From contig JACPFL010000094.1 of NCBI GenBank assembly GCA_016183025.1, forward strand, positions 1-52,478: DNA of 52,478 nucleotides, read 5' to 3'. Shown piece by piece: positions 1-52,478 of the stretch. Source of the DNA: Deltaproteobacteria bacterium (GTDB lineage: Bacteria; Desulfobacterota; JACPFL01). The notes below the pieces were generated by a model that searched no databases, had not been told where the DNA came from, and saw only the letters and a list, made by a program, of their open reading frames with translations. Within the stretch, counting starts at the first letter, position 1, and every line of letters starts with the position of its first letter. The translations under genes and the position numbers were made by a program.

Positions 1-570
1 GGCGGTTCCGACTACGAGGGTCCGCTCCCGGAGCCGTCCGTCGAGGAAGACCCCCTCCAGTGTGGCGCTGGGCGGCAGTGTGGCGCTGGGCGGCGGGGCT
101 GGCGCCTCGCCTGCTGTCGCGGGAGTCGCCCTCGATGGCGCACCCGCCGCGGGCCGGCCCCGCAGCTCCGCCCTCAGCCCGGCCACGGCCTGATCAGCCC
201 GGGCGAGCCGGCTGTGCACCCCCCTCAGCTCCGCGCCGAGGCGCGTCAGGTCAGCTCGGACCCCAGCCTGGGCCCGCTCGGCCTGCGCCTGATCCCGGGT
301 CACGGCCTCCAGCCGCCCTCGGACCCCGACCACTTCACGCGCGAGCCGCTCCATCTCCCGGCTCTGGGCGCTCCCCTGCTGGGCCAGCCGCTTGATCTCT
401 CCCACGAGCGGTGACAGCATGGCCCGTGTCTGGCGTTGCTGCCAGATACTGGCAGCCACGACGCCCACCACCACGAGGCAGGCCACCGCCGCAATCACGC
501 CCAGCCCCCATCCGCTGCGCGCGGCCCGCTGCCGCTGGTACCGACCCGGCACAATTATCGGCTCCGTCAT
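1..570 (-). CDS. Partial CDS: N-terminal TM segment followed by coiled-coil and Pro/Ala-rich region, hypothetical; runs off window start
   Basis: Frame open from ATG at 570 to window edge; translation MTEPIIVPGRYQRQRAARSGWGLGVIAAVACLVVVGVVAASIWQQRQTRAML... with TM helix then Arg/Glu/Ala-rich coiled coil; absent from ORF track because it has no stop inside the window. Confidence 0.6.
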   Translation of the reverse strand, partial: MTEPIIVPGRYQRQRAARSGWGLGVIAAVACLVVVGVVAASIWQQRQTRAMLSPLVGEIKRLAQQGSAQSREMERLAREVVGVRGRLEAVTRDQAQAERAQAGVRADLTRLGAELRGVHSRLARADQAVAGLRAELRGRPAAGAPSRATPATAGEAPAPPPSATLPPSATLEGVFLDGRLRERTLVVGTA

Positions 571-606
571 CGTGGGCTCCACCCGGCTCAGCCGCGTTTT
601 ATTTTC

Positions 607-636
607 AGCCTACCCCCGCCTCGTTCGGCGCGTCAA
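607..636 (-). promoter_or_regulatory. Putative sigma70-like promoter for the minus-strand coiled-coil gene
   Basis: Minus strand TTGACG-N18-TAGGCT. Confidence 0.3.
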
Positions 637-837
637 GCGCTGGAGTGGCAGGAACTGCATAAGCCACGCCAGGTTAAGGGACCAACGGCGACCTCTGACG
701 GTGCACAGTTCGAAGGGGGCACGGCGCAGTGTGACCCCGGTCACTGCATCCCGTTCGCCTCTATGCGATGAGGATGGCCTTTGCTGCGGGTGGCCCGAGT
801 CGGGACTCGAGCCGGGACGCGGCCGCGAGGAGGAGCC

Positions 838-1089
838 ATGGGCTTCCTGCTGTTCGCCGGGATCATCATTGCAGGCTACGGCGTCATCAGCCTCGCCAGT
901 CCGGAGCTGCTGCACCGTGCAGCCCTCTGGTGGGACCACCTCTTCCTGCAGGCGAGCGACGCGGCGGAGCTCCACCGGCGGCCCATCGGGCTCGTCTGCC
1001 TGCTCGTGGCCGTCGTCCTCTTCATCTCGGCCTACCGCCTGCGCCAGGTCAGCATCGGGGCCATGTTCCGGCTGTTCTTCTGCCCATGA
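838..1089 (+). CDS. Small two-TM membrane protein, hypothetical
   Basis: ATG 838 preceded by AGGAGG-like SD; MGFLLFAGIIIAGYGVISLASPELLHRAALWWDHLF...LVCLLVAVVLFISAYRL. Confidence 0.6.
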   Translation: MGFLLFAGIIIAGYGVISLASPELLHRAALWWDHLFLQASDAAELHRRPIGLVCLLVAVVLFISAYRLRQVSIGAMFRLFFCP

Positions 1090-1136
1090 CTTCTCCCGGC
1101 CATGGGCAGATCCGGCCCTCCCCCGCACTTTTCCCC

Positions 1137-1165
1137 TTGCCCTCTTTCTTCAGGCGCAGTATAAA
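1137..1165 (+). promoter_or_regulatory. Putative sigma70-like promoter for the FecR-domain gene
   Basis: TTGCCC-N17-TATAAA; would give a leader of roughly 225 nt. Confidence 0.4.
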
Positions 1166-1396
1166 CAGCCCTGGCACACGGCTTGCGACCCTGGAGCACC
1201 GTGACCCGGCGCCGAAGAGAAGGAAAGCCGGAATGAGGCCATCAGGCCAGAGAACGCTCCAGCAGTTGCTTGCGGTTGCCTCCCCCCAGGCAGCCCATGC
1301 GCGCGCAGCGGTCGGGCTTAGCCTCCCGCCCGCTGAGCTACCCTTTTTGTGGCTCTCACCCCGGAAGTTGTAGCCCGCTGGGCGGAGGGTAGAGCG

Positions 1397-2608
1397 ATGG
1401 AGAGGCGTGGATCCTGGCTCACGGCCGGCGGCGTCCTAGGAATCGGGCTCATCCTTCTCGTGGTCGGCGTTCAGCCGGCCTTCCCCATGGGGGGACGCCC
1501 CGAGGCGGAGGTGGCGGCCCCCGTGATCACGGTCAACCACGGCACCGTGGAGGTCCTCCCCCGTGGCGCCACGCAGTGGAAGCGCGCCTTCATCAATATG
1601 GCCCTGGCTCCCGGCGACACCCTGCGTACGGCCCCTCGCTCCAAGACGGAGATCCGCTTCCCTGGCGGCACCATCCGGGTCTTCGAAAACACGATCTTCG
1701 AGCTGCCGATGCGCCAGGAGGGCGGCAAGGTCTTCATTGACCTGGTCCGCATGCAGCTTGGCGACTCCCTGTTCAGCGTCACCAAGGGCAAGCTCCAGCA
1801 CGGCTTCGAGGTCCATACCCCGCACATGATCGCGGGCGTGCGGGGCACGCTCTTCGGCGTGCACACCGGCCCGCGCACCACGCGCCTGGCGGTGTACGAG
1901 GGCGTGGTGGCCGTCACCGACCGGCAGGCGCGGGCTGAGGGGCTGCGGGAGGTCCGGCCCTCGCAGATCACCGAGGTGGTCCGTGGCGCCCTGCCGACCG
2001 CGCCCAAGACCGTTCCGCTCACCAACCCGTGGCGGGGGTGGGAACAGCCGACGAACAACCGGATCCAAGATCTCGCGCCAAAGGGAGCGCCCACCCCCCC
2101 CTCGACCCCCGGTTCCTCCACACAGGGGAGCACAGGTGGCCGCGATCGCCAGGGCACGGCTAGCGGCACCTCCGCGTCCAGCACCGGATCAGACGCCCGT
2201 GCCACCACCAGTAGCACCGCCGCGCCAACCCCAGGCACCGGCGGTTCTACAGGGGCAGATCCCCGGGCGACCACCCGGGGGACTACCGGGGAAACCCTGC
2301 AGGGCCTGAGGGCGAGCAGCGAGTCCACACGGTCCCTGAGCGGCGAGGCTGCCAGGACTGCCCAGGAAGCCGCGAAGGAGGCTGCCAAGGCTGCCACGGA
2401 AGCGGCAAAGGCGGCGGCAGAAGCTGTCAAGGACGCGGCCAAGGCGGCCACCGAGGCCGCCAGAGAGGCGGCCAGGGAGGCCGCAAGGGAAGCGGCTAAA
2501 GCCGCCACCGAGACCGCCAAGGAGGCGGCCAAGAGCGCTGCCAAGGAGGCGGCCAAGCTCGCCAGCGAAGCCGCCATCGCAGGCAGCCGTTCGCCCTGCT
2601 TGCTGTAG
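1397..2608 (+). CDS. FecR-domain protein with signal/TM segment and Ala-Lys-rich C-terminal tail
   Basis: Start ATG 1397 (ORF open from 1349); VITVNHGTVEVLPRG..., FPGGTIRVFENTIFELP..., TPHMIAGVRGTLFGV...VYEGVVAVTD is FecR-like; tail EAAKEAAKAATEAAKAAAEAVKDAAKAATEAAREAA. Confidence 0.75.
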   Translation: MERRGSWLTAGGVLGIGLILLVVGVQPAFPMGGRPEAEVAAPVITVNHGTVEVLPRGATQWKRAFINMALAPGDTLRTAPRSKTEIRFPGGTIRVFENTIFELPMRQEGGKVFIDLVRMQLGDSLFSVTKGKLQHGFEVHTPHMIAGVRGTLFGVHTGPRTTRLAVYEGVVAVTDRQARAEGLREVRPSQITEVVRGALPTAPKTVPLTNPWRGWEQPTNNRIQDLAPKGAPTPPSTPGSSTQGSTGGRDRQGTASGTSASSTGSDARATTSSTAAPTPGTGGSTGADPRATTRGTTGETLQGLRASSESTRSLSGEAARTAQEAAKEAAKAATEAAKAAAEAVKDAAKAATEAAREAAREAAREAAKAATETAKEAAKSAAKEAAKLASEAAIAGSRSPCLL

Positions 2609-2700
2609 TTGGTTCAGTGTCCACTGTCAGTCCATAGTGGGAGTGATTCGAACGACCTTACAGAGTTGAGCGCAGCTGATCTTCGACTTCCTGACTGACA

Positions 2701-3060
2701 TCACGCCAAAGACACGGCCAAAGAGGCGGCCAAGGACGCCTCCAAAGAGGCCGCTAAAGACGTCGCCAAGGACACCGCCAAAGAGGCGGCCAAGGACGCC
2801 TCCAAAGAGGCCGCCAAGGACGTCGCCAAGGACACCGCCAAGGACGTGGCCAAAGACGTCGCCAAAGACACGGCCAAAGACGTGGCCAAAGACGCCGCCA
2901 AAGACGCCGCTAAGGACTCCTCCAAGGCCGCCTCCGAGGTCGCCAAGGAGGCCACAAAGGATGCTGTAAAGGACGCGACCAAGGACGTGGCAAAGGATAC
3001 TGCGAAGGAGGCGACAAAGGATGTGGCGAAGGATGCGGTAAAGGATGTGGCCAAGGAGAG
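2701..3060 (+). repeat. 12-bp coding tandem repeat with a 60-bp higher-order unit (AKDTAKEAAKDASKEAAKDV)
   Basis: Sequence lines starting at 2701, 2761, 2821 and 2881 align with 60-nt periodicity; encodes [A/S]K[D/E]x tetrapeptides. Confidence 0.85.
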
Positions 3061-3112
3061 TGCCAGCGGGAGTGGAAAGTCCGACGGCGGGAGCGAGAAG
3101 AAAGGGAAGTAG
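2846..3112 (+). CDS. Ala/Lys/Asp repeat ORF; probably the displaced C-terminal tail of the FecR-domain protein (same reading frame)
   Basis: Same frame as 1397..2608; open repeat frame extends back to about 2699; ends KESASGSGKSDGGSEKKGK*. Confidence 0.5.
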   Translation: MAKDVAKDTAKDVAKDAAKDAAKDSSKAASEVAKEATKDAVKDATKDVAKDTAKEATKDVAKDAVKDVAKESASGSGKSDGGSEKKGK

Positions 3113-4634
3113 TCCGGCCGGGTGCTCTTCGGACACCCTCTCTGCGCGATCTGCTTACAGTCGACCCCTGTCCGGCGTAGCCCTCCTCATTGTGGTGACC
3201 CTGGCCCCTTCATGGACCCGGGCTCAAGAGGCCCGGGAGTGGCTCAGCCGGGGCCAGGCCCACTTCGAGCGCCAGGAGTTCGAGCAGGCCGCCGAGGCCT
3301 TCGAGCGGGCCACCGAGGCCGCCCCCGACGAGGCAGAGCCCCACTTCCTCCTGGGCCTGACGTATGCCCGCCTCCGCGACTACCCGCGCGCGGCTGCCGC
3401 ACTCCTGAACGCTCGCGACCGGGACCCGGACCTGGAAGGACTCCCGCGCGAGCTTGGCGTGGCCCTCTATCGGATCGAGAGCTACGAGGCCGCGGCCGAG
3501 GCCCTCGAGGGGGCGGTGGAGCTGGAGCCCGACAACGCGGTGGCGCGGTACTACTTAGGCCTGGCCCGCTACCAGCTCGGGGAGTACCAGGCGGCCATCG
3601 AAGAGCTGGCCAGGGCGCGGGAGCTGGAGCCGGAGTTCACCACAGCCGTGACCCTGTACACCGGGCTGGCCTGGTTCCGGGCCGGCCGCTACCGCGAGGC
3701 CCGCGACAGCTTCGCCCGGCTCGTCACGGCCAGCCCCGGCTCCGAGGAGGCCAACCTGGCCCGCCGCTACCTGGAGACTATCGAGGAGCGGCTGCGCGGG
3801 CCGAAGCGCTGGAGCCTGCAGGCCAGCGCCGGGGTCGAGTACAACGACAACGTCACCACGTCCGCAGTCGAGACGATCACGGGCGAGCCGGACGTGGCTG
3901 CCGTCTTCACCGTCTCGGCCGAGGTCAAGCCGCTCCTGACCCCGACCTGGGAGGCGGCCCTCGACTACAACTTCTTCCTGACGGTGTACGAGGAGCTGAA
4001 GGCCCAGAACATCGAGGCCCACACGCCCGGCCTCACCCTCGCCTTCAAGCAGGGGCCGTGGGAGTTCGGGCTGCGCTACGCCTTTGACTACATCTACCTG
4101 TCGAGCAGCCGCGATGGCCTCCTCCGGATCCAGAACCTGAGCCCCACGGTCAGCGTGCTCGCCACCCCCACCCTGTACACCCAGGTTCGCTACCGCTTCC
4201 AGGACAAGGACTTCTTCACCAGCCCCGACCGCACCGGGACCAACAACGGGGTCGGGATCACGCAGTACGTGTTCTTCGACGGGGGCAAGGGCTACGTCTC
4301 CGGGACCTACCGCTACGAGCTGGAGAACACCCGCAGCCCCGACTTCGATTACCAGGGGCACCGCCCTAGCCTGAGCCTCCGCCTCCCCCTGCCCCTCGAG
4401 GTCCGCTTCGACCTGAACCTGGAGTACTACGTCAAGCAGTTCCGCCACATCGACTCGACCGCGGGCAACCAGCGGCACGACGAGCGCTGGGGCTTCTCCA
4501 CCCGGTTCTCCAGGCCGGTCGCAGCCCCCCTCCGGTTGACCCTGGAGTACAGCTACACCAACAACCACTCCACGATCCGGAGCTTCACGTACCGCGAGAA
4601 CATCGTTGGGCTCAACCTGACCGCATCCTTCTGA
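3045..4634 (+). CDS. TPR-repeat protein with C-terminal outer-membrane beta-barrel (SLAM/DUF560-like architecture); true start probably downstream of 3045
   Basis: Signal-like SGVALLIVVTLAPSWTRAQ, several TPRs (WLSRGQAHFERQEFEQAAEAFERAT...), then GVEYNDNV..., alternating aromatic beta-strands, C-terminal ...VGLNLTASF. Confidence 0.7.
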   Translation: MWPRRVPAGVESPTAGARRKGSSPAGCSSDTLSARSAYSRPLSGVALLIVVTLAPSWTRAQEAREWLSRGQAHFERQEFEQAAEAFERATEAAPDEAEPHFLLGLTYARLRDYPRAAAALLNARDRDPDLEGLPRELGVALYRIESYEAAAEALEGAVELEPDNAVARYYLGLARYQLGEYQAAIEELARARELEPEFTTAVTLYTGLAWFRAGRYREARDSFARLVTASPGSEEANLARRYLETIEERLRGPKRWSLQASAGVEYNDNVTTSAVETITGEPDVAAVFTVSAEVKPLLTPTWEAALDYNFFLTVYEELKAQNIEAHTPGLTLAFKQGPWEFGLRYAFDYIYLSSSRDGLLRIQNLSPTVSVLATPTLYTQVRYRFQDKDFFTSPDRTGTNNGVGITQYVFFDGGKGYVSGTYRYELENTRSPDFDYQGHRPSLSLRLPLPLEVRFDLNLEYYVKQFRHIDSTAGNQRHDERWGFSTRFSRPVAAPLRLTLEYSYTNNHSTIRSFTYRENIVGLNLTASF

Positions 4635-4645
4635 GCCGGGCCCGC

Positions 4646-6907
4646 TCAACGTGAGGCTTCGAGGGCGGGGATCAGCTCCCGGAGAAAGCCCTGGGAGGGG
4701 TCCTCGGTGAGGGCCCGGCGGAAGGCCGCAGCGGCCTCGGGCCGCCGCCCCTGGCGCAGGGCCGTCCACCCCATCCCCAGCAGCGCCGGGACAAATCGGG
4801 GGTTCGCGGCAAGGGCCTCCCGGAACTCAGCCTCAGCCTCCCTGACCCGCCCCTGCCCCAGAAGCGTCCGCCCGATCTCCACTCGAACCACTGCCTGCGG
4901 CCCGGGCGCCGCCAGGGCGTCCCGAAAGGCCGCCAGGGCCTCCTCGTACCGGCCGAGCTGGCGCAGGAGCTGACCGGTCAGGTACCGGACGGCGGGCTGG
5001 TCGGGTCCGGGGCGCGCGATCGGCTGGAGCACGGCGAGCCCCTCCGCAGGCTGTCCGGTCCGCCCATAGGCCTCGGCCAGGACGAGTCGTGCCTGCAGCG
5101 GGGCCTCGCCCCGGCGGACGGCCTCGCGGAGCAGGGCGATGGCCCGATCGGGCAACCCCGCCTGGAGCAGGGCGCGGCCGACCTGGTAGGCCGAGAGGTG
5201 GCGGCCCGGGTTCAGGCGCCGCGCCTGCTCCAACAGCTCCCCGACCTCGGCCTGGCGCGCCTGCGCCTGCTCCCCGCCGTGCACGAGGTAGAGCTGGGCC
5301 AGGAGCCAGTACGGCGCATCGTCCCGCGGGCTCAGGGCCATGCCACGGCGCAGCGCGGTCTCGACCTCCACGAGCAGGCGCCCCTGCCCGGTGCGCCGAT
5401 ACTGGGCCAGCAGGGCTCCGCCGAGGTTGACCACATAGCCCGCCACCACCGGGTCCAGTCGGGTGGCCAGCCGGAAGGCCCGGGCCGCCTCTTCAGGCTG
5501 TCCGGCCTTCAGGCGGGCAATGCCGCGCTGATTGATGAGGGAGACGACGTACGGGTGGACCAGCGCCAGGGCCAGCAGGAGTCCGGCCGCGGTCACGACG
5601 GCCTGCCCCCGCCGGGCTGCCCACCCCTCCGCGGCCCAGGCCATCCGATGCACGGAGAGGACCCCCGCGCGCGCGGCGAGCTGCAGCACGAATGCGGCAT
5701 AGCCGGCGAACAGCAGGAGCAGCCCCGGGACGCGGAGGTTGAAGTCCCCCCCGCTGTGGAGCAGCAACCCCACGGCCCCGGCCAGCGCCCCGCCCAGGGC
5801 GAGCTGCTCCTGCGGGCCCAGTCCGGGCGCGCCCACTGCCCGAAGCCCCGCCAGCAGGATCGCCCCCAGGAAGAGCAGCAGGGGCAGGGTCCCCAGCGCG
5901 CCTACCTCCGCCCAGAACTGCAGGTAGTCGTTGTGCGCGAAGAAGTGCACCTCGTTCGGGAAAAAGCGGGTGTTCATGAACTGCGGGTAGACCTGGTGGT
6001 AGGTGGCGATCCCCGTGCCCAGGATCGGCTGGCGGCGGATCACCTCCCAGGCGCTGCCCCACATGATCAGCCGGGCCTGCCACCCGCCCGGCACCGCGAC
6101 CGTCGGCGCCTCGGGCCCGACCGGCTGGAGGAGCTCGGCCGTCCGCCCCCCCAGGATCACGCGGGACTCGGAGGGGATCGTCCTCAGGAGGACGGCCGTG
6201 ACCAGGAGGAGCATGACACCGAGCGCTGCCAACCACCCCCGGTTGGCCCGGACCATCTCCCGGAAGCCGCCCCAGCGCCACGTCAGGACGATCAACAGGG
6301 CCAGGGCTCCCCCGACCCCGCCGATCCAGGCCCCGCGGCTCCCGCTGAGCAGGAGGGCCGCGTAGTGGAGGAGCACCAGGCCCAGCCCGCCAAACCGTCG
6401 CCAGGGCGAGGGCGGCCCCCCAAGCCAGGCTAGGGCGAGGGGCGGGAGGACGAGGACCAGGAGGGCGGCAAAGGTGTTCGGCACGACGAAGATCGAATGG
6501 GCCCGCGGCCCGTACGCCCCGCCCCCCAGGTAGACCTGCGCGATCCCGTGGACGGAGGCGGCGGTCGAGAAAGCCAGCAGCACCTGGAAGAGCCGCCGCC
6601 ACGCGGCCCAGGGCCAGCGGGCGGCCAGCAGCGCGTACAGCACGCCCAGGGTCATCCCGTAGAGCACGGTGCCGTACCGGCTCAGGGCCCGATCGACCGC
6701 GTAGAGGTTCGAGAGGACGACCACGGCCAGGAAGGCGAGGGCAGCCAGGTGCAGCCGCCGTCCCGGGATGGTGACCTCCCCCTCATCGAGGACCTGTCGG
6801 GCGATCACCAGAACCAGGAGGAGCGCCAGGAGCGAGACTGCCGTGATGAAGCCATACCGGTAGGGGCCCGGATCGAAGGGCGCCAGCAGGAGCAGGGCCG
6901 CGGCCAC
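4646..6907 (-). CDS. O-antigen ligase/polymerase (Wzy/WaaL-like) with C-terminal TPR domain
   Basis: Multi-TM N-terminus, ILGTGIATYHQVYPQF and FAHNDYLQFWAEVG motifs, then TPRs. Confidence 0.8.
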   Translation of the reverse strand: MAAALLLLAPFDPGPYRYGFITAVSLLALLLVLVIARQVLDEGEVTIPGRRLHLAALAFLAVVVLSNLYAVDRALSRYGTVLYGMTLGVLYALLAARWPWAAWRRLFQVLLAFSTAASVHGIAQVYLGGGAYGPRAHSIFVVPNTFAALLVLVLPPLALAWLGGPPSPWRRFGGLGLVLLHYAALLLSGSRGAWIGGVGGALALLIVLTWRWGGFREMVRANRGWLAALGVMLLLVTAVLLRTIPSESRVILGGRTAELLQPVGPEAPTVAVPGGWQARLIMWGSAWEVIRRQPILGTGIATYHQVYPQFMNTRFFPNEVHFFAHNDYLQFWAEVGALGTLPLLLFLGAILLAGLRAVGAPGLGPQEQLALGGALAGAVGLLLHSGGDFNLRVPGLLLLFAGYAAFVLQLAARAGVLSVHRMAWAAEGWAARRGQAVVTAAGLLLALALVHPYVVSLINQRGIARLKAGQPEEAARAFRLATRLDPVVAGYVVNLGGALLAQYRRTGQGRLLVEVETALRRGMALSPRDDAPYWLLAQLYLVHGGEQAQARQAEVGELLEQARRLNPGRHLSAYQVGRALLQAGLPDRAIALLREAVRRGEAPLQARLVLAEAYGRTGQPAEGLAVLQPIARPGPDQPAVRYLTGQLLRQLGRYEEALAAFRDALAAPGPQAVVRVEIGRTLLGQGRVREAEAEFREALAANPRFVPALLGMGWTALRQGRRPEAAAAFRRALTEDPSQGFLRELIPALEASR

Positions 6908-6963
6908 CCCGACGGCTGCCCCGCCAGCGCCCGCGCCCAGGCCGGGGCCCGGGGTTCCGGGGG

Positions 6964-7728
6964 CTATCGGAGGTCCCTCCGCTGGAAGATCGCCGCTGCC
7001 AGTAGGAAGAGGACCGCGGAGATCAACAGCCCGTAGAGCAGGGCCCCGCCTACGACGCTGGCGGGGACCGGGAGCCGGTAGACCACCTGGCCCTTGATGT
7101 TGAAGGTGCTCAGGTTGGGGACCAGGTAGTAGAGGAGTTCCCCCGCGGTCCGGGCCGCGGGACTGCCGATCTTGCCCGCCAGCAGGCGGAAGTTCACCGT
7201 CATGTGCCCGATCACGACGAGCAGCAGCGAGAGCATCGCGCTCAGCGTCCCGGTGGTGAAGGTGGAGAAGAGCAGCGCGATGGCGATGATCAGCATGAGC
7301 TCCATGAAGATGAGGAGCACCGCCGGCAGCAGGCTCAGGTCAAAGGCCCGCTCGGTGAATGCCAGGATCCAGTACATCCAGAGCGTCATCAAACCGATGT
7401 TGACCCCGACGGTGAGCACGAGCCCCAGGTACTTGCCCAGGAGGAACTGCGCCCGGGCCACGGGCTTGGCCGCGATGACGGAGATGGTCCGGCGCTCGAT
7501 CTCCTTGTAGACCAGGCCGATCCCCAGGAACACGCCCATCAGCGTCCCCACGATCCCCATGGCCGCCAGGGAGAAGTCCACCACGATCTTCACGTCCTGA
7601 TGGATGGACAGGGTCCGGAGGAACAGCGAGAGGACGATCAACGCGAGGGCGAAGATCAGGAGGTTGTAGAGGATCCGGTCCCGGATGGCCTCCCGGAAGG
7701 TGTTCAGGGCAATGGCCAGGACCTTCAC
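6964..7728 (-). CDS. ABC-2 type transporter permease (NosY-like)
   Basis: MKVLAIALNTFREAIRDRILYNLLIFALALIVLSL...IERRTISVIAAKPVARAQFLLGKYLG, multi-TM. Confidence 0.8.
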   Translation of the reverse strand: MKVLAIALNTFREAIRDRILYNLLIFALALIVLSLFLRTLSIHQDVKIVVDFSLAAMGIVGTLMGVFLGIGLVYKEIERRTISVIAAKPVARAQFLLGKYLGLVLTVGVNIGLMTLWMYWILAFTERAFDLSLLPAVLLIFMELMLIIAIALLFSTFTTGTLSAMLSLLLVVIGHMTVNFRLLAGKIGSPAARTAGELLYYLVPNLSTFNIKGQVVYRLPVPASVVGGALLYGLLISAVLFLLAAAIFQRRDLR

Positions 7729-8600
7729 CGCCCCCCCGGGAGGACGCTCTCGGGCTCCCCCGTGACCGGGTCGAGCCGGTACCGGCCGCCCCGCGGGTGG
7801 GGGGGGATCTCCCGCAGCAGGCCGGCCCGGACCAGCTCATGCAGCGAGCGGGGGTGGCGGCCGGCGCGCGCGACGAAGGCCCGGGCCGCGGCCCGCAGCC
7901 CCTCCAGGTGCTGCCGGGTCACCAGGTCCTTCAGCGCCTCCCCGAAGATCTCCGTGGTCACGGGGTCGGGCGACTCCTCGACAATCCGCTGGAGGAACGC
8001 GATGGCTTCCTCCATGTCCCCGCCCTCGGCCAGCAGCTTCGCGGCCAGGCGCGGCAGGTAGCCCGGGCTCCCCGGCATCTCGGCGGCCATCGCGTAGTAG
8101 GCGCCGGCCTGCGCCGGATCATTCAGATAGAAGAAGTGGTTGAATCCCAGGAAGAACGGGACCCACCACCCCATGGGGTCGCGCTTCAGGTCGTCGCCGA
8201 GCTGGTCGATGGCCTTGCGCAGGATCCGGTTGCTCTCCTCGTATTGATGGGCAAAGGCCGCGAGGATGCCGCCGCTGGCCACATAGGGGCTCACGTAATT
8301 CGGGTCCAGCGTGGTGACGGTCTCCGCCAGGTTGTAGAGGGTCCGGTCCCCGGGCGGGAACGTGCGGGTGCTCCCGATGTACTGGACCGTCTGCAACCAG
8401 AGCAGGTCGGCCAGGAGCTGCTCGTAGCCCAGCGAGAAGAACCGGAGGGCCTCGCCAGAAGGGAGGTAGCGGAGCCGCTCGGCCAGGGCGGGGCCTTTGC
8501 GCAGCGCCTCGAGGCGGCCCTGGACCAGTGCGGCGCCCGCCCAGGCCAGCAGGGCTCCGAGCAGGAGCAGTTCCGTGGTGCGTCGGGCCAGGCCGACCAC
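7725..8600 (-). CDS. TPR-type protein with N-terminal TM anchor
   Basis: MVGLARRTTELLLLGALLAWAGAAL..., helical repeats; ATGA overlap with the permease start. Confidence 0.65.
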   Translation of the reverse strand: MVGLARRTTELLLLGALLAWAGAALVQGRLEALRKGPALAERLRYLPSGEALRFFSLGYEQLLADLLWLQTVQYIGSTRTFPPGDRTLYNLAETVTTLDPNYVSPYVASGGILAAFAHQYEESNRILRKAIDQLGDDLKRDPMGWWVPFFLGFNHFFYLNDPAQAGAYYAMAAEMPGSPGYLPRLAAKLLAEGGDMEEAIAFLQRIVEESPDPVTTEIFGEALKDLVTRQHLEGLRAAARAFVARAGRHPRSLHELVRAGLLREIPPHPRGGRYRLDPVTGEPESVLPGGR

Positions 8601-8601
8601 C

Positions 8602-8745
8602 CTAGCGCCCGTTGGACACCGCCACCAGGAACGCGAGGCCCTGTCGGCTCTGGCCCCGCCACACCCGGTCCACGTCCGCGTCGGTCTCCTGGCACTCGAT
8701 GAGCGAGGCGCGCGGGGCGACGGCGGGCAGCGGCGAGACGGCCAT
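8602..8745 (-). CDS. Small ORF (47 aa), hypothetical, coupled to thrC
   Basis: MAVSPLPAVAPRASLIECQETDADVDRVWRGQSRQGLAFLVAVSNGR*; TGATG overlap with the thrC stop. Confidence 0.3.
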   Translation of the reverse strand: MAVSPLPAVAPRASLIECQETDADVDRVWRGQSRQGLAFLVAVSNGR

Positions 8746-9803
8746 CAGAAGCGGAGGTGCTTTAGCACGGCCTCGGTGGTGGGCGAGATGGTCGCGGGCC
8801 GGCGGGAGACCCGCAGCGCGCAGTCCAGGTCCTTCAGGCCGTTGCCCGTGAGGGTGCACACGATCCGGTCCCCCCTGCGGAACCGGCCGGCCTTGTTCAG
8901 CTTGATGACCCCCGCCACCGAACTCGCCGAGGCCGGCTCGCAGAAGATCCCCTCCAGCCCCGCGATGAGCTGGTAGGCCTCCAGGATCTGGTCGTCGGAG
9001 ACCATGTCGATCACGCCGCCGGACTCGTCCCGGGCCGCCACCGCCTGCTGCCAGCTCGCGGGGTTGCCGATCCGGATGGCCGTGGCCACGGTCTCGGGAT
9101 GCTCGACCACGTGCCCCCGGACGATGGGGGCGGCCCCCTCGGCCTGGAACCCGAGCAGGATCGGCAAGCCACTCGTGCGGCCGGCCTCCCGGTAGCGCCG
9201 GTACCCCTTCCAGTAGGCGGTGATGTTCCCCGCGTTCCCCACGGGGAGGCTCTGGTAGGTCGGAGCGTCCCCGAGCTGGTCGCAGATCTCGAACGCGGCG
9301 GTCTGCTGCCCCTCGAGGCGGTAGGGGTTGATGGAGTTGACGAGGGCGACCGGGTAGCCCCGGGCGACCTCCTTGACGATGGCCAGGGCCTCGTCGAAGT
9401 TCCCCTGCACCTGCAGGACCTCGGCGCCGTGCATGATGGCCTGGGAGAGCTTGCCCAGGGCGATCTGCCCTTCCGGGATCAGGACGAACGCCCGCAGCCC
9501 CGCCCGGGCGGCGTAGGCCGAGGCCGACGCCGAGGTGTTCCCCGTGGAGGCGCAGATGACGGCGGTGATCCCCTCCCGCAGGGCCTGGGAGACCGCCAGG
9601 GTCATCCCCCGGTCCTTGAACGACCCCGTGGGGTTGCACCCCTCGTACTTCAGGTAGAGCTCGATCTCCCGGTTGATCCAGTCCCGCAGCCGCACCGACC
9701 GGATCAAGGGCGTTCCCCCCTCGAGCAGGGTCACGATGCTCTCCTCTTCCGTCGGGGGGAGGAACTCCCGGAACTCCCGGATGACCCCGCGCCAGGGTGG
9801 CAT
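8745..9803 (-). CDS. thrC: Threonine synthase
   Basis: KYEGCNPTGSFKDRGMTLAVSQA, CASTGNTSASASAYAARAG, PVGNAGNI, LTGNGLKD. Confidence 0.95.
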   Translation of the reverse strand: MPPWRGVIREFREFLPPTEEESIVTLLEGGTPLIRSVRLRDWINREIELYLKYEGCNPTGSFKDRGMTLAVSQALREGITAVICASTGNTSASASAYAARAGLRAFVLIPEGQIALGKLSQAIMHGAEVLQVQGNFDEALAIVKEVARGYPVALVNSINPYRLEGQQTAAFEICDQLGDAPTYQSLPVGNAGNITAYWKGYRRYREAGRTSGLPILLGFQAEGAAPIVRGHVVEHPETVATAIRIGNPASWQQAVAARDESGGVIDMVSDDQILEAYQLIAGLEGIFCEPASASSVAGVIKLNKAGRFRRGDRIVCTLTGNGLKDLDCALRVSRRPATISPTTEAVLKHLRF

Positions 9804-9806
9804 CGT

Positions 9807-11111
9807 CTACTCCAGCGCCTCGTCCTCGATCCGGAGGACCATCGTCCGATCCAGCACCGCAGGCAGGGCGTCGATGGCCTTCAGGGCCTGGCGGATGTTG
9901 CGCTCCCGGGCCCAGTGGGTGAGCAGGACCACCGGCACCCCCCCCTCGCTCCGGCGCCCCTTCTGGATGACGGAGGAGATGCTGATCTCGTGCCGGCCGA
10001 GGATCCCGGCGATCTGCGCGAAGACCCCGGGACGGTCCACCGCCTGGAATCGGAGGTAGTAGTGGGTCATCAGCTCTTCCACCGACTGGACCGGGGGCGG
10101 CGCGGCCGGCCAGGCCACCACGGGGCTCCGGCCGGCTGTCCCGGCCAGCACCTCCCGCCCGATCTCCAGCAGGTCGCTCACCACCGCGCTGGCCGTCGGC
10201 ATCATCCCGGCCCCCCGGCCGTAGAAGAGCGTCGGGCCCACGGCATCCCCGTCGACGGCGATCGCGTTGAACACGTCGTCCACGCGGGCCAGCAGGTGCC
10301 CCTCGGGGAGCATGGTCGGGTGGACCCGGGCCTCCAGCTCGCCGTCGCGATCCTTGGCGATGGCCAGCAGCTTGATCCGGTACCCGAACTCCCGGGCGAA
10401 CTGGATATCCAGGGGGGTGATCTGCCGGATCCCTTCGGTGTGGAGGTCCTTGGGCCGCGCCTCGACCCCGTAGCCGAGCAGGAGCAGGATGGCCAGCTTC
10501 TGGGCCGCGTCGATCCCGTCCACGTCGAGCGAGGGGTCCGCCTCCGCGTACCCGAGCCGCTGGGCCTCGGCCAGGACCTCGTCAAACGGCCGCCCCTCGT
10601 CGGTCATCCGGGTCAGGATGAAGTTCGCGGTGCCGTTGATGATCGCCAGGATCTCCCGGAAGCGGTTGGCGGCCAGCCCCTGCCGCAGCCCGCGCAGCAC
10701 GGGGATCCCGCCTCCGACACTCGCCTCGAAGCCCAGCGCCCGGCCAGCCCGCTCCGCCGCGGCGAAGAGCTCCCGGCCGTGGCTGGAGAGCAGGGCCTTG
10801 TTGGCCGTGACGACGTGCTTGCCGGCGCCCAGCGCCTGGAGGACATACTGCAAGGCCGGCTCCACGCCGCCGATCAGCTCGACCACGATCTCGACCGCGG
10901 GGTCCTGGATCACGGCCGCAGGGTCGGTGCTGAGCAATTGGCGGTCCACCGCGCGGTCCCGCGCCTTCGCCGGGTCGCGCACCACGATGCGCCTGAGCGT
11001 CAGCTCCGCCCCGAGCCGCCCCCGCAAGCGCGCCCCCTGCTCGGTGAGCAGGCGGACGACGCCGGTCCCGACGGTCCCGCAGCCGAGCAGCCCGATCCCG
11101 ATCGACCTCAC
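9807..11111 (-). CDS. hom: Homoserine dehydrogenase with ACT domain
   Basis: GTG start 11111 overlapping upstream [39 protein letters not shown]-terminal ACT ([20 protein letters not shown]). Confidence 0.93.
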
Positions 11112-12320
11112 CGGGCCGCCCTCCCGCGCCGTCCCACCGGCACGGCCTTCTTCGGCGGCTCCGGGAGCTGCCGGAGCACGCTCCGGATCCCTTTGACCGC
11201 CTGGCGGATCCGCTGCTCGTTCTCGACCAGGGCGAAGCGGACGTACTCGTCGCCGTACTCGCCGAACCCCACACCGGGGGAGACCGCGACCCTTCCCTCC
11301 GCGAGCAGGAGCTTGGCGAACTCCAGCGACCCCAGGGCCCGGTACGGCTCGGGGATCCGCCCCCAGACGAACATCGTCCCCTTCGGCCGCGCGATCGGCC
11401 AGCCGGCCTTGGTCAGCCCGTCGCACAGGGCATTGCGGCGACGCCGGTAGATCTCGACGATCTCGCCCACGCACTCCTGCGGGCCGTTCAGGGCAATGAT
11501 GGCCGCGATCTGCACCGGCTGGAAGACCCCGTAGTCGAGGTAGCTCTTCAGCCGGGCCAGGGCCGCGATCATCCGCCGGTTGCCCACCGCGAACCCCACG
11601 CGCCATCCCGGCATGCTGTAGCTCTTGGACAGGGTGTAGAACTCCACCCCTACCTCGCGCGCCCCGGGCGCCTCCAGGAAGCTCGGCGCCCGGTAGCCGT
11701 CGAAGACCAGGTCCGCGTAGGCGAAGTCATGGACGACGAGCAGGTGGTGCTCCCGGGCGACCTCCACGACCCGCTTGAAGAAGTCGGGCCCCACGACCTC
11801 CGTGGTCGGGTTGTGCGGGAAGGAGAGGATGAGCATCTTCGGCCCCGGCCAGGTCTGCCGGATGGCTGTCTGCCTCCCCCGGGATGAGCGGCACCCCGCG
11901 CAGGTCCCCGCCCGCGATGACCACCGAATAGGCATGGATCGGGTAGGTGGGCGTCGGCACCAGGACGGAGTCGCCGGGCCCGACCGTGCCCAGCACCAGG
12001 TGGGAGAGCCCCTCCTTGGCGCCGATGGTGACGATCGCCTCCTCCTCGGGATCCAGCTCCACGCGATAGTTCCGGCGGTACCAGTCGCAGATGGCCACCC
12101 GGAGCTTGGTGATCCCGCGGGAGGCGGAGTAGCGGTGGTTGCGGGGGTTGCGCGCTGCCTCGACGAGCTTGTCGACGATGTGCCCGGGGGTGGGGAGGTC
12201 CGGGTTCCCCATCCCGAGGTCGATGATGTCTTCCCCCCGTCGCCGTGCCTGGATCTTCAGCTCGTTGACGATGTTGAACACGTAGGGGGGGAGCCGCTTG
12301 ATCCGAGGGAATTCGTCCAC
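11108..12320 (-). pseudogene. alaC: Alanine/aspartate aminotransferase (AlaC-like), split over two frames
   Basis: N-terminal part 11727..12320 ([41 protein letters not shown]) and C-terminal part 11108..11935 ([25 protein letters not shown]...[15 protein letters not shown]) join near 11865-11885 only with a frame change. Confidence 0.8.
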
Positions 12321-12328
12321 GCCGTCTC

Positions 12329-13245
12329 CTAGAACACGCGTTCAGCCGCGGCCCGGGGGCCAACCTCCCTCAGGCGGTCGGCAACCCGACCTCCGGCACC
12401 CAGGCGGCCGGAGCCGCCGTCCGTCGCCGTGGCGCCATAAGCTCCGCCCACCGCGCTCTGCTCCCGGGCGTGGCGCATCGCCTCCTCGGCGTTGTACGAG
12501 CTTCGCACCAGGGGCCCGGCGAACACATAGGGGAAGCCGAGCTGCCGGCCGAAGGCCTCATAGTCCCGAAACACCTCCGGCGGCACGTACTCGGCCACGG
12601 GGAGATGGTGACGGGTGGGCCGCAGATACTGCCCGATGGTCAGGATGTCGCAGCCGGCCGCCCGGAGGTCGCGCATCACGCCGGCGACCTCCTGCCGCGT
12701 CTCGCCGAGCCCGACCATGAGCCCCGACTTCACCGGGATCCCCCGGCCGAGGGACTTGGCCATGGCCAGCACGCCGAGGGAGCGCTCGTACACCGCCTGC
12801 GGGCGAACCTGGCGCTACAGCCGCGGCACCGTCTCCACGTTGTGGTTGTAGATGTCCGGCCCGCGCTCAGGCGGCGGATCGCCCGGATCGTCTCGGCGAA
12901 GATGGGCGCCCCGCCGTCTTCCCGCTCGTCGCGGTTCACCGACGTGATCACGACGTGCCGGAGCCCCAGGGCCTGCACGGCCCGGGCCACCCGCTCCGGC
13001 TCCTCCCAGTCCAGCCCGGTGGGCCGTCCGGTCTTCACGGCGCAGAAGCCGCAGCTCCGGGTGCAGACGTCGCCGAGAATCATGAAGGTGGCGGTCCCCC
13101 GTGCGAAGCACTCCCCGATATTGGGGCAGCGGGCCTCCTCGCAGACCGAGTGCAGCCCCCGGGCACGGAGCACGGCCTTGACCCCATGGATCTGAGGGGT
13201 GAGCACGCCCCGATTGATGACCCAGCGGGGAAGGCGATCAGACAT
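12329..13245 (-). pseudogene. lipA: Lipoyl synthase, disrupted by a deletion/frameshift and an in-frame TAG
   Basis: [48 protein letters not shown]; then frame change near 12860-12872, TAG at 12815-12817 ([15 protein letters not shown]), then [15 protein letters not shown]...[15 protein letters not shown]. Confidence 0.85.
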
Positions 13246-13255
13246 GATCCATTTG

Positions 13256-13284
13256 AAACTACAACAGTTACCGGTGTGAGTCAA
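13256..13284 (-). promoter_or_regulatory. Putative sigma70 promoter for lipA
   Basis: Minus strand TTGACT-N17-TAGTTT directly upstream of lipA ATG (13245). Confidence 0.4.
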
Positions 13285-13346
13285 AGCAAACCGGCCGTGC
13301 CTCGACGGCCCGCGCCGGGCAACCGGGACCCTCGGAGGCGGGGGGA

Positions 13347-15449
13347 TCAGCCGATCCCGACCAGCTCGAGCCGTCCCTGCCAGCGTCGGCGAAGGACCAT
13401 CCGGGTGGCCGGCTCCCCCCGAAGCCGGGGATCCTCGCGGACCAGGGCAAAGGCCGCCTCGCGCGCCTGGGCGAGCAGGGATCCGTCCCGGAGGAGGTTC
13501 CCCACGCGGAAGTCGGGCAGCCCTGACTGGCGGGTCCCCAGGAACTCCCCCGGGCCGCGCAGGGCTAGGTCCTCCTCGGCGATCTGGAAGCCATCCGCGG
13601 TCCGGGCCATGGCCTGCAGCCGCCGCCGCACCTCCTCGCTCTGGGCGCGCGGGGCCACGAGCACGCACTGGGAGGGGTGGCTCCCCCGGCCCACCCGGCC
13701 GCGGAGCTGATGGAGCTGGGAGAGGCCGAAGCGCTCCGCATGCTCGACGACCATGAGGGTCGCGTTGGCGACGTCGATGCCCACCTCGATCACCGTGGTC
13801 GCCACCAGGACGTCCACGCGGCCCTCCCGGAACTCCGCCATGACGCGGTCCTTCTCCTCCCCCGACAGGCGCCCGTGCACGAGCCCCACGCGGCAGGGCC
13901 GGGGGAGCGACCGCAGCGTCTCGTGGGCCGCGAGCCGCTGCTGGAGCTCCTCGGCCATCCGCGTGGCGTCCCGCAGCTCCGCCGCCTTCTCGGACTCCTC
14001 CACGAGCGGGTAGACCACGTAGGCCTGTCGCCCCGCCTGCACCTCCCCCGCGACCAGCCGCTCGATCAGCGCCCGGTGTTCGGCCGGGACGACCCGCGTC
14101 CGGATCGGCTGGCGTCCGGGGGGCATACCGTCGATGACTGCGAGATCCAGGTCACCGTAGACGGTCAGGGCCAGGGTGCGCGGGATGGGGGTGGCGGTCA
14201 TGACCAGGATATCCGGGTGGGCCCCCTTGGCCCGCAGGGCCGCGCGCTGCAGGACCCCGAAGCGGTGTTGCTCGTCGATGACCGCGAGGCCGAGGCGTGC
14301 GAAGGCCAGCGGCTCCTGGATCAGGGCGTGCGTCCCCACCACGATCTCGTAGAGCCCCTGGGCCACGTGGCGGTGCAGCCGCTCCCGCTGGGCCGGCGTG
14401 AGGGCGCTGGTGAGCAGGGCCACGCGCACCCCGAGCGGGGCCACGAGCTGGTGGACGGTGCGGTAGTGCTGCTCGGCCAGGATCTCGGTGGGGGCCATCA
14501 GGGCTGCCTGGTAGCCGCTCTCCACGGCCATCAGGGACGCCAGCACGGCCACCAGGGTCTTCCCGCTCCCCACATCGCCCTGCAGCAGGCGGTTCATGGG
14601 ACGCGGGGCCTCCATGTCCCGACGGATCTCCTCCAGCACGCGGGCCTGGGCGTTGGTCAGGGCGAACGGCAGGCCACCGAGCAGGCGGTCCGTCAGGCGC
14701 CCGGTGGGACGGAAGGCGATGCCGGGCTCCTCCTGCACGCCCTGGCGACGCAGGGCGAGGCCCAGCTCCAGGAAGAAGAACTCGTCGAAGATGAGGCGGC
14801 GGTGGGCCGGGGAGCCTTCACGGTTCAGGGCCTCGACATCGGCGTCCTCCGGCGGGAAGTGGACGTCGCGCAGGCTGTCGGCCAGGTCCGGCAGGACATG
14901 CTGCGTGCGGACCGCCGCGGGCAGGCCCTCCAGCGCGCCGGCCGCGTACTCGTCCACCGCGTGCTTCATGATCCGGCGGAGCTGCCGCTGGTACAGCCCC
15001 TCGGGCAGGGTGTACACGGGCACGATCCGCCGGAAGTGCAGCGGCTCCGACCCCTCCCCCTCCTCCTCGGCCAGCTCCACCTCCGGATGGATCATCTCCC
15101 GGCTCCCCCCGTAGGCCCGGACCTCGCCGTAGAGGATCAGCCGCTGGCCCCGGCGGAAGCGGGCCATCATGGTTCGGGGGTGGAACTGGAACCACTTGCA
15201 CGAGAGCGTGCCGCTCCCGTCGCCGACCACGAGCTCGAAGAGGTGACGACGTCCCCCGGCGATGGGACGGGTGCCGAGCAGGAGGACCTCGCCAAGGAGG
15301 CTCTGGTGGGTCCCGATCTGCGCCTGCGCGATCCGGGTGAAGTGGCGCCGGTCCTCGTAGCGCCGGGGGAGGGTATAGAGGGCGTCCTCGACCGTGACCA
15401 CCCCGCGCTGCAGGAAGATCTGAGCGAGGCGCGGGCCCACCCCCTTCAC
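13347..15449 (-). CDS. recG: ATP-dependent DNA helicase RecG
   Basis: [70 protein letters not shown]; start may lie slightly upstream. Confidence 0.95.
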
Positions 15450-15511
15450 GTACTGGAACGGGGTGCCGAGGTCGCGGGTCGGAGCGGGGCTCTGCGCCAG
15501 CGGGGCCTCCG

Positions 15512-15984
15512 TCAGTCAAAGAGGATATCGAGGACCTGGTACTCCTTGGTCCCGGAGGGGACCTTGACCCGCACGGTGTCGTCCACCCCGTGCCCGATCA
15601 GGGCCCGGCCCACCGGCGAGGTGACGGAGATCTTCCCCTCCTTGATGTTCGCCTCGTCCACGCCCACGATCTTGTACGTCACCCGCTCCCCGGTCTCCAT
15701 GTCCTCGAGCAGCACCCGGGCGCCGAAGACCACCTTGTCCCGGGGGACGCTGGAGGGGTCGATGACCTGGGCCCGCGCCAGCTTGTCCTCGATCTCCTGG
15801 ATCCGCCCCTCGATGAACGACTGGCGCTCCTTCGCGGCCAGGTACTCCGCATTCTCCCAGAGGTCCCCGTGCCCGCGGGCCTCGGCGATATCCCGGATCA
15901 CCTTGGGGCGCTCCTCGCGCTTCAGCCGCTTCAACTCTTCCTGGAGGCTCTCGTAGCCCTCGCGGGTCATCGGGATGTCCTGGC

Positions 15985-15988
<4 letters not shown>
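15512..15988 (-). CDS. greA: Transcription elongation factor GreA
   Basis: [57 protein letters not shown]. Confidence 0.95.
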
Positions 15989-19253
<3,265 letters not shown>

Positions 19254-19257
<4 letters not shown>

Positions 19258-20423
19258 CCCCTGCCGGCCGGCCCCTCACGGCCGGGCCAGGCGCGCATGA
19301 GCGCGACAAACCGGTCGAAGAGGTACCGCGCGTCGTGCGGCCCCGGTGAGGCCTCCGGGTGGTACTGGATCGCGTAGGCCCCGAGCGCCGGGCAGGCCAG
19401 CCCCTCCAGCGTCCCGTCGTACAGGTTCCGGTGCGTCGCCTCGACCCCCACGGGGAGCGACTCGCCGTCCACCGCGAACCCATGGTTCTGGCAGGTGATC
19501 TCGATCCGCCCGGTGGCCACGTCGAGCACCGGGTGGTTGGCCCCGTGGTGGCCGAACTTCAGCTTGTAGGTCCGCGCCCCCAGCGCGAGCCCCAGGAGCT
19601 GATGCCCCAGGCAGATCCCCAGGATCGGGCGCTGTCCCAGCAGCCGGCGCACCGCCTCGATCGCGTAGGGGACGCCCTCGGGGTCACCCGGCCCGTTCGA
19701 GAGCACAATGCCGTCCGGATCCAGAGCCAGGCAGGGCTCAGCGCCGGTCATGGCCGGCACGACCGTGACCCGGCACCCCCGGGCCACGAGCTGCCGGAGA
19801 ATGCTCCGCTTGATCCCGAAGTCGTAGGCCACCACATGCCAGGGCCGTCCCTCCGGTCCCGAGGCGCTCCCTGCCGGGCTTGGTTCCAGCGGATGCGGGG
19901 CCTCGCCCCAGGCGTACGGAGCCGGACACGTGACCTCCCCGGCGAGGTCGCGGCCGACCAGCCCCGGCGCGGCCCGGGCCCGCGCGACCAGACGCTCCCG
20001 GTCGCGCTCCACGGTCGAGAGCACGGCCTGCTGGGCCCCGAGGGTCCGGATGCGGCGTGTCAGGGCCCGCGTGTCCACCCCCTCGATCGCCACCATCCCC
20101 CAGCGGGTCAGAAACGCGGGCAGGCTCTCCCGGGCCCGCCAGCTGCTGGGCGCGGGGGGGAGCTCCCGGACCACCAGCCCGCAGGCGAAGGGGCGGGCCG
20201 CCTCCATGTCCTCCGGGGTGGTCCCGACGATCCCGATCTCCGGCGCGGTCATCGCGACGATCTGCCCGTGGTACGAGGGGTCGGTCAGGATCTCCTGATA
20301 GCCGGTCAGGCTGGTGTTGAAGACCAGCTCGCCCACCACCTCGCCGGGCGCGCCGCACGCGTGTCCCTCGAAGACCGCGCCGTCTGCCAGGGCCAGGAGC
20401 GCCGGCCGATCCCCCGCCCTCAT
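19254..20423 (-). CDS. carA: Carbamoyl-phosphate synthase small subunit
   Basis: [55 protein letters not shown]-like motif; ATG 20423. Confidence 0.95.
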
Positions 20424-21619
20424 CGGAACAGCTCCCCTCGGCCCCGCGTGGGCGGTCTCACCTCGACCTCGCAGTACGCGCAGCGCAGCCCCCCCGCCTC
20501 GGCGGCCGGCACGAAACGCGGGCGGACATCGGGCTCGCTCAGGCTCACGCACCGGTCGTTGATGCACCGCACCCCCCGCACCCGGACCGACCGGACGGAG
20601 AGGCGGGGCCGCGGTCCGGGGGCGAAGCCCCCGGAGCGCACCACGCCCAGGAACAGCGCCGTCAGGGCCATCCGCACGGCCACCCCGTAGGAGGCCTGGC
20701 GAAAGTATCCGGCCCGCTTGTCCTCGTCTACGTCGTAATCCAGCTCGTTCACGCGCGGGAGCGGGTGCAGCACGAGCGCGTCCTCCTGGGCCTTGCGGAG
20801 GAGGGCCCGGCTCAGCCGGAAGCTCTCGGCGGCCAGCGCCGGCCCCTCCCCCCGCGGCAGGCGTTCCTTCTGGACGCGGGTCAGGTACAGGACGTCGAAC
20901 TGCTCGATCAGGTCCTGGTAGAGGCCGTCCCCCGAGCGGCGTCGCGGGGCCGACGCCTCGCCCGCGATCGCCTCGTCGAGCCGGCTGAATTCACGGATCC
21001 GGCAGCCGTACTCGCGGAGCAGGCGCTCCCGCACGTGGGCGGGGAGCTGGAACCCGGGGGGCGCCACGCACGTGATCCGGGCGCCGAAGCGGGCCAGGCC
21101 GTACGCCAGGGAGTGGACCGTCCGGCCGTACCGGAGGTCGCCGCACAGGGCCACGTGCAGCCCCTGCACCTTGCCCTTCTCCTTCCGCATGGTGTAGAGG
21201 TCGCACAGCGTCTGGGTCGGGTGCTCGTGGGTCCCGTCCCCTCCGCTGATCACGGGGATCCGCGCGCACTCGGCCGCCACCCGCGTGGAGCCGTCCAGGT
21301 AGTGGCGCATGACCAGCAGGTCCGCGTAGTGCTGGACCACCCGGACCGAATCCCGGATGGTCTCCCCCTTCGCGGCCGAGGAGCTCACCCGGGCGTTCTC
21401 GGTTGAGAGCACCGCCCCGCCCAGGCGGTGCATGGCGCTCTCGAAGGAGAGCCGCGTCCTGGTCGAGGGCTCGTAGAACAGCGTGCAGAGGATCTTCCCC
21501 CGGCACAGGTCCAGGGGGCCGCCGCGCCGGAGCAGGCTGGCCATCTCGTCGGCCCCGACGAAGACGGCCTCCACCTCTTCGTTGGTGAGGTCGTTAATGG
21601 AGACCAGGCTCCGCCGCAC
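20420..21619 (-). CDS. pyrB: Aspartate carbamoyltransferase catalytic chain with C-terminal PyrI-like zinc domain
   Basis: [62 protein letters not shown]-terminus CINDRC...CAYC; GTG start 21619 proposed (in-frame ATG at 21688 lies upstream of the terminator). Confidence 0.92.
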
Positions 21620-21645
21620 GCCTACGCCCCGCCCCGGCCGCCGGC

Positions 21646-21678
21646 AAAAAAAAACCTCCCGCCCCGTGCCCAGGAGGT
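21646..21678 (-). terminator. Rho-independent terminator/attenuator in pyrB leader
   Basis: RNA ACCTCC...GGAGGT stem followed by a run of Us (nine As on plus strand, 21646-21654). Confidence 0.75.
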
Positions 21679-21730
21679 CCTCCGCCATCGCTCGGCCGCC
21701 TCAGGACCGATGCCCGTCGCCCCTCTGGTC
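21676..21730 (-). promoter_or_regulatory. Putative antiterminator and anti-antiterminator of pyr attenuator
   Basis: GGTCCT (21703-21708) pairs with AGGACC (21676-21681); GACC (21727-21730) pairs with GGTC (21705-21708) with a purine-rich AGAGGGGCGACGGGCATC loop. Confidence 0.55.
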
Positions 21731-21735
21731 AGCCG

Positions 21736-21764
21736 TGTATAGCACCCCCCGCCCCGGCCGTCAA
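21736..21764 (-). promoter_or_regulatory. sigma70-like promoter of pyr cluster
   Basis: Minus strand TTGACG-N17-TATACA. Confidence 0.65.
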
Positions 21765-21775
21765 CCCCGCCCCGG

Positions 21776-22456
21776 TCAGTGGATGAGGTGGGCCAGGCGC
21801 CGCCAGCGCACCACGTGATCGTTCGAGTCCCAGGACCAGTAGATGATGAAGGCCCGCCCCTTCACGGCGGAGAGCTTCACGAACCCCCAGAACCGGCTGT
21901 CATAGCTGTGGTCGCGGTTGTCCCCCATGACGAAGAGCGAGCCGGGCGGGACGACCACGGGACCGAAGTTGTCCCGCGGAGAGGCCGACCGGGGGAGCGG
22001 GGGCGAGTCGTCCTCGAACACCGCCCACGGATCCGGCACCGTCTGCCCGTTCACGAAGATCTTCTTGTTGACGACCTCGACGCGGTCGCCCTCGACGCCG
22101 ATCACGCGCTTGATGAAGTCCTTGTCCGGGTCCACCGGGTACACGAAGACGATGACGTCGCCCCGCGTGGGGTGCTCCAGGGGCAGGACCCGGAGGTCCG
22201 TGAACGGGACCTTGGTCCCGTAGGTGAACTTGTTCACGAGGATGTGGTCCCCCACCTGGAGGGTCGGCTTCATGGACCCCGAGGGGATCTTGAAGGCCTG
22301 CACCACGAAGGTCCGGATGACCAGGGCCAGGAGCAGGGCGATGACGATCGCCTCGCCGTACTCCCGGACCCAGGACTTCCGTCGCGCCTGGGCCTTCTCG
22401 GCCTCCGGCTTCTCCCGGGCCTCCTCGCGGGCGGCCTGCTGCAGCTCGGTCCCCAT
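21776..22456 (-). CDS. lepB: Signal peptidase I
   Basis: FKIPSGSMKPTLQVGDHILVNKFTYG, RGDVIVFVYP, FIKRVIGVEGD, VMGDNRDHSYDSRFWGFV. Confidence 0.95.
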   Translation of the reverse strand: MGTELQQAAREEAREKPEAEKAQARRKSWVREYGEAIVIALLLALVIRTFVVQAFKIPSGSMKPTLQVGDHILVNKFTYGTKVPFTDLRVLPLEHPTRGDVIVFVYPVDPDKDFIKRVIGVEGDRVEVVNKKIFVNGQTVPDPWAVFEDDSPPLPRSASPRDNFGPVVVPPGSLFVMGDNRDHSYDSRFWGFVKLSAVKGRAFIIYWSWDSNDHVVRWRRLAHLIH

Positions 22457-22464
22457 CGGCCGGC

Positions 22465-24264
22465 TCACTCGTGCATCCGCAAGATGGCCAGGAAGGCCTC
22501 CTGGGGAATCCCCACCCGCCCCACCTGCTTCATGCGCCGCTTCCCTTCCTTCTGCCGCTCCAGCAGCTTGCGCTTCCGCGTGATGTCCCCGCCGTAGCAC
22601 TTGGCGGTCACGTGCTTCCGCAGGGGCTTGACGCTCTCCCGGGCGATGACCCGGCTCCCGATGGCCGCCTGGATCACCACCTCGAACAGCTGCCGGGGGA
22701 TCAGCTGGCGCATGCGCTCGGCCAGCTCCCGCCCCCGGTGGTAGGCCTGCTCGCGGGGCACGATGAGCGAGAGGGCGTCCACCGTCTCCCCGTTGACCAG
22801 GATGTCCAGGCGGACCAGGTCCGCCTCCCGGCAGTCCAGGTACTCGTAGTCCATCGAGGCGTACCCGCGGGAGACCGACTTGAGCCTGTCGTAGAAGTCC
22901 ATCACGATCTCGCCCAGCGGGAGCTCGTAGGTCAGCATGACCCGGGTCGCCGTCAGGTACTTCAGCTCCCGCTGCACCCCGCGGCGCCCCTCGCACAGCG
23001 CCAGGATCGGGCCGACGTACTGCTCCGGGAGGTGAATGGTGGCCAGGATGTAGGGCTCCTCGATCTTCGCGATGAACTGCGGGGAGGGCAGCGACGCCGG
23101 GTTCTCGATCTGCACCACCTCCCCGCTGGTCCTGGTCACCCGGTACACCACGGTGGGGGCGGTGGTGATCAGGTGGAGCCCATGCTCCCGCTCCAGGCGC
23201 TCCTGGACCACCCCCATGTGCAGGAGCCCCAGGAACCCGCAGCGGAACCCGAACCCCAGCGCCAGGGAGGTCTCCGGCTCGTAGGTGAACGAGGAGTCGT
23301 TCAGGCGGAAGCGCTCCAGGGTGTCGCGCAGCAGCTCGTACTCGCCGGAGTCCTGCGGGTACAGCCCGCAGAAGACCATGGGCTTGGCGGCCTTGAACCC
23401 GGGCAGCAGCTCGCTGGCCGGGCGGGCGGCCTCGGTCAGGGTGTCCCCGATCCTGGCATCCCGGACCTCCTTGATCCCCGCGAGCACGCACCCGACCTCC
23501 CCCGGGCCCAGGCAGTCCACCTCGACCAGGTCCGGAGCGAGGACCCCCACCCGCTGGACCTCGTAGGTCTTCTGCGTGCCCAGCAGCAGGATCCGCATCC
23601 CCTTGCGAACCTCCCCCTCGACCACCCGGACGAGAACCACCGCGCCCTGGTAGGGGTCGTACCAGGAGTCGAAGACCAGGGCCTTCAGCGGCCCCCCCTG
23701 TCCGGGCGTCGGCGGCGGGATCCGCTGGACGACGGCCTCGAGGACCTCCTGGGTGCCGATCCCCTCCTTGGCGCTCGCCAGGATCGCCCCCGACCCGTCC
23801 AGACCGATGATCTCCTCGATCTCGCGCCGCACCCGCTCGGGGTCGGCGTTCGGCAGGTCGATCTTGTTCAGGACCGGGACGACCTCGAGGTTGTGCTCCA
23901 GCGCCAGGTACACGTTGGCCAGGGTCTGGGCCTCCACCCCCTGCGAGGCGTCCACCACCAGGATGGCCCCCTCGCAGGCCGCCAGGCTGCGCGAGACCTC
24001 GTAGGTGAAGTCCACGTGTCCCGGCGTATCGATCAGGTTGAGCACGTACTCCTCACCGTCCGCCGCCCGGTACCGCATCCGGACGGTCTGCGCCTTGATG
24101 GTGATCCCCCGCTCCCGCTCGATCTCCAGGCGGTCCAGGAACTGGTCCACCCGATCCCGTCCCACGACCGTCCCCGTGAGCTCGAGGAGACGGTCCGCCA
24201 GGGTCGACTTCCCGTGATCGACGTGGGCGATGATGGAGAAGTTCCGAATGAGCCGGGTATCCAT
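22465..24264 (-). CDS. lepA: Elongation factor 4 (LepA)
   Basis: [35 protein letters not shown]-terminal [19 protein letters not shown]. Confidence 0.97.
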
Positions 24265-24307
24265 GCTCCCCGTACGCCTCGGCGAGGCCGGCAGGTAGAT
24301 AAACGTT

Positions 24308-24329
24308 GGCCGGGTTCCCCAACCCGGCC
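24308..24329 (-). promoter_or_regulatory. Perfect 9-bp hairpin in lepA 5' leader
   Basis: GGCCGGGTT-GGGG-AACCCGGCC. Confidence 0.6.
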
Positions 24330-24335
24330 GTCATC

Positions 24336-24364
24336 ATTATCACGCAGGGGGTGCCTGTTGTCAA
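24336..24364 (-). promoter_or_regulatory. sigma70 promoter of lepA-lepB
   Basis: Minus strand TTGACA-N17-GATAAT. Confidence 0.65.
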
Positions 24365-24382
24365 AAGGAAAAGGCACGCCCG

Positions 24383-25345
24383 TCAGCGGGGGGCGCCGCG
24401 GAGGGCCAACCGCGCCGCGCCGAGGATCCCCGCGTCATCGCCGAGCTCCGCCTGGACGACCCGGACCGTCCCCGAGGCGGCCACGTAAGAGCGGCGGCAC
24501 AGCTCTTCGATCAGCGGGGGCCCCAGGAACGTCCAGGCCTGGCTCACCTGCCCCCCGATCACGACCCCCTGGATGTTGAGCACGTTCACCAGCCCCCCCA
24601 GCGCGATGCCCAGGGCCACGCCGGCCTGGTGAAAGGCCTCCTGTGCCACCCGGTCACCCGCCCTCGCCGCCCTGTGGACGGCCTCGGCCGTGAGCGGCTC
24701 TGCCGCGGCCAGGGCGCTCTCGCTCCCGGCGGCGAGGGCCTCCCGGACCCGGCGCGCGATCCCCCGGCCGGAGGCATACTGCTCGAGGCACCCCCGGTTC
24801 CCGCAGTTACAGGCCGGGCCGCCCGGCTCCACCGTGACGTGCCCGACCTCCCCTGCCATCCCGTCGGCCCCACGCCACAGCCGTCCCTCCAGGATGAGGC
24901 CGCCGCCCACGCCCGTGCCGAGGGTCAAGCAGAGAAAGCTCTCGAAGGCCCGGCCGGCCCCGCGCCACTGCTCGCCCAGCGCTGCCGCGTTCGCATCGTT
25001 GTCCACCACTACCGGAACGGGGAGCTGGCTCTCCAGCCCGGCCCTGACAGGAAACTCCCGCCAGCGCGGGAAGTTGGGGGACGCCACCACCACGCCGGCG
25101 GGGAGGCGGACGATCCCCGGGACCCCCAGTCCCACGGCCTCCACCCGCGCACCGGACCCTCCTGCGTTCCGGACGAGCGCGCGGAGCGCCTCGGCGAGGC
25201 GCTCCAGCAGCGCCTCCTGGGGCGCGTCCCGAAACGCGCCGGAATGGAAGCTCTCCCGGTGCCGGAAGGCCCCGGCGCTGTCCACCACCGCGAGGCGGGC
25301 GTTGGTCCCGCCCAGATCGACCCCGATGACCTGCTCCGCGGCCAC
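24383..25345 (-). CDS. ROK family sugar kinase (glucokinase-like)
   Basis: IGVDLGGTNARLAVVD; VDNDANAAALGE; LGTGVGGGLIL; CNCGNRGCLE zinc motif. Confidence 0.9.
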   Translation of the reverse strand: MAAEQVIGVDLGGTNARLAVVDSAGAFRHRESFHSGAFRDAPQEALLERLAEALRALVRNAGGSGARVEAVGLGVPGIVRLPAGVVVASPNFPRWREFPVRAGLESQLPVPVVVDNDANAAALGEQWRGAGRAFESFLCLTLGTGVGGGLILEGRLWRGADGMAGEVGHVTVEPGGPACNCGNRGCLEQYASGRGIARRVREALAAGSESALAAAEPLTAEAVHRAARAGDRVAQEAFHQAGVALGIALGGLVNVLNIQGVVIGGQVSQAWTFLGPPLIEELCRRSYVAASGTVRVVQAELGDDAGILGAARLALRGAPR

Positions 25346-25348
25346 CGG

Positions 25349-26254
25349 TCACTCCGGCCCCGGCCAGGGCCGCCCCCGGCGGAAGGCCTCGACGCTCTGC
25401 CGGAGCCCCTCGGCGAGGGACGTGGCCGGGCGCCAGCCAAGCCACGCCTGCGCCCGACTCGCATCCAGGGCGCTCCGCCGCTGCTCCCCGGCCTTCGGAG
25501 GGCCGTGCACGGCCGGGGTCTGCTGGCCCACCACGGCGCAGAGCTGCCGGTACAGCTCGTTGACCGAGGTCTCTTGCCCGGTCCCGATGTTCACGGGGCC
25601 GACCGCCTCCGGCGCCAGGGCGAGGTAGTCCCGCGTCTGCTCCCCGTCTCCGTTGATCACGGGGGAGCGCCCGGCGAGCAGCCGGTCCGTGAAGATCGCC
25701 ACGACGCCCGCCTCGCCGGCCGGGTCCTGCCGGGGACCGTAGACATTGGCGTAGCGCAGCGCCAGGTACGGCAGCCCATGGAGGCGGTGAAAGACCCGGA
25801 GGTAGTGCTCCCCGATGAGCTTGGACGCGCCGTACGGGCTCACCGGGGCCGGCGTCGCGGTCTCGGGCGTCGGCAGCGCGCACCCCTCGCCATAGATCGC
25901 GCCGCCCGAGGAGGCGAAGACGACCCGGGCGACCCCGTGTCGGACGCAGGCCTCGAGCACGCGCAGCAGCGTCATCACATTGCGCTCCGCATCGAGGGCG
26001 GGCGCGGCGACGGAGCGGCGCACCTCGACCAGGGCCGCGTGCTGGTTCACGACCTCGGGGCGGAAACGCCGGAAGAGATCGTCCAGCGGGGCAGCGCGCA
26101 GGTCCGCCTGGCAGAACTCGGCCCGGGGGTGGACCTGCCCGGGACGTCCGGTGGACAGGTCGTCCAGGACCAGGACCTCGTGCCCGGCCCCCACGTAGGC
26201 GTCCACCACGTGGGAGCCGATGAACCCCGCGCCCCCGGTCACCAGGATCCGCAT
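25349..26254 (-). CDS. NAD-dependent epimerase/dehydratase (UDP-glucose 4-epimerase-like), apparently missing an internal segment
   Basis: MRILVTGGAGFIGSHVVDAYVGAGHEV; SSGGAIYGE; SPYGASKLIGEHY; lacks the usual segment after GEQTRDY. Confidence 0.85.
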   Translation of the reverse strand: MRILVTGGAGFIGSHVVDAYVGAGHEVLVLDDLSTGRPGQVHPRAEFCQADLRAAPLDDLFRRFRPEVVNQHAALVEVRRSVAAPALDAERNVMTLLRVLEACVRHGVARVVFASSGGAIYGEGCALPTPETATPAPVSPYGASKLIGEHYLRVFHRLHGLPYLALRYANVYGPRQDPAGEAGVVAIFTDRLLAGRSPVINGDGEQTRDYLALAPEAVGPVNIGTGQETSVNELYRQLCAVVGQQTPAVHGPPKAGEQRRSALDASRAQAWLGWRPATSLAEGLRQSVEAFRRGRPWPGPE

Positions 26255-26423
26255 CGGGCCACCCAGGGGCTCAGCCCGCCGGGCGTGAGACCGGGAGTGG
26301 ACGGGACAGGGCGCGCGGGCGCAGCGCGGCGGTCGAAAGAGGGTCAGCGAACAGGGACAGCATCGAGCACGGGTGGGGGGTGGGGGACCCAGGCGGCGCG
26401 CCCGCCCGGGTCCCACCCCGACC

Positions 26424-27527
26424 CTACTTGTCCTCGCGGACCTTGAAGCGGGTGTCCAGCACCTTCATCTTCTCGACGATCCCGCCGTACTCCAGCTCGT
26501 CGTACGGGAGCATCGCCGCGCCCGAGAAGCCCTGCTGGCGCATCTCGACGGACTTCCGGGCGACGTTGTCGCGGATATGGTCCCAGAACGGGTGGTCGAA
26601 GAGGTCCACCGGCCCGCTGAGCTTGCCCTCGCGCACGCAGAAGCCCAGCGCGCTCACCACCGGCGGCCCGTCGAAGTAGGAGATGGGCGAGTTGCGCTTC
26701 ACGGGCATGAGCGGCATCACGTGGCTCCCCCGCATGCACCCCGCGACGAAGTGCCCGATGCTGTACGGGGAGAGGATCTCGCCCGTCGCCGGGAAGTTGC
26801 CCTGGGCGCGGACGAGCGCCACCGGGTCGTCCTTCCCGGTGTACTTCCCCGCGATGTTGTGCAGGCGGGTGGTCGAGACCGCCGCCGCGATCTGCCCATC
26901 ATGGGTGTGAACCGACTCGATCGAAAAGCGCTGGTTGTCCCGGAGCAGGGCGGCCAGGTCGTACTGGTCCTGCGGCGAGTGCAGCTCGATCAGGCGGTCG
27001 CCCTTGGTGTAGTTCTGGTCCATGATGGTGAACCGGAACCCCCTGGAGAGCGACGGGGAAAGCATGAGGCCGGGGCAGTGCATGGGGTCGGCGAAGCTGA
27101 GGTACAGGGGCAGGTTGTAGGCCCCGGGGTCGGTCTTGTCGGCCATGAACATGACGAAGGGCTCGCCCGGCCGCTCGTCGATCTCCATCTCGGCCACGGC
27201 CGGCCCCATCCCGCGGACATTGCCCGCGAAGGCGTCCTTGAGCAGGTCCTGCCCGGCCCCGTACAGTCCCTGGTCCTTGGCGACCTTGGTGGCCGCCATG
27301 AAGGCGTCAAACCCGAGCTTGTGGATCCGCTCGCTGTTCACCCCCTCCCGGTGGGTGAACAGGATGGAGATGTCGTCCCCTGTCGACCCGAGGTAGAAGT
27401 CCAGGACCAGGCTCCCCTTCACCGCCCCCACCATCTCGGCGATCCGGTCCAGCATCTCCCGGCTCGGCGTCACGTGCCCGCCGATGCTTCCCACATCTGC
27501 CTTGATGATGCTCAGGGTGATTCTCAT
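26424..27527 (-). CDS. Archaeal-type bifunctional fructose-1,6-bisphosphate aldolase/phosphatase
   Basis: MRITLSIIKADVGSIGGHVTPSREML; LYGAGQDLLKDAF; RGMGPAVAEMEIDERPGEPF; ADKTDPGAYNLPLY; KYTGKDDPVALVRAQ. Confidence 0.93.
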   Translation of the reverse strand: MRITLSIIKADVGSIGGHVTPSREMLDRIAEMVGAVKGSLVLDFYLGSTGDDISILFTHREGVNSERIHKLGFDAFMAATKVAKDQGLYGAGQDLLKDAFAGNVRGMGPAVAEMEIDERPGEPFVMFMADKTDPGAYNLPLYLSFADPMHCPGLMLSPSLSRGFRFTIMDQNYTKGDRLIELHSPQDQYDLAALLRDNQRFSIESVHTHDGQIAAAVSTTRLHNIAGKYTGKDDPVALVRAQGNFPATGEILSPYSIGHFVAGCMRGSHVMPLMPVKRNSPISYFDGPPVVSALGFCVREGKLSGPVDLFDHPFWDHIRDNVARKSVEMRQQGFSGAAMLPYDELEYGGIVEKMKVLDTRFKVREDK

Positions 27528-27544
27528 GTGCTCACCCCCCCTCC

Positions 27545-27586
27545 TCACCCGACGATCCAGGGGACGGTGTACCAGACTTTCGCCAT
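27545..27586 (-). CDS. 13-aa micro-ORF MAKVWYTVPWIVG upstream of FBP aldolase/phosphatase
   Basis: GGAGG SD with 8-nt spacing to ATG; stop followed by SD of the downstream gene. Confidence 0.45.
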   Translation of the reverse strand: MAKVWYTVPWIVG

Positions 27587-27635
27587 CTCGTCAACCTCCA
27601 ACCGGCTCGCCGCAGCGAGAAGGACCCGCGGCAGC

Positions 27636-29723
27636 CTAGCGGGGGGCCCCGCTCCCCAAGGAGCCGAGCCCGCGCAGGGTGAAGGTGAAGGCGAACTCCG
27701 TGTCGTTGGGCCGTTTGCGGTCGATGATCGAGAAGCCGAGCTCCCAGCAGCCGCACCGCGAGTGCAGCTTGAGGCGGTAGATCGACTGCAGGAACCGGCT
27801 GGCGGTGTAGGAGTACGGGCTCTCGTAGGCAAACGCCAGCAGGTCGGCCAGCCGGAGCTGGAAGCGCGGGGAGAGCTGGTTGATGTTGTCGGGCTTGGAG
27901 TAGCGGTAGTCCACCGAGGCGGCGTGGCCCAGCGGGTGCCGGTAGCTGAGGAGGGCGTCGTAGGCGACGATGTGCCCCTTGGTGTGGCTGTAGCTCCCGC
28001 CGATGGTCGCCGAGAGGTCGTCCGCGGGGTTCGCCACGAGCTGCCCTGTCAGGTTCTGGAGCGGCTGGCGGCCGCCGGCCGGAGGGGGCTGGACCTCCAG
28101 CTGCGTGAAGGCCACCGGCTGAGAGAAGGCGAGCCGCCCCAGCTCGCGGACCGGCGCTCCAGGGGCGCCGGCGAGCCGCCCCTGCAGCCGGTTGGTCAGC
28201 CCGACGGTCAGGAGGTTCGTGCGGGGGACCCGGTCCACGTCGTCGAACTCGGGCAGGCTGCGCTGGGAGATGGTCGGGATGAAGCTGTAGGTGACGCTGG
28301 GCTCGACGGAGTGCCGGAGCCGCTCGAACGCCCCGCCCGCCAGCGGGTAGATGCGCTCCAGGCTGGTGAGGACGCTCAGATCGGCCTGCACGAGCTGCCG
28401 ATGCTGGAACCCGCTGATGCCCTGGCTGGTCTCGTACATCGTCTCGCGCAGGCGCAGGCCCGGAACCACGTCCAGCACCCCGAGGGGCTGGGTCACCCAC
28501 GAGAGCCCCGGGAGGATGTCCAGTCGCTGTCCCCGCAGGCCGCGGTCTCGCTCGAAGTGCGTGAAGGAGGAGTCGAGGTTGTAGTAAAGCGGGCCGCCCT
28601 CGATGGCCTGGCGCACCCGCGTGTAGGTGATCCGCGGCAGCGTGTGCAGCACCGGGGCCTGGTCGGGCAAGGTGAGGTCCCGGAAGTACGTGAACTGTGT
28701 CACCAGGGAAGAGCCCTCCGCCGCCTTGGCCACAATGACCTGGGAGCGGAGTTGGGGGGCGGCGGCGTCGAACCCGTCCCGGCTGAAGTCGGAGACGTAC
28801 TCGTTGTCGCTGACCAGGTTCAGGTCCACCTTCGCCGTGGTGCCGTCGGGGAAGGGCTGATCGTGACGGGACCGCAGCGCCCATCGGGTCCGCTCCCGCC
28901 GGGCGTCGTCGAGCCAGAAGACGTTGGTCTGCCCCTCGACCTGCCCGGCGAGGGCGTATCGAAACTCCCCCCCCCACTTCACCCCCCGCTTCGCCAGGTA
29001 CTCGGGGGACAGGGTCGCATCGGTCTGGTCGGAGATGGCCCAGTAGACCGGGAGCTCCAGGGACAGGCCGTGTCGCTTGGACTGGGAGAAGTGCGGCGTC
29101 AGGAGCCCGCTCTGCCGGTCACGCTTGATGGGAAAGACCCCGTAGGGGAGGTAGAGCACGGGGACGTCCAGGAGGCGGAACGTCGCGCCCGTGACGAAGG
29201 CGTACTCGTTCAGGATCACGTCCACCTCCCGCCCGGTGATCACCCAGGTCGGTCGGCGCCCCAGCTCGCAGCCGCAGGTCGTGAGCGCGCCGTCCGTGAG
29301 CCGATAGCTCTCGCGCCCCGTCTTCTCGATCCGTGGCCCGGTGATCCGGTAGTGCTCCTTCTCCAGGATGAGGGTACCGTCGACGATCACCCCGCGTTCG
29401 GTGTTCAGGTTCAGGGTCAACTCCTCGGCGAAGAGGAGGTCCGTGCCCTGCTGGAGCACGACCCCCCCCCGGGCCCGCGTCTCGCCCGTCAGGGCCTCCA
29501 GGGTCACCTCGTCGGCCTTCAGGATCAGCCCGCGGGTCTCGATCTCGACCCGGCCCGCGGCGTGGTAGGTGTCCGTGTCCCGGTCGAAGGTGAGGGCATC
29601 GGCCCGGACGCGGACCTCCTCCCCCGCGACGCGGAGCTGGGCGCGCGCGGGGTCCGGGACGAGCGCCCCGAGGAGGAGGATGGACAGGAGCCACCATCCC
29701 GGCAGGCGTCGCGGTCGGATCAC
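27636..29723 (-). CDS. lptD: LPS-assembly protein LptD
   Basis: Signal peptide, OstA-like repeats (VRADALTFDRDTDTYHAAGRVEI), LPYGVFPIKRDRQSGLLTPHFS, beta-barrel C-terminus. Confidence 0.9.
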   Translation of the reverse strand: MIRPRRLPGWWLLSILLLGALVPDPARAQLRVAGEEVRVRADALTFDRDTDTYHAAGRVEIETRGLILKADEVTLEALTGETRARGGVVLQQGTDLLFAEELTLNLNTERGVIVDGTLILEKEHYRITGPRIEKTGRESYRLTDGALTTCGCELGRRPTWVITGREVDVILNEYAFVTGATFRLLDVPVLYLPYGVFPIKRDRQSGLLTPHFSQSKRHGLSLELPVYWAISDQTDATLSPEYLAKRGVKWGGEFRYALAGQVEGQTNVFWLDDARRERTRWALRSRHDQPFPDGTTAKVDLNLVSDNEYVSDFSRDGFDAAAPQLRSQVIVAKAAEGSSLVTQFTYFRDLTLPDQAPVLHTLPRITYTRVRQAIEGGPLYYNLDSSFTHFERDRGLRGQRLDILPGLSWVTQPLGVLDVVPGLRLRETMYETSQGISGFQHRQLVQADLSVLTSLERIYPLAGGAFERLRHSVEPSVTYSFIPTISQRSLPEFDDVDRVPRTNLLTVGLTNRLQGRLAGAPGAPVRELGRLAFSQPVAFTQLEVQPPPAGGRQPLQNLTGQLVANPADDLSATIGGSYSHTKGHIVAYDALLSYRHPLGHAASVDYRYSKPDNINQLSPRFQLRLADLLAFAYESPYSYTASRFLQSIYRLKLHSRCGCWELGFSIIDRKRPNDTEFAFTFTLRGLGSLGSGAPR

Positions 29724-31021
29724 CGCACCCCGGCCGCCGGCTCCGCGGACGTCTCCCCGAGCAGCCAGGCCCGGGCCTCACCGACCACGTAGAGGGAGCC
29801 GGTCACGCAGATGAGGTCGGCCGGACCGGCCCGCGCGAGGGCCTGGCGCAGGGCGTCGGGGACCGTCGGGCAGCACGTCAGCCGGCGGGCGAGCGGGGCC
29901 GCGTGCTCGCGGAGGAGCTCCAGGTCCGCGGCCCGTGCCGCCCGGGCGCGGCAGAGCCACAGCTCGTCGCTGAGCGGGGCCAGCACCCCGAGGATGCCCG
30001 GGATGTCCTTGTCCTCGAGGATCCCGATGACGAGCAGGAGGCGGTGGTACCGGAACTCTTCCCGCAGGGAGCACCGGAGCGCCTCGGCCCCATCCGGATT
30101 GTGGGCCCCGTCCAGCAGCACGGTGGGGCGCTGGCGGAGCACCTCCAGGCGGCCGGGCCAGATGACCTCCCGGAGCCCCTGGCGGACCGCGGCATCGGAG
30201 ACCGGCAGGCCCTCTTGCGCCAGGCATTCCACGCCGGCCACGGCCAGGGCGGCGTTCCAGACCTGGTGACGCCCCCGAAGGTTCAGCTCCAGGTCGCGCA
30301 GGGTCCAGCTCCGACTCCGGTAGTGGAAGCGGCCGGACCCGGCCGGCTCGGCGGCGATCGCGTCCCCCAGCACGGACAGGGGCGCCCCGCGCTCCGCACA
30401 GGTCTCCTCGATGACCTCCAGGCCCTGGTGCGGACGGGCTCCCGTGAGCACGGGCACTCCGGGCTTGATGATCCCCGCCTTCTCGCGGGCGATCTCCTCG
30501 ACGGTCTTGCCCAGGTACTGCAGGTGGTCGAGCCCCACGTTCGTGATGATGGCCGCGGCCGGGCGCACGACGTTGGTCGCGTCCAGGCGCCCGCCGAGCC
30601 CCACCTCGAGCACGGCGACGTCCACGCGCTCCCGGGCGAAGTGCACGAGCGCCATGGCGGTCGTGAACTCGAAGAAGGTCGGGCGCAAGGCCTCCTCCCT
30701 CTCGGCCGCCGCGCGGACGGCGTCGGCCAGGGCCACGGCCTGGGCCTCAGGGATCGGGCGGTGGTCCACCTGGATGCGCTCGGTGAAGGCCGTCAGGTGC
30801 GGGGAGGTGTACAGGCCGACGTGGAGTCCCGCGGCCCGGAGGATGGCCCCGGCCATGGCCGCGGTGGACCCCTTGCCGTTGGTCCCTCCGATATGCAGGA
30901 CCGTCAGGGCGCGATGGGGATTGTCCAGGGCCTCGAGGAGCCGGGCGATGTTGTGGAGCCCCAGCTTGATGCCGAACCGCTGCAGCCCGTAGAGGTAGGC
31001 CAGCGTGTCCCGGTAGGACAT
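29720..31021 (-). CDS. folC: Bifunctional folylpolyglutamate/dihydrofolate synthase
   Basis: YLYGLQRFGIKLGLHNI; HIGGTNGKGSTAAM; LEVGLGGRLDATNVV; LLDGAHNPDGAEAL. Confidence 0.95.
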   Translation of the reverse strand: MSYRDTLAYLYGLQRFGIKLGLHNIARLLEALDNPHRALTVLHIGGTNGKGSTAAMAGAILRAAGLHVGLYTSPHLTAFTERIQVDHRPIPEAQAVALADAVRAAAEREEALRPTFFEFTTAMALVHFARERVDVAVLEVGLGGRLDATNVVRPAAAIITNVGLDHLQYLGKTVEEIAREKAGIIKPGVPVLTGARPHQGLEVIEETCAERGAPLSVLGDAIAAEPAGSGRFHYRSRSWTLRDLELNLRGRHQVWNAALAVAGVECLAQEGLPVSDAAVRQGLREVIWPGRLEVLRQRPTVLLDGAHNPDGAEALRCSLREEFRYHRLLLVIGILEDKDIPGILGVLAPLSDELWLCRARAARAADLELLREHAAPLARRLTCCPTVPDALRQALARAGPADLICVTGSLYVVGEARAWLLGETSAEPAAGVR

Positions 31022-31025
31022 GCGT

Positions 31026-31790
31026 TCAGAAGACGAGCACCTGCCCCTGTCGCAGCAGGGAGAGCCGCCGCTCCTTCAGCGCCCTCAGCTCGCGCACGAT
31101 GTCCGGCATGTAGCGGGGCTTCATGTGATTGATGTAGACGCGCACATCCGGGGACCTGAGCTTGCTCAGCTCGGCCCGCAGCAGGGCCGGGGTCAGATGG
31201 CCGCTCACCCCCGCCAGGGGGGCCAGGCGGTTGGGGAAGGAGGCCTCGATGAAGACCGCCCGGAGGTCCGGGGTCCGGTTCGCTTCCTCCCAGAGCCGGT
31301 CGCAGGGGCCGGTATCCGAGCTGTAGAGCAGGCTCCCCCCGCGGTCCCGGATGAGGAACCCCACGGTCTCGACGCTGTGGTTGACCCGGATCGGCTTGAC
31401 GCTGAAAGCCCCCACGCGGCTCGCCCGTCCGGGCGTCAGGGCGCGCAGGCGGAAGACGGAGTGGTCGGGGACGGGGATCATGGTGAAGTCCGGCCAGATG
31501 ACGTTATTGAACAGGTGCGCCTTGAGGTGGCGCAGGATCCCGGCGGTGGACAGGAGCGTGATGCTCTCACGCTTCCGCCCGTACACGTTGTCCGCCAGGA
31601 TCGGGATCCCCTTGATGTGGTCCAGGTGGGAGTGGCTGACCAGGATGTGGCGGATCCGTCCCTGCTCCCGGAGGGACAGGGCGGCGCTGATCGTGCCCGC
31701 GTCCAGGAGCATGGAGTCGTTGAGGAGGAAGGCCGTGGTGCGCCGGCTGTCCAGCTCCGAGCCGTAGCACCCCAGGACCCGCACCTTCAC
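31026..31790 (-). CDS. MBL-fold metallo-hydrolase, class II 3',5'-cyclic nucleotide phosphodiesterase-like
   Basis: VRVLGCYGSE..., LLDAGT, HILVSHSHLDHIKGIPILADNV, SSDTGP, YINHMKP. Confidence 0.8.
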   Translation of the reverse strand: MKVRVLGCYGSELDSRRTTAFLLNDSMLLDAGTISAALSLREQGRIRHILVSHSHLDHIKGIPILADNVYGRKRESITLLSTAGILRHLKAHLFNNVIWPDFTMIPVPDHSVFRLRALTPGRASRVGAFSVKPIRVNHSVETVGFLIRDRGGSLLYSSDTGPCDRLWEEANRTPDLRAVFIEASFPNRLAPLAGVSGHLTPALLRAELSKLRSPDVRVYINHMKPRYMPDIVRELRALKERRLSLLRQGQVLVF

Positions 31791-31921
31791 GCGGCACCCC
31801 CGGTCCCCGTGGCGGGCGCGTGCTCGGGGCGCTCGGCGGCCGGGCCGGCCGGGAGAGGCGCCCCCAGCCCGTCGGTGTCAGCCCAGCAGCACGTCGTCAT
31901 CATGTCCAGGTCGCAGGCCAT
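31787..31921 (-). CDS. 44-aa small ORF with N-terminal Cys cluster, coupled to the phosphodiesterase
   Basis: MACDLDMMTTCCWADTDGLGAPLPAGPAAERPEHAPATGTGGAA*; GAGGAG SD 9 nt upstream; GTGA overlap with downstream start. Confidence 0.4.
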   Translation of the reverse strand: MACDLDMMTTCCWADTDGLGAPLPAGPAAERPEHAPATGTGGAA

Positions 31922-32037
31922 GGACACCGGCTCCTCGTACCCCCCGCGGGGTGGGAGGAAATGATATCTTTTCCCCTGCCTGATCGCAATGGCGACGAAG
32001 GGTCCCCCAGGGAGCCTGGGCGGCCCCCGGGCCCGCG

Positions 32038-32829
32038 TCAGCGACCCGAGAGGGCCCCCTTCAGGTCGCGGATGAGCGCTTGCACCGGCGCCGGCGCCCC
32101 CCGGTGGGCCTCGACGAGCTGCACCAGGGCGCTCCCCACCACCACGCCGTCGGCCATCCGCCCGGCCTCGACGGCCTGCTGCGCGGTGGCGATCCCGAAC
32201 CCGACGCAGATGGGCAGGGCCGTCAGCCGGCGGATCTCACGGATGCGCTCATCCACGGCATACGCCAGATCGGGCCTGGCGCCTGTGACCCCGGTCACCG
32301 CCACCAGGTAGAGGAACCCGCTCGCCTCCCTGACGATCCATCGGAGCCGGTCCGGCGTCGTGGTCGGCGCCACCAGCAGGATCGTGTCCAGCCCTGCCGG
32401 CTCGCTCTCGGCCTTCATCTCCGCCAGCTCCTCCGGCGGGAGGTCCACGACCAGCAGCCCGTCCACCCCGGCCTGCCCCGCAGCCGTGGCCAGGGCCCGG
32501 AGCCCGAAGGCGTAGAACGGATTGTAGTAGCCAAACAGGACCAGGGGGACCGGGGAGTGCTTGCGCACGGCCTCGACCAGCCGGAGCACGCCGCGCAGGG
32601 TCGTTCCTGCGGCCAGGGCCCGCTGGCAGGCCTGCTGGATCACCGGGCCGTCGGCGACCGGATCGGAAAAGGGGACGCCCAGCTCGATCACGTCCGCCCC
32701 CGCCTCGGCTGCGGCCAGCACCAGCTCCTCGCTGGCGCGCAGGTCCGGGTCGCCGGCGGTCAGGTAGGCGACCAGGGCCCGCTCGCCGCGCTCGCGCAGG
32801 GCCGTGAAGGTCTGTCCGAGGCGCCTCAC
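32038..32829 (-). CDS. trpA: Tryptophan synthase alpha chain
   Basis: [40 protein letters not shown]. Confidence 0.97.
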
Positions 32830-34061
32830 GGCGGGCCCGCGCCGAGCCCCAGGGTGTCTGCCACCAGCGGGACATCCTTGTCGCCCCGTCCCGAGAGGTT
32901 CAGGAGCACGAGCGTGTCGGGCGCCAGCCGGGGGGCCAGACGCGCGAGCACGGCGAGGGCATGGGCGCTCTCCAGGGCCGGCAGGATCCCCTCGGTCGAG
33001 GCCAGCTGCTGGAAGGCGGCCAGGGACTCTTCATCCGTGGCGCGCTCGACCTGCACCCGCCCGCCGGCCACGAGCGCGCTCAGCTCTGGGCCGACCCCGG
33101 GGTAGTCCAGTCCCGGGGCGATCGAATGGGTCGGCAGGATCTGCCCGTCCGCGTCCTGCAGGAGGAGCGTCCGGCTGCCGTGCAGGACCCCGGCCTGCCC
33201 GGCTGAGAGCGAGGCCGCATGGGCGCCCGGCTGGAGCCCTCGCCCTCCGGCCTCGGCCGCGACCATCCGCACGCCCGGATCACCGAGGAAGGGGTGAAAG
33301 AGGCCGAGCGCGTTGCTGCCGCCGCCCACGCAGGCCACCAGGAGATCCGGCAGACGTCCCTCTACCTGGAGGAGCTGGGCCCGGGCCTCCCGCCCGATCA
33401 CCGCCTGCAGCTCCCGGACCAGCCACGGGTACGGGTGCGGCCCGGCCACGGTCCCGATCAGGTAGTGCGTGGTGGCCAAATGGGTGGTCCAGTCGCGCAG
33501 GGCCTCGTTCATGGCGTCCTTCAGGGTGCGGCTCCCTGCCTCCACCGGGGTCACCCGGGCCCCGAGCAGGCGCATGCGGACCACGTTCAGCGCCTGCCGG
33601 GCCGTGTCCTCGGCCCCCATGAAGACCTCGCAGGCAAAGCCCAGCAGGGCCGCGACGGTGGCCGTGGCCACCCCGTGCTGCCCCGCGCCGGTCTCCGCGA
33701 TCAGGCGGCGCTTGCCCATGCGGCGCGCCAGCAGGGCCTGTCCCAGCGCGTTGTTGATCTTGTGGGCGCCGGTGTGGCAGAGGTCCTCCCGCTTCAGGAA
33801 GACGCGCAGGCCGCCGAGGGCCTCGCCCAGCCGCCGTCCCCGGTACAGGGGGGTCGGCCGGCCGACATAGTCACGGGCCAGGGACTCCAGCTCCTGGTGA
33901 AATGCCGGGTCCTGCCAGGCCCGCGTGAAGGCCGCTTCCAGCTCGATCAGGGCCGGCATGAGGGTCTCGGCCACGTACCGCCCGCCGAACAGGCCGAAAT
34001 GCCCCCGGGCATCGGGCCCGGTGGAGACGGACGCACCCGCCTCTGCTGGCCGCGGCGTCAT
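32826..34061 (-). CDS. trpB: Tryptophan synthase beta chain
   Basis: [62 protein letters not shown]. Confidence 0.97.
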
Positions 34062-34687
34062 CGCCCCGCCGTCTCCGGCCCCGGGTCAGGGCCCGCCGCC
34101 CGATCCGCCGCCTGCACGGCCTCGACAAAGGCCCGCAGGCGGGAGAGGTCCTTCCGCCCCGGCGCGGCCTCCACCCCCGAGCAGACATCCACCGCATAGG
34201 GACGGACCCGTGCGATCGCTGCGCCCACGGTCTCCGGCGCGAGCCCGCCGGCCAGGATCACCCGCCCGCGGCGCCGGGCGGCCTCAGCGGCCTCCCAGGG
34301 GAAAGCCAACCCGGTGCCGCCATACAGCCCCTCGGCGTAGGTGTCCAGCAGGTCCGGGTCCCACCCCGCGCTCACCCGGAAGGCCTTGATGACCGGCGTC
34401 CCGAACTCCGCGCAGTAGGCCGGGGCCTCGTCCCCGTGGAACTGCAGGGCCGTGAGTCCGCAGCGCCCGACCACCTCCCGCACCACCGTGGGGCGCTCGT
34501 TGACGAAGACCCCCACCGCGGTCACGAAGGGTGGCAGGGCCCGGACGATGGCCAGGGCCGTCTCAGGCGTGACCCCGCGCGGGCTGGGCTGGTAGAAGAT
34601 GAGCCCGATCGCCTGCGCCCCCAGCTCGACGGCGGCCATGGCGTCCTGGACCGAGGTCATCCCGCAGACCTTGATCCGGGTCATCAC
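34058..34687 (-). CDS. trpF: Phosphoribosylanthranilate isomerase (possibly internally shortened)
   Basis: [47 protein letters not shown]. Confidence 0.93.
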
Positions 34688-35460
34688 CGCTCCCTGCCGA
34701 GCAGGGCCCGCAGGCGGGCGCTCGGCTCGGGCGCCCGCATCAACGTCTCCCCGATGAGGAACGCGTGCACCCCTTCGGCCTCGAGCGCCACGATCTGCTG
34801 CCGGCTCTGGATCCCGCTCTCGCTCACGACCACCACGCCCGCCGGCACGCGCTTGAGCAGGCGTCGCGTCACCCCGAGGTCCGTGGAGAACGTGTCCAGA
34901 TCGCGGTTGTTGATCCCGAGCAGGGTCGCCCCGGCCTCGAGGGCCGCGCCGAGCTCCGTCTCGTCGTGCACCTCCACCAGGGCGTCAAGGCCGAGCCCCT
35001 CCGCCGCCTGCAAGAGCGCCCGGAGCCGCGCGGGGCTCAGGGCCCGCGCGATCAGCAGGACCGCGTCCGCGCCGTGGGCGGCGCCCTCGCGGACCTGCAG
35101 CTCATCGACGATGAAGTCCTTGCGCAGCAAGGGGAGCGCGCTGGCGGCCCGGGCCCGGACGAGGTCGGAGAGCCCGCCCCGGAAGTAGGTCTCGTCCGTC
35201 AGCACGGAGAGGGCCGCGGCCCCAGCGGCCTCGAGGTCACGGGCCAGGGCCGCCGGGTCGAACGGTTCCCGCAGCAGCCCGGCCGACGGTGAGGCGTGCT
35301 TGATCTCGGCGATGATCCGGGTGCCGGGGGCCGCGCCTGGACGGAGGGCCTGGCGCAGGCGGTAGGGGGGAACCCGGGGCTCGGGCGCGGGCCCTGCGGG
35401 GTGCTGCCTCAGTGCGGCCACCTCGGCGGCCTTGGTCGTCAGGATCTGCTGGAGAATCAC
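34684..35460 (-). CDS. trpC: Indole-3-glycerol phosphate synthase
   Basis: IIAEIKHASPSAG; ALSVLTDETYFRGG; PLLRKDFIVDELQV; GINNRDLDTFSTDL; VSESGI. Confidence 0.96.
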   Translation of the reverse strand: MILQQILTTKAAEVAALRQHPAGPAPEPRVPPYRLRQALRPGAAPGTRIIAEIKHASPSAGLLREPFDPAALARDLEAAGAAALSVLTDETYFRGGLSDLVRARAASALPLLRKDFIVDELQVREGAAHGADAVLLIARALSPARLRALLQAAEGLGLDALVEVHDETELGAALEAGATLLGINNRDLDTFSTDLGVTRRLLKRVPAGVVVVSESGIQSRQQIVALEAEGVHAFLIGETLMRAPEPSARLRALLGRER

Positions 35461-35536
35461 CAGGCGTCCGGGAAGCGCCCGCCGGGGAGCCGGAAGGGCT
35501 GGGCGGAGAGGCCCGGGGTGGACGCCCCGCTGGCCG

Positions 35537-36583
35537 CTAGCCGCTCCGGGTCATCTCAACGAGCTTACGGAGCTTCTCCATCGCCGCCCCGGTATCGATG
35601 GAGTCGGCGGCCAGGCGCACCCCCTCCTGGAGGGCGGCCGCCGTGCCCGCGGCCATCAGCGCCGCCGCGGCGTTCATGAGGACGATGTCCCGCTTGGGGC
35701 CCGGGGCGCCACGCAGGATGCTGAGGATGATCTCCGCGTTCTCCTTCACGTCCCCACCTTGCAGCTCCGCCAGGGTCGCCCGTGGGAGCCCCAGCTCCTC
35801 GGGCGTGACCACGTAGGTCTTGACCTCCCCGTCCCGCACCTCGGAGATCTTGCTCGGCCCGGTGTTGGAGAGCTCGTCCAGGCCGTCGGCCCCGTGCACG
35901 ACCAGCGCGCGCGCGACCCCCAGCCCGCCGAGCACGGTGGCCAGGACCTCGGTCAGCGCTCCGTCATAGACCCCCATGACCTGGGCGTTCGCGTTGGCGG
36001 GGTTGGTGAGCGGCCCCAGGATGTTGAAGACCGTGCGGATGCGCATCTCCCGCCGGGCGAGCATGACGTACTTCATGGCCGTGTGCAGCAGCGGGGCGTA
36101 GAGGAAGCCGATGCCGACCCGGTCGATGCAGCGCGCGACCTTGGACGCGGGCAGGTCGATCGACACCCCCAGGGCCTCGACCACATCGGCGCTGCCACAC
36201 AGGCTGGAGATGGAGCGGTTGCCGTGCTTGGCCACCCGGAGCCCGGCCCCCGCCACCACGAAGGCGGTGGCCGTGGAGACGTTGAACGTCCCGCTCGCGT
36301 CTCCCCCGGTGCCGGCCGTATCCACCAACATCTCCCGCTCGGTGCCCGACAGGCCGGCCCCGACGTCCGACTGGGTGCGCACGGGGGTCGCCTTCCGGCG
36401 CATCACCTGGGCGAAGCCGATCAGCTCCTCGACCGTCTCCCCCTTCATCCGCAGGGCCGTGAGGAAGGCGGCGATCTGGGCATCGGTGGCGCCGCCGGAC
36501 ATGATCTCGTCCATGACCGCGGCGGCCTCTTCCCGGGTGAGGTCCTCCCGGCTGACGACCTTCTTCAGGACATCGGTGACCAT
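35537..36583 (-). CDS. trpD: Anthranilate phosphoribosyltransferase
   Basis: [52 protein letters not shown]. Confidence 0.96.
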
Positions 36584-36602
36584 CGGTCTCCAGGCGCGCG
36601 GG

Positions 36603-37091
36603 TCAGGCGTTCGCGGCCCTGCCGCCGCCGGCCGGCGCCTTCCCCTTCCCGGCCCGCCGCCCCGGGGCCTTCCCGCCTTCCGCCTTGGGGCGCGTCCGCT
36701 TCGCCCTCTTGGGTGCCCGCTCCCGCTTCCCCCCGGCCTCGGGGAGCAGCTCGACCACTGACATGGGCGCGCCATCCCCTGGACGCGGCCCGACCTTGAC
36801 GATCCGGGTATACCCGCCGCTCCGCTCACGAAAGCGGGGCGCCAGGGTGTCGAAGAGCTTCTTCGCGACCGCCTGATCCCGGATGACGCGCAGCGCCCGC
36901 CGCCGGGCGTGCAGCGTGCCCGCCTTCCCCAAGGTGATCATCCGCTCGGCGAGCCGCCGGAGCTCTCTCGCCTTGGCATGGGTCGTGGTGACCCGCTCGT
37001 GCTCCAGGAAGGAGGTCACCAGGTTCCGGAGCATGGCCAGCCGGTGGGCGGTGGGACGCCCGAGCTGGCCCCGCATCTTGAGGTGTCTCAT
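36603..37091 (-). CDS. rplQ: 50S ribosomal protein L17 with basic C-terminal extension
   Basis: [45 protein letters not shown]. Confidence 0.96.
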
Positions 37092-37150
37092 CCGTCAGGC
37101 CCTCTGGTCGCAGGCGGGCATGCGGAGCCCGGGGGCCGTCGCGGCCGCGA

Positions 37151-38161
37151 TCATTGCTGCTGGGCCCGCAGGCGCTCCACCTCCTCCCGGCTGGGGAAGT
37201 TCTCCAGCTTCATCCCCAGGGAGAGGTCCATCTCGCTCAGGATCTCCTTGATCTCGTTGAGCGACTTGCGCCCGAAGTTCTTGGTCCTGAGCATCTCGCC
37301 CTCGGTCCGCTGCACGAGCTCGCCGATGTACCTGATGTTGGCGTTCTTCAGGCAGTTGGCCGAGCGCACCGAGAGCTCCAGCTCGTCCACGCTCTTGAGG
37401 AGGTTCTCGTTGAACTCCGTCTGCTCCAGGGGGATCTCCGCCCGCTCCTCCTCGACCTCCTCCTCGAAGTTGATGAAGATGTTGAGCTGGTCCTGGAGGA
37501 TCTTGGCAGCGAACGCCACCGCGTCCTCGGGGGCGATGGAGCCGTTGGTCCACACCTCGATGGTCAGCTTGTCGTAGTCGGTGATCTGACCCACGCGGGC
37601 GTGGGAGACGGCGTAGTTGACCTTGCGGACGGGGGAGAAGACCGCGTCCAGGGGGATGGTCCCGATGGGCATCCCCTCCTCCTTGTTCCGTTCGGCCGGG
37701 ACGTAGCCCCGTCCGCTCTTGACGACCATCTCCATCTCCAGCCTGGCATCCTTCGCCAGGGTGGCGATGTGCTGCTCCGGGTTCAAGATCTCCACGGACT
37801 GGTCCGTGAGGATGTCCCCGGCCGTCACCACCCGCTCTCCCTGGCCCTTGATCCGGACGGTCCGGGGGCCCTGGCCGTGGAGCTTCACCACGACCTCCTT
37901 CAGGTTGAGGATGACGTCCGTGACGTCCTCCTTCACGCCGGGGATCGTGGAGAACTCGTGCAGCACCCCCTCCATCTTCACCGAGGTGATGGCCGCCCCC
38001 TGGATCGAGGAGAGCAGGATACGCCGCAGGGCGTTGCCGATGGTGATCCCGAAGCCCCGCTCGAAGGGCTCGCCCACGAACCGCGCGTAGGTGGGCGACT
38101 TCGTCTCCTCGTCGATCTCCAGCCGCTTGGGCCGGATCAGGTCCCGCCAGTTCCGATACAT
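37151..38161 (-). CDS. rpoA: DNA-directed RNA polymerase subunit alpha
   Basis: [27 protein letters not shown]; alpha-[20 protein letters not shown]. Confidence 0.97.
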
Positions 38162-38216
38162 AGGTCCTCCGCTTCACCGCCCCGGACGGGTGGGCGGGCC
38201 GGTCGGCCTCGCCCCC

Positions 38217-38843
38217 CTACCGGGAGTAATGCTCCACGATGAGCTGTTCCTGGATGGGCAGGGTCAGCTCCTGCCGCGCGGGCATGGCCTTGACCACCCC
38301 CCGGTAGTTCGGGCGGTCCAGCTCCAGCCACCCGGGGATCCCCCGCTTCACCCCCGCATCCAGGCACTCGTTGACCCTGGTGATCCGGCGGCTCTTCTCC
38401 TTCAGCTCGATGACATCACCCCGCGAGGTGATGTGCGAGGGGGTGCTGGCCTTGCGGCCGTTGACCAGGATGTGCCCGTGGCGCACGAGCTGGCGCGCCT
38501 CGGCCCGCGACGCCGCGAACCCCAGGCGGTAGACCATGTTGTCCAGCCGGCGCTCGAGCAGGACGAGCAGGCTCTCGCCCGTGATCCCCTTCATGCGGTC
38601 GGCCCGCTCGAAGTACCCCTTGAGCTGGCGCTCCATCAGGCCGTAGATCCGCTTGACCTTCTGCTTCTCCCGCAGCCGCGCCCCATATTCGGAGAACTTG
38701 CGCCGCTGCTGGCCGTGCTGGCCGGGGGCGTAGTTCCGTCGCTCCACGGGACACTTGTCCGTGTAGCACTTGTCCCCCTTCAGGAAGAGCTTCATCCCCT
38801 CCCGTCGGCACAGTCGGCAGACGGCCCCGGTGTACCTCGCCAA
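38217..38843 (-). CDS. rpsD: 30S ribosomal protein S4 (Cys-containing form)
   Basis: [36 protein letters not shown]. Confidence 0.97.
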
Positions 38844-38873
38844 CGCCCTCCCCCCTCCTTCGGGACGCCCCCG

Positions 38874-39266
38874 CTACACCCGCCGGCGCTTGGGCGCCCG
38901 GCAGCCGTTATGCGGGATCGGCGTGACATCCCGGATCAGATTGACGCTGAACCCCGCGGCCTGGAGGGCCCGGAGGGCCGACTCCCGCCCGGACCCCGGC
39001 CCCTTCACGTAGACCTCGATGTTCTTCATGCCGTGCTCCATGGCCTTCTTGGCCGCATCCTCGGCGGCCATCTGGGCGGCGAAGGGGGTGGACTTGCGCG
39101 AGCCCTTGAACCCGACCACGCCGGCCGAGGACCAGGAGACGACGCTCCCCTGCAGGTCCGTGATGGTGATGATCGTGTTGTTGAAGGTCGCCTGGATGTG
39201 GGCGATCCCGTTCAGGATGTTTTTCTTCTCCCGCTTCTTCTTCAGCCCCTTCTTCGGCTGAGCCAT
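38874..39266 (-). CDS. rpsK: 30S ribosomal protein S11
   Basis: [51 protein letters not shown]. Confidence 0.97.
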
Positions 39267-39285
39267 CTCCCCCCTCCCGCCGCGG

Positions 39286-39672
39286 TCAGGCCGTCGGCGC
39301 CGGCTGCTTCTTCCGGCCGATGATGGAGCGCCGCGGCCCCTTCCGGGTACGGGCGTTGGTGTGGGTCCGCTGCCCGCGCACCGGCAGCCCGCGGCGATGC
39401 CGGAGCCCCCGGTAGGTCCCGAGGTCGATGAGCCGCTTGATGTTCTGGGCCATGTCGCGGCGCAGATCGCCCTCGACCTTGTAGTCCCGGTCGATGAGGT
39501 CCCGGATCTTGGTGACCTGCTCCTCGGTGAGCTGGTCGGTCTTGGTGTTCCAGTCCACCCCGGCCGCCGACAGGATCCGCTGGGCGCTCGAACGCCCGAG
39601 CCCGTAGATGTAAGTCAGGGCGATCTCCATCCGTTTGTTCCGGGGGAGGTCCACCCCCGCGATGCGCGCCAT
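39286..39672 (-). CDS. rpsM: 30S ribosomal protein S13
   Basis: [53 protein letters not shown]. Confidence 0.97.
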
Positions 39673-39727
39673 CTCTCCTCACCCTCCCCGGCGAGGGGCC
39701 CCCAGGGGCTCCAGGCCCCGCCGCCCC

Positions 39728-39841
39728 TCAGCCCTGCCGCTGCTTGTGCTTCGGGTTCTCGCAGATGACCCGGAGGAATCCCTTGCGCTTGATGATCTTG
39801 CATTTCTCGCACATCTTCTTGATCGAGGCCTTGACCTTCAT
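39728..39841 (-). CDS. rpmJ: 50S ribosomal protein L36
   Basis: [37 protein letters not shown]; below ORF-track length cutoff. Confidence 0.96.
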
Positions 39842-39862
39842 GCCGCCGCCCGCCCTTCCGTC

Positions 39863-40081
39863 CTACCGCGCCCGGTAGGTGATCCGCCCCCGGGAGAGGT
39901 CGTACGGGGAGAGCTCCACGGTCACCCGGTCCCCGGGCAGGATCTTGATGAAGTGCATCCGCATCTTGCCCGACACGTGGGCCAGGACCCGGTGCCCGTT
40001 CTCCAGCTCCACCCGGAACATGGCGTTGGGCAGGGGCTCGACGACGACCCCCTCGACCTCAATCGCGTCTTCTTTCGGCAT
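39863..40081 (-). CDS. infA: Translation initiation factor IF-1
   Basis: [70 protein letters not shown]. Confidence 0.97.
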
Positions 40082-40104
40082 CCAACCTCCCTCGCCCGCA
40101 CCCT

Positions 40105-40854
40105 TCAGCGGCACGTCAGGATCACCGGCCCGTCCTCGGTGATCGCCACCGAATGCTCGAAGTGCGCCGACAGGCTGCGGTCTCGCGTGACGGCGGTCCA
40201 GCCGTCCGAGAGGATCTCGACCTCCGGCCCCCCCGCGTTCACCATGGGCTCGATCGCCAGGACCATCCCGGGCACGAGCTGGACCCCGTGGCCGAAGGTG
40301 CCGAAGTTGGGGACCTGCGGCGGCTCGTGCAGGCTCCGGCCGATCCCGTGCCCCACGAACTCCCGGACCACCGAGTACCCGCACGCCTCGACATGATATT
40401 GCACGGCCAGGGAGACGTCCGAGAGCCGGTTGCCCGGCACCGCCTTGGCGATGGCCAGGTACAGGGCCTCCTCCGTGGCCTGGATGAGCCGCTCGGCCTC
40501 GGGCGTGATCCCCCCCACCCCGACCGTCACCGCGGCGTCGCCGAAGTAGCCGTCGCAGACGGCCCCGAAGTCCAGGCCGATGATATCCCCCTCCCGGAGG
40601 ACCCGCCGGGGCGAGGGGATCCCGTGGACCACCTCCTCGTTGACGGAGGTGCAGAGAACCGCCGGGTACCCGTGGTACCCCTTGAAGGCGGGCTGGGCCT
40701 TCCGGGCCCTCAGGGCCTGCTCGGCGTGGCGATTCAGCTCCAGGGTGCTGACCCCGGGCTTCACCATCTCCCGCAGCTCCTCCAGGATCTCGGCCACCAC
40801 CCGGCTGGCAGCCCGCATCCGGTCGATCTCCTGGGGCGACTTCAGGATGATCAT
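40105..40854 (-). CDS. map: Methionine aminopeptidase type I
   Basis: [69 protein letters not shown]. Confidence 0.96.
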
Positions 40855-41510
40855 GCCCGTGGCGATCCCTCGCTCACGACCGCCAGCAGCCGCTGGAGCA
40901 CCTCCTCGATGGGGCCCACCCCGTCCACGACGCGCAGCAACCCCCGCGCCTCGTAGTAGGCCAGCAGGGGCAGGGTCTTCTCCTGGTAGGCGTGCAGGCG
41001 GGCCCGGACGGTGCCCTCGACGTCGTCCTCGCGCTGGTGCAGCTCCCCGCCGCAGCGCCCGCAGCGTCCCGGGTGGGGCGGGGGGTCGTACAGCAGGTGG
41101 AAGCCCTGGCCGCAAGCCCGGCAGACGCGACGTCCGGAGAGGCGCCTGATGATCTCCTGCTCAGGGGCGTCCAGGCTGATGGCGAGGTCCAGCCGGGTCC
41201 CCATGGCGGCCAGGGTGGCCGCCAGCGCGTCCGCCTGGGGGACGGTCCGGGGGAACCCATCGAGGATGAACCCCGGCTGGCAGTCCGGGCGGCGGAGCCG
41301 CTCCGCGACGATGCCGATCATCACGTCGTCCGGGACCAGGTCGCCGGCCTCCATGAAGCCGCGCGCCTGCTCCCCCAGCACCGTCCTGGCGCGCATGGCC
41401 TCCCGGAGGATCTCGCCGGTGGAGATCACGGGGATGCCGAACTTCTCCCCGAGCAGCTTGGCCTGGGTCCCCTTCCCGGCCCCGGGGGGGCCCATCATGG
41501 TGAGGGTCAC
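40851..41510 (-). CDS. adk: Adenylate kinase with zinc LID
   Basis: [54 protein letters not shown]...[11 protein letters not shown] start 41510 overlapping secY stop. Confidence 0.96.
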
Positions 41511-42817
41511 CCGCGCCTCCCCTTGATCCGGACCTTTCGCATGAACCCCTCGTAGTGCCGGGTCAGCATGTGGGCCTCGATCTGCTGGACCGTGTCCAGC
41601 GCCACGCCCACCACGATCAGCAGCGAGGTCCCGCCGAAGAAGAAGGGAACATTGAACTGCACCACGAGGAGGGTGGGCAGCACGGAGACCGCCGAGAGGT
41701 ACAGGGCGCCCCACAGGGTGATGCGCGTGAGGATCCGGTCGATGTACTCCGCCGTCTTCTTCCCGGGCCGGACCCCGGGGATGTACCCGCCGTACTTGCG
41801 CATGTTCTCCGCGACGTCCATGGGGTTGAACTGGACGGCGGTGTAGAAGTAACAGAAGAAGATGATGAAGCCCACATACAGGAGCTCGTAGAGCACCGTC
41901 CCGGGATTGAACTGCCGGGCCAGGTTCTGCACGAAGGGGACATTGACGAAGTTGGCCACCGTGGCCGGGAACAGGATGATGGAGGACGCGAAGATCGGCG
42001 GGATCACCCCGGAGGTGTTCACGCGCAGGGGGAGGTGCTGCTTCTGCCCCCCGTACACCCGCCGGCCCACGACCCGCTTGGCGTACTGCACCGGGATGCG
42101 CCGCTGTCCCCGCTCCACGAAGACGATGAAGCCCACCACCGCCACCATGAAGGCCATGAGGAACAGGATCACGATCACGGAGAGCTCGCCCGTGCGGATC
42201 AGCCGTCCGGTGGAGATGATGGCGGAGGGGAGCCTCGCCACGATCCCGGCGAAGATGATGAGGGAGATGCCGTTGCCGATCCCCCGCTCCGTGATCTGCT
42301 CCCCGAGCCACATGATGAACGCCGTGCCGGAGGTCAGGGTGATCATCGTCATCAGGCGGAAGTACCAGCCAGGATGGGGGACCACGAGCTGGCCCCCGGG
42401 ACCCGTCATGTTCTCCAGCCCGATCGAGATCCCGAGAGACTGCACGAGGCTGAGGAGCACCGTGCCGTAGCGGGTGTACTGGATGATCTTCTTCCGGCCG
42501 AGCTCCCCTTCCTTCGAGAGCTTCTCCAGGTAGGGGACGACCACCGTGAGGAGCTGGAGGATGATGGAGGCCGAGATGTAGGGCATGATCCCGAGCGCGA
42601 AGACCGAGAAGCGCTCCAGGGCCCCTCCCGAGAACATGTCGAACAGGCCGAGCAGGGTCCCGCGGGCCTGGGCGAAGAAGGTGGCCAGGGCCTGGGAGTC
42701 GATCCCGGGCGTGGGGACGAACACCCCCACCCGGTAGACGGCCAGCATGATGAAGGTGTAGAGGATCCGGCGCTTGAGCTCGGGGATCTTCCCGATGGTC
42801 TGAAACCCGGCGAACAC
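41507..42817 (-). CDS. secY: Preprotein translocase subunit SecY
   Basis: [43 protein letters not shown]; multi-TM. Confidence 0.97.
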
Positions 42818-42820
42818 GGC

Positions 42821-43261
42821 CTAGATGACCTCCGCCCGCCCGCCCGCCGCCTCGATCTTCGCCCGCGCCTGGGCGCTGAAGCGATGCGCCCGGACCACCA
42901 GGGGGCGGTCGAGGCTCCCCTCGGCCAGCACCTTCACCCCGGCGCGGACCCGCCTGACGAGCCCCCGCTCGCGGAGCGCCTGGACATCCACGGTGCTCCC
43001 CGCCGCGAAGGCCTCGAGGTCGCGGAGGTTGACGACGGCGTACTCCTTGCGGAAGGGGTTCGTGAACCCGCGCTTGGGCACCCGGCGCTGCAGCGGCATC
43101 TGGCCGCCCTCGAACCCCGGCCCCTTGGCCCCGCCGGCGCGCGCCTTCTGCCCCTTGGCCCCGTAGGTCGCATAGCGCCCGTGGCCGGAGCCTGGTCCCC
43201 GGCCCACGCGCTTGCGGCGCCGCCGGGAGCCAGGGACGGGCTTCAGCTCCGACAGGACCAT
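42821..43261 (-). CDS. rplO: 50S ribosomal protein L15
   Basis: [49 protein letters not shown]. Confidence 0.96.
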
Positions 43262-43458
43262 CAGCGCTCCTCCCCGGCGCTCTCCCGGACCTCGACGAGG
43301 TGCGCGACGTGCTGCAGCATCCCCCGCACGGCCGGGGTGTCGTCCACGACCACCGTCTGGTGGAGGCGGCGCAGGCCCAGCCCCCTCACGGTCTGCCGCT
43401 GCCGCACCGGGTAGCCGATCACGCTCCGCCTGAGGGACACCACGAGCTTCCTGGCCAT
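43261..43458 (-). CDS. rpmD: 50S ribosomal protein L30
   Basis: [57 protein letters not shown]. Confidence 0.95.
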
Positions 43459-43476
43459 CTCCTGCGCTCCCGCCAC

Positions 43477-43974
43477 CTACTGGACGTCCGCCAGCCGCTT
43501 CCCGCGCTGCCGGGCGATCTCCTCGGGAGCCCGGAGGCCCCGCAGGGCCTCGAAGGTCGCCTTCACCAGGTTGTGGGGGTTGTTGGACCCCAGCCGCTTG
43601 GTCAGGATGTTCTGGATCCCCGCGGACTCCACCACGGCCCGCACCGGCCCGCCCGCGATCACGCCGGTCCCCTCGGAGGCCGGCTTGAGCAGCACGGTGG
43701 CCGCCCCGAACTCCCCGCGCGCCTCGTAGGGGATCGTGTTGTCCCGGATGGGCACCTCGATCAGGCTCTTCTTGCCGTGCTCGATCCCCTTGCGAATGGC
43801 CTCGGGGACCTCTTTCGCCTTGCCCATCCCGTAGCCGACATGGCCCCGTCCGTCCCCCACCACGACGAGGGCGCTGAAGGAGAAGCGCCGGCCCCCCTTG
43901 ACCACCTTGGCCACGCGGTTGATGTGGACTACCCGGTCCTTGAGATCGAGCTCCTCAGCGCTGACCTTCGCCAC
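43477..43974 (-). CDS. rpsE: 30S ribosomal protein S5
   Basis: [49 protein letters not shown]. Confidence 0.97.
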
Positions 43975-43987
43975 CCCCGTCCTCCCT

Positions 43988-44365
43988 TCAGAACTCCAGC
44001 CCGGCGTCGCGAGCCCCGTCCGCCAGGGCCTTGACCCGGCCGTGGTACAGATATCCCCCGCGGTCGAAGACCACCTGCCGCACGCCGCGCGCCAGCGCCT
44101 TCTGCGCGACGAGCTGCCCGACCCGCTTGGCCGCCTCGGCCTTGCGCTTCCCGCTGGCCGCCGTCGCCCCCCGCAGCTCCGGGCTCAGCGAGGAGGCCGC
44201 GGCCACGGTCCGTCCGTCAGCATCGTCGATCACCTGCGCGTAGATATGCCGGGCGCTCCGGAAGACGCTGAGCCTGGGGCGCTGGGCGCTCCCCACCACC
44301 CTCTTGCGGACCCGCCGCCTCCGCCGGAGGCGGGGGGTCAGGTCCTTGCTCCGCAGCACTGCCAT
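43988..44365 (-). CDS. rplR: 50S ribosomal protein L18
   Basis: [53 protein letters not shown]. Confidence 0.96.
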
Positions 44366-44384
44366 GTCCGCGCTCCCGTCCCGC

Positions 44385-44924
44385 CTACTTTGCCCCGGCC
44401 TTGCCCACCTTCCGCCGGACCTGCTCCCCGCTGTACCGGACCCCCTTGGCCTTGTAGGGGTCCGGCGGGCGGAAGGCGCGGATCTTGGCTGCCGTCTGCC
44501 CCACCAGCTCCTTGTCGATCCCCCGGACGCGGACCGTGGTCTGGCGCTCCACTTCGACCTGGATCCCCTCAGGGATCGGAAACCGCACCGGGTGGGAGAA
44601 CCCCAGGCTCAGGTTCAGCACCCGCCCCTGGACGTCCGCGCGGTAGCCCACCCCCCCGATCTCCAGCACCTTCTCGAACCCCTGGGTGACCCCCTGGACC
44701 ATGTTGGCGAGCAGGGTCCGGGTCAGCCCGTGCAGGGCTCGGGCCCGGCGCTCGTCGTTCCGGCGCCGCACCCGGATCTGCCCCTCGGCGACCTCGACCT
44801 CCACCTCGGGCACCAACACGCGGCTCAGGCCCCCCTTCGGCCCCTCCACCTGCACGGTGGAGTCCTGCAGGGCCACCCTCACCCCGGCCGGCACCGCAAT
44901 GGGCAGCTTCCCGATCCTGGACAT
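44385..44924 (-). CDS. rplF: 50S ribosomal protein L6
   Basis: [54 protein letters not shown]. Confidence 0.97.
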
Positions 44925-44959
44925 CTCAACATCCCCTCAGCGGCTGGCCCCCGGCGCCC

Positions 44960-45358
44960 CTACCAGACGGTGCACAGCAGCTCCCCTCCCACGTTGGCCT
45001 GCCGCGCGCCCTTGTCGGACATGACCCCCTTGGGGGTGGAGAGGATGGCGATGCCAAGCCCGTTCAGGACCGGCGGGATCCGGTCTCGGCCGACGTAGAC
45101 GCGCCGGCCCGGCTTGCTCACCCGCCGGATCCCCGAGATGACGGTCTGCCGGTCGGGGGCGTACTTGAGGAAGACGCGCAGCACCTCATGCCCACCCTCC
45201 TCCACCACCTGGAAGTGCTTGACGTACCCCTCGTCCCGGAGCACCTGGGCGATGGCCAGCTTCAGCTTCGACAACGGCACGTCCACCTTCTCGTGCCGGG
45301 CCGTGTTGGCATTCCGGATGCGGGTCAGCATGTCGGCGACGGGGTCCGTCATGGACAT
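44960..45358 (-). CDS. rpsH: 30S ribosomal protein S8
   Basis: [47 protein letters not shown]. Confidence 0.97.
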
Positions 45359-45368
45359 CTTATGCCCC

Positions 45369-45554
45369 CTACCAGCTCGCCTTGATGACGCCCGGCAGCT
45401 CCCCCCGGAGGGCCATGTTGCGCAGGCAGATCCGGCACATGTTGAACTTCCGGTAGTACCCGCGCGCCCGGCCGCAGATCGGGCACCGGTGGTGCGCCCG
45501 GGTGGAAAACTTCGCGGGGCGACTCGCCCGCACCTTCTGAGAGACCTTCGCCAC
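45369..45554 (-). CDS. rpsN: 30S ribosomal protein S14 type Z
   Basis: [61 protein letters not shown]. Confidence 0.96.
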
Positions 45555-45568
45555 GACCGCCTCCCTCG

Positions 45569-46222
45569 CTAGCCCTGCCGGAAGGGCATGCCCAGCCGCT
45601 GCAGCAGCGCCCGCGCCTCCTCGTCGTTCCGCGCGCTGGTGCAGATGGTGATATTCATGCCCTTGACCTTCTCCACCTTGTCGATGTCCACCTCGGGGAA
45701 GATGACCTGCTCCCGCACCCCCAGGGTGTAGTTGCCGCGGCCGTCGAACCCCCGGGGGGAGACCCCCTTGAAGTCCCGCACCCGGGGCAGGGTCACGTTC
45801 ACCAGGCGGTCGAAGAAGTCGTACATCCGGCCGCCCCGCAGGGTCACCATGGCCCCCACGGACATCCCCGTCCGGAGCTTGAAGGCCGCGATGGACTTCC
45901 GGGCGCGGGTCACCACGGGCTTCTGGCCGGCCAGCGCCGCCAGGTCGCGCGTGGCGGAGTCCAGGATCTTGATGTTCTGGCTCGCCTCGCCCAGCCCCAT
46001 GTTGACGACGATCTTGCCCAGGCGCGGGACCTGCATGACGTTGCGGTAGCCGAACTCCTTCCGGAGCGCCGGCACGACCTGAGCGCGGTACAGCTCCTTC
46101 AGCCTGGGGGCGTAGGGGCCCTGGGGCTCTTCCGGTTCGGGCTCCCGCCCCTTGGCCGCCGGGCCGGGCCGGCCCGCCGCCTCCTTCGCCTTCTTCGTCT
46201 TCGCCGGCTCCTTCGCCATCAC
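45569..46222 (-). CDS. rplE: 50S ribosomal protein L5 with charged N-terminal extension
   Basis: [51 protein letters not shown]. Confidence 0.96.
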
Positions 46223-46231
46223 GCGCTCCCG

Positions 46232-46582
46232 CTAGGCCCGCCTGTCGAGGATCTCGCCGCACCGCTTGCAGACTCGCGCCTTGCGCCCGTCCTCCAGGAT
46301 CCGGTGGCCGGCCCTGACCGGCTTCCGGCAGCGCTCGCACAGGAGCAGCACGTTGGAGATGTGGATGGAGGCCTCGCGCTCGATGATCCCTCCCTGGGGC
46401 GCCTTCTTGCTCGGCTTGGTGTGGCGCTTGATCAGGTTCACGCGCTCCACCACCAGGCGGTCCCGCTTGGGGAGGATGCGGAGCACCTTCCCCGACCTGC
46501 CCCGCTCCTTTCCGGCGATGACCATCACCAGGTCGTCCTTGCGCACGTGGTAGCGCGGCCTCAAGTTCACGGCCGACCTCAC
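46232..46582 (-). CDS. rplX: 50S ribosomal protein L24
   Basis: [68 protein letters not shown]-terminal CERC...CKRC. Confidence 0.96.
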
Positions 46583-46947
46583 AGGACCTCGGGGGCCAGG
46601 GAGATGATCTTCATGAACTTCCTCCCCCTGAGCTCCCGGGCCACCGGGCCGAAGATCCGCGTGCCCACCGGCTCGTTCTGGGGATTGATGAGCACGGCCG
46701 AGTTCGTGTCGAACTTGATGTAGGTCCCGTCGGGCCGTCCCACCTCCTTCGTGGTGCGGACGACCACCGCCTTCATGACGTCCCCCTTCTTGACCTTGGA
46801 GAACGGGAGGGCCTCCTTGATCGAGACCACGATGATGTCCCCGACCGTGGCGTAACGCCGGTGGGACCCGCCCAGCACCCGGATGCAGAAGAGCTTCTTC
46901 GCCCCCGAGTTGTCCGCCACGTCCAGCATCGTCTGCTGCTGAATCAT
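46579..46947 (-). CDS. rplN: 50S ribosomal protein L14
   Basis: [48 protein letters not shown]. Confidence 0.97.
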
Positions 46948-46976
46948 CGCCGCCTGATCCCCACACGCCCCGGGGC

Positions 46977-47234
46977 TCACCCCGCCCGCTGCAGGATCTC
47001 CCGGACCCGCCAGCGCTTCTCCTTGCTCAGCGGGCGCGTCTCCACGATGAGGACCCGGTCGCCCACCTGGCAGGCGTTCTGCTCGTCATGCGCCTTGTAC
47101 TTGACCCGCTTCCGCACGAACTTCTTGAAGCGCGGATGCTGCACCATCCGCTCCACCGTCACCACCACGGTCTTCTGCATCTTGTTGCTGACGACCGTCC
47201 CGATCCGGGTCTTCGGCTGTCCGCGCCCCGCCAC
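46977..47234 (-). CDS. rpsQ: 30S ribosomal protein S17
   Basis: [42 protein letters not shown]. Confidence 0.96.
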
Positions 47235-47238
47235 CGCC

Positions 47239-47436
47239 CTAGCCCCCCTGCGCCGCCCGCTCCCGCAGGAGGGTCTTCACCCGGGCGACGTCCCGCCGGA
47301 CCAGGCGCAGCCGGGCCGGGGACTCGAGCTGGTTGGTCCGGTGCTGGAAGCGCAGGTTGAACAGCTCCCGCTGCAGCTCCCGCTCCTTCTGGCGGAGCTC
47401 CTCGAGTCCGAGGTCCCTGAGCTCCTGCGGCGTCAT
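47239..47436 (-). CDS. rpmC: 50S ribosomal protein L29
   Basis: [57 protein letters not shown]. Confidence 0.96.
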
Positions 47437-47849
47437 GCGTGCTCCTCCCGGGCCACGAAGCGCGCCGCGATGGGGAGCTTGTGGGCGGCGAGCCGGCAGG
47501 CCTCCCGGGCCACATCTCCCGGGATCCCCTCCAACTCGAACAGGATCCGCCCCGGGCGGACCACGGCCACCCACTCCTCCGGGTTCCCCTTCCCCTTGCC
47601 CATCCGGGTCTCGGCGGGCTTCTTGGTGACGGGCTTGTCCGGGAAGACGGTCACCCAGACCTTGCCCCCGCGCTTGATGAATCGGGTGACGGCGATCCGG
47701 GCGGCCTCGATCTGGCGGGCCGTGAGCCAGCAGCACTCCAGGGCCTGCAGCCCGTAGTCGCCGAAGCCCAGGGTGTTGCCCCTGGCGGCCAGCCCGGTCA
47801 TCCGGCCGCGCTGCTGCTTGCGGAACTTGACCTTCTTGGGCATCAGCAT
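47433..47849 (-). CDS. rplP: 50S ribosomal protein L16
   Basis: [50 protein letters not shown]. Confidence 0.97.
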
Positions 47850-47852
47850 GGG

Positions 47853-48515
47853 CTAGACCTCGGCCCGGCGGGCCGGCTTGACCTCCCCGTGGAAGAGCCA
47901 GGCCTTCACCCCGATCACGCCGTAGGTGGTCCGGGCCAGGGCCGTCCCGTAGTCGATGTCGGCCCGGAGCGTGTGCAGGGGGACCCGCCCCTCCCGGTAC
48001 CACTCGCTCCGCGACATCTCCGACCCGCCCAGCCGTCCCGCGCAGGCGACCTTGATCCCCGTGGCCCCCAGCTTCATGGCCGTGGTCACCGCGCGCTTCA
48101 TGGCCCGCCGGAAGGCGATGCGGCGCTCCAGCTGCAGGGCGATGTTCTCGGCCACGAGCTGGGCATCGGTCTCGGGCCTCCGGACCTCGATGATGTTCAG
48201 GTAGATCTCCTTCTTGATCTTCCCCTCCTGGGTCATCCGTTCGAGCTCTTTCTTCAGGGCCTCGACCTCGGTCCCCTTCTTCCCGATGACGATCCCCGGC
48301 CGGGCGGTGTGGATGTTGATCCGGACCTTGGTGGCCGCCCGCTCGATCTCGATCTTCGAGACCCCGGCGTGGTAGAGCTTCTCCTTGAGGTGCGTGCGCA
48401 CCCGGTGGTCCTCATGGACCAGCTTGGCGTACTCCTGCCGTTCCGCGAACCAGCGGGAGTCCCAGGTCTTGAGGATCCCGAGCCGGAACCCCACGGGATG
48501 GACCTTCTGCCCCAC
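47853..48515 (-). CDS. rpsC: 30S ribosomal protein S3
   Basis: [44 protein letters not shown]. Confidence 0.97.
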
Positions 48516-48524
48516 GATCGCCTC

Positions 48525-48857
48525 CTACTCCTCGTCCAGCACCACGGTGATGTGGCTCGACCGCTTCAGGACGCGGTGGGCCCGGCCGAAGGCCACCGGC
48601 TGGATCCGCTTGAGCGAGGGCCCCGGCCCCACCTCCACCCGCTTCACGTAGAGCGTGTCCACGTCGATCTTCTGGCTCTGCTGGGCGTTCGCCACGGCCG
48701 ACTTCAGGACCTTGGCGACCACCCGGGCCGCAGCCTTGGGGGTGAAGGCCAGGACGTTCAGCGCCTCGCCGATCTTCTTGCCCCGGATGAGCTCCGCCAC
48801 CAGCCCCACCTTGCGGGGGGGGACCCGCATGAACCGTGCGACCGCCCGCGCCTCCAT
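48525..48857 (-). CDS. rplV: 50S ribosomal protein L22
   Basis: MEARAVARFMRVPPRKVGLVAELIRGKKIGEALNVLAFTPKAAARVVAKVLKSAVANA. Confidence 0.96.
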   Translation of the reverse strand: MEARAVARFMRVPPRKVGLVAELIRGKKIGEALNVLAFTPKAAARVVAKVLKSAVANAQQSQKIDVDTLYVKRVEVGPGPSLKRIQPVAFGRAHRVLKRSSHITVVLDEE

Positions 48858-48901
48858 CCTCGCCTCGCCTCACGCCCCGGAGGGCCCGCCAGATCGCCCC
48901 G

Positions 48902-49195
48902 CTACCGGCCCGGCCGCTTGACCACCTTGGTCTTCCGGTCCCCCGAGTGACCGTGGAAGGTCCGGGTTGGGGCAAACTCCCCCAGCTTGTGCCCGACCAT
49001 GTGCTCGGTGACATAGACCGGAATGAACTTCCTGCCGTTGTGCACCGCCAGGGTATGCCCCACGAACTCCGGCAAGATGGTCGAGCGCCGGGACCAGGTC
49101 TTCACGACCCGCTTCTGGTTGGTCCGGTTCAGCTCCTCCACCTTCTCCAGCAGATGCCCATCGACGAAGGGCCCCTTCCGCAGTGACCGCCCCAT
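48902..49195 (-). CDS. rpsS: 30S ribosomal protein S19
   Basis: [71 protein letters not shown]. Confidence 0.97.
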
Positions 49196-49207
49196 CCCAG
49201 GCCCCCC

Positions 49208-50032
49208 CTACCGGCGCCGCTTCACGATGTACCGGTCCGTGGTCCGGCGGCGTCGGGTCTTGTACCCCTTGGTCGGCCACCCCCACGGGCTGACCGGGTG
49301 CGGGTTGCCCTGGGGCGCCTTCCCCTCGCCACCCCCGTGCGGATGGTCCACCGGGTTCATGGCCACCCCCCGCACGTGGGGGCGCCGCCCCAGCCACCGG
49401 GAGCGCCCGGCCTTCCCGATGGAGAGGTTCCCGTGCTCCAGGTTCCCCAGCTGGCCGATGGTCGCCATGCAGTTCAGGTGCACCAGCCGGACCTCGTTCG
49501 AGGGGAGCTTCAGGGTGGCGTACTCTCCCTCCTTGGCGAGGAGCTGGGCGTAGGTCCCGGCGCTCCGGGCGAGCTGCCCCCCTTTGCCGGGCTTCAGCTC
49601 GATGTTGTGCACCGAGGTCCCCAGCGGGACCTCGCGCAGCGGCAGGGCGTTGCCCGGCCGGATCTCCGCCTGGGCCGAGGCCAGCACGCTGTCGCCGACC
49701 CGCAGGTCCTGCGGCGCCAGGATGTAGCGCTTCTCGCCGTCCGCGTAGTGGAGGAGGGCGATCCGGGCGGAGCGGTTCGGGTCGTACTCGATGGCCGCCA
49801 CCCTCGCCGGGATCTCCCGCTTGTCGCGCCGGAAGTCGATCACCCGGTAGTGCCGCTTGTGGCCCCCGCCCCGGAAGCGGACCGTCATCCGACCCTGGTT
49901 GTTGCGTGCCCCGCTGGAGCGCTTGGGCCGGAGCAGCCGCCGCTCCGGGACGGTCTTGGTGATCTCCTCGAAGGTCGACCCGGTCTGGAACCGGCGCCCC
50001 GGCGAGGTCGGTTTGTGCACCTTGACGGCCAT
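49208..50032 (-). CDS. rplB: 50S ribosomal protein L2
   Basis: [62 protein letters not shown]. Confidence 0.97.
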
Positions 50033-50033
50033 C

Positions 50034-50324
50034 CTAGGCCCCCTCGAAGAACTCGATCTTCTGGCCCTGGCGGAGCGTCACGACGGCCTTCTTCCAGTCC
50101 GGCCGCCGGCCGGCGAACCGTCCCAGGCGCTTGCGCTTCCCCTCGATGTTCAGCGTCCGGACCTTCGCCACCTTCACCCGGAACAGCTGCTCCACCGCCT
50201 GCTTGATCTCGATCTTGTTGGCGTCCGGGGCCACCTGGAAGACGTACTGGTTGGCGGCTTCCCGCAGGGCCGTGCTCTTCTCGGTGATGAGCGGCCGCAT
50301 GAGCACCTGATGGATGTCCCTCAC
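50034..50324 (-). CDS. rplW: 50S ribosomal protein L23
   Basis: [51 protein letters not shown]. Confidence 0.96.
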
Positions 50325-50950
50325 GGCTCGAGCGCTCCTTGGATCTGCTCCAGGGACGGCTCGGTCAGCACGAGGTGCTCGTGGCGGAGCACGTCATAGA
50401 CGTTCAGCCCCTCGGCCCGGAGCACCTTCACGCGGGGGACGTTCCGGGCCGCCCGCTCCAGGGCCGTGTCCGGAGCCGCGGTCACGACCAGCCCGTTCGA
50501 CACGCCCAGCCCCCGCATCACCGCCACGAACCCCTTGGTCTTGCCGTCGGGGACCCGCAGGTCGCGGACGACCAGGAGCCGCCCCTCCTGGAGCTTCTGG
50601 GTCAGCGCGACGCGCAGGGCCGCCCGCCGCACCTTCTTGGGGACCGAGAAGCCATGATCCCGCGGGTGCGGGCCGAAGATGATCCCGCCGCCCCGCCACA
50701 GGGGAGACCGGATGCTCCCGGCGCGCGCCCGCCCCGTCCCCTTCTGGCGCCAGGGTTTGCGCCCACCCCCCGAGACCTCCGCGCGGGTCTTCGTGTCGTG
50801 GGTCCCGGCCCGCCGGCTGGCGAGCTGCATCCGCACCACCTCGTGCAGCAGGTGCCGCTTCACCTCGGCCTCGAAGATCCCGGCCGACACCTCCACCTGG
50901 CCCACCTTGGCCCGGGTGATGTCCAGCACGTCCAGCACCGGCACGGTCAT
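50321..50950 (-). CDS. rplD: 50S ribosomal protein L4
   Basis: [48 protein letters not shown]. Confidence 0.96.
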
Positions 50951-50957
50951 CCTCCCG

Positions 50958-51611
50958 CTAGGCCCGCGCCGCGCGCGCCCCCTGGGGCTTCTTCACGGCC
51001 GGGCGGATCAGCACGTAGCCCCCGCGGGGGCCCGGCACCGATCCCCGGATCAGCAACAGGTGCCGCTCGGGCTGCACGCCCACCACCAGCAGGCTGAGGG
51101 CCGTCACCCGGTCATGGCCCATGTGACCGGGCATGTGGTGGCCCGGCCAGACGCGGGAGGGGTCACTGGAGGCGCCGATGGAGCCGGGGGCCCGGTGGAA
51201 CATGGACCCGTGGCTCATGGGCCCGCCCCAGTAGTTCCAGCGCCGCACCCCGCCCTGGAACCCCTTCCCCTTGCTCGTCCCGGTGACGTCCACATACTCG
51301 CCGGGGTGGAACAGCTCGGCCGAGATCCGTTGCCCGACCTGGAAGACGCCGGGGTCCGCCACCGGGAACTCGCGGAGCAGGGCGAAGGCCTTCTCCCCGG
51401 CCTTCTTCAGGTGGCCCTGGAGGGGCTTGGGGGCCCGCCTGAGCGGGCGCTCGTCGAACCCGAGCTGGACCGCGCCGTACCCGTCCCGCGGCGAGGTCCG
51501 CGTCTGCACCACCGTGCAGGGGCCCGCCTGCAGGACCGTCACCCCGACCAGGCTCCCCACCGCGTCGAACACCTGCGTCATCCCGAGCTTCTTGCCGATC
51601 AACCCGATCAT
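50958..51611 (-). CDS. rplC: 50S ribosomal protein L3
   Basis: [65 protein letters not shown]. Confidence 0.97.
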
Positions 51612-51645
51612 CGTCGTCCCGCCGCAGGGCGCGCCCCCCGGGGCT

Positions 51646-51963
51646 CTACTGCAGCTTGATCTCCACGTCCACCCCGGCGGCCAGGTCGAGCTTCATCAGG
51701 GCGTCCACCGTCTGCTGGGTGGGTTCCAGGATGTCCACCAGGCGCCTGTGCGTCCGGATCTCGAACTGCTCGCGGGACTTCTTGTCGATGTGGGGGGAGC
51801 GCAGCACGGTGTAGCGGTTGATGGACGTGGGCAGGGGGATGGGCCCTGCGACGCGCGCCCCGGTGCGCCGGGCCGTGTCCACGATCTCGTTGACGGACTG
51901 GTCCAGGAGCCTGTGGTCGTAGGCCTTCAGCCGAATCCGGATCTTCTGGCTCGCGTTCGCCAT
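51646..51963 (-). CDS. rpsJ: 30S ribosomal protein S10
   Basis: [69 protein letters not shown]. Confidence 0.97.
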
Positions 51964-51981
51964 GGCTCACGTCCCCGGGGG

Positions 51982-52478
51982 CTACTCGATGACCTCGCTG
52001 ACCACCCCGGCCCCCACCGTCCGGCCCCCCTCCCGGATCGCAAACCGCAGCTCCTTCTCCATCGCGATCGGCGTGATCAGCTCCACCGCCAGCCCCACGT
52101 TGTCCCCCGGCATCACCATCTCCACCCCCTCCCGCAGCGTCACCACCCCTGTCACGTCCGTCGTCCGAAAGTAAAACTGCGGCCGGTACCCGTTGAAAAA
52201 CGGCGTGTGCCGCCCCCCCTCCTCCTTCGTCAAAATGTACACCTCCGCCTGAAACTTCCGGTGCGGCGTGATCGACCCCGGCTTCGCCAACACCATCCCC
52301 CGCTCCACCTCCTCCTTCTTCACCCCCCGCAGCAGCACCCCGATGTTGTCCCCCGCCTGCCCCTGGTCCAGCAGCTTCCTGAACATCTCCACCCCCGTCG
52401 CCACCGTCTTGCGCGTCGGCCCCAGCCCCACCACCTCCACCTCGTCCGCCACCTTCACCACCCCCCGCTCCACCCGCC
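51982..52478 (-). CDS. tuf: Elongation factor Tu, C-terminal part (runs off window end)
   Basis: [76 protein letters not shown]. Confidence 0.97.

Follow-up and report, generated by a model that had tools for sequence, protein, structure and literature searches.

A probable transcription attenuator before pyrB-carA-carB whose leader is not a canonical PyrR element

Pyrimidine operons are well known to be controlled by attenuation, and one extra case is in itself ordinary. Attenuation of the E. coli pyrBI operon involves UTP-sensitive pausing at a U-rich pause site. Pyrimidine attenuators of the Bacillus type carry a PyrR site (RF00515). This family appears in a published list of 43 known cis-regulatory RNA families (PMC3766115), and attenuators of many phyla are still without known function (PMC2965389).

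We analysed the region before pyrB in a stretch of 52,478 nucleotides, referred to as the window. The following features define the locus:

21736..21764, minus strand: sigma-70-like promoter TTGACG-N17-TATACA, unique in the window, 0 expected in shuffles
21646..21730, minus strand: predicted leader RNA, about 85 nt long with the U run at its end, from the promoter and terminator positions
21646..21683, minus strand: intrinsic terminator, stem ACCUCC(UG)/(CG)GGAGGU followed by U9 (21654-21646), fold z -2.8, T run unique
20420..21619, minus strand: pyrB, starting with GTG, for an aspartate carbamoyltransferase that has a PyrI-type domain at its C-terminus (TIGR00670 315 bits; PF02748 29.7 bits)
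19254-20420, minus strand: carA, downstream of pyrB in the same operon (TIGR01368 461 bits)
15985-19257, minus strand: carB, downstream in the pyrB operon, assigned from ORF content

On the minus strand, the end of lepB (21776) is followed by the promoter, the leader, the hairpin-U9 (21683-21646), the GTG of pyrB at 21619, carA and carB. The original prediction had described this promoter and terminator together with three mutually exclusive hairpins of a PyrR-type attenuator; its letters and coordinates are all correct on the minus strand, including an ATG at 21688 in frame with pyrB. The promoter consists of TTGACG (21764-21759), a 17-nt spacer and TATACA (21741-21736), and its spacing places the transcription start at about 21730. 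The pattern TTGAC-N18-TATAM occurs a single time in the window and in 0 of 100 shuffles. The terminator is built from ACCTCC (21678-21673), GGAGGT (21659-21654) and T9 (21654-21646), and 3 of 200 shuffles folded equally well. Its T run is the single run of eight or more T in the 52-kb window (0 in shuffles), and only four G+C-flanked T8 runs were found across the 3.68-Mb genome, one of which is the terminator of a tRNA gene. Promoter and hairpin-T9 run are far beyond chance, and both were borne out as predicted.

A stable hairpin with a U run, i.e. an intrinsic terminator, lies within the leader between promoter and pyrB. The gap from the U run to the GTG start codon is 26 nt, too short to hold a second promoter; pyrB is thus transcribed through the terminator, which must be either regulated or leaky. 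The order of promoter, ~85-nt leader, terminator, 26 nt and GTG implies attenuation of pyrB-carA-carB. A start near 21730 and a terminator that gates pyrB are strongly implied by the sequence. The terminator is probably a regulated attenuator; given a promoter and an intrinsic terminator directly upstream of pyrB, pyr attenuation of some form is likely.

The C-terminal end of PyrB (20420-21619, minus strand) is a PyrI metal-binding domain (PF02748), and the best relatives of the protein among named genome records are archaeal (Bathyarchaeota, 42-44% identity). PyrB is unlikely to start at ATG 21688, as the family models first match it 2-4 residues downstream of GTG 21619. A DNA search of 396 genomes of the phylum revealed no orthologous pyrB leader, only short matches, and by eye the A+T-rich region upstream of a PyrB relative with 51% identity (G003, L015) contained no comparable leader.

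The alternative structures of the leader were compared with shuffled sequences. The segments of the predicted stems are GACC (21730-21727), GGTCCT (21708-21703) and AGGACC (21681-21676), and a further pairing emerged from the folding of partial transcripts:

21670..21728, minus strand: possible antiterminator, CCAGAGGGG (21728-21720) with CCUCCUGG (21677-21670), the best alternative fold in partial transcripts

The longest complement between leader and terminator arm is the 6-bp pairing GGTCCT/AGGACC (p=0.21 in shuffles, 0.84 with G-U pairs), and four perfect 4-bp stems were counted in the leader vs 3.6 expected. Folding of the 5' leader from the likely start at 21730 gave p=0.73, no better than shuffles. 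The GACC/GGTC anti-antiterminator is 5 kcal/mol weaker than the best fold of the leader, and each of these two structures coexists with the terminator. The three mutually exclusive hairpins are therefore not beyond chance in such a G+C-rich leader. For the antiterminator of CCAGAGGGG with CCTCCTGG (21677-70), the energy gain did not exceed that of shuffles either (p=0.09-0.43, according to where the transcript was taken to end); this test was silent on relatives' leaders with true PyrR elements, so it counts only weakly against the antiterminator.

A search with RF00515 gave no match at gathering across the window, nor did 21560-21860 yield one with E-values of up to 10 allowed. As a positive control, the same model matched the pyrR leaders of 10/12 relatives, 6/12 of them above gathering and 9/12 above 50 bits. 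From the aligned core element in the pyrR leaders of 12 relatives from the same phylum we built a second covariance model (R1), in whose alignment RNAalifold predicts two stems, 8 of their 12 pairs having changes on both sides, and which finds additional members (24/146 genomes). On the window leader, R1 reached at best 1.3 bits, at 21692-21710, elsewhere in the leader than the proposed site (E 2.1 for a search of 301 bases with the filters switched off), and it found no match across the window's genome. The lower stem and the upper stem with its CNGNGA hexaloop, as seen with R1 in the relatives, were not found in the window leader. The CCAGAGGGG loop leaves no room for the 5' strand of a lower stem, because this strand would fall in the -10 box. 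No significant similarity was seen between the leader and the PyrR leaders of relatives (in 20 tests the lowest p was 0.044). The element is present in relatives and detected there by these tests, and it is absent from the window leader; the pyrB leader is not a canonical PyrR element, and a PyrR-type attenuator as originally proposed is not supported. The word AGAGRGGCGWC, common to the pyrB and pyrK leaders, was considered as a PyrR site. AGAGRGGCGNC is rare, with 19 genomic matches. The pattern had been chosen after seeing both leaders and was rejected, since by a rough estimate chance alone should give two G+C-rich leaders of 100 nt a word of this kind in common.

The genome does encode one clear PyrR (G000:C25:10781-11305; NF003549 217 bits vs cut-off 138), on a contig other than that of the window. 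The same contig carries a pyrK-like gene and pyrD, genes of an NMT1/THI5-type ABC transporter and a hydantoinase/carbamoylase gene. PyrR is common in the phylum (118/148). We compared the presence of the element with the PyrR protein at 110 loci of relatives (same-phylum pyrR loci L080-L109 and L141-L220; relatives at phylum level, none closer), in 91 of which the motif was readable. All 28 loci with the element encode HRELPI-[RK]-x-D-x-x-G-[KR]-N, and the basic residue and Asn occur together in 0/63 element-less loci (Fisher p = 4e-24, relatedness not corrected for). We take the basic residue after HRELPI to be R146 of B. subtilis PyrR and the Asn to be position 153 in B. subtilis numbering; R146 is reportedly important for RNA binding. 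The PyrR of the window's genome reads HRELPI-A-PDFVGK-V, and A146 and V153 place it in the element-less class. A hairpin with a T run was found up to 260 nt before pyrR in 24/28 element carriers and 18/63 element-less loci, some matches among the latter being weak.

These results also bear on a strongly diverged PyrR site, at which PyrR with UMP would stabilise a 5' hairpin and so favour the terminator. The genome has pyrR, on a contig with pyrK-pyrD, relatives' PyrR leaders have similar GGGGAGG-T9-GCC terminators, CCAGAGGGGC resembles the PyrR loop sequence, and the alternative hairpin CAUC-GGUC-[CUGAGGC]-GGCC-GAGC-GAUG (21712-21686) has a PyrR-like outline. However, neither RF00515 nor R1 matches the leader, it shows no significant likeness to the PyrR leaders of relatives, the -10 box takes the place of a lower stem, and the genome's PyrR has A146 and V153; we regard such a site as improbable.

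Three further structures were observed on the pyrR contig (L013). The leader of the pyrK-like gene (L013:3540-3625, G000 C25) forms a very long hairpin (z -4.6, 0/200 shuffles as good), which has a GAGAGAG loop and encloses a G-rich Shine-Dalgarno sequence and an ATG. An NMT1/THI5-type ABC transporter gene has a very short leader in which the hairpin AUGUC-[CUGAGA]-GACAU (L013:5398-5409) shows a perfect CNGNGA hexaloop (R1 6.4 bits, shuffle p 0.0014); it may be a PyrR-type site of minimal size, or it may have arisen by chance. Before the first gene of the carbamoylase-pyrR operon (L013:9370-9494), a promoter-like TTGACG-N17-TTACAT precedes a CCCUUCC/GGAAGGG hairpin with UUAUUUUUUU, apparently a second attenuator-like leader in this genome.

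An attenuator under another ligand or RNA-binding protein, with a recognition mode not yet described, would accord with an attenuator layout that has no known element and with the unusual pyr-cluster leaders elsewhere in the genome (the pyrK hairpin, z -4.6). A conserved structure could not be shown for the leader, though, and its 5' fold is no better than shuffles, which makes such a regulator a rather remote prospect. Somewhat less improbable, but still unlikely, is a leaky constitutive terminator, which would stop transcripts reading through from lepA-lepB and let a constant, unregulated fraction of pyrB transcription pass. It is in keeping with alternative structures that are not beyond chance and with a leader at which a known sensor was not found, but most transcripts from the strong promoter ahead of the terminator would then be wasted, and comparable pyr leaders of relatives carry a regulatory element.

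The original prediction had also offered a leader peptide read through the U run:

21620..21688, minus strand: possible leader ORF from ATG 21688 (MAEDLLGTGREVFFC...), GAGG-N10-ATG, extending past the terminator into pyrB in the same frame

The Shine-Dalgarno sequence of this ATG is weak (GAGG, 10 nt from the ATG). An open frame from ATG 21688 alone was found in 76% of shuffles, and an ORF with a GAGG site that reaches the terminator in about 20%. Six U were counted by eye in the 76 nt before the U run; no U-rich pause site was found upstream of the terminator in the window leader, and UTP-sensitive pausing as in E. coli pyrBI is not evident. The ORF does fit leaders of relatives that have no PyrR element, while its chance on its own is about 0.2. 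In four such pyrR leaders (L169, L184, L188, L197), an ATG ORF preceded by a Shine-Dalgarno site runs through a hairpin-U9 terminator, and the frame of the window ORF through the U run is that of the ORF in L184 (MGCPVKNHHKQDLPPRGEKVFF). The ending REGFFLRC in one frame is common to L184, L188 and L197, which form one family. Four ORFs with Shine-Dalgarno sites enter the terminator among element-less leaders vs 2.0 expected, a small excess in a count for which the T run was mispicked in L184 and L197. A 17-codon ORF with its end within the terminator is common to two more leaders, L154 and L162. In all six the ORF reaches into a hairpin-U8/9 terminator, and leader-peptide attenuation of these pyrR operons is possible.

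Our best explanation, put forward tentatively, is a transcription attenuator on pyrB-carA-carB whose read-through would be set by the translated leader ORF and not by PyrR. RNA polymerase would start near 21730 and meet a strong intrinsic terminator 45-85 nt later, and only transcripts that pass it would reach pyrB. A ribosome starting at ATG 21688 would follow the polymerase through the 5' arm of the terminator, a coupling as in translation-coupled attenuation of the pyrBI/pyrE type and not PyrR binding to an anti-antiterminator. Translation of the leader ORF may thus be the mechanism that sets read-through, and it leads the candidates considered. It is preferred over PyrR because no element was found in the window or its genome by models that find it in relatives, and because the genome's PyrR is without the R/K146-N153 pair of all 28 carriers. 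The element-less L169, L184, L188 and L197, with the same layout and their ORFs through the terminator, also argue for it; the roughly one-in-five occurrence of such an ORF in shuffles, the weak GAGG and the few U before the U run weaken it.

Compared with the Bacillus-type PyrR attenuator (RF00515), the locus is alike in having a promoter with a short leader and a U-run terminator ahead of pyrimidine genes, in the presence of pyrR in the genome and in the use of the element within the same phylum. It differs in that the leader has no RF00515 or R1 match and no CNGNGA hexaloop hairpin with a lower stem, that the genome's PyrR is without the element-associated residues, and that pyrR lies outside the pyrB operon. 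With enterobacterial pyrBI and pyrE it shares a leader ORF (ATG 21688) through a terminator directly before pyrB; unlike these, it has no U-rich pause tract, its ORF is open and in frame into pyrB, and the ORF alone is not beyond chance. The leaders of L184, L188, L197 and L169 are similar in promoter, ATG ORF with a Shine-Dalgarno site, hairpin-U9 and a gene soon after, and their PyrR is also of the element-less class, whereas they precede pyrR and not pyrB, have better Shine-Dalgarno sites, and their ORFs stop close to the U run or to the start codon that follows. It is conceivable, if on balance doubtful, that lineages of the phylum without R/K146-N153 also lost the PyrR element, and that some, perhaps including the window's genome, use leader-peptide attenuation evolved separately from enterobacterial pyrBI. 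The value of the case is comparative: within one phylum, two residues of PyrR are gained or lost along with the PyrR element, operons that have no element may nonetheless have a terminator in their leader, and a switch from PyrR-RNA control to other attenuation becomes testable in this phylum.
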